This document shows, in pieces, positions 1 through 44,357 of a stretch of 44,357 nucleotides of DNA. The stretch is from Clostridia bacterium (GTDB taxonomy: Bacteria; Bacillota; Clostridia; Christensenellales; Aristaeellaceae). The stretch lies in the NCBI GenBank assembly GCA_017459565.1, contig JAFUCP010000105.1, positions 1 through 44,357 on the forward strand, in the 5' to 3' direction. Numbering within the stretch: position 1 is the first letter of the stretch; each line of letters starts with the position of its first letter. The position numbers and the translations under genes were made by a program. The notes below the pieces were generated by a model. The model was not told where the DNA came from. It searched no databases and was given only the letters and a program-made list of their open reading frames with translations.

Positions 1-957
1 GCCGGAGAGAACGTAAACGACGGCGTGGACGAGGCCACCGGCGTGCCGATTCTGTCCCTCTACGCCGAAAACAGCCACTACCCCAGCGATGAGGATATGG
101 CGAAGTTTGACATGCTGGTGATCGATATACAGGATGTGGGGCTGCGTTATTACACCTACTACATCTCCATGTACTACCTCATGGATGCCTGCGCCCTGGC
201 CGGCAAGCCCGTGGTGCTGCTGGACCGCCCGAACCCCAACGGCTTTTATGTGGACGGGCCGATGCTCCGGCCGGAATTCAGCTCCAACGTCGGGCGGCTG
301 CCGGTTCCCACCGTCCACGGCCTGACGCTGGGAGAGCTGGCGCAAATGATCAACGGCGAGGGCTGGCTGGAGGCGGGCGCCAACGGCTGCGACCTGACGG
401 TCATCCCCTGTCTGAACTACACCCATCAGACCTTGACCTCGCTGGTGCGCGCGCCATCGCCCAACCTGAAGGACATGCGCGCCGTATACCTCTATGCCTC
501 CACCTGCTATTTTGAAAACACCGCCGTCTCCGTTGGCCGGGGCACGCAGTTCCCCTTCGAGAGCTTCGGCAGTCCCTACCTTGAGGGCGCGGAGGGCTAT
601 GATTTCAGCTTCACACCCGAAAGCATACCCGGCGCAAACAACCCGCCCTTTGAGGGGGAGATGTGCTACGGCAGGGACCTGCGCGATATCCCGCTGGAGC
701 AGATCCTGTCGGAGGGCATCAACCTCAGCTATCTCGTGGATGCCTACTGCGCCATCCACGACGCGCACCCCGATGTCAGCTTCTTCGGCAAGAGCGACGA
801 CAAGGGGCGTTATTGGCTGGACAAGCTGTTCGGCACCGATGCCGTGCGGCTGATGATCGAAGCCGGCATGAGCGCGGAGGATATCCGGGCAAGCTGGCAG
901 GATGAGCTGGAGGCCTTCAAGGCGCAGCGGAGGCCCTATCTGCTCTACGAGGAATAA
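1..957 (+). CDS. NamZ-like exo-beta-N-acetylmuramidase (DUF1343), 5'-truncated
   Basis: The reading frame is open from the first base of the window, so the true start lies upstream and the GTG at 25 is only an internal codon. The protein shows DUF1343 family marks: an IQDVGLRYYTYY block, then VVLLDRPNPNG, then a VPTVHGLTLGELA block. The characterised member is NamZ, which removes N-acetylmuramic acid from the non-reducing ends of peptidoglycan fragments. Family members are usually secreted or lipid-anchored, but the N-terminus that would show this is missing. A role in cell-wall turnover and recycling is inferred from the family. The gene is followed by a strong bidirectional terminator and meets clpB tail to tail. 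Identification is firm at family level; substrate is inference. Confidence 0.85.
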   Translation, partial: AGENVNDGVDEATGVPILSLYAENSHYPSDEDMAKFDMLVIDIQDVGLRYYTYYISMYYLMDACALAGKPVVLLDRPNPNGFYVDGPMLRPEFSSNVGRLPVPTVHGLTLGELAQMINGEGWLEAGANGCDLTVIPCLNYTHQTLTSLVRAPSPNLKDMRAVYLYASTCYFENTAVSVGRGTQFPFESFGSPYLEGAEGYDFSFTPESIPGANNPPFEGEMCYGRDLRDIPLEQILSEGINLSYLVDAYCAIHDAHPDVSFFGKSDDKGRYWLDKLFGTDAVRLMIEAGMSAEDIRASWQDELEAFKAQRRPYLLYEE

Positions 958-971
958 CCCATAAAACAGCG

Positions 972-1016
972 CGCGCCCCGTAAAGCGAAGGTTTCGCTTT
1001 ACGGGGCGCGTCTTTT
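972..1016. terminator. Bidirectional intrinsic terminator between namZ-like gene and clpB
   Basis: An 18-bp perfect inverted repeat (972-989 with 993-1010) closes a 3-base loop. It is followed by TCTTTT on the plus strand and, read on the minus strand, by CTGTTTTAT. It separates two convergent genes and can stop transcription from both sides. Confidence 0.9.
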
Positions 1017-1017
1017 G

Positions 1018-3639
1018 TCATGCATTCAGCTTCAGCACCGCTTCCTTCGTGGTGAGCTTCACCTCGTCGTCCTCCACGTCCACGATGATGGCAGTGTCCT
1101 CCGGGATACTGCGTTCGATCAGCAGCCGGGCGACGGGCGTCTCTATGGCTCTTTGGATAAAGCGCTTCAGCGGGCGCGCGCCATAGGTGGAATCATAGCC
1201 GTTGTCCACCACCCACTGCTCGGCCTTCGGCGTCAGCTTCACGGTGAGCCTCCGGTCCGCGAGTCTCCGATTAAGCCGCACGATCATCAGCTGCATGATG
1301 CTGACGATCTGATCTCTGGTCAGCGGCGTGTAAATCACCGTCTCATCCAGGCGGTTCAGGAACTCCGGCCTGAATTTCTGCTTAAGCAGCGCTTCGGTCA
1401 GCTTCCTGGCCTCGTCTGTCAGGTGGCCATCGGCGTCGATGCCGGCCTGGATGATATCGGAGCCCAAATTGCTGGTCAGTATGATGATGGTATTCTTGAA
1501 GTCCACCGTCCGGCCCTGGGAATCGGTGATGCGCCCGTCGTCCAGCACCTGCAGCAATATGTTGAACACATCCGGGTGGGCCTTTTCCACCTCGTCGAAA
1601 AGCACCACGCTGTAGGGCTTGCGGCGCACGGCCTCGGTCAGCTGGCCGCCCTCCTCATAGCCCACGTATCCCGGAGGCGCTCCCACCAGCCTGGACACGC
1701 TGTATTTCTCCATATACTCCGTCATGTCGATGCGGACCAGGTTCTTTTCATCGTCAAACAGCGCCTGTGCCAGCGTCTTGGCCAGCTCCGTCTTGCCCAC
1801 GCCCGTGGGACCCAGGAACAGGAAGGAGCCGATGGGCCGGTTGGGGTCCTGTATGCCAGCACGGGAGCGCAATATAGCCTCGGCCACCTTTTGAACGGCC
1901 TCGTCCTGCCCCACCACGCGCTTGTGCAGCTCGTCGTCCAGGTGCAGCAGCTTGCTGCGCTCGCTCTCCACCAGCTTCGTCACGGGAATACCCGTCCAGC
2001 GGGACACAATGCGCGCGATTTCATCCTCCGTCACGCGGTCGTGCAGCAGCGAATCGGCCTTGTCCGCCTCCATGCGCTTCTCCGCCTCGGCCAGCTCCTT
2101 TTTCAGCTGGGGCAGTCTGCCGAACTTCAGCTCCGCGGCCTTGTCCAGATCGTAGGTCATCTGAGCCTTTTCGATATCCGCGTTCATCTGCTCGATATCC
2201 TCGCGCAGCTTCTGAACCCTGGTGATATCTCCCTTCTCCCGCTCCCACTGCTCCTTCATGCCGCTGAACTTCTCCCGAAGGTTCTTCAGCTCGTCCTGTA
2301 CGCGCTCCAGCTGGTGCTTCGAGGCATCGCCCTCCTTGGCCAGCGCGGCTTCCTCAATCTCCTTCTGCATGATCTCCCGCGAGATGCTGTCCATCTCCTG
2401 GGGCATGGAATCGATCTCCGTGCGGATCATGGCACATGCCTCGTCCACCAGGTCGATGGCCTTGTCCGGCAGGAAGCGGTCGCTGATATAGCGGTGGGAC
2501 AGCTTCGCGGCGCTGATCAACGCCTGGTCGGAAATCTTCACGCCGTGGAACACCTCGTAGCGCTCCTTGAGGCCGCGCAGTATGGAAATGGTGTCCTCCA
2601 CCGTGGGCTCGTCCACCATCACGGGCTGGAAGCGGCGCTCAAGAGCGGGGTCCTTTTCCACATACTTGCGGTACTCGTCCAGCGTGGTCGCGCCCACGCA
2701 GTGCAGTTCACCCCTGGCCAGCATGGGCTTGAGCAGGTTGCCCGCGTCCATGCTGCCCTCGGTTTTGCCCGCGCCGACGATGTTGTGCAGCTCGTCAATG
2801 AACAGTATGATGCGGCCCTCGCTCTTCCTGACCTCCTCCAGCACACTCTTCAGGCGCTCTTCAAACTCGCCGCGGTACTTCGCCCCGGCGATCAGCGCGC
2901 CCATATCCAGGGCGATCAGCTGGCGGTCCTTCAGCGTGCTGGGCACATCGCCGCGCACGATGCGCTGGGCCAGGCCCTCGGCGATAGCCGTCTTGCCGAC
3001 GCCGGGCTCGCCAATCAGCACAGGGTTGTTCTTTGTCTTTCTGGACAGGATGCGGATGACGTTTCTTATCTCATTGTCGCGCCCGATCACAGGGTCCAGC
3101 TTCTGGCTTCGTGCTTGCTCCGTCAGGTCCGTGCCGTATTTCAAGAGCGCATCGTAGGTATCCTCCGGGTTCTCACTGGTCACGCGGCTGTTTCCGCGCA
3201 CCTTCTGCATGGCCTCCAGAAAGGCCTCCTTCGTCACGCCAAATTCATTGAATATGGTCTTTATGACGCCGTTCGGCTTTTCGATCATGCCCAGCATGAT
3301 GTGTTCCACAGAGATGAATTCGTCCTTCAGGTGTCCGGCCTCCTCCTCGGCCTCCACCAGGGCAGCATCCACGGACTGAGAGACATAAACCCGGTCCATC
3401 TCCCGGCCGGGGCCGGTGACCTTGGGCACGCGCTGGATCTCCCGGTCACAGGCAGCCGCCATGCGCTTTACGTCTACCTTCGACTTCTTCAGGATCTGCG
3501 ACACGGCGCCGCCGTCCTGGTTGAGCAGCGCGTACAACAGGTGCTGCTGGTCAATTTGCATATTCTGGTTGCGGATCGCACATTCCTGCGCCTCCCGGAT
3601 GGCCTCCAGGGATTTTTGAGTGAATTTCTCGCCGTTCAT
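1018..3639 (-). CDS. clpB: ATP-dependent disaggregase ClpB
   Basis: ClpB is a cytoplasmic hexameric AAA+ chaperone that, with DnaK, pulls polypeptides out of aggregates after heat stress. Visible in order are an N-terminal Clp repeat domain (about 1-145), Walker A GEPGVGKT at residues 210-217, a long heptad-rich middle coiled coil (about 395-520), and a second AAA+ module with GPTGVGKT, then a C-terminal ClpB small domain. The full middle domain and the lack of a ClpP-docking loop argue for ClpB over ClpC. The start chosen is the ATG at 3639, preceded by GAAAGGGGG; an upstream in-frame ATG at 3678 has no good ribosome binding site. At 873 residues the length is normal. The promoter carries a CtsR operator, so the gene is probably a class III heat-shock gene. 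Confidence 0.97.
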
Positions 3640-3685
3640 ATTCGTTCCCCCTTTCAGCAGGGCTTTATGGCTGTTCAAAAGTCTA

Positions 3686-3702
3686 TTTGACTTTCTTTGA
3701 CT
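3686..3702 (-). promoter_or_regulatory. CtsR operator upstream of clpB
   Basis: Read on the minus strand, this is AGTCAAA-GAA-AGTCAAA, a full match to the tandem heptad CtsR consensus RGTCAAA-NAN-RGTCAAA. It starts directly after the -10 hexamer and covers the expected transcription start, the right place for repression of class III heat-shock genes. No ctsR gene lies in the window. Confidence 0.88.
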
Positions 3703-3730
3703 ATTATACAGAATCCTTGCCGTTTGTCAA
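3703..3730 (-). promoter_or_regulatory. Sigma-A promoter of clpB
   Basis: The minus strand reads TTGACA (3730-3725), a 16-base spacer, then TATAAT (3708-3703), a consensus vegetative promoter. It fits a gene that is strongly expressed when CtsR leaves its operator. Confidence 0.88.
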
Positions 3731-3816
3731 TAGCTTTCTTCAAATTTTTTGAAATTAATCTGCGCACAATATTATCCATGCGGATTTCATGCTATCATAG
3801 TATGGTTATAAAGGGG

Positions 3817-4716
3817 ATGATCGTCATAGACCGTCAGTTCAGGGGCTCCGCGGCGCTGATTGCCGCCGCGTTCGTCTGGGGCATGGCCTTTTCCGCCCAG
3901 AGCAACGCCATGCGCTATGTGGAGCCGTTCACCTTCGTCTTTCTGCGCTCCATTATCACTTCCGCGGTGCTGCTGCTGGCCATGCCGCTGTTCAACCGCC
4001 TGTCCGCCCATGGCGGCGACAGCGCGGTCAACCCGCCCTTCAAGGCGCATATCGTGCCCGGAATCCTGTGCGGCGTCTTTCTGGTGCTGGCCACGATCCT
4101 GCAACAGGTGGGCCTGGTATACACGACCCCGGCCAAGTCCGGCTTTGTGACCGCGCTGTATATCGTCATCGTGCCCATCATGGGTATCTTTATGGGCAGG
4201 CGCGTGCGCGGCGCGGTTTGGCTGGGCCTGGCGCTGTCGCTGACGGGCATGTTTCTGCTGTGCGTGACGGACGATCTTTCCATCAACATCGGCGATCTGT
4301 TCACCCTGGGCAGCGCTTTCATGTTCTCCTGCCAAATCTTGATGGTGGGTCGCTATGCCGCAGGCATGAACGCCGTCAAGCTCAGCGCCATGCAGTTTGC
4401 CACCTGCGCCGTCGTAGCCGGGGTCGCGGCGTTCCTGTTTGAAACGCCGCGCGTGGAGGGAATGCTGGCCTGCTGGACGAGCATATTGTACGTGGCGGTC
4501 TTTTCCGGAGCGCTGGGCTACACGCTGCAAATGGTGGGCCAGAAGTACGCTGACCCCACGCTGGCTTCCCTGCTCATGTGCCTGGAATCGGTGTTCGCCG
4601 CCATTGGCGGGTGGCTGCTGCTGGGGCAATCGCTTTCGGCGCGGGAGCTGTTGGGCTGCGCACTGATGCTGTCCGCCTCCGTCATCGCGCAGTTGCCCGA
4701 AAAGCGGGCCGAGTAG
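3817..4716 (+). CDS. EamA/DMT-family membrane transporter
   Basis: This 299-residue protein is almost wholly hydrophobic, with about ten membrane segments arranged as two EamA repeats, typical of the drug/metabolite transporter superfamily (RhaT/YdcZ-like exporters). The first segment holds the family-like pattern AAAFVWGMAFSAQ. The substrate cannot be read from sequence; amino acid or metabolite export is common in the family. The start at 3817 is not certain. AAGGGG lies directly against this ATG, while the in-frame ATG at 3802 has no ribosome binding site and probably precedes the transcript start. A likely extended -10 element (TGC-TATCAT) sits at 3790-3798. The gene is divergent from clpB and followed by the flavodiiron gene, which has its own promoter. 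Confidence 0.85.
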   Translation: MIVIDRQFRGSAALIAAAFVWGMAFSAQSNAMRYVEPFTFVFLRSIITSAVLLLAMPLFNRLSAHGGDSAVNPPFKAHIVPGILCGVFLVLATILQQVGLVYTTPAKSGFVTALYIVIVPIMGIFMGRRVRGAVWLGLALSLTGMFLLCVTDDLSINIGDLFTLGSAFMFSCQILMVGRYAAGMNAVKLSAMQFATCAVVAGVAAFLFETPRVEGMLACWTSILYVAVFSGALGYTLQMVGQKYADPTLASLLMCLESVFAAIGGWLLLGQSLSARELLGCALMLSASVIAQLPEKRAE

Positions 4717-4744
4717 CCCGCCGGATTTTCGCCAAGAGTTTATA

Positions 4745-4773
4745 TTGCCACATTTCCCATAATATGTTATACT
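4745..4773 (+). promoter_or_regulatory. Extended -10 promoter of the flavodiiron gene
   Basis: TTGCCA (4745-4750), a 17-base spacer, then TATACT (4768-4773) preceded by TGT, which makes an extended -10 element. The predicted start of transcription is about 4780, giving a leader of roughly 48 bases. Confidence 0.8.
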
Positions 4774-4791
4774 TTTGCCTGGAATACAGGC

Positions 4792-4810
4792 CGTTCCGCG
4801 CTGCGGAACG
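4792..4810 (+). other. Hairpin in the flavodiiron mRNA leader
   Basis: An 8-bp perfect inverted repeat (CGTTCCGC / GCGGAACG) with a 3-base loop lies between the promoter and the AAGGAGG ribosome binding site at 4814-4820. It has no T-run, so it is not a terminator. It may affect mRNA stability or translation; this is inference. Confidence 0.5.
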
Positions 4811-4827
4811 CAGAAGGAGGCCGCAAT

Positions 4828-6672
4828 ATGCATTGCGTCAAACAGATAACACAGGATATGTACTGGGTGGGCGGCAGCGACAGGCGTCTGGCGCTGTTTG
4901 AGAACGTCTATCCCATTCCCAACGGCGTTTCCTACAACGCCTATTTGGTGCTTGACGAACAGACCGTGCTGATGGACACCGTGGACAGGAGCGTCAGCGA
5001 AGTCTTTTTCGAGAACCTCGCCCATCTGCTGGGCAGGCGCGCCCTGGACTATGTGGTGGTCAACCACATGGAGCCGGACCACTGCGCCACGCTGAGCGAG
5101 CTGGTGCTGCGCTATCCGGACGTGAAGGTCGTCTGCAACGCCAAGACACTGACCATGATCAAGAATTACTTCTCCTTTGACATCGACAGCCGCGCCGTAT
5201 CCGTCAAGGAGGGCAGCACCCTCTGCACCGGGCGACACACCTTCGCCTTCGTGATGGCCCCCATGGTCCACTGGCCGGAGGTCATGGTTACCTATGACAC
5301 CGCAGACAAGGTCCTCTATTCCGCGGACGCCTTCGGCACCTTCGGCGCGCTGAACGGCAATATTTTCGCCGACGAGCTGAACTTTGAAGCCGAGTGTCTG
5401 GACGACGCCCGCCGCTATTACACCAACATCGTCGGCAAATACGGCACGCAGGTGCAGGCGCTGCTGAAGAAGGCGGCGGGACTGGAAATCGGCATGATCT
5501 GCCCGCTGCACGGGCCCGTCTGGCGCAAAAAGCTGGATTGGTTCATCGACAAGTATCAGAAGTGGAGCAGCTATACACCCGAGGACAAAGGCGTCGTCAT
5601 CGCCTATGCCTCCGTGTACGGCCATACCGAGAACGTGGCCAACATCATCGCATCCAAGCTGGCGGACGCGGGCGTGCGCAATGTAAAAATGTACGACGTG
5701 TCCGTGACCCATCCCTCCGTGATCGTGTCCGAGGCGTTCCGGGTCAGCCACATCGTGTTTGCCTCCACCACCTACAACGCCGGGATATTCGTCAACATGG
5801 AAAACGCGCTGCACGACCTGGTGGCCCACAACCTGCAAAACCGCACCATCGCCATCGTCGAAAACGGCAGCTGGGCCCCCACCGCCGGAGGACAAATGCG
5901 CGAGCTGCTGTCCAGGCTCAAAAACACCACGATTCTGGACAACACCCTGACCGTCAAATCCGCTCTGAAGGAGAATCAGATGGCGGAGCTGGATGAGCTG
6001 GTATCCGCCATCGCGGAGGGCCTGCCAAAGCCCGAGGTCATTGAGCACAAGCCCAACGAGACCATCGAGCCCAACGCCATGTTCAAGCTCTCCTACGGCC
6101 TGTTCGTGCTGACGGCCCGGGACGGCGACAAAGACAACGGCTGCATCATCAACACGGCGGCGCAGCTGACCAGCAACCCCAACCGCATCAGCATCACCGT
6201 AAACAAGGGCAATTACACCCACGACATGATCCTCAAGACCGGCGTTTTTAACGTGTCCGTGCTGACCACGGAAGCGCCCTTCGACATCTTCAAATACTAC
6301 GGCTTCCAGAGCGGCCGGGATGTGAACAAATTCCCGGGCAGCGGCTTCCCCAGGAGCAGAAACGGCCTGGTCTTTATCACAGGGTGTACAAATGCCTTTA
6401 TGTCCGGCAAGGTCATCGAAGCCCACGATTGCGGCACCCATACGCTGTTTGTGGCGGACGTGACCGAGGCCCAGGTGCTGTCCAGCGCGCCCTCTGTCAC
6501 CTATGCCTATTACTTCGACCACATCAAGCCCAAGCCGGCGAAGCCCGCCGAGAAGAAAGCGGGCTGGGTGTGCAAGATCTGCGGCTATGTCTATGAGGGC
6601 GAGGATTTGCCCGCGGATTTCGTCTGCCCGCTTTGCAAGCACGGCGCGGCAGACTTTGAGAAGCTGAAATAG
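4828..6672 (+). CDS. Flavodiiron protein fused to flavin reductase and rubredoxin-like domains
   Basis: Flavodiiron proteins reduce O2 to water or NO to N2O in the cytoplasm of anaerobes. The 614 residues run as follows. A metallo-beta-lactamase-like diiron domain (1-250) has the ligand set H80-x-E82-x-D84-H85, then H148, D167 and the HGPVWR histidine near 228. A flavodoxin domain (about 255-400) follows. Next is a flavin-reductase-like FMN domain (about 420-570). The end is a short rubredoxin-like knuckle with two CxxC pairs only 14 residues apart, as in rubrerythrins rather than classic rubredoxin. This fusion could carry electrons from NAD(P)H through flavin and the iron centre to the diiron site in one chain. 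The ATG at 4828 follows AAGGAGG by seven bases. It is monocistronic with its own promoter. Confidence 0.93.
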   Translation: MHCVKQITQDMYWVGGSDRRLALFENVYPIPNGVSYNAYLVLDEQTVLMDTVDRSVSEVFFENLAHLLGRRALDYVVVNHMEPDHCATLSELVLRYPDVKVVCNAKTLTMIKNYFSFDIDSRAVSVKEGSTLCTGRHTFAFVMAPMVHWPEVMVTYDTADKVLYSADAFGTFGALNGNIFADELNFEAECLDDARRYYTNIVGKYGTQVQALLKKAAGLEIGMICPLHGPVWRKKLDWFIDKYQKWSSYTPEDKGVVIAYASVYGHTENVANIIASKLADAGVRNVKMYDVSVTHPSVIVSEAFRVSHIVFASTTYNAGIFVNMENALHDLVAHNLQNRTIAIVENGSWAPTAGGQMRELLSRLKNTTILDNTLTVKSALKENQMAELDELVSAIAEGLPKPEVIEHKPNETIEPNAMFKLSYGLFVLTARDGDKDNGCIINTAAQLTSNPNRISITVNKGNYTHDMILKTGVFNVSVLTTEAPFDIFKYYGFQSGRDVNKFPGSGFPRSRNGLVFITGCTNAFMSGKVIEAHDCGTHTLFVADVTEAQVLSSAPSVTYAYYFDHIKPKPAKPAEKKAGWVCKICGYVYEGEDLPADFVCPLCKHGAADFEKLK

Positions 6673-6683
6673 TGGAAATGAAA

Positions 6684-6719
6684 AAGAGGGCTGTCTCCGT
6701 TTTTGGGGACAACCCTCTT
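6684..6719 (-). terminator. Terminator for the FAD oxidoreductase gene (and probably the flavodiiron gene)
   Basis: A 15-bp stem with one mismatch (6684-6698 with 6705-6719) lies between two convergent genes. On the minus strand it is followed by TTTTT, so it mainly ends the rpiR/FAD-oxidoreductase transcript. On the plus side the tail is poor in T. Confidence 0.82.
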
Positions 6720-6727
6720 CAAATTGA

Positions 6728-7981
6728 TCAGGTCTGTGCCTCCGCTGCGCTCTTTCCGGCCAGCGCGCCGGTGGAAAAGGCGATTTGCAGGTTAAAGCCG
6801 CCCGTCAGCGCGTCTACATCGATCAATTCCCCGGCGAAATACAGGCCCTGGAGCCTGCGGCTTTCCAGCGTGGAGGGGTTGATCTCCTTGACGTTTACGC
6901 CGCCCCGGGTAATGATGGCCTCGTCGAAGCCGCGAAGCCGTGCGGGATGCAGCGGCAGGGCCTTGATGATCTTCAACAACGCGGCGCGCTGGGCAGCCGT
7001 AACCCCGTTGACGGGCATGGCCGGCGACAGGCCCGCCAGCCGGAGCAGCTGCTCCGCCAGACTGTGGGGCGCAAGCCCGTCCGCCACCGTCATCAGCTGC
7101 TTTCTGGACATTTCCCTGAAATCCCGCAGCAGGCGGGCGTCCAGCGTCTGTTCGTCCAGAGCGGGCTTCAGATCGATTTCAAGCCGCACGCCATCCAGCG
7201 CCTCGGGAAGCCGGCTGGACAGAGACAGCACCAGCGGCCCGGAGACGCCGAAATGGGTAAACAGCATCTCCCCCAGCTCCGAATACACGCGCTTTTCCTT
7301 TTTGCCGGTCGACACCCAGGCGCTCAGCTTCACATTTTTCAGCGACAGCCCCGACAGCAGACCCGGCCAACTTTCCACCGTCTCTATGGGAACCAGCGCC
7401 GGCAGCAGCGCGCTGACGCTGTGCCCCGCCGCCTCGGCCATGCGGTGACCGTCCCCTGTGGAGCCCGTGGAGGGATAGCTGACCCCGCCGGTGGCCAGGA
7501 TCACGGCGTCAGACCGAAGCGTCCCGCCGTCCTCCATCCGAACGCCGCGGCAGCTTCCATCCTCGGTCAGAAGCGAGGAAACCCGGGCATTGAGTCTGAC
7601 GGCCACTCCTGCCGCCTCCAGCGCGCGCCGGAGGGCGGATATGACGTCGCTGGCCTTGTCGGAAACGGGGAAAACCCTCTCTCCACGCTCCACCTTCAGG
7701 GGTACGCCCAACGACTGTACAAGCTCCATCAGTGCGCGGTTATCCAGTTGCGCGAAGGAGGCGTACATAAAGCGCGGGTTGCGGATGATGCTGCGCTGGA
7801 ACTGCTCCATATCCGCGGCGTTGGTGACGTTGCAGCGGCCCTTGCCCGTGATATAGACCTTTTTGCCCAGCTTTTCGTTTCGCTCCAGCAGCGCGACCTT
7901 CGCGCCGCCCCGCGCCGCAAATAGCGCGGCCATCATACCGGCCGCGCCTCCGCCAACGACAATAACGCTTCTTATACTCAT
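6728..7981 (-). CDS. HI0933/YhiN-family FAD-dependent oxidoreductase (BaiN-like)
   Basis: This is a 417-residue flavoprotein. The N-terminal dinucleotide-binding loop is GGGAAG (residues 10-15), followed by the family signature GKGRCNVTNA near residue 47. A C-terminal FAD-binding block has GGVNVKEI and FAGELIDVDALTGGFN. The family is widely conserved but poorly characterised. One member, BaiN, acts in bile acid 7-dehydroxylation, yet most members are in organisms without that pathway, so that role should not be assumed here. The start has GGAGAAAG upstream. Only 12 bases separate it from the stop of the preceding rpiR-type gene, so the two form an operon. A shared function of regulator and enzyme is possible but not shown. 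Confidence 0.88.
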   Translation of the reverse strand: MSIRSVIVVGGGAAGMMAALFAARGGAKVALLERNEKLGKKVYITGKGRCNVTNAADMEQFQRSIIRNPRFMYASFAQLDNRALMELVQSLGVPLKVERGERVFPVSDKASDVISALRRALEAAGVAVRLNARVSSLLTEDGSCRGVRMEDGGTLRSDAVILATGGVSYPSTGSTGDGHRMAEAAGHSVSALLPALVPIETVESWPGLLSGLSLKNVKLSAWVSTGKKEKRVYSELGEMLFTHFGVSGPLVLSLSSRLPEALDGVRLEIDLKPALDEQTLDARLLRDFREMSRKQLMTVADGLAPHSLAEQLLRLAGLSPAMPVNGVTAAQRAALLKIIKALPLHPARLRGFDEAIITRGGVNVKEINPSTLESRRLQGLYFAGELIDVDALTGGFNLQIAFSTGALAGKSAAEAQT

Positions 7982-7993
7982 ATCTTTCTCCGC

Positions 7994-8860
7994 TTATTCG
8001 CTGGATTTCGCCAGATACACGTCGTACTTGCCCCAGATTTCCTCCATCTCCTCGAAGTACTGGGTGACCTCGTGGCGCCTGCGCTGCCCCAGCGCCACGA
8101 TGAGCGCGTTGATCAGCGACAGCGGCGCGGCGAAGGAATCCACAAAGGAGGACATATCGCTCTTGGCCATCAGGCAAGTATCCGCCGTGGCGTGCAGGGG
8201 TGAAAGCGGGCCATCGGTAATGGCTATCAGCGAAGCGCCCCTGGAGCGGGCAAACTCCATGGCTTCAATGGAGCGGGCCGTGTAGCGCGGGAAGGAGATG
8301 CCGATGAGCAGATCCCCCGCGCCGATGCGGGCCAGCTGTTCAAACACGTCGCTGACGCCGGAGGTGACCACCGTGACGTTCGGGAAGATAAAGCGCAGAT
8401 AATGGCCGAAAAACTCCGCGATGGGCGCGGAGGCGCGCAGCCCCAGCACATAGATGCCGCGAGCGGAAATGATCTTTTCGATGGCGTCCTCAAAGGCGTT
8501 GATATCCATTTCATCCAGGGTCGAGCGGATGTTCTGTATGTCCGCCTTCAGGACCTTGTTCAGCACCTGGGCGTGGTCCATATCCGAGGTCATCTCAAAG
8601 CGCTGGGACGCGGTCAGCCGGTGCCTGATCAACTCCTGGAGCGCCTTTTGCAGATGGGGATAGCCGTTGTAGCCGAGAGCGGCGGCAAAGCGGACTACTG
8701 TCGATTCTGAAACACCAACGTACTCCCCCAGCTTTGAAGCCGTCATGAACACAACCTTGTCGTAATGCGTGACAATACACTCGGCAATACGCCTGTGGCT
8801 TTTTGAAAGTTTTTTACCGCTGTGATTCAAACGCTGAATCAATTCCTGTGCGTTGTCCAT
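7994..8860 (-). CDS. RpiR/MurR-family transcriptional regulator
   Basis: The 288-residue protein has an N-terminal RpiR-type helix-turn-helix (about 1-77, including the MTASKLGEYVGVSESTVVRFAAALG-type recognition region near 40-65). A SIS sugar-phosphate-binding domain follows (about 125-255, with GLRASAPIAE and GISFPRYT loops). Such regulators usually sense a phosphosugar and control sugar or amino-sugar catabolism. No sugar pathway gene is adjacent; only the FAD oxidoreductase follows in the same operon. GGGAGGA lies about ten bases before the ATG. The gene has a near-consensus promoter, and an inverted repeat upstream of it might be the autoregulatory site. Effector and target are unknown. 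Confidence 0.93.
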   Translation of the reverse strand: MDNAQELIQRLNHSGKKLSKSHRRIAECIVTHYDKVVFMTASKLGEYVGVSESTVVRFAAALGYNGYPHLQKALQELIRHRLTASQRFEMTSDMDHAQVLNKVLKADIQNIRSTLDEMDINAFEDAIEKIISARGIYVLGLRASAPIAEFFGHYLRFIFPNVTVVTSGVSDVFEQLARIGAGDLLIGISFPRYTARSIEAMEFARSRGASLIAITDGPLSPLHATADTCLMAKSDMSSFVDSFAAPLSLINALIVALGQRRRHEVTQYFEEMEEIWGKYDVYLAKSSE

Positions 8861-8908
8861 CTATGGTCGTTCCTCCCAAATCATACTCAAACGGAGCCTG
8901 TTTAAGCA

Positions 8909-8937
8909 ATTATATCCCATCCAGGCCTTGTTTGCAA
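8909..8937 (-). promoter_or_regulatory. Sigma-A promoter of the rpiR-type operon
   Basis: The minus strand reads TTGCAA (8937-8932), 17 bases, then TATAAT (8914-8909). The transcript would start near 8902, about 40 bases before the ATG. Confidence 0.85.
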
Positions 8938-8943
8938 GTAATC

Positions 8944-8961
8944 AATGCAAATTTATGCATT
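8944..8961. promoter_or_regulatory. Inverted repeat upstream of the rpiR promoter
   Basis: AATGCA and TGCATT half-sites are separated by six bases (18 bp in all), just upstream of the -35 box. The position suits an operator or activator site. No experimental family motif is matched, so the call is tentative. Nothing else was recognised in the 292-base gap to spoIIP apart from the promoters listed. Confidence 0.35.
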
Positions 8962-9091
8962 TTTTACCCCGACTTCCGCCAAATTTACGGCATAAATCCG
9001 CGTTTCAAAACCCGGACAAACGGGCATCTCATGCATTTTTCGCGTCCGTCAATTGCAAATCAGGCACAGAACGCCTTACCTTCGCCCTCCC

Positions 9092-9121
9092 GTCATTTTT
9101 GATTGGCGCAGGGCATAGATT
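9092..9121 (+). promoter_or_regulatory. Possible sigma-E-type sporulation promoter of spoIIP
   Basis: GTCATTTT (9092-9099), 14 bases, then CATAGATT (9114-9121). This resembles the Bacillus sigma-E pattern (KMATATT, 13-15 bases, CATACAHT). No good sigma-A promoter is seen in front of the gene. spoIIP belongs to the sigma-E regulon in B. subtilis, so the match fits its expected mother-cell expression. Confidence 0.45.
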
Positions 9122-9152
9122 AATGCGTGCAAACGCTGTGGGAGGTGAACGC

Positions 9153-10142
9153 ATGGTTCGTTTCAAGGTCATACGCGCATCCAGGCTGCTGCTGCTGATC
9201 TCCGTGATACTGCTCATCGGCGCGCTGGCGCTGCTGGGGCTGCGCCTGCTCTCCGGGCAGGGCAGCGCGCCCGAAAGCGGCTCCGCCAGCCTGGTCAGCG
9301 CCAAAGACAACGAGGAGGCAAAGACCACCGCCATGGTCTTTGCCTCCTCCGGTCACGGCGCAGCGCACGTCTCCACGCCGCAAAAGGAAGCGGAGGGCGC
9401 AAGCATTGAAATTGAAATCCTCCCCCAAGCCACCGTAGCGCCGGTCACGCCTCGCGTTCTCATCTACCACACCCATACCCACGAGGCCTATGAGCAGGTA
9501 TCGGAGGATCCCTACGAGGCCCTGGAGGCCTGGCGCACCAACGATGCGGACCACAGCGTCGTTCGCGTGGGCGAGGAGCTGGCCAAGCTGCTGCGCCGAT
9601 ACGGGTTTGAGGCGGTACACGATGTCACCGACCATGAGGGCGACGCGCTCTCCACAGCCTATACGCGCTCCGTCGTGACCCTTGAGGGCTATGAGGAGCC
9701 CTTTGACCTGTATATTGATCTGCACCGCGACGCCTATATCCAGGACGAGCCCAGGGCGATTTCGCTGTCAGACGGCGAGATGGCCGCGCAGCTGATGATG
9801 CTCATCGGCAACGGAAACGGCTTTGATGAGAAGCCCTTTTATGAGCAGAACCTGGCGTTCGCCACCGCGCTGCGGGACAGGATAAACGCCATCGAGCCCG
9901 GTCTGTGCAAGCCCGTCATGGTGAAGGACGGGCGTTACAATCAGCACATCGGCGTGTTTGCCATTCTGGTGGAGGTGGGCCACAACCGCAACACCCTGAA
10001 GGAGGCCCTCAACGCCATGCCCGCGCTGGCGGAGGCGCTGGATGTGCTGATGGCACGCCAGCCCGACGCGAAGCTGGTGGATATGCAGCGCGCTTACAGG
10101 ACGCACGCCATCCAAAACGGCGCCGCAAATCAAGGAAAATAA
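9153..10142 (+). CDS. spoIIP: Stage II sporulation protein P (peptidoglycan amidase)
   Basis: SpoIIP is a membrane-anchored N-acetylmuramoyl-L-alanine amidase that, with SpoIID and SpoIIM, degrades septal peptidoglycan during engulfment of the forespore. A single N-terminal membrane segment (about 11-33) is followed by a low-complexity stretch. The amidase domain then has the HTHTHE motif at 106-111 and DLHRDA near 189-194, both typical of the family's zinc site. At 329 residues it is shorter than the 401 of B. subtilis, mainly in the linker. GGAGGTG lies five bases before the ATG at 9153; longer upstream frames lack a site. It sits immediately before spo0A, an arrangement that differs from the usual spoIVB-spo0A order. 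Confidence 0.92.
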   Translation: MVRFKVIRASRLLLLISVILLIGALALLGLRLLSGQGSAPESGSASLVSAKDNEEAKTTAMVFASSGHGAAHVSTPQKEAEGASIEIEILPQATVAPVTPRVLIYHTHTHEAYEQVSEDPYEALEAWRTNDADHSVVRVGEELAKLLRRYGFEAVHDVTDHEGDALSTAYTRSVVTLEGYEEPFDLYIDLHRDAYIQDEPRAISLSDGEMAAQLMMLIGNGNGFDEKPFYEQNLAFATALRDRINAIEPGLCKPVMVKDGRYNQHIGVFAILVEVGHNRNTLKEALNAMPALAEALDVLMARQPDAKLVDMQRAYRTHAIQNGAANQGK

Positions 10143-10192
10143 ACGAAACAACCTAATTATTTAGCATCATTAATACTATCGTATCTATTTTG

Positions 10193-10200
10193 TTATCGAA
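10193..10200 (+). promoter_or_regulatory. Possible 0A box upstream of spo0A
   Basis: TTATCGAA matches the Spo0A box TTGTCGAA at seven of eight bases. It lies just upstream of the putative -35 of spo0A, where autoregulation would act. One eight-base near match can arise by chance. Confidence 0.35.
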
Positions 10201-10206
10201 AGTGGG

Positions 10207-10235
10207 TTGTAACATTAGTATAAATGTTGTACACT
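10207..10235 (+). promoter_or_regulatory. Putative promoter of spo0A
   Basis: TTGTAA (10207-10212), 17 bases, then TACACT (10230-10235), in a locally AT-rich stretch (10143-10270) between spoIIP and spo0A. It gives a leader of about 32 bases. No sigma-H-type site was found. Confidence 0.5.
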
Positions 10236-10273
10236 TACACCATAAGTACAAATGCAATGTGAGGAGGATTCAA

Positions 10274-11023
10274 ATGTTACGAGTTTATATCGCCGATACC
10301 GACAGTTCCTTCATCGCCAGAGTCAGACAGGTTCTCTCACGCAGCCGCGGCATCGAGATCGTCGGTACCACCGACAACGGCCGGCGCGCGTTGAAGGACA
10401 CGTTCGGCTTGAGGCCGGATGTGCTGCTGACCGATTTTCAGCTGCCGGAGCTTGACGGCTTCGCGCTGCTGAAGGAGACCCAACAGCTCAGCCATGCGCC
10501 GCAGGTCATCATCTGCACCCACTTCTACTCATCCGATTGCATGGAATTCGCCTTCAAAAACGGCGCCACCTACTTCCTGTGCAAGCCCATCGATTATGAG
10601 CGGCTTTCCGAAGTGATCTCACTGTGTACCCTCCATTTCCACGGTGAAGGAACGGACGAGGCGGCTGAAGCGGACCAGCACGCAGCGGCCCGGCGGCTCA
10701 CATTGCAGCTGCTTTCCGATTTCAGCATATCCCCGGCCCTCAAGGGCAGCGTTTACATGGTGGAAGCCATGCAATGCCTGCTGGACAATCACCTGCTGCT
10801 GCGCAACCTGTCCCACGGGCTGTATGCCGAGCTGTCCAAGCGTATGCACGCCACCGTTCCTGCCATCGAACGCGCCCTGCGCAATGCCATCGGCATTGGC
10901 TATTCCCACAGCGCGATGAAAAAGGTGTTTTCCAACCGTCCCAGCAACAAGGAGTTTTTGGAATACCTCTACGGCGCGTTGAACGCCCTGCGAAACCGCG
11001 ACTCGGACCATCACAAATTGTAA
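10274..11023 (+). CDS. spo0A: Spo0A-type sporulation response regulator
   Basis: Spo0A is the master regulator of entry into sporulation; phosphorylated dimers bind 0A boxes. The N-terminal receiver domain has the acidic pocket D8 and D10, the phospho-acceptor D54 and the FLCKP lysine near 103. The C-terminal DNA-binding domain shows the Spo0A pattern: KGSVYMVEAM, then a helix-turn-helix with VPAIERALRNAIGIGYS, and a SNKEFLEYL end. At 249 residues it is slightly shorter than the usual 260-270. GAGGAGG lies six bases before the ATG at 10274. The C-terminal domain is divergent, with SHSAMKKVF where Bacillus has a GNIDSISSLF-type stretch, but all family landmarks remain. Together with spoIIP it suggests the organism can form endospores. 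Confidence 0.92.
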   Translation: MLRVYIADTDSSFIARVRQVLSRSRGIEIVGTTDNGRRALKDTFGLRPDVLLTDFQLPELDGFALLKETQQLSHAPQVIICTHFYSSDCMEFAFKNGATYFLCKPIDYERLSEVISLCTLHFHGEGTDEAAEADQHAAARRLTLQLLSDFSISPALKGSVYMVEAMQCLLDNHLLLRNLSHGLYAELSKRMHATVPAIERALRNAIGIGYSHSAMKKVFSNRPSNKEFLEYLYGALNALRNRDSDHHKL

Positions 11024-11049
11024 ACTCACAACACAAAACCTCAAAGCGG

Positions 11050-11078
11050 TTGTAATCGCCCCGTGAATGTGTTATACT
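11050..11078 (+). promoter_or_regulatory. Extended -10 promoter of udk
   Basis: TTGTAA (11050-11055), 17 bases, then TATACT (11073-11078) preceded by TGT. The leader is about 60 bases and ends in a GGGAGGG ribosome binding site. Confidence 0.75.
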
Positions 11079-11147
11079 TGAGTCCAGTCTACCGCCGGAA
11101 ATCCCCGGCGGGATTTACACAGGACAGACACGCTGGGAGGGACGGTC

Positions 11148-11765
11148 ATGCTGATTATTGGTATCTGCGGCGCCAGCGGCAGCGGCAAGTCCACGCTGGC
11201 CAAGGCACTCGCTTCCCGCCTGGAAAAGCCGTGCGTTTACATCAAGCAGGATTCCTATTACAAGGACCATCCGGACATGTCCTTTGAGGACAGGTCCCGC
11301 CTCAATTACGACGAACCCGAAATCTTTGAACACGACCTGCTGCGGGACGATCTGCTGCGCCTGCGCAGCGGACAATCCATCACCGCCAAGGAATACGATT
11401 ATACCCAGCACCGCCGCTGCGATCCCGGCGTGCTGATCGAGCCCGCGGACGTGGTGCTGCTGGAGGGCATCCACGTGTTCTATGATCCGCAGGTGCGCGA
11501 TCTGCTGGATTTTAAGATCTATATCCAGGTGGACCCCGATGTTTGCCTGCTCAGGCGCGTCAAGCGGGACCTTCGGGACCGCGGACGCACGATCGAGAGC
11601 GTCTATCGCCAGTATCTGGATACTGTCAAGCCCATGTATGAAAAGCACATCCGCAACTATGTGGAATACGCAGACCTGATCGTGGCCCGGGGCGGCAAAA
11701 ACGCCCGCATCATCGATATACTGGCCCACTACATCAATTCCGGCATGATCGATCCTAAGGATTGA
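11148..11765 (+). CDS. udk: Uridine kinase
   Basis: The enzyme phosphorylates uridine and cytidine to UMP and CMP in pyrimidine salvage. The P-loop GASGSGKS is at residues 8-15. It is followed by the substrate-binding region NYDEPEIFE (aligned with the family's NFDHPDAFD), the VLLEGIHVFYD Walker-B-like strand, and the lid region RDLRDRGRTIESVYRQY. The length of 205 residues is typical. The gene stands alone with its own promoter and terminator. A phosphoribulokinase-type paralogue is possible but the motifs fit Udk better. Confidence 0.93.
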   Translation: MLIIGICGASGSGKSTLAKALASRLEKPCVYIKQDSYYKDHPDMSFEDRSRLNYDEPEIFEHDLLRDDLLRLRSGQSITAKEYDYTQHRRCDPGVLIEPADVVLLEGIHVFYDPQVRDLLDFKIYIQVDPDVCLLRRVKRDLRDRGRTIESVYRQYLDTVKPMYEKHIRNYVEYADLIVARGGKNARIIDILAHYINSGMIDPKD

Positions 11766-11778
11766 GCCGGGCCGTTCC

Positions 11779-11812
11779 AAAGAGGAAAAGCCGTGCGCTT
11801 TTCCTCTTTTTC
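11779..11812. terminator. Terminator after udk
   Basis: A 13-bp perfect stem (11779-11791 with 11797-11809) with a five-base loop runs into TTT on the plus strand. Its A-rich left arm gives a T-run on the other strand, so it probably also ends the convergent CAP-protein gene. Confidence 0.85.
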
Positions 11813-11826
11813 ACGCGCCATCCGGA

Positions 11827-12576
11827 TTATTTGCCGAACAGCTGGACCCAATAGGTAACGCCGCCGGAAACATACGCGCAAACGCCGATGCTGCCGAAGC
11901 CGGGCCTGAGTATGTTGGCGCGATGGCCCTCGGAGCTCATCCAGGCCGCCATGACCTTGTCCGCCGTGCGCTGCCCCATGGCGATGTTTTCGCCGTAGGC
12001 CGCGCCGCTCACCGTGGACCACGCGCTGCCGTCCGGGCGGGTATGGCTGAAGGACCGCGCAATCTCCGATGCGCGCACCCTGGCCGCGCGCGTCAGCTCC
12101 GCGTCCACCCGCAGCGCCGGGAGGCCCGCCTTCGCCCGCTCCCGATTGACCTCTTCCACCACCTGAGCGGCCAGGTCGCTCTGGACCGTGCCGGGCGCGT
12201 TCGCCGGCGCAGACGTCGGAAGCGGCGCTGCGGTCGGCGTGTTTTCAGGCATTTGGGTCTGCGCCGCCGGATCGCCGCCTTCGGCCTTTGCCATCAGACA
12301 GCCGCCGTCCTTCGTGACAAGCCTGACCGCGTATGCGCCGGATGGGTCTGAGAGGGGCACGGTGGCCTCGCCGCTGTTTCCCCGCACGTCGTAGCAGCCC
12401 ACGGGCCACCCGTTTTGGCTGACGGTCAAGCTGCCCTCGCCCCCGGCAAGAGCGCTCCAGAACACATACAGCGCGTTTCCCTCGATGCGCGCGCTCAGCC
12501 GCGCCTCGGCCAGCGCCTGCGGTGCAAGCAGCACCAGGCACAGCGCAAGCAGCGCCCATTTGGTTTTCCGATTCAT
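11827..12576 (-). CDS. Secreted CAP (SCP/PR1) domain protein
   Basis: The protein starts with a signal peptide (about 1-23, cleavage after ALA). A beta-rich N-terminal region of unknown family follows (24-105), then a Pro/Ala/Thr-rich linker (about 105-130), then a YkwD-like CAP domain (about 133-249). CAP landmarks are GENIAMG, the SEGHRANILRP histidine block and the final YWVQLFG strand. CAP domains of this type occur in exported proteins of spore formers, some of them spore-associated; biochemical role is mostly unknown. It is monocistronic, with a consensus promoter in an AT-rich gap. Family is sure, function is not. Confidence 0.88.
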   Translation of the reverse strand: MNRKTKWALLALCLVLLAPQALAEARLSARIEGNALYVFWSALAGGEGSLTVSQNGWPVGCYDVRGNSGEATVPLSDPSGAYAVRLVTKDGGCLMAKAEGGDPAAQTQMPENTPTAAPLPTSAPANAPGTVQSDLAAQVVEEVNRERAKAGLPALRVDAELTRAARVRASEIARSFSHTRPDGSAWSTVSGAAYGENIAMGQRTADKVMAAWMSSEGHRANILRPGFGSIGVCAYVSGGVTYWVQLFGK

Positions 12577-12621
12577 GGTTTCACTCCATTTCGTAATTGA
12601 ATTGAAATATATTTCATAGTT

Positions 12622-12650
12622 ATTTTATATATATCTGTCAATATTGTCAA
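12622..12650 (-). promoter_or_regulatory. Sigma-A promoter of the CAP-protein gene
   Basis: The minus strand reads TTGACA (12650-12645), 17 bases, then TAAAAT (12627-12622). The surrounding 12595-12660 stretch is strongly AT-rich compared with the rest of the window. Confidence 0.8.
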
Positions 12651-12704
12651 CCATAAATCGTGCAATTTGCATATATTCCCAGCTTTGGGAGGCTCTTCCA
12701 GGGG

Positions 12705-12733
12705 TTTTCAAATCCATCGCCGACGTGTATACT
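12705..12733 (+). promoter_or_regulatory. Putative promoter of tlyA
   Basis: A good -10 (TATACT, 12728-12733) lies 17 bases from a weak -35 (TTTTCA, 12705-12710). The leader would be about 25 bases and contains AAAGGAG. Confidence 0.55.
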
Positions 12734-12764
12734 ATGAGTATGTTTCAGTTAAAGGAGCGTGGCC

Positions 12765-13577
12765 ATGGAAAACAACGATATGCGCGCGGACGCGGCGCTT
12801 GCGGCCCGCGGGCTGGTTTCGAGCCGCGAAAAGGCCCGGGAGCTGATTCTGGCCGGGCTGGTTACCGCAAACGGCCTGGCCGTCGATAAGCCGTCCCGCA
12901 GGGTCAAACAGGCGGATCTGCTGGAGATCCACGGCCGGTCGCACCCCTATGTCAGCCGCGGCGGATTGAAGCTGGAAAAGGCGCTGAAGGTCTTTCGCGT
13001 AGACCCCAAGGGGGCGGTCTGCGTGGATATCGGCGCGTCCACCGGCGGTTTTACGGACGTACTGCTCCAGAACGGCGCGGCGCGCGTCTACGCCGTGGAC
13101 GTGGGCTCCGGCCAGCTGGACGCCGGACTTGCCGCCGATCCGAGGGTCGTCAGCATGGAGCATGTCAACGCGCGCGCCCTTGACGCAGCCATGTTCCCCC
13201 AGCGCCCGACGCTGGGCGTGATGGACGTATCCTTCATTTCCATCCGGCTGATCCTGCCAGCTGCGCTGTCGGTGCTGGGGCCCGAAGGGCGCATGGTCTG
13301 CCTCGTGAAGCCCCAGTTTGAAGCGGGACGACAGCAGATCGGCAAGCGGGGCATCGTATCTAATCCCCAGACGCACCGCCGGGTGCTGAAGGATATCGTC
13401 GATTTCGCGCCGACGCTGAGCTGGCGCGTCAATGCAATGGACTTTTCGCCCATCACCGGCGGCGACGGGAACCTGGAATTCCTTGCGGACCTCGTCCCCG
13501 AAGCGCGCTGCGAAAGTGCGATCGGGCTCCGGGAGATCGAAGCCGTCGTGGAGCGCGCCCACTCGGCAAGGCTTTAA
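12765..13577 (+). CDS. tlyA: TlyA-family rRNA (cytidine-2'-O)-methyltransferase
   Basis: The 270-residue protein has an N-terminal S4-like RNA-binding domain (about 5-65) and an RrmJ/FtsJ-type Rossmann methyltransferase domain with SAM loop VDIGASTGGFTD (near 88-99). Later motifs include VDVGSGQL, MDVSFIS and CLVKPQFEAG. TlyA enzymes methylate 2'-hydroxyls in 16S and/or 23S rRNA; older annotation calls them hemolysins. AAGGAG lies eight bases before ATG 12765; the GTG at 12759 is too close to that site. In many Clostridia tlyA sits in a dxs-recN cluster, but here it is alone, between a CAP gene and a convergent tmcAL. No clear terminator is visible in the 90-base gap that follows. Confidence 0.9.
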   Translation: MENNDMRADAALAARGLVSSREKARELILAGLVTANGLAVDKPSRRVKQADLLEIHGRSHPYVSRGGLKLEKALKVFRVDPKGAVCVDIGASTGGFTDVLLQNGAARVYAVDVGSGQLDAGLAADPRVVSMEHVNARALDAAMFPQRPTLGVMDVSFISIRLILPAALSVLGPEGRMVCLVKPQFEAGRQQIGKRGIVSNPQTHRRVLKDIVDFAPTLSWRVNAMDFSPITGGDGNLEFLADLVPEARCESAIGLREIEAVVERAHSARL

Positions 13578-13667
13578 AATGTGTTTTCAGAGCCACGGGC
13601 TTGCAATTTCGGCGTCCAAGGCCGCACTTCTGCATCGCTTTTCTTGACTTGGCGGCAGCCCCGTCCG

Positions 13668-14834
13668 TCACACGCTGATAAACCTTTCCCGGTATTCCCT
13701 GCCCGGCAGGCGCTGGTCCGGCGCGTCGTGCAAAAGCGCCCAAATATCCGTCGCCCGACACTCCGCTTCAAAGCAGGTGTCGCCCCGCAGCGCCGCGGCG
13801 CGGGGGGCTATCGGGATGCGCGTGCGCCTCTTCAATTCCGCAAGCAGCGCCTCCGTCCCCCGCCGTGCGCCCAACAGCCGCGCATAGGGCGGCAGGGGGC
13901 AGGCGCGTATCAGCGCCGCGTCCATACCCAGCAGCGCGTATGTCAGCACCCGGCTCAGCCGCGCGTAGGTGTAGCGCTTGCACTTGAGGGCCTCCAGCAG
14001 TTCTCTGCGCGCGCCCTTCCTGCGGCACAGTCTGTACAGTCGATGCTCCAGCCCCTCGCCCATGTCCGGCAGCGCAGACAGCTGTTCGATGGACATTTCC
14101 CTCAGCCTGTAAAGCAGCAGATCGTCCATCGGGTGCATGGCGTCCGGCATGGCGCAGTCTCTGGCCGTCTCCGGAACGCAGACCAGCGCCTGTTCCGTCT
14201 GTCCCCGTTCGAACGCCGAGCGCAGCGCCGAAGCCGAGGCGTACTCGCCCAGCTCCCCGCCGTGATATTCCCCGCGGCGCTTGACCGGCACGGGCTGCAT
14301 GTCATAGCCCTGCCGCGCCATGGCACGCAGGTACTCCGCGGCCAGGATGAGGTTGGGCTGTTTGACCGCCTCCGCGGGCAGGCCGAGCCAGGCGCCCGCC
14401 GCTTCGCCCCAGGCCCGGGCGTGGGACATGCCCATATCCAGACCCCGGCGCACGCTCCGGGAGAAGGTCTCCGGCTCGTTTTGCTTCAGCATGGCCAGCG
14501 AACGGATCAGCGCGGGATCGTCCGTTTCACAGCCAAAGCAGAGCGCGTCCGCCCCCAGGCCACCCAGTATGGCCACGCTGCCAGCGGCAAATGCCTCCGC
14601 CGGGCGCACGGCAAACAGCGTCGGCAGCTCAAACACCGCGTCCGCGCCGCACAGCAGCGCCGCCCGCGCCCTGGCCCACTTGGAGGCACAGGCAGCCTCC
14701 CCCCGCTGGGTAAAGTTTCCCGCCATGCACACGACGATATAATCGCACCCTGTGAGCGCGCGCGTCTGGCGCAGGTGCCAGGCGTGGCCGTTGTGAAAGG
14801 GATTGTATTCGGCGATAACGCCCGCGATCTTCAT
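13668..14834 (-). CDS. tmcAL: tRNA(Met) cytidine acetate ligase TmcAL (YlbM family)
   Basis: TmcAL makes N4-acetylcytidine at the wobble position of elongator tRNA-Met from acetate and ATP. The first residues hold the nucleotidyltransferase signature GVIAEYNPFHNGH with the HNGH adenylate motif at 14-17. MAGNFTQRGE and ELPTLFAVRPAEAFA blocks follow, and a long C-terminal region is typical of YlbM proteins. The full length of 388 residues fits the family. The start at 14834 was chosen because the promoter's predicted transcript start (about 14852) lies downstream of the other ATG at 14855, and a G-rich site precedes 14834. Confidence 0.9.
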   Translation of the reverse strand: MKIAGVIAEYNPFHNGHAWHLRQTRALTGCDYIVVCMAGNFTQRGEAACASKWARARAALLCGADAVFELPTLFAVRPAEAFAAGSVAILGGLGADALCFGCETDDPALIRSLAMLKQNEPETFSRSVRRGLDMGMSHARAWGEAAGAWLGLPAEAVKQPNLILAAEYLRAMARQGYDMQPVPVKRRGEYHGGELGEYASASALRSAFERGQTEQALVCVPETARDCAMPDAMHPMDDLLLYRLREMSIEQLSALPDMGEGLEHRLYRLCRRKGARRELLEALKCKRYTYARLSRVLTYALLGMDAALIRACPLPPYARLLGARRGTEALLAELKRRTRIPIAPRAAALRGDTCFEAECRATDIWALLHDAPDQRLPGREYRERFISV

Positions 14835-14858
14835 GGGTCTATCCCCCCATCCCACACC

Positions 14859-14887
14859 ATTGTACCTGAAAAAAGCCCTTTTGGCAA
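14859..14887 (-). promoter_or_regulatory. Sigma-A promoter of tmcAL
   Basis: The minus strand reads TTGCCA (14887-14882), 17 bases, then TACAAT (14864-14859). It is divergent from the tdk promoter, with the two -35 boxes about 18 bases apart. Confidence 0.8.
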
Positions 14888-14905
14888 GATTTAATATCCT
14901 TTCGG

Positions 14906-14934
14906 TGGCAAAAAGGCGCGAACGAGGCTATAAT
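14906..14934 (+). promoter_or_regulatory. Promoter of the tdk-GNAT gene
   Basis: TGGCAA (14906-14911), 17 bases, then TATAAT (14929-14934). The leader is about 27 bases. Confidence 0.65.
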
Positions 14935-14967
14935 AGACAATATCACACAGAGAGGACTTATATCGAC

Positions 14968-15960
14968 ATGGCAAAGCTGTACTTCCGATATGGCGCGATG
15001 GGCTCTTCCAAAACCGCAAACGCCATCATGGTTCAATACAATTACCACGAGCGCGGCCAGAACGCGCTGATGCTCAAGCCCATGCTGGACAATCGGGACG
15101 GCGACCGCACCGTCGGCTCCCGATCCGGCCTGAGCGCGCCCTGCCGCTATGTGGAGGAGCTGGACGAAATCGACCTTACCGCCTATGACTGCATCATCGT
15201 GGACGAGGCCCAGTTTCTCAAAAAGGAGCAGGTCCAGCACCTGGTGGACATCGTGGACAACCGCAACATACCCGTGATCTGCTACGGCCTCCGCGCGGAC
15301 TTCCAGGGCAACCTGTTCGAGGGCAGCCATTGGCTGATGGCTTGGGCCGACACCATCGAGGAAATCAAGACCGTATGCTGGTGCGGCCGCAAGGCGACGA
15401 TGAACGCCCGCGTGATGGGCGGCAAGGTGGTAAAGGCCGGGGAGCAGATCGTGCTGGGCGGCAACGAAAGCTATGTGGCGCTGTGCCGGAAGCACTGGGC
15501 CAAGGGGGAGCTTGCGCCGCTGGAGGTTCGCAGGATCGCCGCCGGAAAGTCGGCCTATCTTCCCCTGCTGCTGGACGCCGATCCCAGCGAACGGATGATC
15601 GCCGGCTATCTTGAAGGCGGAGAGCTTTACGCGCTGCTCGCAGGCGGCAAGGCCGCGGGCGCCATGGTGATCGCCCGCCGCGCAGACGGGGCCCCGGAGC
15701 TGAAAAACCTGGTGGTGGCGGAGGGCTTCCGCGGCAGGGGCTACGGCGCGCTGCTGGTGCGCCACGCGCTCAGGCTGTGCGCCTCCAGGGGCGACAGGCT
15801 GTTTGTGGGCACCAGCGCGGCAAACGTGGCGTTTTATGAGAAGCTGGGCTTTGAACGGGCCTATGTGGCGCAAAATTTCTTTGTGGACAACTATGAAGCG
15901 CCCATCATTGAAAACGGCGAGGTGCTGAAGGATATGATCTATCTGTCAAAGGCACTGTAG
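14968..15960 (+). CDS. tdk: Thymidine kinase with fused C-terminal GNAT acetyltransferase domain
   Basis: Residues 1-180 are a TK1-type thymidine kinase: P-loop GAMGSSKT (9-16), VDEAQF with the catalytic acid E80, and a zinc site formed by C137, C139, C173 and H176. The kinase makes dTMP from thymidine for salvage. A normal bacterial Tdk ends soon after this zinc site. Here the frame goes on for about 150 residues as a GNAT N-acetyltransferase, with the acetyl-CoA loop RGRGYG (255-260) and the final NVAFYEKLGFERAYV strand-helix pattern. The join is in one uninterrupted frame with uniform codon use, so it looks like a true fusion. AGAGAGGA lies about 11 bases before the ATG, a slightly wide spacing. 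The acetyl acceptor is unknown. Confidence 0.9.
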   Translation: MAKLYFRYGAMGSSKTANAIMVQYNYHERGQNALMLKPMLDNRDGDRTVGSRSGLSAPCRYVEELDEIDLTAYDCIIVDEAQFLKKEQVQHLVDIVDNRNIPVICYGLRADFQGNLFEGSHWLMAWADTIEEIKTVCWCGRKATMNARVMGGKVVKAGEQIVLGGNESYVALCRKHWAKGELAPLEVRRIAAGKSAYLPLLLDADPSERMIAGYLEGGELYALLAGGKAAGAMVIARRADGAPELKNLVVAEGFRGRGYGALLVRHALRLCASRGDRLFVGTSAANVAFYEKLGFERAYVAQNFFVDNYEAPIIENGEVLKDMIYLSKAL

Positions 15961-15974
15961 CAAGCGCATCCAGC

Positions 15975-16005
15975 CGGAGCCGGGTCCACCCCGACTCCGT
16001 TTTTT
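15975..16005 (+). terminator. Terminator after tdk-GNAT
   Basis: A 10-bp stem with one mismatch (15975-15984 with 15990-15999) and a five-base loop is followed by six Ts. It ends the plus-strand transcript before the convergent helicase gene. Confidence 0.85.
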
Positions 16006-16018
16006 GGGATACGAACGT

Positions 16019-18325
16019 TCAATCTCCTTCCTTCCAGAACGCGCCCAGCTCCGCCTTCAAATCGCTCATTTTCTTTACGTCCCGCACATCCCAATGGGGC
16101 GGCATCAGAGCGCGGTATTTTTCCTGCCTGTAGCGCATGTCGATCAGCAGCACCACGCCGCGGTCCCGCTCCGTGCGGATCACGCGGCCCGCGGCCTGCA
16201 GCACCCGGCGCAGCCCCGGATAGGTGTAGGCCGCGTCATAGCCGCCGTCGTCCGCGTCGTCCAGCTGCTCCCGCAGGGCCTCGCGCTCAAAGCTGAGCTG
16301 TGGAATCCCCACGGTGACGATGGCCGCGCCGGAGAGCCGGTCCTCCGGTAGATCGACGCCCTCGGCAAACACCCCGCCCAGCACAATGAAGGCGACCAGG
16401 CTCTTTTCCGGCGCGGGCAGAAAGCGCCCGATGAACGCCTGGCGGGCCTTTTCCGGCATGGCGCTCTCCTGGCAAATGGCCTCGTCATAGGGCCACAGCA
16501 GCCGATAGCGCCTGAAAGCCTGCGTCATATACGCATAGGAGGGAAAGCAGGCCAGGTAGTTGCCGGGCCTGGCCTGGGCCATGGCGTGGATGATCTGCGC
16601 CACGGCGCCCAGCGTGCGCTCCCGGTCCTTGGTGCCCACGGCGACCGGCATCCGCAGCACCCGCAGGTTTTCGCGCGGGAACGGCGATTGCAGCTGCAAT
16701 TGCGCGTCCGCCTCCCCGTCCGCGCCCAGCAGCGAGGCATAGTATTCCATGGGCGCGAGCGTGGCGGAGAACAGCGCCGCGCCGCCCACCCTTGAAAGCG
16801 TCTTTTTTATGTATGCCGAAGGATCAAAGCACCATAACCGCACCGACAGGTACCTGTCCTCCGGCGCCATCAGCGCCCGGTAGGCATCGGGAGTGAATCT
16901 TCCGGCGATCCGTGAAAACCACTGCACGTCATATACAAAATCCACAATATCAGGCTCGACGGGCTCCAGCTCGTCCGCGATTTCCGCAAACCGCTTGGCT
17001 GCCAGGGCAATCTCTCCGGGAAGCTCCGAGGCACATTCCTGCTCCGCCTCCCTGCCGTCCAGGACCCGGAGCAGCTCTCCCATCAGCTTGACCATGGGGC
17101 TGTCGTCGCCCTCAAAGCGCCTTGCGAGGCTTCGAAGCTCCGCCAGCCGCTTGCCGGAAAGCTCCGCCGAGAGCATGTCCCTGGCCCGGTCCGCCAGGTT
17201 GTGGGCCTCGTCCACCAGCAGCCCCACCCTGGATTTGGAGTCAAAGTAGCGCTTTAAGCGGACCCTGGGATCGAAGACATAATTGTAATCGCAGATGACC
17301 ACGTCGGCCGTCTCCGATATGTCCAACGACAGTTCAAAGGGGCAAAGCTCATGCCGCAGAGCCAGGCTCCGAACGGCCTCCGCGTCCAGCTGCTCCACAT
17401 GCATGGCCTCCCGCAGCGCCTCCCGCCGCCGGTCATAGTAGCCCGCCGCGTAGGGGCAGCCCATGCAGTCCTGCTTTTCCAGCAGGCAGACCTTTTCCTT
17501 GGCTGTGATCGTCAGACCGCGGATCGCAAGCCCCCTTTCCCGCATCAGCGCCAGGGCGTCCTCCGCGGCCCTGCGGCCCGTGGTCCGGGCGGTGAGATAA
17601 AATATCGACGTCACATGTCCCTCGCCCAGCGCCTTGAGCGCGCCAAACAGGGAGGCCGCCGTCTTGCCGATGCCCGTGGGCGCTTCAATCAGCGCGTTCG
17701 CGTGCCGCTTCATGGCCCTGTAGACCGCGCCGGCCATCTCCCGCTGGCCGTCCCGGTAGGCCTCGAAGGGAAAGGTCAGCTCATCCAGCGTCGGCTTTGA
17801 AAGCTCCTTCCAGTCGTCCACCGTCGCAATCCACGCAAGGTAGGGCCGCGCGTAGGCCATCAGGCGCTCTTCAAGCTCCCAGGCGTTGTAATCCTCGCTA
17901 TATTCCCGCTTTTTGCCGTCCAGCCGCGCGTAGGTCAGCCGCACCTCGGCCCGCTGCGCACCTGTATTCATGCACAGCAGCGCCGCGTAAATCTCTCCCT
18001 GCGCCCAGTGGGCCGGATAGTCGTATTTTAGTATGCCGCCCGGGTCTCTGACCGTGGTCTTGATCTCCAGCACACGCACCAACTCGCGGTCCGTGTAGAC
18101 AGCATCGGCGCGCCCGTGAACACGCAATACGCGCCCGTCGATGGGAATGTCCCTGGAAACGGGCGTCTCCGCCCGCCAGCTGGAGGGCAGCAGCTCCTGG
18201 AGCGCCTGATGGCCGCGAACCCCGTCGCGCATCTGCGCGGCAGCCCGGGCCGCGGGGATCAGATCGCCCTTTTCAAAGGCGAATTCAGCGAGCGCGCGAA
18301 CGCTGACCGAATGGATTTTTTGCAT
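16019..18325 (-). CDS. Fused PD-(D/E)XK nuclease and Fe-S XPD/Rad3-type DNA helicase
   Basis: Residues 1-170 form a RecB/Cas4-like nuclease: GRAD (71-74), then VLEIKT with E87 and K89, then a QxxxY motif (Q109, Y113). From about 185 on it is a superfamily 2 Rad3/DinG-type helicase with Walker A EAPTGIGKT (214-222), four cysteines placed to hold a 4Fe-4S cluster (C280, C287, C290, C328), DEAH (372-375) and a C-terminal helicase block ending in QAAGRVIRTERDRG. The total of 768 residues matches similar nuclease-helicase proteins in Firmicutes, which are uncharacterised. A role in DNA repair or processing of branched DNA is inferred. GGAAGGAGG lies seven bases before the ATG. It is divergent from manA and monocistronic. 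Confidence 0.9.
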   Translation of the reverse strand: MQKIHSVSVRALAEFAFEKGDLIPAARAAAQMRDGVRGHQALQELLPSSWRAETPVSRDIPIDGRVLRVHGRADAVYTDRELVRVLEIKTTVRDPGGILKYDYPAHWAQGEIYAALLCMNTGAQRAEVRLTYARLDGKKREYSEDYNAWELEERLMAYARPYLAWIATVDDWKELSKPTLDELTFPFEAYRDGQREMAGAVYRAMKRHANALIEAPTGIGKTAASLFGALKALGEGHVTSIFYLTARTTGRRAAEDALALMRERGLAIRGLTITAKEKVCLLEKQDCMGCPYAAGYYDRRREALREAMHVEQLDAEAVRSLALRHELCPFELSLDISETADVVICDYNYVFDPRVRLKRYFDSKSRVGLLVDEAHNLADRARDMLSAELSGKRLAELRSLARRFEGDDSPMVKLMGELLRVLDGREAEQECASELPGEIALAAKRFAEIADELEPVEPDIVDFVYDVQWFSRIAGRFTPDAYRALMAPEDRYLSVRLWCFDPSAYIKKTLSRVGGAALFSATLAPMEYYASLLGADGEADAQLQLQSPFPRENLRVLRMPVAVGTKDRERTLGAVAQIIHAMAQARPGNYLACFPSYAYMTQAFRRYRLLWPYDEAICQESAMPEKARQAFIGRFLPAPEKSLVAFIVLGGVFAEGVDLPEDRLSGAAIVTVGIPQLSFEREALREQLDDADDGGYDAAYTYPGLRRVLQAAGRVIRTERDRGVVLLIDMRYRQEKYRALMPPHWDVRDVKKMSDLKAELGAFWKEGD

Positions 18326-18341
18326 AGCGGCCCTCCTTCCC

Positions 18342-18370
18342 TTGACATAGCGGCAACATCATGTTACATT
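18342..18370 (+). promoter_or_regulatory. Promoter of the manA operon
   Basis: TTGACA (18342-18347), 17 bases, then TACATT (18365-18370) preceded by TGT. The leader would be about 115 bases. A second possible -10 (TATAAT, 18402-18407) overlaps the divergent helicase promoter but lacks a good -35. Confidence 0.6.
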
Positions 18371-18399
18371 ATGAGTGTCTGGGATTGCATTGTATTTAC

Positions 18400-18428
18400 A
18401 GTATAATCCACACAGGCAGCTTTTGCAA
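18400..18428 (-). promoter_or_regulatory. Sigma-A promoter of the nuclease-helicase gene
   Basis: The minus strand reads TTGCAA (18428-18423), 17 bases, then TATACT (18405-18400). It lies within the predicted leader of manA on the other strand, so the two divergent transcripts overlap. Confidence 0.78.
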
Positions 18429-18441
18429 GGGCGCGTTATTG

Positions 18442-18456
18442 CGGGACAGCGTCCCG
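18442..18456 (+). other. Hairpin in the manA leader
   Basis: A CGGGAC / GTCCCG stem with an AGC loop sits about 20 bases upstream of the GAAGGAGG site at 18475-18482. Partly complementary flanks (GGGCGCGTT and AACGCCC) could extend the stem. No T-run follows, so it is not a terminator. Confidence 0.4.
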
Positions 18457-18491
18457 AAAACGCCCCTGCGACACGAAGGAGGATGTGAAAG

Positions 18492-19505
18492 ATGAATTTA
18501 TATCCACTTTTGATGGCTCCCAGCTTCCGTCACGGCGAAGAGACGCCCTGGGGCGGACACAACCTGCGCGACGCGCTGATGAAGGACGCGCCCGAGGACG
18601 CCACCGGCGAGAGCCTGGAAATTTCGGCTCTGCCGGGGCACGAGAGCATGGTTTCCAACGGTCAGCACGCGGGCAAATCCCTCTCTCGCATGGTAGAGCT
18701 TTGGGGCGAGGCGTTGACCGGCCCCACCGACGGCGAATTTCCACTGCTGCTGAAGCTTCTGGATACGCAGACGGCGCTGTCCGTTCAGGTTCATCCCGGC
18801 GACGCCTATGCCGCCAGGCATGAGGGCAAGCGGGGCAAGAGCGAGGCATGGATCATCCTCAACGCAGAGCCTGGCGCAAGGATCGTCTACGGCGTCGAAA
18901 CCGGGGACGAGCCGCTTGAAAAGGTGATTTCCGAAGGACGGCTGGAGGACTGCCTGCGCTGGAAGAACGTGCTTCCCGGCGACGTATACTACATCCCGGA
19001 CGGTATGCTGCACGCCCTGGGCGAGGGCATACTCTGCTATGAAATCCAGCAGTCCAGCGACGTAACCTACCGTTTCTGGGACTGGGGCCGTCTCGACAGT
19101 CAGGGCCGCGCCAGGGAGCTTCACGTGGAAAAGGCGCTGGAGGTTTGCCGGCCTGAGCTGAAGCTTGAAAAGCAGGAGGGCACCACCGTGCTGTGCAAGG
19201 GCGGCAGCCGCACCTATTACATCTCCGACAACCACTTTGAGCTGTGCCGTCTGAACCTGTCCGGCACGATGCCGCTGGAGAGCGGGCGTATGCTGTTTTT
19301 GACCCCCCTGAGCCCCTGTGTGCTGCGCTGGAGCGACGGAGAGATGGAGCTGAACGGCTTCGACAGCGTGTTGGTGCCCGCCGCGCTGGAGGGTGTCGCG
19401 CTTGAAGGGAATACCAAGGTGCTGATGTCCAGCCTGCCGAACCGTCCCGCCCTGATCCAGGAGCTGGGATACCGCGCCGAAAACGTCGCGGGGCTGACCG
19501 ACTGA
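18492..19505 (+). CDS. manA: Class I mannose-6-phosphate isomerase
   Basis: The enzyme interconverts mannose-6-phosphate and fructose-6-phosphate, linking mannose use and mannosyl donors to glycolysis. The cupin zinc ligands are visible: QVHPGD with H101, KSEAW with E118, and the second histidine H174 in IPDGMLHALGEG. The start region SFRHGEETPWGG is typical. At 337 residues it resembles the short Firmicutes form. GAAGGAGG stands nine bases before the ATG. Only 47 bases separate it from the corC-like gene, and no promoter is seen there, so the two are probably co-transcribed. Confidence 0.93.
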   Translation: MNLYPLLMAPSFRHGEETPWGGHNLRDALMKDAPEDATGESLEISALPGHESMVSNGQHAGKSLSRMVELWGEALTGPTDGEFPLLLKLLDTQTALSVQVHPGDAYAARHEGKRGKSEAWIILNAEPGARIVYGVETGDEPLEKVISEGRLEDCLRWKNVLPGDVYYIPDGMLHALGEGILCYEIQQSSDVTYRFWDWGRLDSQGRARELHVEKALEVCRPELKLEKQEGTTVLCKGGSRTYYISDNHFELCRLNLSGTMPLESGRMLFLTPLSPCVLRWSDGEMELNGFDSVLVPAALEGVALEGNTKVLMSSLPNRPALIQELGYRAENVAGLTD

Positions 19506-19552
19506 CGCCCTTTGCGACCTACCGACCGATTGAAGGAGAGTGACAGTCCTTA

Positions 19553-20794
19553 ATGGACGGCAACGCTGCGTTGATAATCACGCTGATCGCGCTCGTCGCG
19601 TTTTCAGCCTTCTTCTCTGCCTCTGAGACCGCTTATACCAGCCTCAACCGCGCGCGGCTCAAAAACATGGCCAACGGCGGAAACCGTCGCGCGGCCCGGG
19701 CGCTGGCGCTGGCGGAAGACTATGACAGGCTGATCTCCGGCATATTGGTCGGCAACAACATCGTCAATATACTGTCCGCGTCGCTGGCGACGGTTCTGTT
19801 TGTGAACCTGATCGGCGGCGCGGGCGTCTCCGTCTCCACGGCGGTCATGACCGTGGTGGTGTTGATGTTCGGTGAAATTGCCCCGAAGAGCATCGCAAAG
19901 GAGCATCCGGAGCAGGTCGCGCTCACCTTTTACCCGCTGTTGAGCTTCATATTGAAGCTGCTCACCCCCATCAGCTTCCTGACGGGCTGCTGGCAAAAGC
20001 TGGTGTATCGGATCTTCAAGCCCTCCGACGACAGGGGCATCACCGAGGAGGAACTTATCACCATCGTTGAGGAGGCCGAAAATGAGGGCGAGATCGACGA
20101 GCATGAGAGCGAGCTGATCCGCTCCGCCATCGAATTCAACGACCTGACCGCCGAGGACATTCTCACCCCGCGGGTAAAGCTCAACGCCGTGGAGCTGCAC
20201 GACAGCCTCGACGACATTGCCAGGGTCTTCGAGGAGAGCGGTCGCTCCCGCATCCCGGTGTACGAGGACGAAATCGACAACATCGTGGGCATCCTCCACG
20301 AAAAGGACTTCTACCGGCTTCGGAACAAGACCTCCCTTAGGGACATGATGACCAAGCCCCTGTGCGTCGTGCCCTCCACCCAACTGGGCGTGCTGTTGAA
20401 GCTGCTGCAGCGGACGAAAAACCACATGGCCGTGGTGGTGGACGAATACGGCGGCGTCGCCGGCATCGTCACGATGGAGGACATTCTCGAGGAGCTGGTC
20501 GGGGAAATCTGGGATGAGCATGACGAGGTCGTGGAGGACATTGTCCGGCTTGACGACGGCCGCTGGCGGGTATCCGGCAGTGCCAGCCTGGACGATCTGC
20601 GCGAGGTGTTCCCCATCGGCGAGGACTTTGATTCCGTCACGGTCAACGGATGGGTGCTGGAGGTATTCGGCCGTTTTCCCAAGGCCAGGGACCACTTCGA
20701 CTACAAGGGGCTGCGCGTCACCGTGGAGCGCGTCTCCCGCAAGCGGGTCGAATGGATATCCATTGAAAAGCAGGGCGAACCGCTCTCAAAGTAA
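19553..20794 (+). CDS. CorC/HlyC (CNNM) family CBS-domain membrane protein
   Basis: The 413 residues hold an N-terminal CNNM/DUF21 membrane domain (about 1-150, with [20 protein letters not shown] and [11 protein letters not shown]), a pair of CBS domains (about 200-330, with DILTPR and [25 protein letters not shown]) and a C-terminal CorC_HlyC domain (about 340-405). CNNM/CorC proteins bind ATP and Mg2+ and take part in magnesium efflux or homeostasis; the old hemolysin label is misleading. The AAGGAG site is 14 bases before the ATG, unusually far. An in-frame TGA at 19541 rules out any earlier start, so 19553 stands. Likely in an operon with manA. Confidence 0.9.
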
Positions 20795-20809
20795 TCAAAG
20801 TCGCAGCAA

Positions 20810-20955
20810 GCGGTTGCAGGGATTTTTCCCGGCACTAAATGACCGCATTTTCCAGGCGATGACAATGCGGCAAGCAAAAATCCCCGCCATGTTCTTTCGG
20901 CAGGGATTTTTGCGTTTGCGTACTTTGTCAGCGGTCTGAGCGGTTGCAGGGATTT
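20810..20955 (+). repeat. 16-bp direct repeat flanking the terminator region after the corC-like gene
   Basis: The same 16 bases (GCGGTTGCAGGGATTT) occur at 20810-20825 and 20940-20955. A shorter copy of the core (CAGGGATTT) lies between them at 20901-20909. The repeats share arms with the two hairpins here, so the stretch looks like a duplicated terminator unit. Confidence 0.7.
20874..20913. terminator. Bidirectional hairpin terminator after the corC-like gene
   Basis: GCAAAAATCCC (20874-20884) pairs with GGGATTTTTGC (20903-20913); GCC and GGC extend the stem inside. The A-run on the left and T-run on the right allow action in both directions between two convergent genes. Confidence 0.75.
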
Positions 20956-20972
20956 CCCCCGCAACCGCTTTT
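20940..20972 (+). terminator. Second hairpin terminator
   Basis: GCGGTTGC (20940-20947) pairs with GCAACCGC (20961-20968), with GGG/CCC inside, followed by TTTT. It backs up the hairpin 30 bases upstream. Confidence 0.7.
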
Positions 20973-20994
20973 CGATGTCAGATGATCGTTTCGG

Positions 20995-23085
20995 TCATTC
21001 TACCACGTTTACGGTGATGGTGGCCTTCTTTTTGTTGTAGGTCATGACGGTGATCTTCGCCTTGCCCTTCTTGAGCGCCGCGACAAAGCCGTTTGTGTCC
21101 ACCGCAGCCACGGCGGGTTTACTGCTCTTCCAGGTCAGCGCGCTCTGGGCCGTTGCCGGGCTCATTTCAGGCAAAAGCTGCACGCCCTCGCCCATCTTGA
21201 GCGTGATGGCCTTGCCCTGGGCGATGGCGATGCCCAGCGGCTTGTTGGGGTCCACCACGGTGACGGTGATCGCGGCCTTCTTCTTGTTTTGGGTGGTGAC
21301 GGTGATCTTCGCCTTGCCCTCGGCCAAAGGCGTTACGACGCCGCCCGCATCCACCGTGGCCACCTTCGTCTTGCTGCTCTTCCATGTCAGCGTGGCCCGG
21401 GCCGTCTCGGGAGCCAGCGTCACAAACAGCTGTACGGGCTGGCCCACATTGAGGGTGATGCTCTTGCCCTGCACGATGCTCACGCCCGTGGGCTTGTAGG
21501 GATCCGCCACCTGAACGGTGAACGTGGCCTTTTTCTTGTTGGCGGTGGTGACGGTGATCTTCGCCTTGCCCTCGGCTACGGCGACGACCAGGCCATTTGC
21601 GTCCACGCTGGCCACGGCGGGCTTGGAGGACTTGTAGCCGCTGACCGTCCAACCCTGGGTTTGCGCGAATTCAGGAACAATCACGCACTGCCCACCCACG
21701 TTTGCGGTCATGTAGCCGTTGTCCTTCTCTTTTGACAGCACGATCTGCGGTATGGTCAGCGCGGGAATCGGCTGCTGGGGAACCAGTACCATGCCGCACA
21801 CGGCGCAATGGCTTCCCTCGGTCAAGCCGTTGACCCCGTAGCCAGGAGCGTAGCCCGCGTCATAAACCGGGGTGTGTCCGGGGCCCGGAATGTGCTGCTG
21901 GGCAACCAGCACCGCGTTGCATACGGAGCAATGGCTCCCCTCGGTCAAGCCGTTTTTGTCGCAGCTGGGGGCATAGCCCGCGTCGGTCACGACGGTATGA
22001 CCGGTGGCGGGAATGGGCTGCTGGGCGACCAGCACCGTTTCGCACTTGGCGCAATGGGAGCCTTCGGTCAAACCGTTTTCAGTGCAGCTGGGAGCATAGC
22101 CATAATCAGTGGTGGGAGCATGTTCGGTTATGCTGACCGGGATCCCGTTTTCATTTGCCCATCCCTGGGCATAGCTGCCGCAGGGCGTGGCGATCACAAT
22201 GTTCAAGGGCTTGTATATTTCGTCCTCGTGCCAGTATCTCCAGTCGTTGAACGCATATTCCCCGATGAAGCTCACGCTGGCGGGGATCGTCACGGCTTCG
22301 AAGGCCCAGCAATCCCCGAAGGCATTGGGGCCGATGCTCTGCAGACTCTGCGGTAACACCGGCTGCTTGAGGCTGAAGCAGCGGCAGAACGCTCCTTCCC
22401 CGATTTCCACAAGGGTGCTGGGGAAGGTAATCTCCTCAAGCTCCGCGCAGCCATAAAAGGCGTAATCTGAAATCGAGGAGATGCCCTCGGGAATATCAAT
22501 GCGCTTCAGCTTTTCGCAGGCATTGAACGCGTCGGTGCCCAGATAGGTCAGCGTCGACGGAAGCGATATTCCGATCAGGCTTTCGCAACATTCAAAGGCA
22601 TATTTGTCTATCTCGGTCAGCCCTTCGGGCAGCGCAACGCTCTGCATGTGCGTGCAAAAAGCAAACGTGCTTTCACCGATGGCAGTTACGCCCTGGGGAA
22701 CAACAACGCTGTTGATGGTCTCAAACCCGTAAAACGCCTCTTTTGCGATGCTCGTCACCCCGTCGGGGATAACCACGTCGCCGCCCTGGCCAATGTACTT
22801 GAGCAGTACGCCGTCTACAATGTAAAAATCTTCGGGGACAGAGGCCATGGGCGCGGCCTCCGGGGACAGGACTGTCGTTTCAACCGCGTCCTGCCAAACG
22901 CCATCGGAACCGCCGACAGGCTCATCGGGCAGAAGCTCATCCCCGCCGAGGGCAAATTCCTCGGCCTCCGGGACCGCCTCGTCCATCGGCGCGGCAAATT
23001 CCGGCTGCGCTTCCGCCGTGGCGCCGCAAACCGACAGGATACACGCTGTCAGGACAACCAACAGCTTCAGCCATATCCTCTTCAT
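20995..23085 (-). CDS. Secreted leucine-rich-repeat (BspA type) surface protein with three Ig-like (Big_2) domains
   Basis: A signal peptide (about 1-25) is followed by an acidic Glu/Pro-rich stretch. Next are about eight BspA-type LRR units (about 90-290; repeating xxAFxxCxxLxxIxIPxxL). Then come three 41-residue Cys-containing repeats (GYAP..NGLTEGSHC.xC...AQQPIP). The end is three Big_2 Ig-like domains (about 440-696), each with a WKSSKPAVAxVD core and an EGKAKITV end. There is no LPXTG motif or S-layer domain, so how it stays on the surface is unclear. Such proteins are common in gut Firmicutes and are thought to bind host or other surfaces; that is inference. The second ATG (23085) was chosen because GGAGG sits seven bases before it, against one base for 23091. 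Confidence 0.9.
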   Translation of the reverse strand: MKRIWLKLLVVLTACILSVCGATAEAQPEFAAPMDEAVPEAEEFALGGDELLPDEPVGGSDGVWQDAVETTVLSPEAAPMASVPEDFYIVDGVLLKYIGQGGDVVIPDGVTSIAKEAFYGFETINSVVVPQGVTAIGESTFAFCTHMQSVALPEGLTEIDKYAFECCESLIGISLPSTLTYLGTDAFNACEKLKRIDIPEGISSISDYAFYGCAELEEITFPSTLVEIGEGAFCRCFSLKQPVLPQSLQSIGPNAFGDCWAFEAVTIPASVSFIGEYAFNDWRYWHEDEIYKPLNIVIATPCGSYAQGWANENGIPVSITEHAPTTDYGYAPSCTENGLTEGSHCAKCETVLVAQQPIPATGHTVVTDAGYAPSCDKNGLTEGSHCSVCNAVLVAQQHIPGPGHTPVYDAGYAPGYGVNGLTEGSHCAVCGMVLVPQQPIPALTIPQIVLSKEKDNGYMTANVGGQCVIVPEFAQTQGWTVSGYKSSKPAVASVDANGLVVAVAEGKAKITVTTANKKKATFTVQVADPYKPTGVSIVQGKSITLNVGQPVQLFVTLAPETARATLTWKSSKTKVATVDAGGVVTPLAEGKAKITVTTQNKKKAAITVTVVDPNKPLGIAIAQGKAITLKMGEGVQLLPEMSPATAQSALTWKSSKPAVAAVDTNGFVAALKKGKAKITVMTYNKKKATITVNVVE
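21757..22101 (-). repeat. Three 123-bp tandem repeats inside the surface-protein gene
   Basis: Units 22101-21979, 21978-21856 and 21855 to about 21757 each encode the 41-residue Cys-pair repeat. The GYAP start of each unit recurs exactly 123 bases apart. The third unit has lost the SC after GYAP and is shorter. Repeats of this kind can expand or shrink by recombination. Confidence 0.85.
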
Positions 23086-23106
23086 ATTCATCCCTCCATT
23101 TTTTGC

Positions 23107-23149
23107 AAGAATCAGCCATCACACAGTGCCGGCTGATTCTTACACTGTG
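23107..23149 (-). promoter_or_regulatory. Two interleaved inverted repeats in the surface-protein mRNA leader
   Basis: An 11-bp pair (23107-23117 with 23131-23141) and a 7-bp pair (23122-23128 with 23143-23149) are interleaved. They could form either alternative hairpins or a pseudoknot in the RNA. The predicted transcript start is about 23149, so the leader begins with the first arm, and the last arm ends about ten bases before the GGAGG. This may be a translation-control element or a DNA operator. Confidence 0.5.
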
Positions 23150-23155
23150 ACAATA

Positions 23156-23184
23156 ATTATACAACATTTTCCACGGCATTTCAA
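23156..23184 (-). promoter_or_regulatory. Sigma-A promoter of the surface-protein gene
   Basis: The minus strand reads TTGAAA (23184-23179), 17 bases, then TATAAT (23161-23156). Confidence 0.85.
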
Positions 23185-23223
23185 CCTTGTTTTCCAATGC
23201 AAGAGCTGTATGGGTTTATGATA

Positions 23224-24609
23224 TCAGAACTTGTCCCCGCTGAGCATTGGGTTCCACTTGCCGTTTTTATAATGAATGGCAAAAAGCACGCACAAAAGGA
23301 TGTTATGGGCGATCATGGCGCCCCAGGCGGCGGTTAGGCCGAAGCCCAGCACCCGAACCATGATCACCGTGCCCAGCACCCGCACGCCCCACATGCCCAG
23401 GACATTGCAGCCGAAGGCATACATGGTGTCCCCCACGCCCATGAAGATGCCCTCCAGCACCACGGCGATGCCGTACAGCGGCTCTGTGACGGCCACCATG
23501 CGCAGCACCGTGCTGCCCAGGCGGATGACCTGTTCGTCCGGGGTAAACATGGCCATCATGCGCGGCGCGAGGCAGAACAAAACCGCGCCGGATACCGCCA
23601 TCAGCGCAGGCTCCAATATCAGCAGCGTGCGGGTGATGGACTTCATATAGGCCTGATCCTTCATGCCGCTCGCGTTGCCGGAGAGAGTCGCCGCTGCGGT
23701 CTGTATGCCATAGGCGGGGATATAAAAGGCGGATTCGGCGGTATTGGCGATGGAATGGGCCGCCGTCGCCACCGTGCCGATGGAGTTGATCACCGATGCG
23801 AAGGCCACATAACCAAAGGAGGTCCCGAAGCGCTGGAGCGCCGCAGGCAGCGCCACCTTGAGACAGGGCTTCATGATGCGCCAGTCGGGCCTGAGGCTCT
23901 GTCCTCTGGGCGATATGCGCGGGTGCCGCCAGAGGGCGACGGTCATGGTCACGCCGCCCACGGCAAAGCCCGCCGCCGTGCCTATGGCCGCGCCCACCAC
24001 GCCCAGGCCCGCTCCGGGCACGCGCAGTGTAAGCCCCAGCAGGGACAGATCCCGGGCAGGATAGATGAGCAGGTAGTTCAGCGCCACGTTCACCGCGTTC
24101 ATCAACAGATTGACCTTCATGGGCGTGCGGGTATCCCCCGAGGCGCGCAGCACCGTGCCGAAGATCACCGACGCGGCGCGGAACACCATGGGCAGATAGA
24201 TGATAAAGAAATACCGGGATGCCATGGGCCGGATCGCCTCGTCCGCGTTCATCCAGCCGGGAATGAGGGGGCTGAGCGAAAGGGTGACGGCGGTGAAGGC
24301 CAAGCCTGCCGCCAGCGCCGCGAACACCGACTGTGCCACAGCCCGGGCGGCGTTTTCATAGCGCTTCGCGCCGTATTCCCGTGCAATAAAGGCCAGAAAG
24401 CCGATGCCCAGAGCCGAAAGCGAGCTGCCCACCAGCCAGTTGATGGTGGTCGTCGCGCCAACCGCCGCCGTCGCCTCCGCGCCCAGGCGGCCCACCATGG
24501 CAGAGTCCACATATTGCGCGGTCACCTGGAGCATCTGCTCCAGCATCGTGGGCCATGCCAGCGCCAGCACGATCCACAGCGTGGACAGATTCTTCCCTTT
24601 TGTATCCAA
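23224..24609 (-). CDS. MATE-family efflux transporter
   Basis: The 461-residue integral membrane protein has twelve predicted segments in two MATE halves. The first half holds WPTMLEQMLQVTAQYVDSAMVGRLG, an arrangement typical of the NorM/DinF-type family, and FGTVLRASGDTRTP. These exporters use Na+ or H+ gradients to expel cationic drugs or metabolites; the substrate here is unknown. The start codon is TTG at 24609, with AAAGGAG eight bases before it; no in-frame ATG is nearby. The gene has its own consensus promoter and is divergent from fucO. A second MATE gene lies at 26083-27462, but the two are only distantly alike. Confidence 0.93.
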   Translation of the reverse strand: MDTKGKNLSTLWIVLALAWPTMLEQMLQVTAQYVDSAMVGRLGAEATAAVGATTTINWLVGSSLSALGIGFLAFIAREYGAKRYENAARAVAQSVFAALAAGLAFTAVTLSLSPLIPGWMNADEAIRPMASRYFFIIYLPMVFRAASVIFGTVLRASGDTRTPMKVNLLMNAVNVALNYLLIYPARDLSLLGLTLRVPGAGLGVVGAAIGTAAGFAVGGVTMTVALWRHPRISPRGQSLRPDWRIMKPCLKVALPAALQRFGTSFGYVAFASVINSIGTVATAAHSIANTAESAFYIPAYGIQTAAATLSGNASGMKDQAYMKSITRTLLILEPALMAVSGAVLFCLAPRMMAMFTPDEQVIRLGSTVLRMVAVTEPLYGIAVVLEGIFMGVGDTMYAFGCNVLGMWGVRVLGTVIMVRVLGFGLTAAWGAMIAHNILLCVLFAIHYKNGKWNPMLSGDKF

Positions 24610-24641
24610 AGTCCCCGCTCCTTTGCGTTTTCCGAAGAATG

Positions 24642-24670
24642 ATTATACCATGTCCGGGGCAAAATGGCAA
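24642..24670 (-). promoter_or_regulatory. Sigma-A promoter of the first MATE gene
   Basis: The minus strand reads TTGCCA (24670-24665), 17 bases, then TATAAT (24647-24642). Confidence 0.85.
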
Positions 24671-24713
24671 TGTGATTGCGTAGAATAATGCACAGGGTTG
24701 CCGGAATTCTGTC

Positions 24714-24742
24714 TTGACTTTCGGCACGAGAACCATTATCAT
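24714..24742 (+). promoter_or_regulatory. Sigma-A promoter of fucO
   Basis: TTGACT (24714-24719), 17 bases, then TATCAT (24737-24742). The leader is about 42 bases. Confidence 0.78.
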
Positions 24743-24790
24743 TGAAGCAGTGGGTTATTCCATATCAAACCAAAAGGAGAGTGCGTTCCC

Positions 24791-25939
24791 ATGGCAAACC
24801 GCATCGTTCTGAACACCATTTCCTATCACGGCAAGGGCGCGATTGAAAACATCGTCCCGGAGCTGACCGCCCGCGGCTACAAAAAGGCCTTTGTATGCTC
24901 CGACCCGGACCTGATCAAATTCGGCGTGACCGCAAAGGTGACGGACCTGCTGGACGGCGCAAAGTTCGCCTATGACGTTTACAGCGAAATCAAGCCCAAC
25001 CCTACCATTGAAAACGTGCAGAGCGGCGTGGCGGCCTTCAAGCAGAGCGGCGCGGACTGCATCGTCGCCATCGGCGGCGGTTCTTCCATGGACACCGCAA
25101 AGGCCATCGGCATCATCATCAACAACCCCGAATTTGAGGACGTGCGCTCTCTGGAGGGCGTCGCCCCCACCAAAAAGCACGCCGTGTTCACCATCGCCGT
25201 GCCCACCACCGCCGGCACCGCCGCGGAGGTCACGATCAATTACGTCATCACCGACGTGGAGAAAAAGCGCAAGTTCGTGTGCGTGGATACCAACGACATC
25301 CCCGAGATCGCCGTGGTAGACCCCGACATGATGAGCAGTATGCCCAAGGGACTGACCGCCGCCACCGGCATGGACGCTCTGACTCACGCCATCGAGGGCT
25401 ATATCACCAAGGGCGCCTGCGCCATCTCCGATATGTTCCACCTGGAGGCCATCCGGCTGATCGCCGCCAGCCTGCGCGGCGCGGTTCAGAACACCCCCGA
25501 GGGGCGCGAGGGCATGGCTCTGGGTCAGTATATCGCGGGCATGGGCTTCTCCAACGTGGGTCTGGGCATCGTCCACAGCATGGCCCACGGCCTGTCCGCG
25601 CTGTATGACACGCCCCACGGCGTCGCCTGCGCCATCATACTGCCCTTCGGCCTGGAATACAACGCTCCCGTGGCCGGCAAGCGCTATCGCGCCATCGGCA
25701 AGGCCATGTGCGTGCCGGGCATCGACATGATGGACGACGAGGAAGCCGCGAAGGCCACCATCGCCGCCGTGAAGCAGCTTTCAAAGGATGTGGGCATCCC
25801 CGCGGACCTGAAGGGCATCCTCAAGGAGGAGGACGTGCAGTTCCTGTCCGAATCCGCCTTCGCGGACGCCTGCTGCCCCGGCAATCCCCGGGATACCAGC
25901 GTAGAGGAGATCAAGGCGCTGTACCGCAGCATGATGTGA
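24791..25939 (+). CDS. fucO: Lactaldehyde reductase / 1,2-propanediol oxidoreductase (iron-dependent alcohol dehydrogenase)
   Basis: FucO reduces L-lactaldehyde, from fucose or rhamnose breakdown, to 1,2-propanediol with NADH during anaerobic growth. The 382 residues follow E. coli FucO closely along the whole length, including the MANR start, the IGGGS nucleotide loop, PTTAGTAAEVTINYVITD and MDALTHAIEGYIT. The Fe2+ ligands are D195, H199, H262 and H276. No fucose or rhamnose gene is nearby, so the substrate could be another short aldehyde. AAGGAG lies 11 bases before the ATG. It has its own promoter and terminator, so it is a single-gene unit. Confidence 0.92.
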   Translation: MANRIVLNTISYHGKGAIENIVPELTARGYKKAFVCSDPDLIKFGVTAKVTDLLDGAKFAYDVYSEIKPNPTIENVQSGVAAFKQSGADCIVAIGGGSSMDTAKAIGIIINNPEFEDVRSLEGVAPTKKHAVFTIAVPTTAGTAAEVTINYVITDVEKKRKFVCVDTNDIPEIAVVDPDMMSSMPKGLTAATGMDALTHAIEGYITKGACAISDMFHLEAIRLIAASLRGAVQNTPEGREGMALGQYIAGMGFSNVGLGIVHSMAHGLSALYDTPHGVACAIILPFGLEYNAPVAGKRYRAIGKAMCVPGIDMMDDEEAAKATIAAVKQLSKDVGIPADLKGILKEEDVQFLSESAFADACCPGNPRDTSVEEIKALYRSMM

Positions 25940-25955
25940 TAATCCTGTCATACAC

Positions 25956-25993
25956 TGGGCCTTCCCCTTTTTCGGGGGAAGGCCCATGTTTTT
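25956..25993 (+). terminator. Terminator after fucO
   Basis: A 12-bp perfect stem (25956-25967 with 25975-25986) with a seven-base loop is followed by TGTTTTT. Confidence 0.92.
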
Positions 25994-26082
25994 GGAATTG
26001 TACATGATTGGGAAAACGGAACGTTTTCCGGGTCGGCGACATCCACTGGATGGCGTCGACAATCATAATATCCATAGGATGT

Positions 26083-27462
26083 TCAGCTTTGCCGGTTCGC
26101 GTCCGGCCGAAGGAGGATCTCCTTCCATTTTTTTGAAAACAGATAGAACCCCGACATGCTGATCAGGCCAAAGGCGAAGGAGATGGGAAAGCAAAGCATG
26201 ATCCAGGTGCCATCGTACCAGGCGCGGATCATGTAGGCGGCGGGGATGCGCACAGCCCAAAGCATCAAAAGGTTCACCAGCGTGGTATAGCGCACCAATC
26301 CGACCCCGTTGACGAAGCACAGCATGGTGTTGAACACGGCGAACATCCAGAAGCTGAACAGCTGGACGGTCACATATCTGTTGGCGTACATAAGCACCTG
26401 CTCCTCCGCGGAAAACAGGCGCAACAGCGGCCAGCGCACGGTCCAGAACAGCGTGCCGCTGGTCAGCGCAATGATGCCCATCACGACGGGGATGCGCAGA
26501 TGGCCCCGGCGCAGCCGGTCGTAATTTCCCGCGCCGTAATTCTGGCCGGAGAACGTGGTGGCGGCAGAGGCCATGCTGGAGTTGGCAATGCTGGCCATGC
26601 CCGTGATGCGCCCGGCCACCGCCCCGCCTGCCATGAATACAGAGCCCTGGGAGTTCACCAGCGTCTGCATGGCCAGGTGGCCCAGGGAGTACAGGGAGTT
26701 GTTGAGCCCGATGGGCAGCCCGATGCGAATGATATCCCGAAGCGTCGCCGCGGACAGCCGCCAGCTGAACACGGGCACGCGCAGCTGGGGATAGTTGTGC
26801 CGGATATACACGATGCTCACGATCCAGCTGATGTACATGGCCGCGCTGGTGGCCAGCGCCGCCCCGGCCACATCCATCCGCAGCCCGGCCACCAGCACAA
26901 GGTCCATCACCACATTGATGACAAAGGAAACCAACAGGAACAGAAGCGACGCCGTGCTGTTGCCCATGCCCCGCAGGATGCCGGAATTCATGTTATAGCC
27001 GATGTTTCCCAGGGACCCCGCCAGCACGATGCGCACATAGGCCGTTGCCGGCTTCAGGGCGTCCGGCGGCACCTGCATCAGGCGCAATATGGCCGGAGCC
27101 AGCACGATGCCCAGCACGTTCAACGCCAGGCCGCACAGCCAGACAAAGGAGACGGCAGTCCGGCTGATCCGGCAGGTTCCCTCCAGATCGCCCGCGCCCT
27201 TGGCCTGGGATATCAATATGGACACGCCGGTGCCGATGCCCAGAAACACGCAAAGCACCACCTCCACCGGCTGGGCGCTTGTGCCCACAGCCGCCAGAGA
27301 GGTGGTGCCGCAATAGGCGCCGATCACCAGCGTGTCCACGGTGGTATAAAGCTGTTGCAGGATATTGCCGACGACCAGGGGCAGCGCAAACAGCAGCACC
27401 TTTTTCAGTATCGGCCCATAGGTCATATCGATGACCCTGTCTCTTCTATGCATGGCTGCCAT
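26083..27462 (-). CDS. MATE-family efflux transporter (second copy)
   Basis: A twelve-segment MATE protein with the clostridial-type opening DMTYGPILKKVLLFALPLVVGN (first residues split here by the family pattern), then QQLYTTVDTLVIG, and GILRGMGNS in the first half. Substrate is unknown. The frame is open back to an ATG at 27525 that overlaps the stop of the preceding C26 gene as ATGA, which would suggest translational coupling. MATE proteins of this group normally have only 6-15 residues before DMT, so the ATG at 27462 (or 27453) is preferred. AAAAGGGG lies 14 bases upstream, a wide gap. It is last in the minus-strand directon. No clear terminator is seen in 26000-26082, only a short GGAAAAC/GTTTTCC stem. 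Confidence 0.88.
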   Translation of the reverse strand: MAAMHRRDRVIDMTYGPILKKVLLFALPLVVGNILQQLYTTVDTLVIGAYCGTTSLAAVGTSAQPVEVVLCVFLGIGTGVSILISQAKGAGDLEGTCRISRTAVSFVWLCGLALNVLGIVLAPAILRLMQVPPDALKPATAYVRIVLAGSLGNIGYNMNSGILRGMGNSTASLLFLLVSFVINVVMDLVLVAGLRMDVAGAALATSAAMYISWIVSIVYIRHNYPQLRVPVFSWRLSAATLRDIIRIGLPIGLNNSLYSLGHLAMQTLVNSQGSVFMAGGAVAGRITGMASIANSSMASAATTFSGQNYGAGNYDRLRRGHLRIPVVMGIIALTSGTLFWTVRWPLLRLFSAEEQVLMYANRYVTVQLFSFWMFAVFNTMLCFVNGVGLVRYTTLVNLLMLWAVRIPAAYMIRAWYDGTWIMLCFPISFAFGLISMSGFYLFSKKWKEILLRPDANRQS

Positions 27463-27521
27463 GGCCCGCGACTTCGCCCCTTTTCCTAAGGAAACACACG
27501 CCATCCGCTGCGCGGAACAGA

Positions 27522-28214
27522 TCATTCGCCGCCCGTCTGTAAAGCGCGCCGCGCGACAAGCACGCGATCCAGAAAATCCCGCAGCACCACGCTGCCATCC
27601 ACGGTATCGGGCCGGGCGCGGTCAAAGCACATGCGCTCGGGGTGCCACTGCACGGCGTAGATGGGCAGCACGCTGTGGCGCAGAGCCTCCACGACGCCAT
27701 CGTCAGAGCGCTGCGCCACGATCAGCCCTTTCCCCAGCGCGTCCACGCCCTGATGATGGGCGCTGTTCACGCAAAAGCGTTCCCCGTACATTCCCGCCAG
27801 CCAGCTGCCGGGAATGGCGACGCTGTCATGGGCGCGGTCCGCGCCGCGCTCGTCCCACCTGTGGCGCGGGCTCTGGGACAGGTGCTGTATCAGCGTGCCG
27901 CCGAAGTAAACGTTGATGAGCTGCAGGCCACGGCATATGCCGAACACCGGTTTTTGCGCCTTCACAAAGGCATCAAGCGTGGAAAACTGCATTTCATCCA
28001 GTGCGGGGTCGAGCCTGCCGCAAGCGGTATTGGCCCGATGATAGCGCGCCGGGTCGATATCACCGCCGCCCGGCAGCAAAAGGCCGTCGCAGGCGCACAG
28101 GTCCGCCTCACCGCCCGCGGCAATACCCCGGGCTCCCAGCTTGTCCAGAACGTCAAAATAGTTGGCGTACCGCGTCCCCGGCGGGACGGGAACGACGATT
28201 TTCAATGCTTCCAT
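27522..28214 (-). CDS. Class I glutamine amidotransferase-like peptidase C26 (gamma-glutamyl hydrolase family)
   Basis: The 230-residue protein has the C26 fold marks: LLLPGGGDIDP (46-55), nucleophile C94 in FGICRGLQLIN, and QWHPE with H191 and E193 completing the triad. The closest known functions are PuuD-type gamma-glutamyl-GABA hydrolases and related gamma-glutamyl peptidases. No putrescine pathway gene is adjacent, so the natural substrate is open. The ribosome binding site is weak (AAAAAGA next to ATG), and the gene follows the Hsp70-like gene by 41 bases, so translation may rely on coupling. Its stop overlaps a possible MATE start. Confidence 0.88.
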   Translation of the reverse strand: MEALKIVVPVPPGTRYANYFDVLDKLGARGIAAGGEADLCACDGLLLPGGGDIDPARYHRANTACGRLDPALDEMQFSTLDAFVKAQKPVFGICRGLQLINVYFGGTLIQHLSQSPRHRWDERGADRAHDSVAIPGSWLAGMYGERFCVNSAHHQGVDALGKGLIVAQRSDDGVVEALRHSVLPIYAVQWHPERMCFDRARPDTVDGSVVLRDFLDRVLVARRALQTGGE

Positions 28215-28255
28215 TCTTTTTACACGCTTCCGGGATCAAATTCGCGCCGGCCCGC

Positions 28256-30163
28256 CTACAGCGGGATCTCCACCACCTCGGCCATCTTCAGAAGACAGCT
28301 TTCGATCTGCTCCGAGATTTCAGAGGCCATGCGCGCGGTGATTTCTGCGTTCTTCTCGTTTTCAAGGTTGTTGTAAAAATTCTGCTTGACCTCTTCGGTC
28401 AGGCGCTCGATCCGCGCCTCGAAATGTCCCCGGGGCACCAGCTTGCGCATGGGCTTGGGAATATCCATGTTCATAAACACATCCTGCATCTTCTCCTTGC
28501 CCAGAAACAGTATCAGCAAAGAGAGGATCGCACCGGCCACAATGCCGGAAATGCCGCTGGACACTACGGCCAGGCCGCTGCCGCCGCAGATCAGGCCCAC
28601 GATGATCGATATGATGGTGTTGATCAGCCAGGTGAGGCCCTCCACCGCGAAGACATCCTTGGCGTCGATGCGGATATCCACGTCGGACAGGGAGAAGTAG
28701 GAATTCAGGCTCATGGCGCGGTATGGCACGTTGTGCCGCACGCAGATGGGCATGGTTTTTTCCTCCACGTCGAAGGCCACCTGCCTGAGCCACTGGGCGA
28801 TGGGGTTCACCATGAGCGTCTGCGCCTCGTCGGAGTGCAGCCAGTCCTCAATTTCCCGCTGCACCGTTTTGTCGATCTCCGACAGGCGCTTGATATCCCC
28901 GTCCCGCCAGCGGTCAAACACCGGCAGGGCCACACGCCGCAGGATCGGCTCCACCAGCGCGTCCACGATCCGGCGGTAGAGGTCGTCAATGCGCTTTTCC
29001 ACAATGCGCTCCACGGCGCTGGAATCGATCAGCTCCTCCACCTCCCGGCGGAACTGGCGCAGCTCCTCGTCAATGCGCCCGCTCCAGGCCAGGCCCCGGG
29101 ACACTGAAAACTCCGGCTCCGCGCCGGTGATGATCACGGCCTCAGGGTACACCTGGGTACACCAGTCGCGGATCGCCGGAAGCCGGGAAACGCCGCCGGT
29201 CAAAAACAGCAGCTCCGGCCGGTGGTCGTCCAGGCGCGCACGCAGCTGCATAAGGCTGTCCACAAAGGCGTCCCGGAAGGATTTGCCGTTCAGCTGCTCG
29301 GCCCGCCGGTTCAACACGCGGTCCGCCACTTTTTCGTCGATGCGCAGGGTCAGTCGCGCGCCCTCGCCCGTAAGTATGCGCACGGTCTTTTGACAATCGT
29401 TTTCGCGCCAGTAATCCTCATCCGAAAAATACTGCTCCTTGAGGCGGCGGGCGGCGAATTCGCAGTAGCTGCGCCAGGGCGGGCTGGCCTCCAGCGCGCG
29501 CCGCACCGCGCCGGCATCCGCGCTGCCTTTGATGGATTCCTCCAGAATCAGCTCGTCCATGATGCCGCCGCCCAGCCGCACCTCGCCCGCGGTTTGCAGC
29601 TCCACCTCGCGCCCGCCCATGATGAAGGCAAAGTCCGTGGTGGAGGAGCCGATATCCACCACCAGCACGGGCTTGGACATGATATCATAGCCCACCTGGA
29701 AGTGCTTGGACTGGCAGGCGCTGATCAGCGCCGCCCGGGATTCGGAGACGATTCGGGCGGGAGGATAGCCGGTATCCTCGAATATGCGGCGGTAACGCTC
29801 CCGGGCCGCGCGGTCCCAGCCCGCGGGACAGCCGATGTAGAAGCAGCAGTCCTCATCCTTGACCAGGTTGCCGTCGGCATACAGTTCGCCGAGGACGCCC
29901 GCCGCGAAGCGCTTGATGTCCTTCTGGCTCTCAGGCTCCGTCAGAAAACCGCTTTTGAAGCGCAGGGCGCGGCGAACGGCGTGGGTGTCGTAGCAAGCGC
30001 TCTCCCCGATCAACAGCTCGCCGCTTTCCAGCTGGGCGTAGGCGGTCACGAAGCTCTTCGCCTCCCGAACCGCCAGCACCTCCGGAGCCCCGGCGTCATT
30101 CCTGTCCAGGCGACAGACCGCGCTTTCGGCGTCGCCCAGATCAAAGCCATAGTATCTGTTCAT
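28256..30163 (-). CDS. Hsp70-fold ATPase with C-terminal membrane hairpin, no standard substrate-binding domain
   Basis: Residues 1-360 form an actin/Hsp70-type ATPase: phosphate-1 loop GFDLG (6-10), VDIGSSTTDF (169-178) as phosphate-2, and FLTGGVSRLP (320-329) as adenosine motif. The usual TT of the DnaK phosphate-1 loop (DLGTT) is replaced by DA. After it comes a helical, charged region (360-470), a short beta-like stretch, then two hydrophobic segments (about 511-526 and 531-555) and a final amphipathic helix (580-625). DnaK's beta-sandwich substrate domain is absent. The layout suggests an ATPase held at the membrane. GGAG is eight bases before the ATG. It lies 51 bases after a two-TM protein gene that probably encodes its partner. 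Function is unknown; a specialised chaperone or stress device is inference. Confidence 0.85.
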   Translation of the reverse strand: MNRYYGFDLGDAESAVCRLDRNDAGAPEVLAVREAKSFVTAYAQLESGELLIGESACYDTHAVRRALRFKSGFLTEPESQKDIKRFAAGVLGELYADGNLVKDEDCCFYIGCPAGWDRAARERYRRIFEDTGYPPARIVSESRAALISACQSKHFQVGYDIMSKPVLVVDIGSSTTDFAFIMGGREVELQTAGEVRLGGGIMDELILEESIKGSADAGAVRRALEASPPWRSYCEFAARRLKEQYFSDEDYWRENDCQKTVRILTGEGARLTLRIDEKVADRVLNRRAEQLNGKSFRDAFVDSLMQLRARLDDHRPELLFLTGGVSRLPAIRDWCTQVYPEAVIITGAEPEFSVSRGLAWSGRIDEELRQFRREVEELIDSSAVERIVEKRIDDLYRRIVDALVEPILRRVALPVFDRWRDGDIKRLSEIDKTVQREIEDWLHSDEAQTLMVNPIAQWLRQVAFDVEEKTMPICVRHNVPYRAMSLNSYFSLSDVDIRIDAKDVFAVEGLTWLINTIISIIVGLICGGSGLAVVSSGISGIVAGAILSLLILFLGKEKMQDVFMNMDIPKPMRKLVPRGHFEARIERLTEEVKQNFYNNLENEKNAEITARMASEISEQIESCLLKMAEVVEIPL

Positions 30164-30181
30164 GCGTATATCTCCATATAG

Positions 30182-30215
30182 ACTTTAGTCTGTTTGCATG
30201 TACTTCAGTCTGTTT
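30182..30215. repeat. 14-bp direct repeat, 20-bp period, between the membrane-protein and Hsp70-like genes
   Basis: ACTTTAGTCTGTTT (30182-30195) and ACTTCAGTCTGTTT (30202-30215) differ at one base and start 20 bp apart, about two helix turns. They fill the 51-base gap; the second overlaps the TAA of the upstream gene by one base. They could be a protein-binding site or chance. Confidence 0.5.
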
Positions 30216-31108
30216 TATCGTGTTGAGGAGGCCAGTCCCTTCCTGAGCAGCTTGCCCTCCGAAACCAGCGCCGGGCGGATGGTGCCCGGGTGCTGAGCCG
30301 GGAGAAATTCAAACCAGCCGTCCCGGCCTTCGGCATAGTCCACGATATCGATGCCCGCGTTGTGCAGGAAGAAGCGTATGGCGGAAGCAGATTCCAGACC
30401 GCTGTCGCTTTGATCGGAATAGGCCGTTTCCAGCAGTTCCGCGAAAAGCTCCAGCTCCGCCGCGGGCACCCCGCCCACGGGCGCAAGCTCCGCCTCCCGC
30501 TGGACGTGCGCGACGTTCTCCTGGCGGATGCGCTCCAGCTGGCCGTCCGCCTGGAGCATGGCCCCGCGCAGGCAGTGCCAAGCCTTTTCGGCGTCCACAA
30601 GGTACTCCGTACGGACCATGTCCACGCGCGCATCCGGCTTTGATTTGCCGGGCTTGGAGGCGCGCAGGCCGGATAAGAACAGGCATCCGCCGCCCAGCAG
30701 CGTGGGCAGCAGCACCTTCAAAAAGGCCAGCGCCCCGCCCGTCTGCCCGCCGATCAGCATACCGATCACCGAAGCCAGCACCAGCAGCGCCCCAGCAATC
30801 AGCAGCACCAGCGTCAATACATCCATGCGCAGGCCCTTGCGCCCTTCGGCCTCGTATTCCTTTTTCCACGCCCGTGTCTCGCCCACCGCGTCCATGAGGG
30901 GCAGCGTGTTCTTCATTGCCTGTAAAATGTGCTGGGCGCTGTCCCGCTGGGCCGCGTCCTCGCAACGCTCCACATAGCGGTACATGACCCGGTCGATCGC
31001 CTTCTCCAGCACGGCCTGGGCCGAAGCGAGGGCGCGGTCCGACGCGATGTTCGCAAGCACCATGTCCCTGTCCTCGTCCAGCAGCGCCGCGAGAGTGAAC
31101 TTATCCAT
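30215..31108 (-). CDS. Two-TM protein of unknown function, probable partner of the Hsp70-like ATPase
   Basis: I do not recognise a named family. The 297 residues have an N-terminal helical, charged region (1-90), two membrane segments (about 97-119 and 127-147), a basic loop, then a helical region (165-240). A compact C-terminal end (245-295) contains GIDIVDYAEG, DGWFEFLP and GTIRPALVSEGKLLRKGLA. The last motif (GT, hydrophobic stretch, GKLL, basic, hydrophobic) weakly recalls the GrpE beta-domain, and GrpE is the nucleotide exchange factor of DnaK. With the Hsp70-like gene next in line, an exchange-factor-like partner is a reasonable guess but not shown. GGGAGG is eight bases before the ATG. 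The gene follows the amylase gene by 46 bases. Confidence 0.8.
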   Translation of the reverse strand: MDKFTLAALLDEDRDMVLANIASDRALASAQAVLEKAIDRVMYRYVERCEDAAQRDSAQHILQAMKNTLPLMDAVGETRAWKKEYEAEGRKGLRMDVLTLVLLIAGALLVLASVIGMLIGGQTGGALAFLKVLLPTLLGGGCLFLSGLRASKPGKSKPDARVDMVRTEYLVDAEKAWHCLRGAMLQADGQLERIRQENVAHVQREAELAPVGGVPAAELELFAELLETAYSDQSDSGLESASAIRFFLHNAGIDIVDYAEGRDGWFEFLPAQHPGTIRPALVSEGKLLRKGLASSTR

Positions 31109-31154
31109 GCTTATCGCCTCCCGGTCAAAGGGACGTCTTTGCGCCCCGCATCAT

Positions 31155-32654
31155 TCAATCCTTCAATATGACGATGCCGTAGGGCGGCAGCGTCAGCCAT
31201 GCTTCCCCGTCCGACTCCGAAACCGCCGCCGCCGATTCGCCGACCTCGAGGTCCCGGGCAATCGCCCAGGAGCCGACGCTCAGACGGCCCGCCTCCTTGC
31301 CGGAGAAGTTGATTGCGATCCGGCAGCTCTCCCCCGAAAGGGTGCGTTCCATCAGGCAAAGGCTGTCCTCCGCCAGGATAAAGGCGTTTGCGCCGCCCGA
31401 AATCTCCGGGAAATCCAGCCTGGCCTCGTTCACCGCGCGCACATAGCTCAAAAGCGAACCGGGGTCGGTTTGTTGCGCCGCCACGGAGGGATAGGCGTAC
31501 TCCACCGCTGTCGTTCCCGGGGGCTGGTCGGTCATATCGTCATCGCTCCAGTACATCGCCAGCCGCTTGTTGGGATCGTCGCCGCTGCCCACCATGCCGA
31601 TTTCCTCACCATAGTAGGTAAACACGCGCCCGTTCAGCATGCCCAGAAGGCCCTCGGCGAATTTGGCGACGGCAGGGTTGCTCCGCCCCTGCACCAGGCC
31701 CACGGTACGCCCGGTATCGTGGTTGCACAAAAAGGGCGCGAGGGCGACCTCCGGAATGGCTTCAAGCGTCTTTTCATAGGCCGTGGCAAACCGCCGGGCA
31801 GGCTCCTTCCGGGCCCGCAGGCTCGATACGACAAAGCCCTCGGCCTGGGCCGCGGGGAACAGGAAAAAGGCGTCAACGCCGCTTGTGTAATAATCCGCGA
31901 TGACATCCAGATTCGCCCAGCACTCTCCCACCAGGAAGCTGTCGGGCTTTAGCTGCTCCGCCATGGCCTTCAGCTCGGCCAGCAGGGCGATATTGCGCTT
32001 CGACTCGCCGGTGTGGTAGCTGGTTACGGCGTCCAGCCGGAAGCCGTCCACGCCCACGTCGTTGAGCCAAAAATCAAATATCCTTCGGATGACGTCCTTC
32101 ACTTCCGGGTTGTCCAGGTTCAAATCGGGCATACCTCCGCCCGAAAAGCGCTCCTCATAGTACCATTCCGTCCCGTCCAGCGGGGTATATCCGCTGCCGC
32201 CCGCGCGGCTGAAATTGTAATAACCGACCATAGTCGAATCTTCGCCGGACGCAAGCGCCTCCGCCGCCGCCTGAAACCACGGATGGCGCGTGGAGGTGTG
32301 GTTGACGGGCATGTCCACGATCAGGCGCAGGCCCTTTTCATGGCAAGCAGCCGTCAGCGCGCGCATATCCTCAAGCGTGCCGTATTCCCCATCGATGTCG
32401 AAATAGTCCGTCACATCGTACTTGTGATAGGAGGGGCTGGGCATCACGGGCATGAGCCACAGACCACGCCAGCCCATATCGCGGATGTAGTCCAGCCGCG
32501 AAAGCAGCCCGTTCAGATCGCCGATGCCATCGCCGTCGGAATCCTTATAGGAGCGCACAAAGACCTCGTACCAGTTGGGTTCGTCCCAGACCTCCGCCGC
32601 GGCCAGAGGCATGGCCGCCAGCAGAACAAGCAGCAGCGCAAGAATGCGTTTCAT
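31155..32654 (-). CDS. Secreted alpha-amylase family glycoside hydrolase (GH13)
   Basis: A signal peptide (about 1-20, LALLLVLLAAMPLAAA) is followed by a GH13 barrel. The opening has the calcium-type DSDGDGIGDL loop (38-47). Region I is DMPVNHTS, the nucleophile D208 lies in GFRLDAV, the acid/base E244 in LVGECW, and CNHD (310-313) is region IV. The protein therefore hydrolyses or transfers alpha-glucans outside the cell or at its surface. At 499 residues it has only the catalytic core and a C-terminal beta domain, with no starch-binding module. The start at 32654 (third possible Met) has AGGTG six bases before it. It sits 20 bases after the radical SAM gene stop, within one transcript. Confidence 0.92.
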   Translation of the reverse strand: MKRILALLLVLLAAMPLAAAEVWDEPNWYEVFVRSYKDSDGDGIGDLNGLLSRLDYIRDMGWRGLWLMPVMPSPSYHKYDVTDYFDIDGEYGTLEDMRALTAACHEKGLRLIVDMPVNHTSTRHPWFQAAAEALASGEDSTMVGYYNFSRAGGSGYTPLDGTEWYYEERFSGGGMPDLNLDNPEVKDVIRRIFDFWLNDVGVDGFRLDAVTSYHTGESKRNIALLAELKAMAEQLKPDSFLVGECWANLDVIADYYTSGVDAFFLFPAAQAEGFVVSSLRARKEPARRFATAYEKTLEAIPEVALAPFLCNHDTGRTVGLVQGRSNPAVAKFAEGLLGMLNGRVFTYYGEEIGMVGSGDDPNKRLAMYWSDDDMTDQPPGTTAVEYAYPSVAAQQTDPGSLLSYVRAVNEARLDFPEISGGANAFILAEDSLCLMERTLSGESCRIAINFSGKEAGRLSVGSWAIARDLEVGESAAAVSESDGEAWLTLPPYGIVILKD

Positions 32655-32674
32655 GATCATCACCTGTAGACCCG

Positions 32675-33550
32675 TCAGTCGAACATGCTCAGTTGCCGGT
32701 TCCGCTCCGGCAGGTCAGCCATGTAATCAAAGCAGTCATCGGGGCGAAAGAGCATGTTCCTTGCCGTGCAAATGCCCTCCAGCGCCTCCATCAGAGCTTC
32801 CTGGTTCGGGCTTGGCAGCTCATATCGGTTGCCGTAGGCCTCGGCATAGCGCCGCTTCAAACCGGGAAAGCCTCGGTCCAGGGCCGCATAGTAGTATTCC
32901 CGGCTCCCCTCCCGGAGCGTCATGCCCATGCCGAAGCACACGATGCCTCTCACGCCCACATCCGCGCAGGCCGTCAGGATGCCGCGCACATTTTCCTCGG
33001 TGTCGTTGATGAAGGGCAGTATGGGCGAAAGCCATACCACGGTGGGTATGCCCCGCCGTCGCATGGCTTCAAGGACCTCCAGCCGGCGCTGTGTATTGCA
33101 GACGTTGGGCTCCACGGCGGAACACAGCGCCGCGTCCCAGGTGGTCAGCGTCATCTGCACCACGCATTTGGCCCGGCGGTTGATGGCCTCCAGCAGGTCG
33201 ATATCCCGCAGGATTCGGTCCGATTTTGTCTGGATCGACAGCCCGAAGCCGTTTTGTTCGATGATTTCAAGGCAGCGCCGGGTGAGCCCCAGCCTCTCCT
33301 CGCAGTGCATGTAGGGATCAGACATGGATCCGGTGCCGATCATGCAGCGCCTTTTCATGGATCGAAGCGCACGCGCCAGCAGCTGCGGCGCGTTGGCCTT
33401 GACCTCCACATCTTCAAAGGGATGGGCAAAGCGATAGCACAGGCTGCGGCTGTCGCAATAGATGCAGCCGTGGGTGCAGCCGCGATAGAGGTTCATGCCC
33501 CGCCGTCCGCCACTTGCGGTCAGCAGGCTCCTTGCCTCGACAAAGTGCAT
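32675..33550 (-). CDS. SPL-family radical SAM protein
   Basis: The radical SAM cluster motif is CTHGCIYC (CxxxCxxC), about residues 25-32. The protein belongs to COG1533 (SplB-like). True spore photoproduct lyase repairs thymine dimers in spore DNA and is about 340 residues; this one is 291 and lacks the longer C-terminus, so it is better called SPL-family than SplB. Next to sporulation genes elsewhere in the window a spore role is possible but not shown. GGAGG is six bases before the ATG. It lies 34 bases after the glycosyltransferase gene and 20 bases before the amylase gene. Confidence 0.88.
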   Translation of the reverse strand: MHFVEARSLLTASGGRRGMNLYRGCTHGCIYCDSRSLCYRFAHPFEDVEVKANAPQLLARALRSMKRRCMIGTGSMSDPYMHCEERLGLTRRCLEIIEQNGFGLSIQTKSDRILRDIDLLEAINRRAKCVVQMTLTTWDAALCSAVEPNVCNTQRRLEVLEAMRRRGIPTVVWLSPILPFINDTEENVRGILTACADVGVRGIVCFGMGMTLREGSREYYYAALDRGFPGLKRRYAEAYGNRYELPSPNQEALMEALEGICTARNMLFRPDDCFDYMADLPERNRQLSMFD

Positions 33551-33584
33551 CCAATCCCTCCATGGTCCGCGGGGACGGCGCCGG

Positions 33585-34790
33585 TCACTCCCCCGCGTCC
33601 GGGTTGTCGATGCCCCGGGTGTGCCGGATCTCCTTCCAGCGCGGCGGCGGCGTAAGACAGGCCACCACGTTGATGGGCATCCAGGACATCAGGAAGATCG
33701 GGAAGCCGAATATGCCGGGAACGGACCTGCGGTTCAACCGGCCCTCCATGCGAAACAGCGCCGCGCCCAGGGCGCAACAGATCAGATAATACGCCCCTGC
33801 CAGCACCACCAGCGACAGGATCCGCCACGGATGGGACAGGAAGAAGGGCAGAAGCCCCAGGACCGTGCCCACGGCGGGAACGATGCCGATGAGGCACATC
33901 AGGTTGCCCAAAAACAGCACGGCCATATCGATGCTGGCTACGCTGTGCTTTTTGAGCAGCCGCAGTAAATAGCGCCTCATGCATTGCAGGGAGCCCGCGG
34001 TCCAGCGCCGCCGCTGCACACAGGAGACCCGGAAGCTGCGGGTCTGCTCGTCATAGATGCGCGCCTCGGGCATCCAGCCGACCTTATATCCGTGCAGGGC
34101 GCACAGGCCCGTGAATTCCAGGTCCTCCGTCAGCGTATAAGTATCCCAGCCGATGGCGCAGATGGCCTCGTCGCTGACCATGAAGCCCGTGCCGTTGAGA
34201 TGGCAGGACATGCCCAGCCGCGACCGGCTCTCGTTGTAAAAGCGGCTCATGAACCAATAAAAGGCGGACATGCTGCCGGCGATCCAGCTGTCATAAGGGT
34301 TCTTGCTGTCGCGGTAGCCCTGGGCCACACGGAAGCCGTCCAGCAGCGCGTCATTCACCGCCCGAAAAAAGCCGGGGTCCACCAGATTGTCGGCGTCAAA
34401 CACGCAATAGGCGTCGTAGCGGCCCGTGGCGGATAGCTGGCCGAACGCCCCGCGCAGCACGTCGCCCTTGGCGCGGATGGGTCCGTCCACCGATATGATT
34501 TGTGCGCCCGCCGCCCGGGCGACGGCCTCGGTATCATCGCTGCAATTGTTGGGAACCACAAAAACGTCAAAAAGCTCCCCCGGATAATCCTGGGCCAGCA
34601 GGGATTTCACAAGCTGTCCGATGACCGCCGCCTCGTTCCTGGCAGGAATGACCGCGGCGATGCGCTTTTGGGGCGATTGACGCGGCCTGACCGCGCGCTT
34701 TCGAAACAGCAGGCCCAGGCCGCATGTGACGATATAATACAGCGTAAATAGCGTGCAGATCAGGCTGCATATGCTGACAATAATGGTCAT
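33585..34790 (-). CDS. Membrane glycosyltransferase family 2
   Basis: An N-terminal membrane anchor (about 1-27) is followed by a GT-A domain: VIPARNE, the DxD motif D132-A-D134, TED (221-223) as catalytic base and QRRRW (259-263), the pattern of processive GT2 enzymes such as hyaluronan or cellulose synthases. Membrane segments follow near 285-305, 310-335 and 365-390. It likely builds or extends an envelope polysaccharide or glycolipid; donor and acceptor are unknown. AGGGAG is seven bases before the ATG at 34790. It is the first gene of the seven-gene minus-strand directon and has the only clear promoter of that run. Confidence 0.88.
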   Translation of the reverse strand: MTIIVSICSLICTLFTLYYIVTCGLGLLFRKRAVRPRQSPQKRIAAVIPARNEAAVIGQLVKSLLAQDYPGELFDVFVVPNNCSDDTEAVARAAGAQIISVDGPIRAKGDVLRGAFGQLSATGRYDAYCVFDADNLVDPGFFRAVNDALLDGFRVAQGYRDSKNPYDSWIAGSMSAFYWFMSRFYNESRSRLGMSCHLNGTGFMVSDEAICAIGWDTYTLTEDLEFTGLCALHGYKVGWMPEARIYDEQTRSFRVSCVQRRRWTAGSLQCMRRYLLRLLKKHSVASIDMAVLFLGNLMCLIGIVPAVGTVLGLLPFFLSHPWRILSLVVLAGAYYLICCALGAALFRMEGRLNRRSVPGIFGFPIFLMSWMPINVVACLTPPPRWKEIRHTRGIDNPDAGE

Positions 34791-34813
34791 GAAGGGGCTC
34801 CCTTCGCTTTTTA

Positions 34814-34827
34814 AAGTCTTATGACTT
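34814..34827. promoter_or_regulatory. Palindrome at the transcription start of the glycosyltransferase directon
   Basis: AAGTC-TTAT-GACTT lies directly downstream of the -10 hexamer and spans the expected transcription start. A regulator bound here would block transcription. No family consensus is matched. Confidence 0.4.
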
Positions 34828-34857
34828 AGTATAGCCTATTTGTGTGTCTCCCGTCAA
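34828..34857 (-). promoter_or_regulatory. Promoter of the glycosyltransferase directon
   Basis: The minus strand reads TTGACG (34857-34852), 18 bases, then TATACT (34833-34828). No other strong promoter was found between here and 27.4 kb, so it may drive all seven genes. Confidence 0.75.
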
Positions 34858-34933
34858 GGGCGGGTTTTGACGGACGTCAACCCCGCCGTGCGAGCATTTA
34901 GGCCCGCCGGGAAGCGCATCGCCTGCGCGGCGG

Positions 34934-36259
34934 CTATTGCATCGAATCGTCTATGGCGGCATAGATGGCGCGGATGGCATCCTCATACCTGTCCTCCGGC
35001 ACGCCTACCAGCAGGTTCAGCTTTCCCGCTCCCTGGTTGATGGTGTTGATGGGGATGCCCGCCTGGGTCAGCGCCTGGAGAACGCGCACGTTCGCGTCAC
35101 AGGATTCCGTGCCCTTTTCGCCGATGACCGCAATCATGGAAAGCTGCTCCGTCAGGCCCAGATAGTCCGGCTTCAGCCTCCGCGCGATCTCCTCGAACAA
35201 CTCCTCCTTGCAGGGGGCCAGCAGATCGCTGCGGATCACCAGCGTGACGGTATCGATGCCCGTCAGGCAGTGTTCAAAGGGCAGGCGCCGGTTTTTCAGC
35301 ATTTCCAGCATCACGGCGGTAAAGCCGGATTCATCGCTGACCATGACCTTCTCCACCTGAATCACGGACATGCCCGTCCGCCCGGCCACGCCGATGATCG
35401 GGTATTTCACTTCCCCCTTGGGCAGCCTGCGCACGATGGTGGTGCCGGGGTCGTCGGGACTCAGCGTGTTTCGGATGTTGATGGGAATGTCCATGTCCGA
35501 CACCGGCAGCACCGCGTCGGTATGCAGCACGGAAGCGCCCATGTAGGACAGCGTTCGCAGCTCCCGATAGCTGACGTACTTTACCGTCCTGGGCCCGGGC
35601 ACGATGCGCGGGTCTGCGGCCAGCAGCCCGGAGACGTCCGTCCAGTTTTCGTACAGATCCGCGCCGATGGCCGCCGCCACCAGGCTGCCCGTCACGTCCG
35701 AGCCGCCGCGGGACAGCGTATAGATTTTCCCGTCCATGTCCGCGCCGTAAAAGCCGGCGATCACTGCCCGCTCCAGCGGCCTGAGCGCCGCGCCCAGGGT
35801 GCGCCGGGTCACGGCCGCGTCCAGCCTGCCTTCGCCGTCAAAGCACACGCACCATTCCGGGTCCACAAAGGTAAAGCCCAGCCACCGGGCCAGTATGCGC
35901 GCGTTCAGGTATTCCCCGCGACTGACCACATAGTCCCGCCAGGGCTCCCCCGCAAGGTGTCGGCGCAGCTTATCAAGCTCCGCCTCCAGCGGAAAATCCA
36001 CGTCCAGCTTGCGGACGATGGATTCAAACCGCGCCCCGACCGCCGAAAGCGCGCCCTCAAAGTCCTCCCCCGCCGCCGCCAGCGCGTAGCAGCGCAAAAG
36101 CAGGTCCGTGACCTTTTCGTCCGATTCAAACCGCTTTCCCGGCGCGGAGACCACGATAAAGCGCCGGTCCCCGTCCGCCTCTATGATCCGCCTGATCCTG
36201 CGGAACCGCTCCGCGTCCGCAAGGGAGGTCCCGCCGAATTTGGCCACCACCGTTCTCAT
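34934..36259 (-). CDS. lysC: Aspartate kinase
   Basis: Aspartokinase phosphorylates aspartate, the first step to lysine, threonine, methionine and diaminopimelate. Motifs are KFGGTS (7-12), the SRGEYLNA block, SRGGSDVTGSLVAAAI, and TDVSGLLAADPRIV. Two C-terminal ACT domains (about 290-440) give feedback control by an amino acid. At 441 residues it is a full monofunctional enzyme; there is no dehydrogenase fusion. ATG 36259 is preferred because AGGTGGA is seven bases before it; the in-frame GTG at 36271 lies within that site. It follows the FGGY kinase gene by 32 bases, so it is probably the second gene of that transcript, an odd pairing. Confidence 0.92.
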   Translation of the reverse strand: MRTVVAKFGGTSLADAERFRRIRRIIEADGDRRFIVVSAPGKRFESDEKVTDLLLRCYALAAAGEDFEGALSAVGARFESIVRKLDVDFPLEAELDKLRRHLAGEPWRDYVVSRGEYLNARILARWLGFTFVDPEWCVCFDGEGRLDAAVTRRTLGAALRPLERAVIAGFYGADMDGKIYTLSRGGSDVTGSLVAAAIGADLYENWTDVSGLLAADPRIVPGPRTVKYVSYRELRTLSYMGASVLHTDAVLPVSDMDIPINIRNTLSPDDPGTTIVRRLPKGEVKYPIIGVAGRTGMSVIQVEKVMVSDESGFTAVMLEMLKNRRLPFEHCLTGIDTVTLVIRSDLLAPCKEELFEEIARRLKPDYLGLTEQLSMIAVIGEKGTESCDANVRVLQALTQAGIPINTINQGAGKLNLLVGVPEDRYEDAIRAIYAAIDDSMQ

Positions 36260-36291
36260 ATGTTCATCCACCTATCATCGTTATTGGCCGA

Positions 36292-37659
36292 CTACGGCCG
36301 TTCGCCTTCATATCTGATCAAGCGCTGGGCCGCTTCCAGCGACGGCGCCACACCCGCGGCGGTCATGGCGAAAAGCGCCGCGCCCAGGGCGGCCTCCTCC
36401 CTGTGGGCACTCAGGCGCATTTTCATGCCAAACGCCCCTTCGAGGGCACGCCTGAGGGCCGGATTGCGCCTCACGGCATTGCCGGAGCCCACCAAGCGAC
36501 GCGCTGGGGACGCGCCCGCGGCCAGCATGGCGTCGTACAGGCCGCGCATCTGACCCGCCATGCCCAGGAGCGTGCCCGCGATCAGGCGCGGCGCATCGAA
36601 GTTATCCGTCCCGATTCCGCATACAGAGCCCCTGAGCGCCGGGTCCGCCCGGGTACCGTTGAAGCGAGGATCCACCCGCGGAAGGGAGGCGTCCCTCAGA
36701 TGTTCGAGTCCCGCCCGGTTCATTTCTTCGTAGAGCGCGTCCGGACAATCATACCCCGCCAGCGCCGCGCAGCTTCGCAAAAAGCCCTCCAGCAGCGCGT
36801 AAGCCCTTCCGCCGCAGAGCGCGGAGCCCACGATGATGGATCTGTCCCCCGTCAGCGGGCGCAGCTCCAGTTCCTCCGTCGCGGACGCGCCGCCACTGAG
36901 CATGGAGACCTGACCGCCCGTGCCCAGGTTCACCAGCAGTGTGCCCTCCATGTCCCGCAAAGCGCCGATAAAGCTGGCCTGGTTGTCGCCGATGCCGCAG
37001 GCGACGGGCGCACCGCCGGAATCCCGGCCCAACAGCTCATAGCCGCCTGTGACCCGGGGCAAGAGGCCGGTGCCCATGCCGGCGCGTTCGATGGCGGCAA
37101 AATTCCAGTTACCCGCCCTCTCGTCAAACAGTCCGAGGCTCGCCGCGTTGGACACGTGCATGAGCGGCTCGGCCCTGCCCGTAAGCCGCATACCCACATA
37201 ATCGCCGATCGTACAAATGGCCGCCGCGCCCCGGGGGACGCAGCTGTTGACCGTGTGCCAGAAGTGGGTGGCCATGCCGTAGCCCGTCGCCACGTGCGCG
37301 GAACACCTGTCATACAGCGCCCCGGCATAGCTTCCGCTTCCAAACCGTTCGCCGCCCCGCCCGTCCTGCCAGGTAAACAGCGGGCTGACGGCCTCTCCCC
37401 GCGCGTTTACATAGACGATGCCGTGCATCTGCCCGTCCAGACCGATGGCGTCGATCGCGTACTCCTCCTTCAGCGCCTCCACCAACGCCTCTGCCCGGCG
37501 GGCGATGGCGTCTGCGTCCTGTATGCGCTCATACGGGGCCCGGGGCGTCATATACGCGCCGTTGGGCACGTTCAACGTTTTGAGCAGCGCGCCGGTATCG
37601 CCGTCCAGCACGACGGCGGAAAGGGTGGTGGTGCCCAGATCAAGCCCTAAGAGTTTCAT
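36292..37659 (-). CDS. FGGY-family carbohydrate kinase, sedoheptulokinase-like
   Basis: The 455-residue core starts with the ATP motif GLDLGTTT. It carries GQMHGIVYVN, SPLFTWQDGR, ATGYGMATHFW, GIGDNQASFIGAL and a final GSGNAVRRNPALR block. The DGQMHG-to-TWQDGR pattern resembles sedoheptulose kinase more than xylulokinase. The product would be a sugar 7- or 5-phosphate entering the pentose phosphate pathway. AGAGAGGA is six bases before ATG 37659. The frame is open for another 75 codons upstream to a GTG at 37884 that has its own ribosome binding site and promoter, so a longer protein is possible. The substrate is inferred from motif likeness only. Confidence 0.85.
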   Translation of the reverse strand: MKLLGLDLGTTTLSAVVLDGDTGALLKTLNVPNGAYMTPRAPYERIQDADAIARRAEALVEALKEEYAIDAIGLDGQMHGIVYVNARGEAVSPLFTWQDGRGGERFGSGSYAGALYDRCSAHVATGYGMATHFWHTVNSCVPRGAAAICTIGDYVGMRLTGRAEPLMHVSNAASLGLFDERAGNWNFAAIERAGMGTGLLPRVTGGYELLGRDSGGAPVACGIGDNQASFIGALRDMEGTLLVNLGTGGQVSMLSGGASATEELELRPLTGDRSIIVGSALCGGRAYALLEGFLRSCAALAGYDCPDALYEEMNRAGLEHLRDASLPRVDPRFNGTRADPALRGSVCGIGTDNFDAPRLIAGTLLGMAGQMRGLYDAMLAAGASPARRLVGSGNAVRRNPALRRALEGAFGMKMRLSAHREEAALGAALFAMTAAGVAPSLEAAQRLIRYEGERP

Positions 37660-37884
37660 GCCGCGTCCTCTCTTGATCGGTCCCGCCGGAGCAATGCTCC
37701 GGACGTCCATGCTCAGACCTGCTGCGTCGATATGGAAGGGATAGCCCCGCCCGTTCAGCTTTTCACGATAGAAGAAGGCCCAATCCCGTATCTGCTCGCG
37801 GCAATGCACCGCCTCCGGGTTGATCAGATTCATCGCCGCGGCCAGCGCGCCCAGCGGCAAACGCATGATCGCGGCGTTTTTCAC
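37660..37884 (-). other. 75-codon in-frame extension or leader peptide before the FGGY kinase
   Basis: From GTG 37884 an open frame of 75 codons runs without a stop into the kinase. AGAGG lies nine bases before the GTG and a promoter is placed about 17 bases upstream of it, so translation here is likely. The peptide contains MNLINPEAV, REQIRDWAFFYREKL and GYPFHID and is not recognised. It could be an N-terminal domain, a translated leader, or the remnant of a lost gene. An 8-bp perfect palindrome (37686-37702) near its end could hinder or regulate internal initiation. Confidence 0.5.
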
Positions 37885-37907
37885 GGTTTTACGCCTCTTA
37901 TATCATG

Positions 37908-37936
37908 ACTGTACCACACTTTGCCCCGCACGTCTA
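37908..37936 (-). promoter_or_regulatory. Promoter of the FGGY kinase-lysC operon
   Basis: The minus strand reads TAGACG (37936-37931), 17 bases, then TACAGT (37913-37908) preceded by TGG, an extended -10. Confidence 0.6.
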
Positions 37937-38021
37937 CCCCGGCGGGATAAAGATTTGCAGGCGGAGTGCGCACAGGGCAAGGTGGCTGTAAAAAAATGTT
38001 ATCGTTATCGTATATTTATTC

Positions 38022-38050
38022 TTCCATAAGGCGGTGTTTTGTGATATACT
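38022..38050 (+). promoter_or_regulatory. Extended -10 promoter of glgB
   Basis: TTCCAT (38022-38027), 17 bases, then TATACT (38045-38050) preceded by TGA. The leader is about 150 bases. Confidence 0.7.
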
Positions 38051-38057
38051 GGGGGTA

Positions 38058-38207
38058 ATGAGCGTTTTTCGTTCGGCCATCCCGCACGAAACGCCAACGG
38101 ATGCCCGTAGGGAAACGGATCGCTCAGTCATCATCTCCCCGCCATACCGACCGAAACCCGTTTTACCGCCGTTCGCGGCGAACAAAGCAAGGAAAGAGGG
38201 ATATACC
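38058..38207 (+). promoter_or_regulatory. Long structured 5' leader of glgB
   Basis: Several stems are visible. TGAGCG (38058) pairs with CGCTCA near 38122. GCGTTT...CGT pairs with ACGAAACGC in the first arm. CCGT/ACGG forms a small hairpin. GTTCG/CGAAC lies just before the ribosome binding site at 38193-38200. This is longer and more structured than other leaders in the window. No known riboswitch class is recognised. Confidence 0.4.
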
Positions 38208-40145
38208 GTGGCAGAAATCAACGACAGGAGCGCTGTCTTTACGGACTACGACAGCTTTTTGTTCCATCAGGGCACAAACTATGAAATCTATCGCAAGCTG
38301 GGCGCGCACCCGGATATGGAGGACGGCGTGAAGGGCACGCGCTTCAACGTGTGGGCGCCCAACGCGCAATACGTCTCCGTCATCACCGCCAGGACCAGCT
38401 GGGAAAACGAAAAGTGGATGCATCGCAGCCAGTGGGACAGCGGCGTTTGGGAGTGCTTTCTGCCCGACGTGGGCCCCGGGGACGCCTACCGCTATGTGAT
38501 CACCGGCGCGGACGGCGTGAAGCGCTACAAGTCAGACCCCTACGGCTTCTGGTTTGAAAAGCGGCCCAACAACGCCTCTATCGTGTGCGAGCTGGATGGC
38601 TTTGAGTGGACCGACGACATCCACCAGGCCCAGCGAGACAACGCCAAGGTTCTGGAGCGGCCCATGTCCATCTATGAGGTCCACCTGGGCAGCTGGAAAA
38701 AGGGCTACCAGGGCGATTGGGACGAGGACGGCTTCCTCAACTACCGCCAGCTGGCCGACGATTTGACCCAGTACCTCACCTATATGGGCTTTACCCACGT
38801 GGAGCTGATGGGCATTTGCGAGCATCCTTTCGATCTGTCCTGGGGCTACCAGGTGACGGGCTACTACGCGCCCACCTCCCGCTACGGCACGCCCGACGAC
38901 TTCCGCTATTTCGTCAACGCCATGCACCGCGCGGGCATCGGCGTGATCCTGGACTGGGTTCCGGCCCACTTCCCAAAGGATGAATACGCCATGGGCTGGT
39001 TCGACGGCACGCCCCTGTACGAAAACAGCGATCCGCTGCGCAGGGAGTTCCCCGTGTGGGGCACGCTGGCCTTCGACCACGGCAAGAGCGAGGTACGCGA
39101 CTTTTTGATCGCCAACGCCATCTACTGGATCCGCGAATTCCACGTGGACGCGTTGCGCGTGGACGCGGTGGCCTCCATGCTGTACAACGACTATGACCGC
39201 TCAGAATGGCGTCCCAACGTGTTCGGCGGGCGCATGAACCTGGAGAGCATGGATTTCATGCGCCAGCTCAACTATGAGGTCTGCGGCAAGACCACGGGCT
39301 TTTTGATCGCCGAGGATTCCTCCGCGGAATGGGGCATCACCGAGGATGTCACCCACGGCGGCCTGGGCTTCACCTTCAAGTGGAACATGGGCTGGATGAA
39401 CGATACCCTGCGCTATATGAACCTGGATCCCGTCTACCGCAAGTGGCACCACGGCCAGCTGACCCACATCGCTGACTATGCCTTCAGCGAAAACTATGTG
39501 CTGGTGCTTTCCCACGACGAGGTGGTCTACGGCAAGGGCTCCATGGTGAACAAGGCCCCGGGCGGCATACAGGACCGCATGGGCGAGGTCAAATCGCTGT
39601 ACACCTGGCAGTTCACCTTCCCGGGCAAGAAGCTGTTGTTCATGGGCCAGGAGTTCGCCCAGGAGCGGGAATGGAACGTAAAGGAGAGCATCGACTGGCA
39701 CCTGGCGGACGAATTCGGCCACAGGGACGTGATGCAGTGCGTCAGCAACCTTTTGAATGTGTACAAAACCCATCCCTGCCTGTACATGGACAGCAAAAAC
39801 CCCACCACCTTCGAGTGGGTCAACCGAGGCGACGCGGACCGCAACCTGCTGGCCTTCATCCGCCGCAACCCCTGGAACTACGACGGCGCGGTGCTGGTGG
39901 TCATCAACTTCTCCCCCATGTCCTACCACGATTACACCGTGGGCGTACCCATGGAGGGCTTCTACAGGCGCGTGTTCAGCACCTATGACAGCCTTCCCGG
40001 CCAGGGCAACCCCGCGGAGGTGGGCGGCATCCCGCCGCTGACCGCCCAGTGGCACGATTGCGACGGCTATACCCACATGCTCACCTACAGCCTGCGGCCC
40101 TTCGAATCCATCATCATCGAATTCCCGACCCACGACGGTCAATAG
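38208..40145 (+). CDS. glgB: 1,4-alpha-glucan branching enzyme
   Basis: GlgB cuts alpha-1,4 chains and reattaches them as alpha-1,6 branches in glycogen. A CBM48 beta domain (about 40-140) precedes the GH13 barrel. Nucleophile D319 lies in DALRVDAVASML, acid/base E369 in LIAEDSS, and stabiliser D437 in LSHDEV. The 645 residues fit the family. The GTG at 38208 was chosen because GAAAGAGGG lies seven bases before it and it starts the typical N-terminus; the open frame runs back to 38034 but that part overlaps the leader. No glgA, glgC or glgP is nearby. Confidence 0.95.
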   Translation: MAEINDRSAVFTDYDSFLFHQGTNYEIYRKLGAHPDMEDGVKGTRFNVWAPNAQYVSVITARTSWENEKWMHRSQWDSGVWECFLPDVGPGDAYRYVITGADGVKRYKSDPYGFWFEKRPNNASIVCELDGFEWTDDIHQAQRDNAKVLERPMSIYEVHLGSWKKGYQGDWDEDGFLNYRQLADDLTQYLTYMGFTHVELMGICEHPFDLSWGYQVTGYYAPTSRYGTPDDFRYFVNAMHRAGIGVILDWVPAHFPKDEYAMGWFDGTPLYENSDPLRREFPVWGTLAFDHGKSEVRDFLIANAIYWIREFHVDALRVDAVASMLYNDYDRSEWRPNVFGGRMNLESMDFMRQLNYEVCGKTTGFLIAEDSSAEWGITEDVTHGGLGFTFKWNMGWMNDTLRYMNLDPVYRKWHHGQLTHIADYAFSENYVLVLSHDEVVYGKGSMVNKAPGGIQDRMGEVKSLYTWQFTFPGKKLLFMGQEFAQEREWNVKESIDWHLADEFGHRDVMQCVSNLLNVYKTHPCLYMDSKNPTTFEWVNRGDADRNLLAFIRRNPWNYDGAVLVVINFSPMSYHDYTVGVPMEGFYRRVFSTYDSLPGQGNPAEVGGIPPLTAQWHDCDGYTHMLTYSLRPFESIIIEFPTHDGQ

Positions 40146-40165
40146 TCGGCAGGCAAGGCCGCGGC

Positions 40166-40199
40166 AGGGGGCTGTCTCGATTGAGGCGGCCCCCTCCTT
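40166..40199 (+). terminator. Terminator after glgB
   Basis: AGGGGGC (40166-40172) pairs with GCCCCCT (40189-40195), with an inner stem GTCTC/GAGGC and loop GATT. A short CCTTTT tail follows. Confidence 0.88.
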
Positions 40200-40219
40200 T
40201 TGATTTCATGTGACAGGGA

Positions 40220-40249
40220 TTGCGGCTTTGGCCCATTGCGTGGTACAAT
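40220..40249 (+). promoter_or_regulatory. Extended -10 promoter of the SUV3-like helicase gene
   Basis: TTGCGG (40220-40225), 18 bases, then TACAAT (40244-40249) preceded by TGG. The predicted start near 40256 excludes the ATG at 40255 and supports the ATG at 40279. Confidence 0.65.
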
Positions 40250-40278
40250 AGTCAATGACCGTAAAGCGGGGTGACGAC

Positions 40279-42693
40279 ATGGACAGACAGCGGGCGCTTT
40301 CAGAATATATTCAGGCCATACTGCCGGAACGGGAGGCCTATCTCTATGAGCGCGCCCTGGGCAAGGCGCGCCCGATTACCCGGAACATGTCCCAGGATGA
40401 GCTTAACGCGTATCTTGGCGGAAAGGCCTTCGCGAACACGCTGTACCATACCCGGCGCAACGACAAGGTCTGCCAGGCGCTTTTGCGGGGCGAGCTGGTT
40501 TTGGACTATCACCAGGCGGAGTTCGAAAGGCTCTGTCCCCTGATCATGCAGCAGCTGCGTCAGGATCGGGAAATCGATCTGGGCTTTCTGCGCTCTGTGG
40601 ACCGCAGCCGCACGTCCCTGAAAAGGGCATACGAGGCCGTCGATCTCTTCCGCCGCAACACCTTGCGCGCCTTTCTGGGACAGCTGACCCAGCGCATGGC
40701 GGACGAGGCGGAACGCAAGGTTGAATACCATCTGCTCCGGGGCGACTTTTCCCGCGCCGTCCCGAAGGACAGCGGCGTTGACCGGGTCGCGTCCTTTCTG
40801 ATGGAAACGCGCTTTGGCCGCGGCGTTCCCTCGGATATTGTGGATAAGGCCTACCAGCCGTCATCGGCGACGGAGACGCTGCGCGCCCAGGTGAAGCGCG
40901 CCTATCCCGTGCTTTCGGCCTGCGCCCATGTGAAGCTCGATTCCGAGGTCACGGTATCCGACGGGGTGAAGAGCGAACTGCGCAGGGCTAAGAACAGCCT
41001 GTGCGCCATTGTCCGCAAGCGCTTTCCCGATGAAAGGGTGCGCCGGCTGTTGGCGTCAAACCCCTCTATTAAAAGGCTGCAAAGGCAGGCGGACGCCGCC
41101 GCCGCCCGGGAGCGCGGGCTGCGCTCGGCGCTGATCAACGCCATACCCGAGCATTACCGGGATCTCTACCCCCTGGCACGCGAGCTGCGCAGGCGCTTTA
41201 TACTCCATCTGGGGCCCACCAATTCCGGCAAGACCTACGAGGGTGTCCGGCGGCTAGCCGGAGCGCGCCGCGGCATCTACCTGGGGCCGCTTAGGCTGCT
41301 GGCGGCGGAGCAGTTTGAGAGCCTGAATCTGAACGACGTGCCCTGCTCCCTGGTGACGGGCGAGGAGCAGATCCGCGTGCCCGGCAGCCGGGTGCAGTCC
41401 TCCACGGTGGAGATGGCGGACCTCAGGACCCATTACGACGTGGCGGTGATCGACGAGTGCCAGATGATCGCGGACCGGGACCGGGGCGGCGCGTGGACCG
41501 CTGCCATCCTCGGCCTCTGCGCCGATGAGATCCACGCCTGCGCGTCCTCCGACGCCGAGGAGCTGTTGACGCGGATCATCCGCGAGTGTGGCGATGAGCT
41601 TACGATTGTGCGGCACGAGCGCATGACGCCGCTGACGGTGGAAAAGGAGGGCTTCCAGTTTCCTGAATCCGTGCGCCGGGGCGACGCGCTGATCGTGTTT
41701 TCCAAGGCCAGGGTCCACGCCGTGGCGGCGGAGCTGAAGCGCAAGGGCTATCGCGTTTCGCTGATCTACGGCGCGCTGCCCCCGGATGTGCGCAGGGACC
41801 AGGCGTTGCGCTTCCAGCAGGGCGATTCCGAGGTGGTGGTCTCCACGGACGCCATCGCCATGGGCATGAACCTGCCCATTGAGCGGGTGGTGTTTCTGGA
41901 ATCGGAAAAGTACGACGGGGATATCACCCGCCCGCTGACCGACGCGGAAATCAAGCAGATCGCGGGCAGGGCCGGCCGCTACGGGCAGTATGACGTGGGC
42001 TATGTGAACGCCCACGGCTTCAAGGGCGCCGTGGAGCGCGCACTGGGCAAGCCGCTTTTGAAGCTGACGGAAGCAGTCATACAGTTCCCGGAATCCCTGC
42101 TGGGCATCCCCCTGCCGCTGACACAGATCATCAACCAATGGCTTTTGATGAAGGACAAGGGCTGCTTTTCCAAGGCGTCTACCGTGCGCATGGCGGCGCT
42201 GGCAGCCATGATGGAAACCCCGAATACCGACAAGGCGCTGCTGTACCGCTTTCTGTGCATCCCCTTCGACGAGTCGGACCCAGATCTGCTTTCCCGCTGG
42301 CGGGCCATGTACCACGCCGAGTGCCACAGGGAGCATATCGACGTGCTTGCCCAGCTGCCCGACTTTGTCAACCCCGAGGAGTGTACCATACAGATGCTGG
42401 ACGGGCTGGAGAGCGATTACCGTCGCTGCGATCTGTATTACAACTACACCCGGCTTTTTCTCGATGAGCCGGACGAACTGCTGGAGCGGATACAGCAGCG
42501 CAAATACCTGATTTCCCAGGGCATCATCCACATCCTTTCCACCCAAAAGCTGGAGCAGCGCTCCTGTCGCGGCTGCGGCAGGAGCCTGCCCTGGAACTGG
42601 CCGCACCGGCTGTGCGACGCTTGCTACCGGCAGCAGCGCTTCCGGCGCGGCAAGGGTCGCGCGTCCGGTCATGGCGGCTGGGATGCGCCGTAG
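40279..42693 (+). CDS. SUV3-like superfamily 2 RNA helicase
   Basis: The helicase core is close to the mitochondrial/bacterial SUV3 family: Walker A GPTNSGKT (about 312-319), a GIYLGPLRLLA strand, TGEEQ, the DECQ box in VIDECQMIADRDRGGAWT, and a second half with STDAIAMGMNLP and IAGRAGRYGQYD. In mitochondria SUV3 unwinds RNA for degradation. The N-terminal 300 residues are helical and not assigned. The C-terminus ends in two Cys pairs (CRGCG and CDAC), probably a zinc knuckle, and a basic tail. GGGGTGA is four to five bases before ATG 40279. It stands alone with no RNase gene next to it. Confidence 0.88.
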   Translation: MDRQRALSEYIQAILPEREAYLYERALGKARPITRNMSQDELNAYLGGKAFANTLYHTRRNDKVCQALLRGELVLDYHQAEFERLCPLIMQQLRQDREIDLGFLRSVDRSRTSLKRAYEAVDLFRRNTLRAFLGQLTQRMADEAERKVEYHLLRGDFSRAVPKDSGVDRVASFLMETRFGRGVPSDIVDKAYQPSSATETLRAQVKRAYPVLSACAHVKLDSEVTVSDGVKSELRRAKNSLCAIVRKRFPDERVRRLLASNPSIKRLQRQADAAAARERGLRSALINAIPEHYRDLYPLARELRRRFILHLGPTNSGKTYEGVRRLAGARRGIYLGPLRLLAAEQFESLNLNDVPCSLVTGEEQIRVPGSRVQSSTVEMADLRTHYDVAVIDECQMIADRDRGGAWTAAILGLCADEIHACASSDAEELLTRIIRECGDELTIVRHERMTPLTVEKEGFQFPESVRRGDALIVFSKARVHAVAAELKRKGYRVSLIYGALPPDVRRDQALRFQQGDSEVVVSTDAIAMGMNLPIERVVFLESEKYDGDITRPLTDAEIKQIAGRAGRYGQYDVGYVNAHGFKGAVERALGKPLLKLTEAVIQFPESLLGIPLPLTQIINQWLLMKDKGCFSKASTVRMAALAAMMETPNTDKALLYRFLCIPFDESDPDLLSRWRAMYHAECHREHIDVLAQLPDFVNPEECTIQMLDGLESDYRRCDLYYNYTRLFLDEPDELLERIQQRKYLISQGIIHILSTQKLEQRSCRGCGRSLPWNWPHRLCDACYRQQRFRRGKGRASGHGGWDAP

Positions 42694-42727
42694 CGCCGCT
42701 TTTTTGCGGAAAATCTCTGCTCACATA

Positions 42728-42756
42728 TTCCATTTTGGCAAAATAACAGGTATAAT
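42728..42756 (+). promoter_or_regulatory. Promoter of the secreted HAD gene
   Basis: TTCCAT (42728-42733), 17 bases, then TATAAT (42751-42756). The -10 is consensus and the -35 weak. The leader is about 60 bases and ends in GGAGG. Confidence 0.6.
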
Positions 42757-42822
42757 GCTTATGATGGATTTATGTGCCCACGGGCCATAGCATCCCAAGC
42801 GAGTATAAATGGAGGATGAGAC

Positions 42823-44295
42823 ATGAAAAAACCGAACGTATGGATGGCAATACTCCTTGCCGCGCTGCTGGCACTGACCAGCCTGGGCGGCTTTGCCCTG
42901 GCCGAGGCCGACCAGGCGGAAGCCGAAGACGCCTCGATCTACGAGGAAGCCTTCCCGAGCTGGAACCCTGACGCCCCCGCTCTGAACGCGCTGATCGAAT
43001 ACGTCGAGACCGTTACGGACGAGTCCTCCCCGGATTACATCCCGCCGGTGGACCGCATCGCCACCTTTGACATGGACGGCACCGTGTGCGGCGAACTGTA
43101 CCCCACCTATCTGGAGTATTACATGCTGGCCTGGCGCATCCTGAAGGACCCGGATTGCCACCCGGACGAGGAGATGCTGGAGGTGGGCCGCACGCTGCGC
43201 GACTGCGCCCTGGACAATTCCTTCCCCTCCGACATGGCCATGCAGCACGCCATCCAGGCTGCCCGCGCCTATGCCGGAATGACCCTCCAGGATTTCGCGA
43301 ACTTCGTGACCCAGATTCTCGTGCGCGAGGTGGACGGCTTTGAGGGCATGACCTATGGCGAAGCCATCTTCCAGCCCATGATCGAGGTCGTGGACTACCT
43401 CAATGAGAACGATTTTAAGGTGTACATCTGCTCCGGCAGCGACCGCTTCATCTGCCGCTCTCTGATCGAGGGTATGCTGGACATTCCCTTTGAGCATATC
43501 ATCGGCATGGACGTGGCGCTGGAGGCCACAAACCAGGGCGAAACCGCGGGTCTTGACTATGTGTTCACCGCGGACGACGCCGTCGTGCGCACCGACAGGC
43601 TGCTCATCAAGAACCTGAAAATGAACAAGGTCGCCCAGATCGCCCAGGAGATCGGCCGTCAGCCCGTGCTGTCCTTCGGCAACAGCAGCGGCGACGTGAG
43701 CATGCACACCTATGTGCTGAGCAACAACTGCTATCGCAGCGCCGCCTTCATGCTGATCGCGGACGACGAGGACCGGGATTACGGCAACACCGAAAAGGGC
43801 ACCGCGCTGGGCGAAAAATGGGCCGCCGCGGGCTACAACGTGATCTCCGAGAAGAACGACTGGAAGACCATTTACGGCGAAGACGTGGTCAAGACCGGCA
43901 GCTTCCACTGGCTTGAGGAGCTGGCCGAGGACGACGCCGGGGAGGCTGAGGAAACCGAGGAAGCCCCGGAGGAGGATATCCAGTATGTGCTGTACCTGGG
44001 CACCAACGACAAGGACACCAATGAGCCCGTCTTTGCCCCGGAGGAGGCGCAGCGGGTGCTGAAGGATATCCTGATCAAGAACTTCGGCGGCTACACGATC
44101 CAGGAGGCCCAGGGCGGCTGGATCGGCGAGGACAACACCGAATACCAGGAGTACACGCTCATCATCTATCTGAGCGACACCAATGCCGATCAGGTCCACG
44201 CCGTGTGCGACGAGCTGCTCAAGGTCTTTAACCAGAGTTCCATTCTGATCCAGGCCAACACCACCAGAACCGAGTTCTACGCCACCGCACAGTAA
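42823..44295 (+). CDS. Exported HAD-superfamily phosphatase-like protein with C-terminal DUF3574-like domain
   Basis: A signal peptide (about 1-28, ALALTSLGGFALA) is followed by a HAD domain (about 75-370): motif I TFDMDGT with D83 and D85, motif II CSGSDR, and a motif IV region with FGNSSGDVSM. It resembles phosphoserine-phosphatase-type HADs. An acidic linker (about 370-390) leads to a C-terminal domain (about 390-490) like DUF3574, with YLGTNDKDTNEPVF, FGGYTIQEAQGGW and EYTLIIYLSD. HAD enzymes outside the membrane are uncommon; the substrate is unknown. GGAGG is seven bases before the ATG. It is monocistronic with a strong terminator. Confidence 0.85.
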   Translation: MKKPNVWMAILLAALLALTSLGGFALAEADQAEAEDASIYEEAFPSWNPDAPALNALIEYVETVTDESSPDYIPPVDRIATFDMDGTVCGELYPTYLEYYMLAWRILKDPDCHPDEEMLEVGRTLRDCALDNSFPSDMAMQHAIQAARAYAGMTLQDFANFVTQILVREVDGFEGMTYGEAIFQPMIEVVDYLNENDFKVYICSGSDRFICRSLIEGMLDIPFEHIIGMDVALEATNQGETAGLDYVFTADDAVVRTDRLLIKNLKMNKVAQIAQEIGRQPVLSFGNSSGDVSMHTYVLSNNCYRSAAFMLIADDEDRDYGNTEKGTALGEKWAAAGYNVISEKNDWKTIYGEDVVKTGSFHWLEELAEDDAGEAEETEEAPEEDIQYVLYLGTNDKDTNEPVFAPEEAQRVLKDILIKNFGGYTIQEAQGGWIGEDNTEYQEYTLIIYLSDTNADQVHAVCDELLKVFNQSSILIQANTTRTEFYATAQ

Positions 44296-44309
44296 GCGCC
44301 ATACCCCAA

Positions 44310-44352
44310 AAACTGCCCCGTGACTTTGCGGCCACGGGGCAGTTTGATTTTA
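44310..44352 (+). terminator. Terminator after the HAD gene
   Basis: A 13-bp perfect stem (44310-44322 with 44333-44345) with a ten-base loop, followed by GATTTTAT. Confidence 0.92.
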
Positions 44353-44357
44353 TACTA

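Follow-up and report, generated by a model that had tools for sequence, protein, structure and literature searches.

Two adjacent genes, here called A and B, lie on the minus strand of the window (the whole stretch of 44,357 nucleotides that was analysed). They encode, respectively, a protein with an Hsp70-class ATPase domain and a hydrophobic hairpin, and a smaller protein with two hydrophobic segments (Table 1). The preliminary description of this DNA placed both reading frames correctly: they are open at the coordinates it gave. It also reported that GrpE and DnaJ are missing from the contig, in agreement with a search of the bacterium's own genome, which returned one GrpE (contig C110) and three DnaJ matches (C67, C211 and C29); grpE, dnaK and dnaJ are located elsewhere, on C110 and C67.

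The genes around A and B are rarely kept among 80 loci carrying near relatives of A; an amylase is shared by four, a C26-type peptidase by six and a glycosyltransferase by nine. Crude clustering of these loci gave no widely conserved cluster beyond A and B: the third largest comprises 18 loci – its representative being an antisense reading across A – and the next 11.

Table 1. Genes A and B and their parts, in window coordinates
Feature	Coordinates	Strand	Basis
Gene A, Hsp70-class ATPase with hydrophobic hairpin, 635 aa	28256..30163	-	ORF; HSP70 Pfam; relatives; hhalign to DnaK
Gene B, two-TM partner, 297 aa, 51-base gap to A	30215..31108	-	ORF; B upstream of A in 114/118 readable loci
A residues 1-339, Hsp70 nucleotide-binding domain	29147..30163	-	hhalign to DnaK; six invariant residues
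A residues 365-505, region matching no known family, in place of the Hsp70 substrate-binding domain	28649..29071	-	PDB and Pfam profile searches
A residues 510-555, tight glycine-rich hydrophobic hairpin (CGGSGLA...G..G)	28499..28636	-	Hydropathy, 51/51 A proteins
A residues 556-635, tail ending VEIPL	28259..28498	-	Alignment of 51 A proteins
B residues 97-145, two hydrophobic segments, ~11-residue loop	30674..30820	-	63/64 B proteins
B residues 218-297, conserved C-terminal tail	30218..30457	-	Consensus of 102 B proteins

The ATPase domain and hairpin of A

Hsp70 proteins are chiefly familiar as soluble chaperones that bind peptides. By its sequence, A is an Hsp70-class ATPase, containing the nucleotide-binding domain of this superfamily, and the three motifs previously assigned to it (G6FDLG10, V169DIGSSTTDF178 and F320LTGGVSRLP329) are found at the residue numbers given. 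Its HSP70 match in Pfam is above cut-off (7e-6) and covers residues 110-209 only, and hhalign against nine DnaK proteins from genomes of the same phylum aligns residues 1-339 with a probability of 97.4% over 300 columns. All 60 PDB matches listed of 97 are Hsp70s, the best at 2.2e-7. From 83 relatives of A, 80 were retained, and an alignment of 51 A proteins has a mean column identity of 70%. Residues D8, K70, E141, D170, T175 and D177 are invariant in all 51 (A of this locus included) and align with D8, K70, E171, D194, T199 and D201 of DnaK; K70 is the Hsp70-type lysine. The phosphate-1 loop reads GDAES in A as against GTTNS in DnaK, and ATP hydrolysis by A is therefore not assured.

The best NCBIfam match of A is PRK11678, an Hsp70-like protein of the YegD type (7e-8, residues 301-359), although its 31.7 bits are far under the cut-off of 331, and YegD is not known to have a membrane hairpin. 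A also has weak matches to MreB, BeeR and MamK (0.0017 to 0.042), and a relative of A in Calothrix matches actin-like models only (ParM_N at 0.003 and MreB-like_C at 0.014, both under cut-off), as might be expected if A were a membrane-bound, polymerising scaffold of the MreB or MamK kind with B as its anchor. We consider such a scaffold very improbable, because HSP70 outscores the actin-like models both for A (7e-6 versus 0.0017) and for a relative in genome G012 (5e-15 versus 1e-7), and because the Hsp70-type lysine is invariant.

Past residue 339 nothing of weight aligns to DnaK in hhalign, which supports the earlier statement that A has no DnaK beta-sandwich. On profile evidence A is without a detectable Hsp70 substrate-binding domain (beta-sandwich and alpha lid); in place of that half are about 140 residues, the hairpin (approximately residues 510-555) and an 80-residue tail. 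The hydrophobic interdomain linker of DnaK is of the VLLLDV type, and none is found in residues 355-375 of A, the DnaK alignment ending earlier. A profile of the C-terminal region (A3) returned two matches among solved structures in the PDB, the best at 0.48, and Pfam searches with 27 members gave weak, scattered matches with no Hsp70 among them.

The two hydrophobic segments described before in A are confirmed by Kyte-Doolittle hydropathy at residues 516-534 and 537-555; they are kept in 51/51 A proteins and are also present in the distant relatives from G012 and Calothrix. From hydropathy alone we infer that A, like B, is inserted in the membrane, and the charges flanking the hairpin of A give no clear-cut signal. 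The tail had been called amphipathic, but in A of this locus it is no more so than by chance: 174 of 2000 shuffles are at least as amphipathic. Its VEIPL end is invariant in the near clade (51/51) and is not conserved in distant relatives.

An NTPase followed by a middle region, a tight hydrophobic hairpin and a tail, together with a second two-TM protein, is an arrangement reminiscent of mitofusin-like proteins, which combine a GTPase with a membrane paddle. A and B might accordingly be a membrane-remodelling or tethering machine, in which an Hsp70 engine replaces the GTPase and the hairpins serve as paddle. This likeness is one of architecture only: the NTPase of A is Hsp70-class rather than a dynamin-type GTPase, and dynamin-family similarity amounts to one weak Dynamin_M match (0.13) in one of 27 members, so we regard a machine of this kind as distinctly unlikely.

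A and B are a near-obligatory pair

The proposal of a paired system depended on the two genes being conserved together, and they are. Of the 118 loci whose upstream DNA could be read, 114 have a B gene upstream of A in the same orientation, 109 of them within about 300 bases; a Calothrix plasmid is among the paired loci. Among the 80 near loci B is upstream in 75, with four of the five misses at contig ends. In the own-family survey, nine of 52 A genes were already among the near loci; of the 43 new loci 36 have B upstream, and four of the seven misses are again contig ends. B also precedes A in G432 and G539, and in Calothrix a B gene adjoins A, scoring 8e-17 with a profile from which the Calothrix sequence was left out. 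G012 was excluded from the 118 because the protein upstream of its A relative escapes a B profile built without that protein; its tail nonetheless looks similar to that of B, and it too contains hydrophobic segments.

Co-occurrence across 150 genomes of the same family gives the same picture. The initial counts were 44 of 52 A-positive and 6 of 98 A-negative genomes with B. After correction, B accompanies A in 50 of the 53 genomes that carry A and is found in none of the 97 others, five of the A-positive genomes being scored B-positive from a local scan that was applied to none of the A-negative ones. In the corrected counts G551, G511, G650, G668 and G686 are not scored as B, their only match being weak and restricted to the hydrophobic segments, and G566 is reassigned as A-positive, its A gene beginning beside B and then running off the contig. 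G556 and G673 contain A with no B found. G603 and G655 have both genes at unlinked positions, pointing to a functional bond beyond operon inheritance alone. The distances among A and B proteins are correlated (Spearman 0.62, 48 pairs), a value that shared ancestry alone could produce. We conclude from this strong co-conservation that A and B are a pair, and that the pairing is near-obligatory.

Gene B and its relationship to GrpE

The earlier description of B as a two-TM protein directly upstream of A agrees with its hydropathy: two hydrophobic segments, residues 97-115 and 127-145, are found in 63/64 B proteins at the threshold applied. Their flanks carry more K/R than D/E, and both the N- and C-terminal ends of B are therefore probably cytoplasmic. 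The tail consensus of 102 B proteins is yLh..gie.vdY..e....Fd..P....gTirPAlv..g.ll.kGlA, and the motif also occurs upstream of the Calothrix A gene. Profile searches gave no fitting family for B; its matches among solved structures, the best at 0.042, are for the most part membrane proteins, together with a designed channel. Searches of PHROGs and PADLOC yielded no useful family.

The preliminary description saw in this tail a faint resemblance to the GrpE beta-domain, whose fold makes contact with the Hsp70 nucleotide-binding domain. If so, B could descend from GrpE and be a genuine nucleotide exchange factor, with the tail as a shortened beta-domain, and the pair a membrane-bound DnaK-GrpE. 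Two short blocks – a helix with L...G.e and the RPAlV segment – do occur in the same order in both proteins, with a summed score of 34.4; the highest value among 122 windows from other proteins is 30.4, and 34.4 is reached by 0/200 column shuffles and 1/200 block shuffles. B also shares with a divergent GrpE in G012 (contig C18) a position beside a gene of the Hsp70 class. However, GrpE against GrpE, compared half against half, scores 278, and the RPA strand is close to the C-terminus of GrpE, whereas B continues past it with a G.LL.KG segment. By hhalign the probability is 4.4% over 8 columns for B against 29 GrpE proteins, and 15-19% over 10-15 columns for tail against tail in local mode, slightly above null; in global mode the score of 3.0 is no better than shuffles (mean 3.4). 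The Pfam GrpE family (PF01025) matches neither B of this locus nor any of ten B tails, and GrpE is not among the 25 families listed of 77 for 64 B proteins. GrpE is moreover a soluble protein without membrane segments, against which stand the two hydrophobic segments in 63/64 B proteins. A GrpE-like tail is thus not established, and we think descent of B from GrpE unlikely.

Distribution and a proposed mechanism

Many gut Firmicutes carry the A-B unit, as does a cyanobacterial plasmid. In a survey of the phylum, A matches were found in 3 of 398 genomes, a count that includes the bacterium's own genome and one junk match, and in its own family in 52 of 150 genomes before corrections. In a tree, A of this locus falls in a clade with Lachnospiraceae, Erysipelotrichaceae and Anaerovoracaceae, with 37 other rows of its own family outside, a placement that suggests transfer; the pair has probably spread between bacterial families. 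The one full-length relative of A on plasmids is that of Calothrix, on a conjugative plasmid with integrase genes flanking both sides. Two short, unverified contigs of Listeria among the phage records match A within the ATPase part only, and in the one scanned there is no B match above the inclusion line.

This patchiness, the suspected transfer and the mobile Calothrix copy could mean that A and B are a mobile module for stress response or defence, whose two hairpin proteins act on the membrane once triggered. We find this highly unlikely: in PADLOC, A has only a 2TM effector match at 0.038 and B has no match, a search of viral contigs with near-kin patterns gave no relative, and A is well conserved, as noted above, with an invariant active site.

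Our best reading, which we hold with middling confidence, is of a membrane-tethered Hsp70-class ATPase with a dedicated partner that regulates its nucleotide cycle. A and B would form a two-component complex at the cytoplasmic face of the cell membrane, and the peptide-binding half of A would have given way to a different region, followed by a membrane hairpin and a tail. We infer that the ATPase, as it opens and closes, moves the membrane-embedded parts, or a client in the membrane, instead of a peptide clamp, and that B, as a dedicated membrane-anchored partner, docks its conserved C-terminal tail on A and so controls the nucleotide cycle; B is probably a regulator of A. More tentatively, and with considerable doubt, the pair may be an old two-protein machine in which the Hsp70 engine was severed from its peptide clamp, wired into the membrane and reset by a membrane-bound partner, with the bilayer or membrane proteins as its direct target. 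A membrane hairpin in the place of the peptide clamp, next to an Hsp70 ATPase domain whose catalytic residues are retained, would show a different output of the same engine, and A-B would offer a simple two-gene system for the coupling of Hsp70 motion to the membrane.

Judged from search results, a full-text literature search found no description of such a pair. DnaK shares with A the ATPase domain and catalytic residues; A differs in its hydrophobic hairpin, present instead of a detected substrate-binding domain or DnaK-type linker, and in having a two-TM partner with no proven GrpE or J-domain where DnaK works with GrpE and DnaJ. In the CoCoNuT systems, CnuD of McrBC-type restriction loci is likewise an Hsp70-like protein in a dedicated prokaryotic gene set, with NBD and SBD and with Walker-like motifs called degenerate (PMC11090510). 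A, by contrast, has no detected SBD and belongs to a set with no widely conserved gene beyond A-B.

The ATPase of gene A and its setting

Gene A is the gene for an Hsp70-class ATPase and gene B that for its two-TM partner, both on the minus strand of the window (table below). On sequence comparison, an Hsp70 nucleotide-binding domain makes up residues 1-339 of A: the Pfam HSP70 model matches residues 110-209 (7e-6), the best 60 of 97 matches in a PDB search are Hsp70s (top match 2.2e-7), and hhalign with nine DnaK proteins gives 97.4% over 300 columns, with the alignment ending at residue 339. Residues D8, K70, E141, D170, T175 and D177 are invariant in all 51 aligned proteins (the near clade, including the window) and line up in the hhalign alignment with the DnaK catalytic set. 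However, the phosphate-1 loop, GTTN in DnaK, is GDAE in A. Beyond residue 339, profile searches of Pfam and of solved structures gave no clear kin, and this part contains two nearly loop-free hydrophobic segments (516-534 and 537-555), both present in 51/51 proteins. The preliminary description of A as an Hsp70-type ATPase that lacks the DnaK beta-sandwich and carries two hydrophobic segments is borne out at the sequence level. The last five residues, VEIPL (window 28259-28273), are invariant in 51/51 near relatives and are possibly a docking tail.

Features of the A-B pair, in order of transcription
Feature	Position	Strand	Description
Gene B	30215-31108	minus	297 aa ORF; first in order, A next
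Gene A	28256-30163	minus	635 aa ORF; 51-base gap after B
A tail		minus	80 residues, C-terminal to the hydrophobic segments

An alpha-amylase gene lies before B and a peptidase C26 gene after A, neighbours seldom kept in related loci (4/80 and 6/80). The window genome (3.4 Mb, 249 contigs) has a single copy of A. It also contains the usual chaperone genes, since one GrpE adjoins DnaK sequence on contig C110, C67 carries a DnaJ and the terminal part of a DnaK, C211 a second Hsp70 together with a DnaJ, and C29 the third of the DnaJ matches.

Pairing of A and B

A search for relatives of A gave 83, of which 80 were retained as near loci (L numbers); judged by their titles, all the assemblies are Firmicutes, and many titles give ruminant or other herbivore gut as source. 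B is upstream of A in 75/80. The gap lies between -4 and 141 bases in all but two of these 75, L020 (278) and L078 (1281). Three of the five misses begin inside A (L014, L077, L079) and L039 has just 55 bases upstream, leaving L024 as the true exception. In L078 (192-3386) the A match also extends over an unusually long stretch of DNA, as though something interrupted it.

Of 43 further loci of the window's family, 36 have B upstream in the same orientation as A, the matches in L208 and L215 being weak (5e-5 and 2e-4); the misses are contig ends (L182, L194, L213, L216) or real (L200, L201, L206). B and A are separated by 0.8-1.6 kb in L178, L183, L184 and L187. The inserts of the last three (1.3-1.6 kb) all encode a P-loop kinase-like protein, together with others that vary (by reading, methyltransferase, acetyltransferase or others), and that of L178 an ankyrin-like protein. 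In L215 (contig C69 of genome G600) a tandem pair of A relatives follows B. With B upstream also in genomes G432 and G539 and on a Calothrix plasmid (below), and with G012 (below) excluded, B is upstream in 114/118 loci with readable upstream DNA, within ~300 bases in 109 of these; co-conservation of the adjacent genes, set as a test beforehand, was thus upheld.

Raw matches in 150 family genomes were 52 for A and 50 for B (both 44, B only 6, A only 8). Weak matches confined to the hydrophobic segments account for five of the six B-only genomes, and in the sixth, G566, an A start beside B runs off the contig. Local scanning placed B beside A in five of the eight A-only genomes (L185, L186, L190, L204, L208); G635 is a contig end, and genome search and local scan found no B in G556 and G673. 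After correction, B is present in 50/53 A-positive vs 0/97 A-negative genomes, the local scan having covered A-positive genomes only. Fisher tests give ~1e-34 (49/3/1/97) and ~2e-28 (44/8/1/97), for genomes that are related and not independent samples. A and B are unlinked in G603, on different contigs, which could be a binning error, and in G655, ~120 kb apart on one contig. The B-less A of G556 and G673 (L200, L201) lies downstream of a protein that reads as kinase-like with leucine-rich-type repeats, with a small multi-TM protein, also by reading, between the two in L200.

The partner protein and a proposed mechanism

B consists of an N-terminal stretch, two hydrophobic segments with K/R-rich flanks (two segments in 63/64 relatives) and a conserved tail. 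Across 102 B proteins the tail consensus is yLh..gie.vdY..e....Fd..P....gTirPAlv..g.ll.kGlA. No domain or profile library searched assigned B to a family; the best match, to a holin model (0.0004), is below that model's cut-off.

The tail had been suggested to recall the GrpE beta-domain, with B as an exchange factor. Full-length B aligned by hhalign with 29 GrpE proteins gives 4.4% over 8 columns. The two tails compared locally give 15.1% and a score of 21.2, which beats 200/200 column shuffles (maximum 18.5), whereas the global score of 3.0 vs a shuffle mean of 3.4 is no signal. The 102-protein B profile gives 18.8% on a helix block, and the RPAlV block aligns separately but colinearly with it; the highest score among 55 other windows is 18.4. 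The two-block sum of 34.4 is reached by 1/200 block shuffles and 0/200 column shuffles, and 122 windows taken from other proteins score 30.4 at most; for reference, GrpE half vs GrpE half scores 278. We regard the apparent GrpE likeness as a lead.

The sequences show an engine of the Hsp70 class without a detectable peptide clamp, hydrophobic segments in A and B alike, and near-obligatory pairing. We read the pair as a new type within the Hsp70 superfamily that has a partner family of its own; no description of it was found in full-text searches, which take in only a part of subscription journals and preprints. On the likeliest reading, both proteins would be on the cytoplasmic face, A because its ATPase motif at residue 6 leaves no space for a signal peptide and B because of its K/R-rich flanks. 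They would bind one another, B's tail would control the nucleotide cycle of A, and A's hairpin would pass motion to the membrane or to a membrane client.

Distribution and distant relatives

The whole A protein as query matched 15/299 phylum genomes; of the 13 besides G000 and G012, 11 gave DnaK-type sequence by reading of starts. The C-terminal profile of A, which for the phylum search includes the G012 relative, matched 3/398 phylum genomes (one a junk match with stops), and 3/151 genomes within the order. A tree of 90 A proteins, midpoint-rooted and with several long branches, places the window inside a 51-row clade (SH-aLRT 100) with Lachnospiraceae, Erysipelotrichaceae, Oscillospiraceae, Anaerovoracaceae and a few other genera of its own family (L022, L023 and L024, from G578, G604 and G603), the remaining 37 family rows falling outside. 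This suggests transfer between families, binning errors also being possible.

A conjugative plasmid of Calothrix brevissima carries a full-length A relative (25.5%, 7e-68). Directly upstream, a two-TM protein scores 8e-17 with a B profile from which it had been left out. Overlapping its end in a different frame is the tail motif (3e-6), both E-values being computed over small sets of frames. This B gene (L163:6997-7862) looks split, its first part and the tail motif being read in different frames; a frameshift or a sequencing error may be the cause.

The A relative of G012 scores 2e-10 with the single window protein and 3e-24 with the A profile, at 19-26% identity. The 349-residue protein directly upstream (L135, contig C29) has hydrophobic segments and a B-like tail, RPIIISGEVRKKGL, then eight further residues; it was missed by both B profiles built without it, and its strong B scores arise from a profile (A4) that includes it. 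Elsewhere in G012 (L096, contig C18), a protein that reads as J-domain-like, a divergent GrpE and an Hsp70 are side by side, this GrpE being distinct from the main GrpE of the genome.
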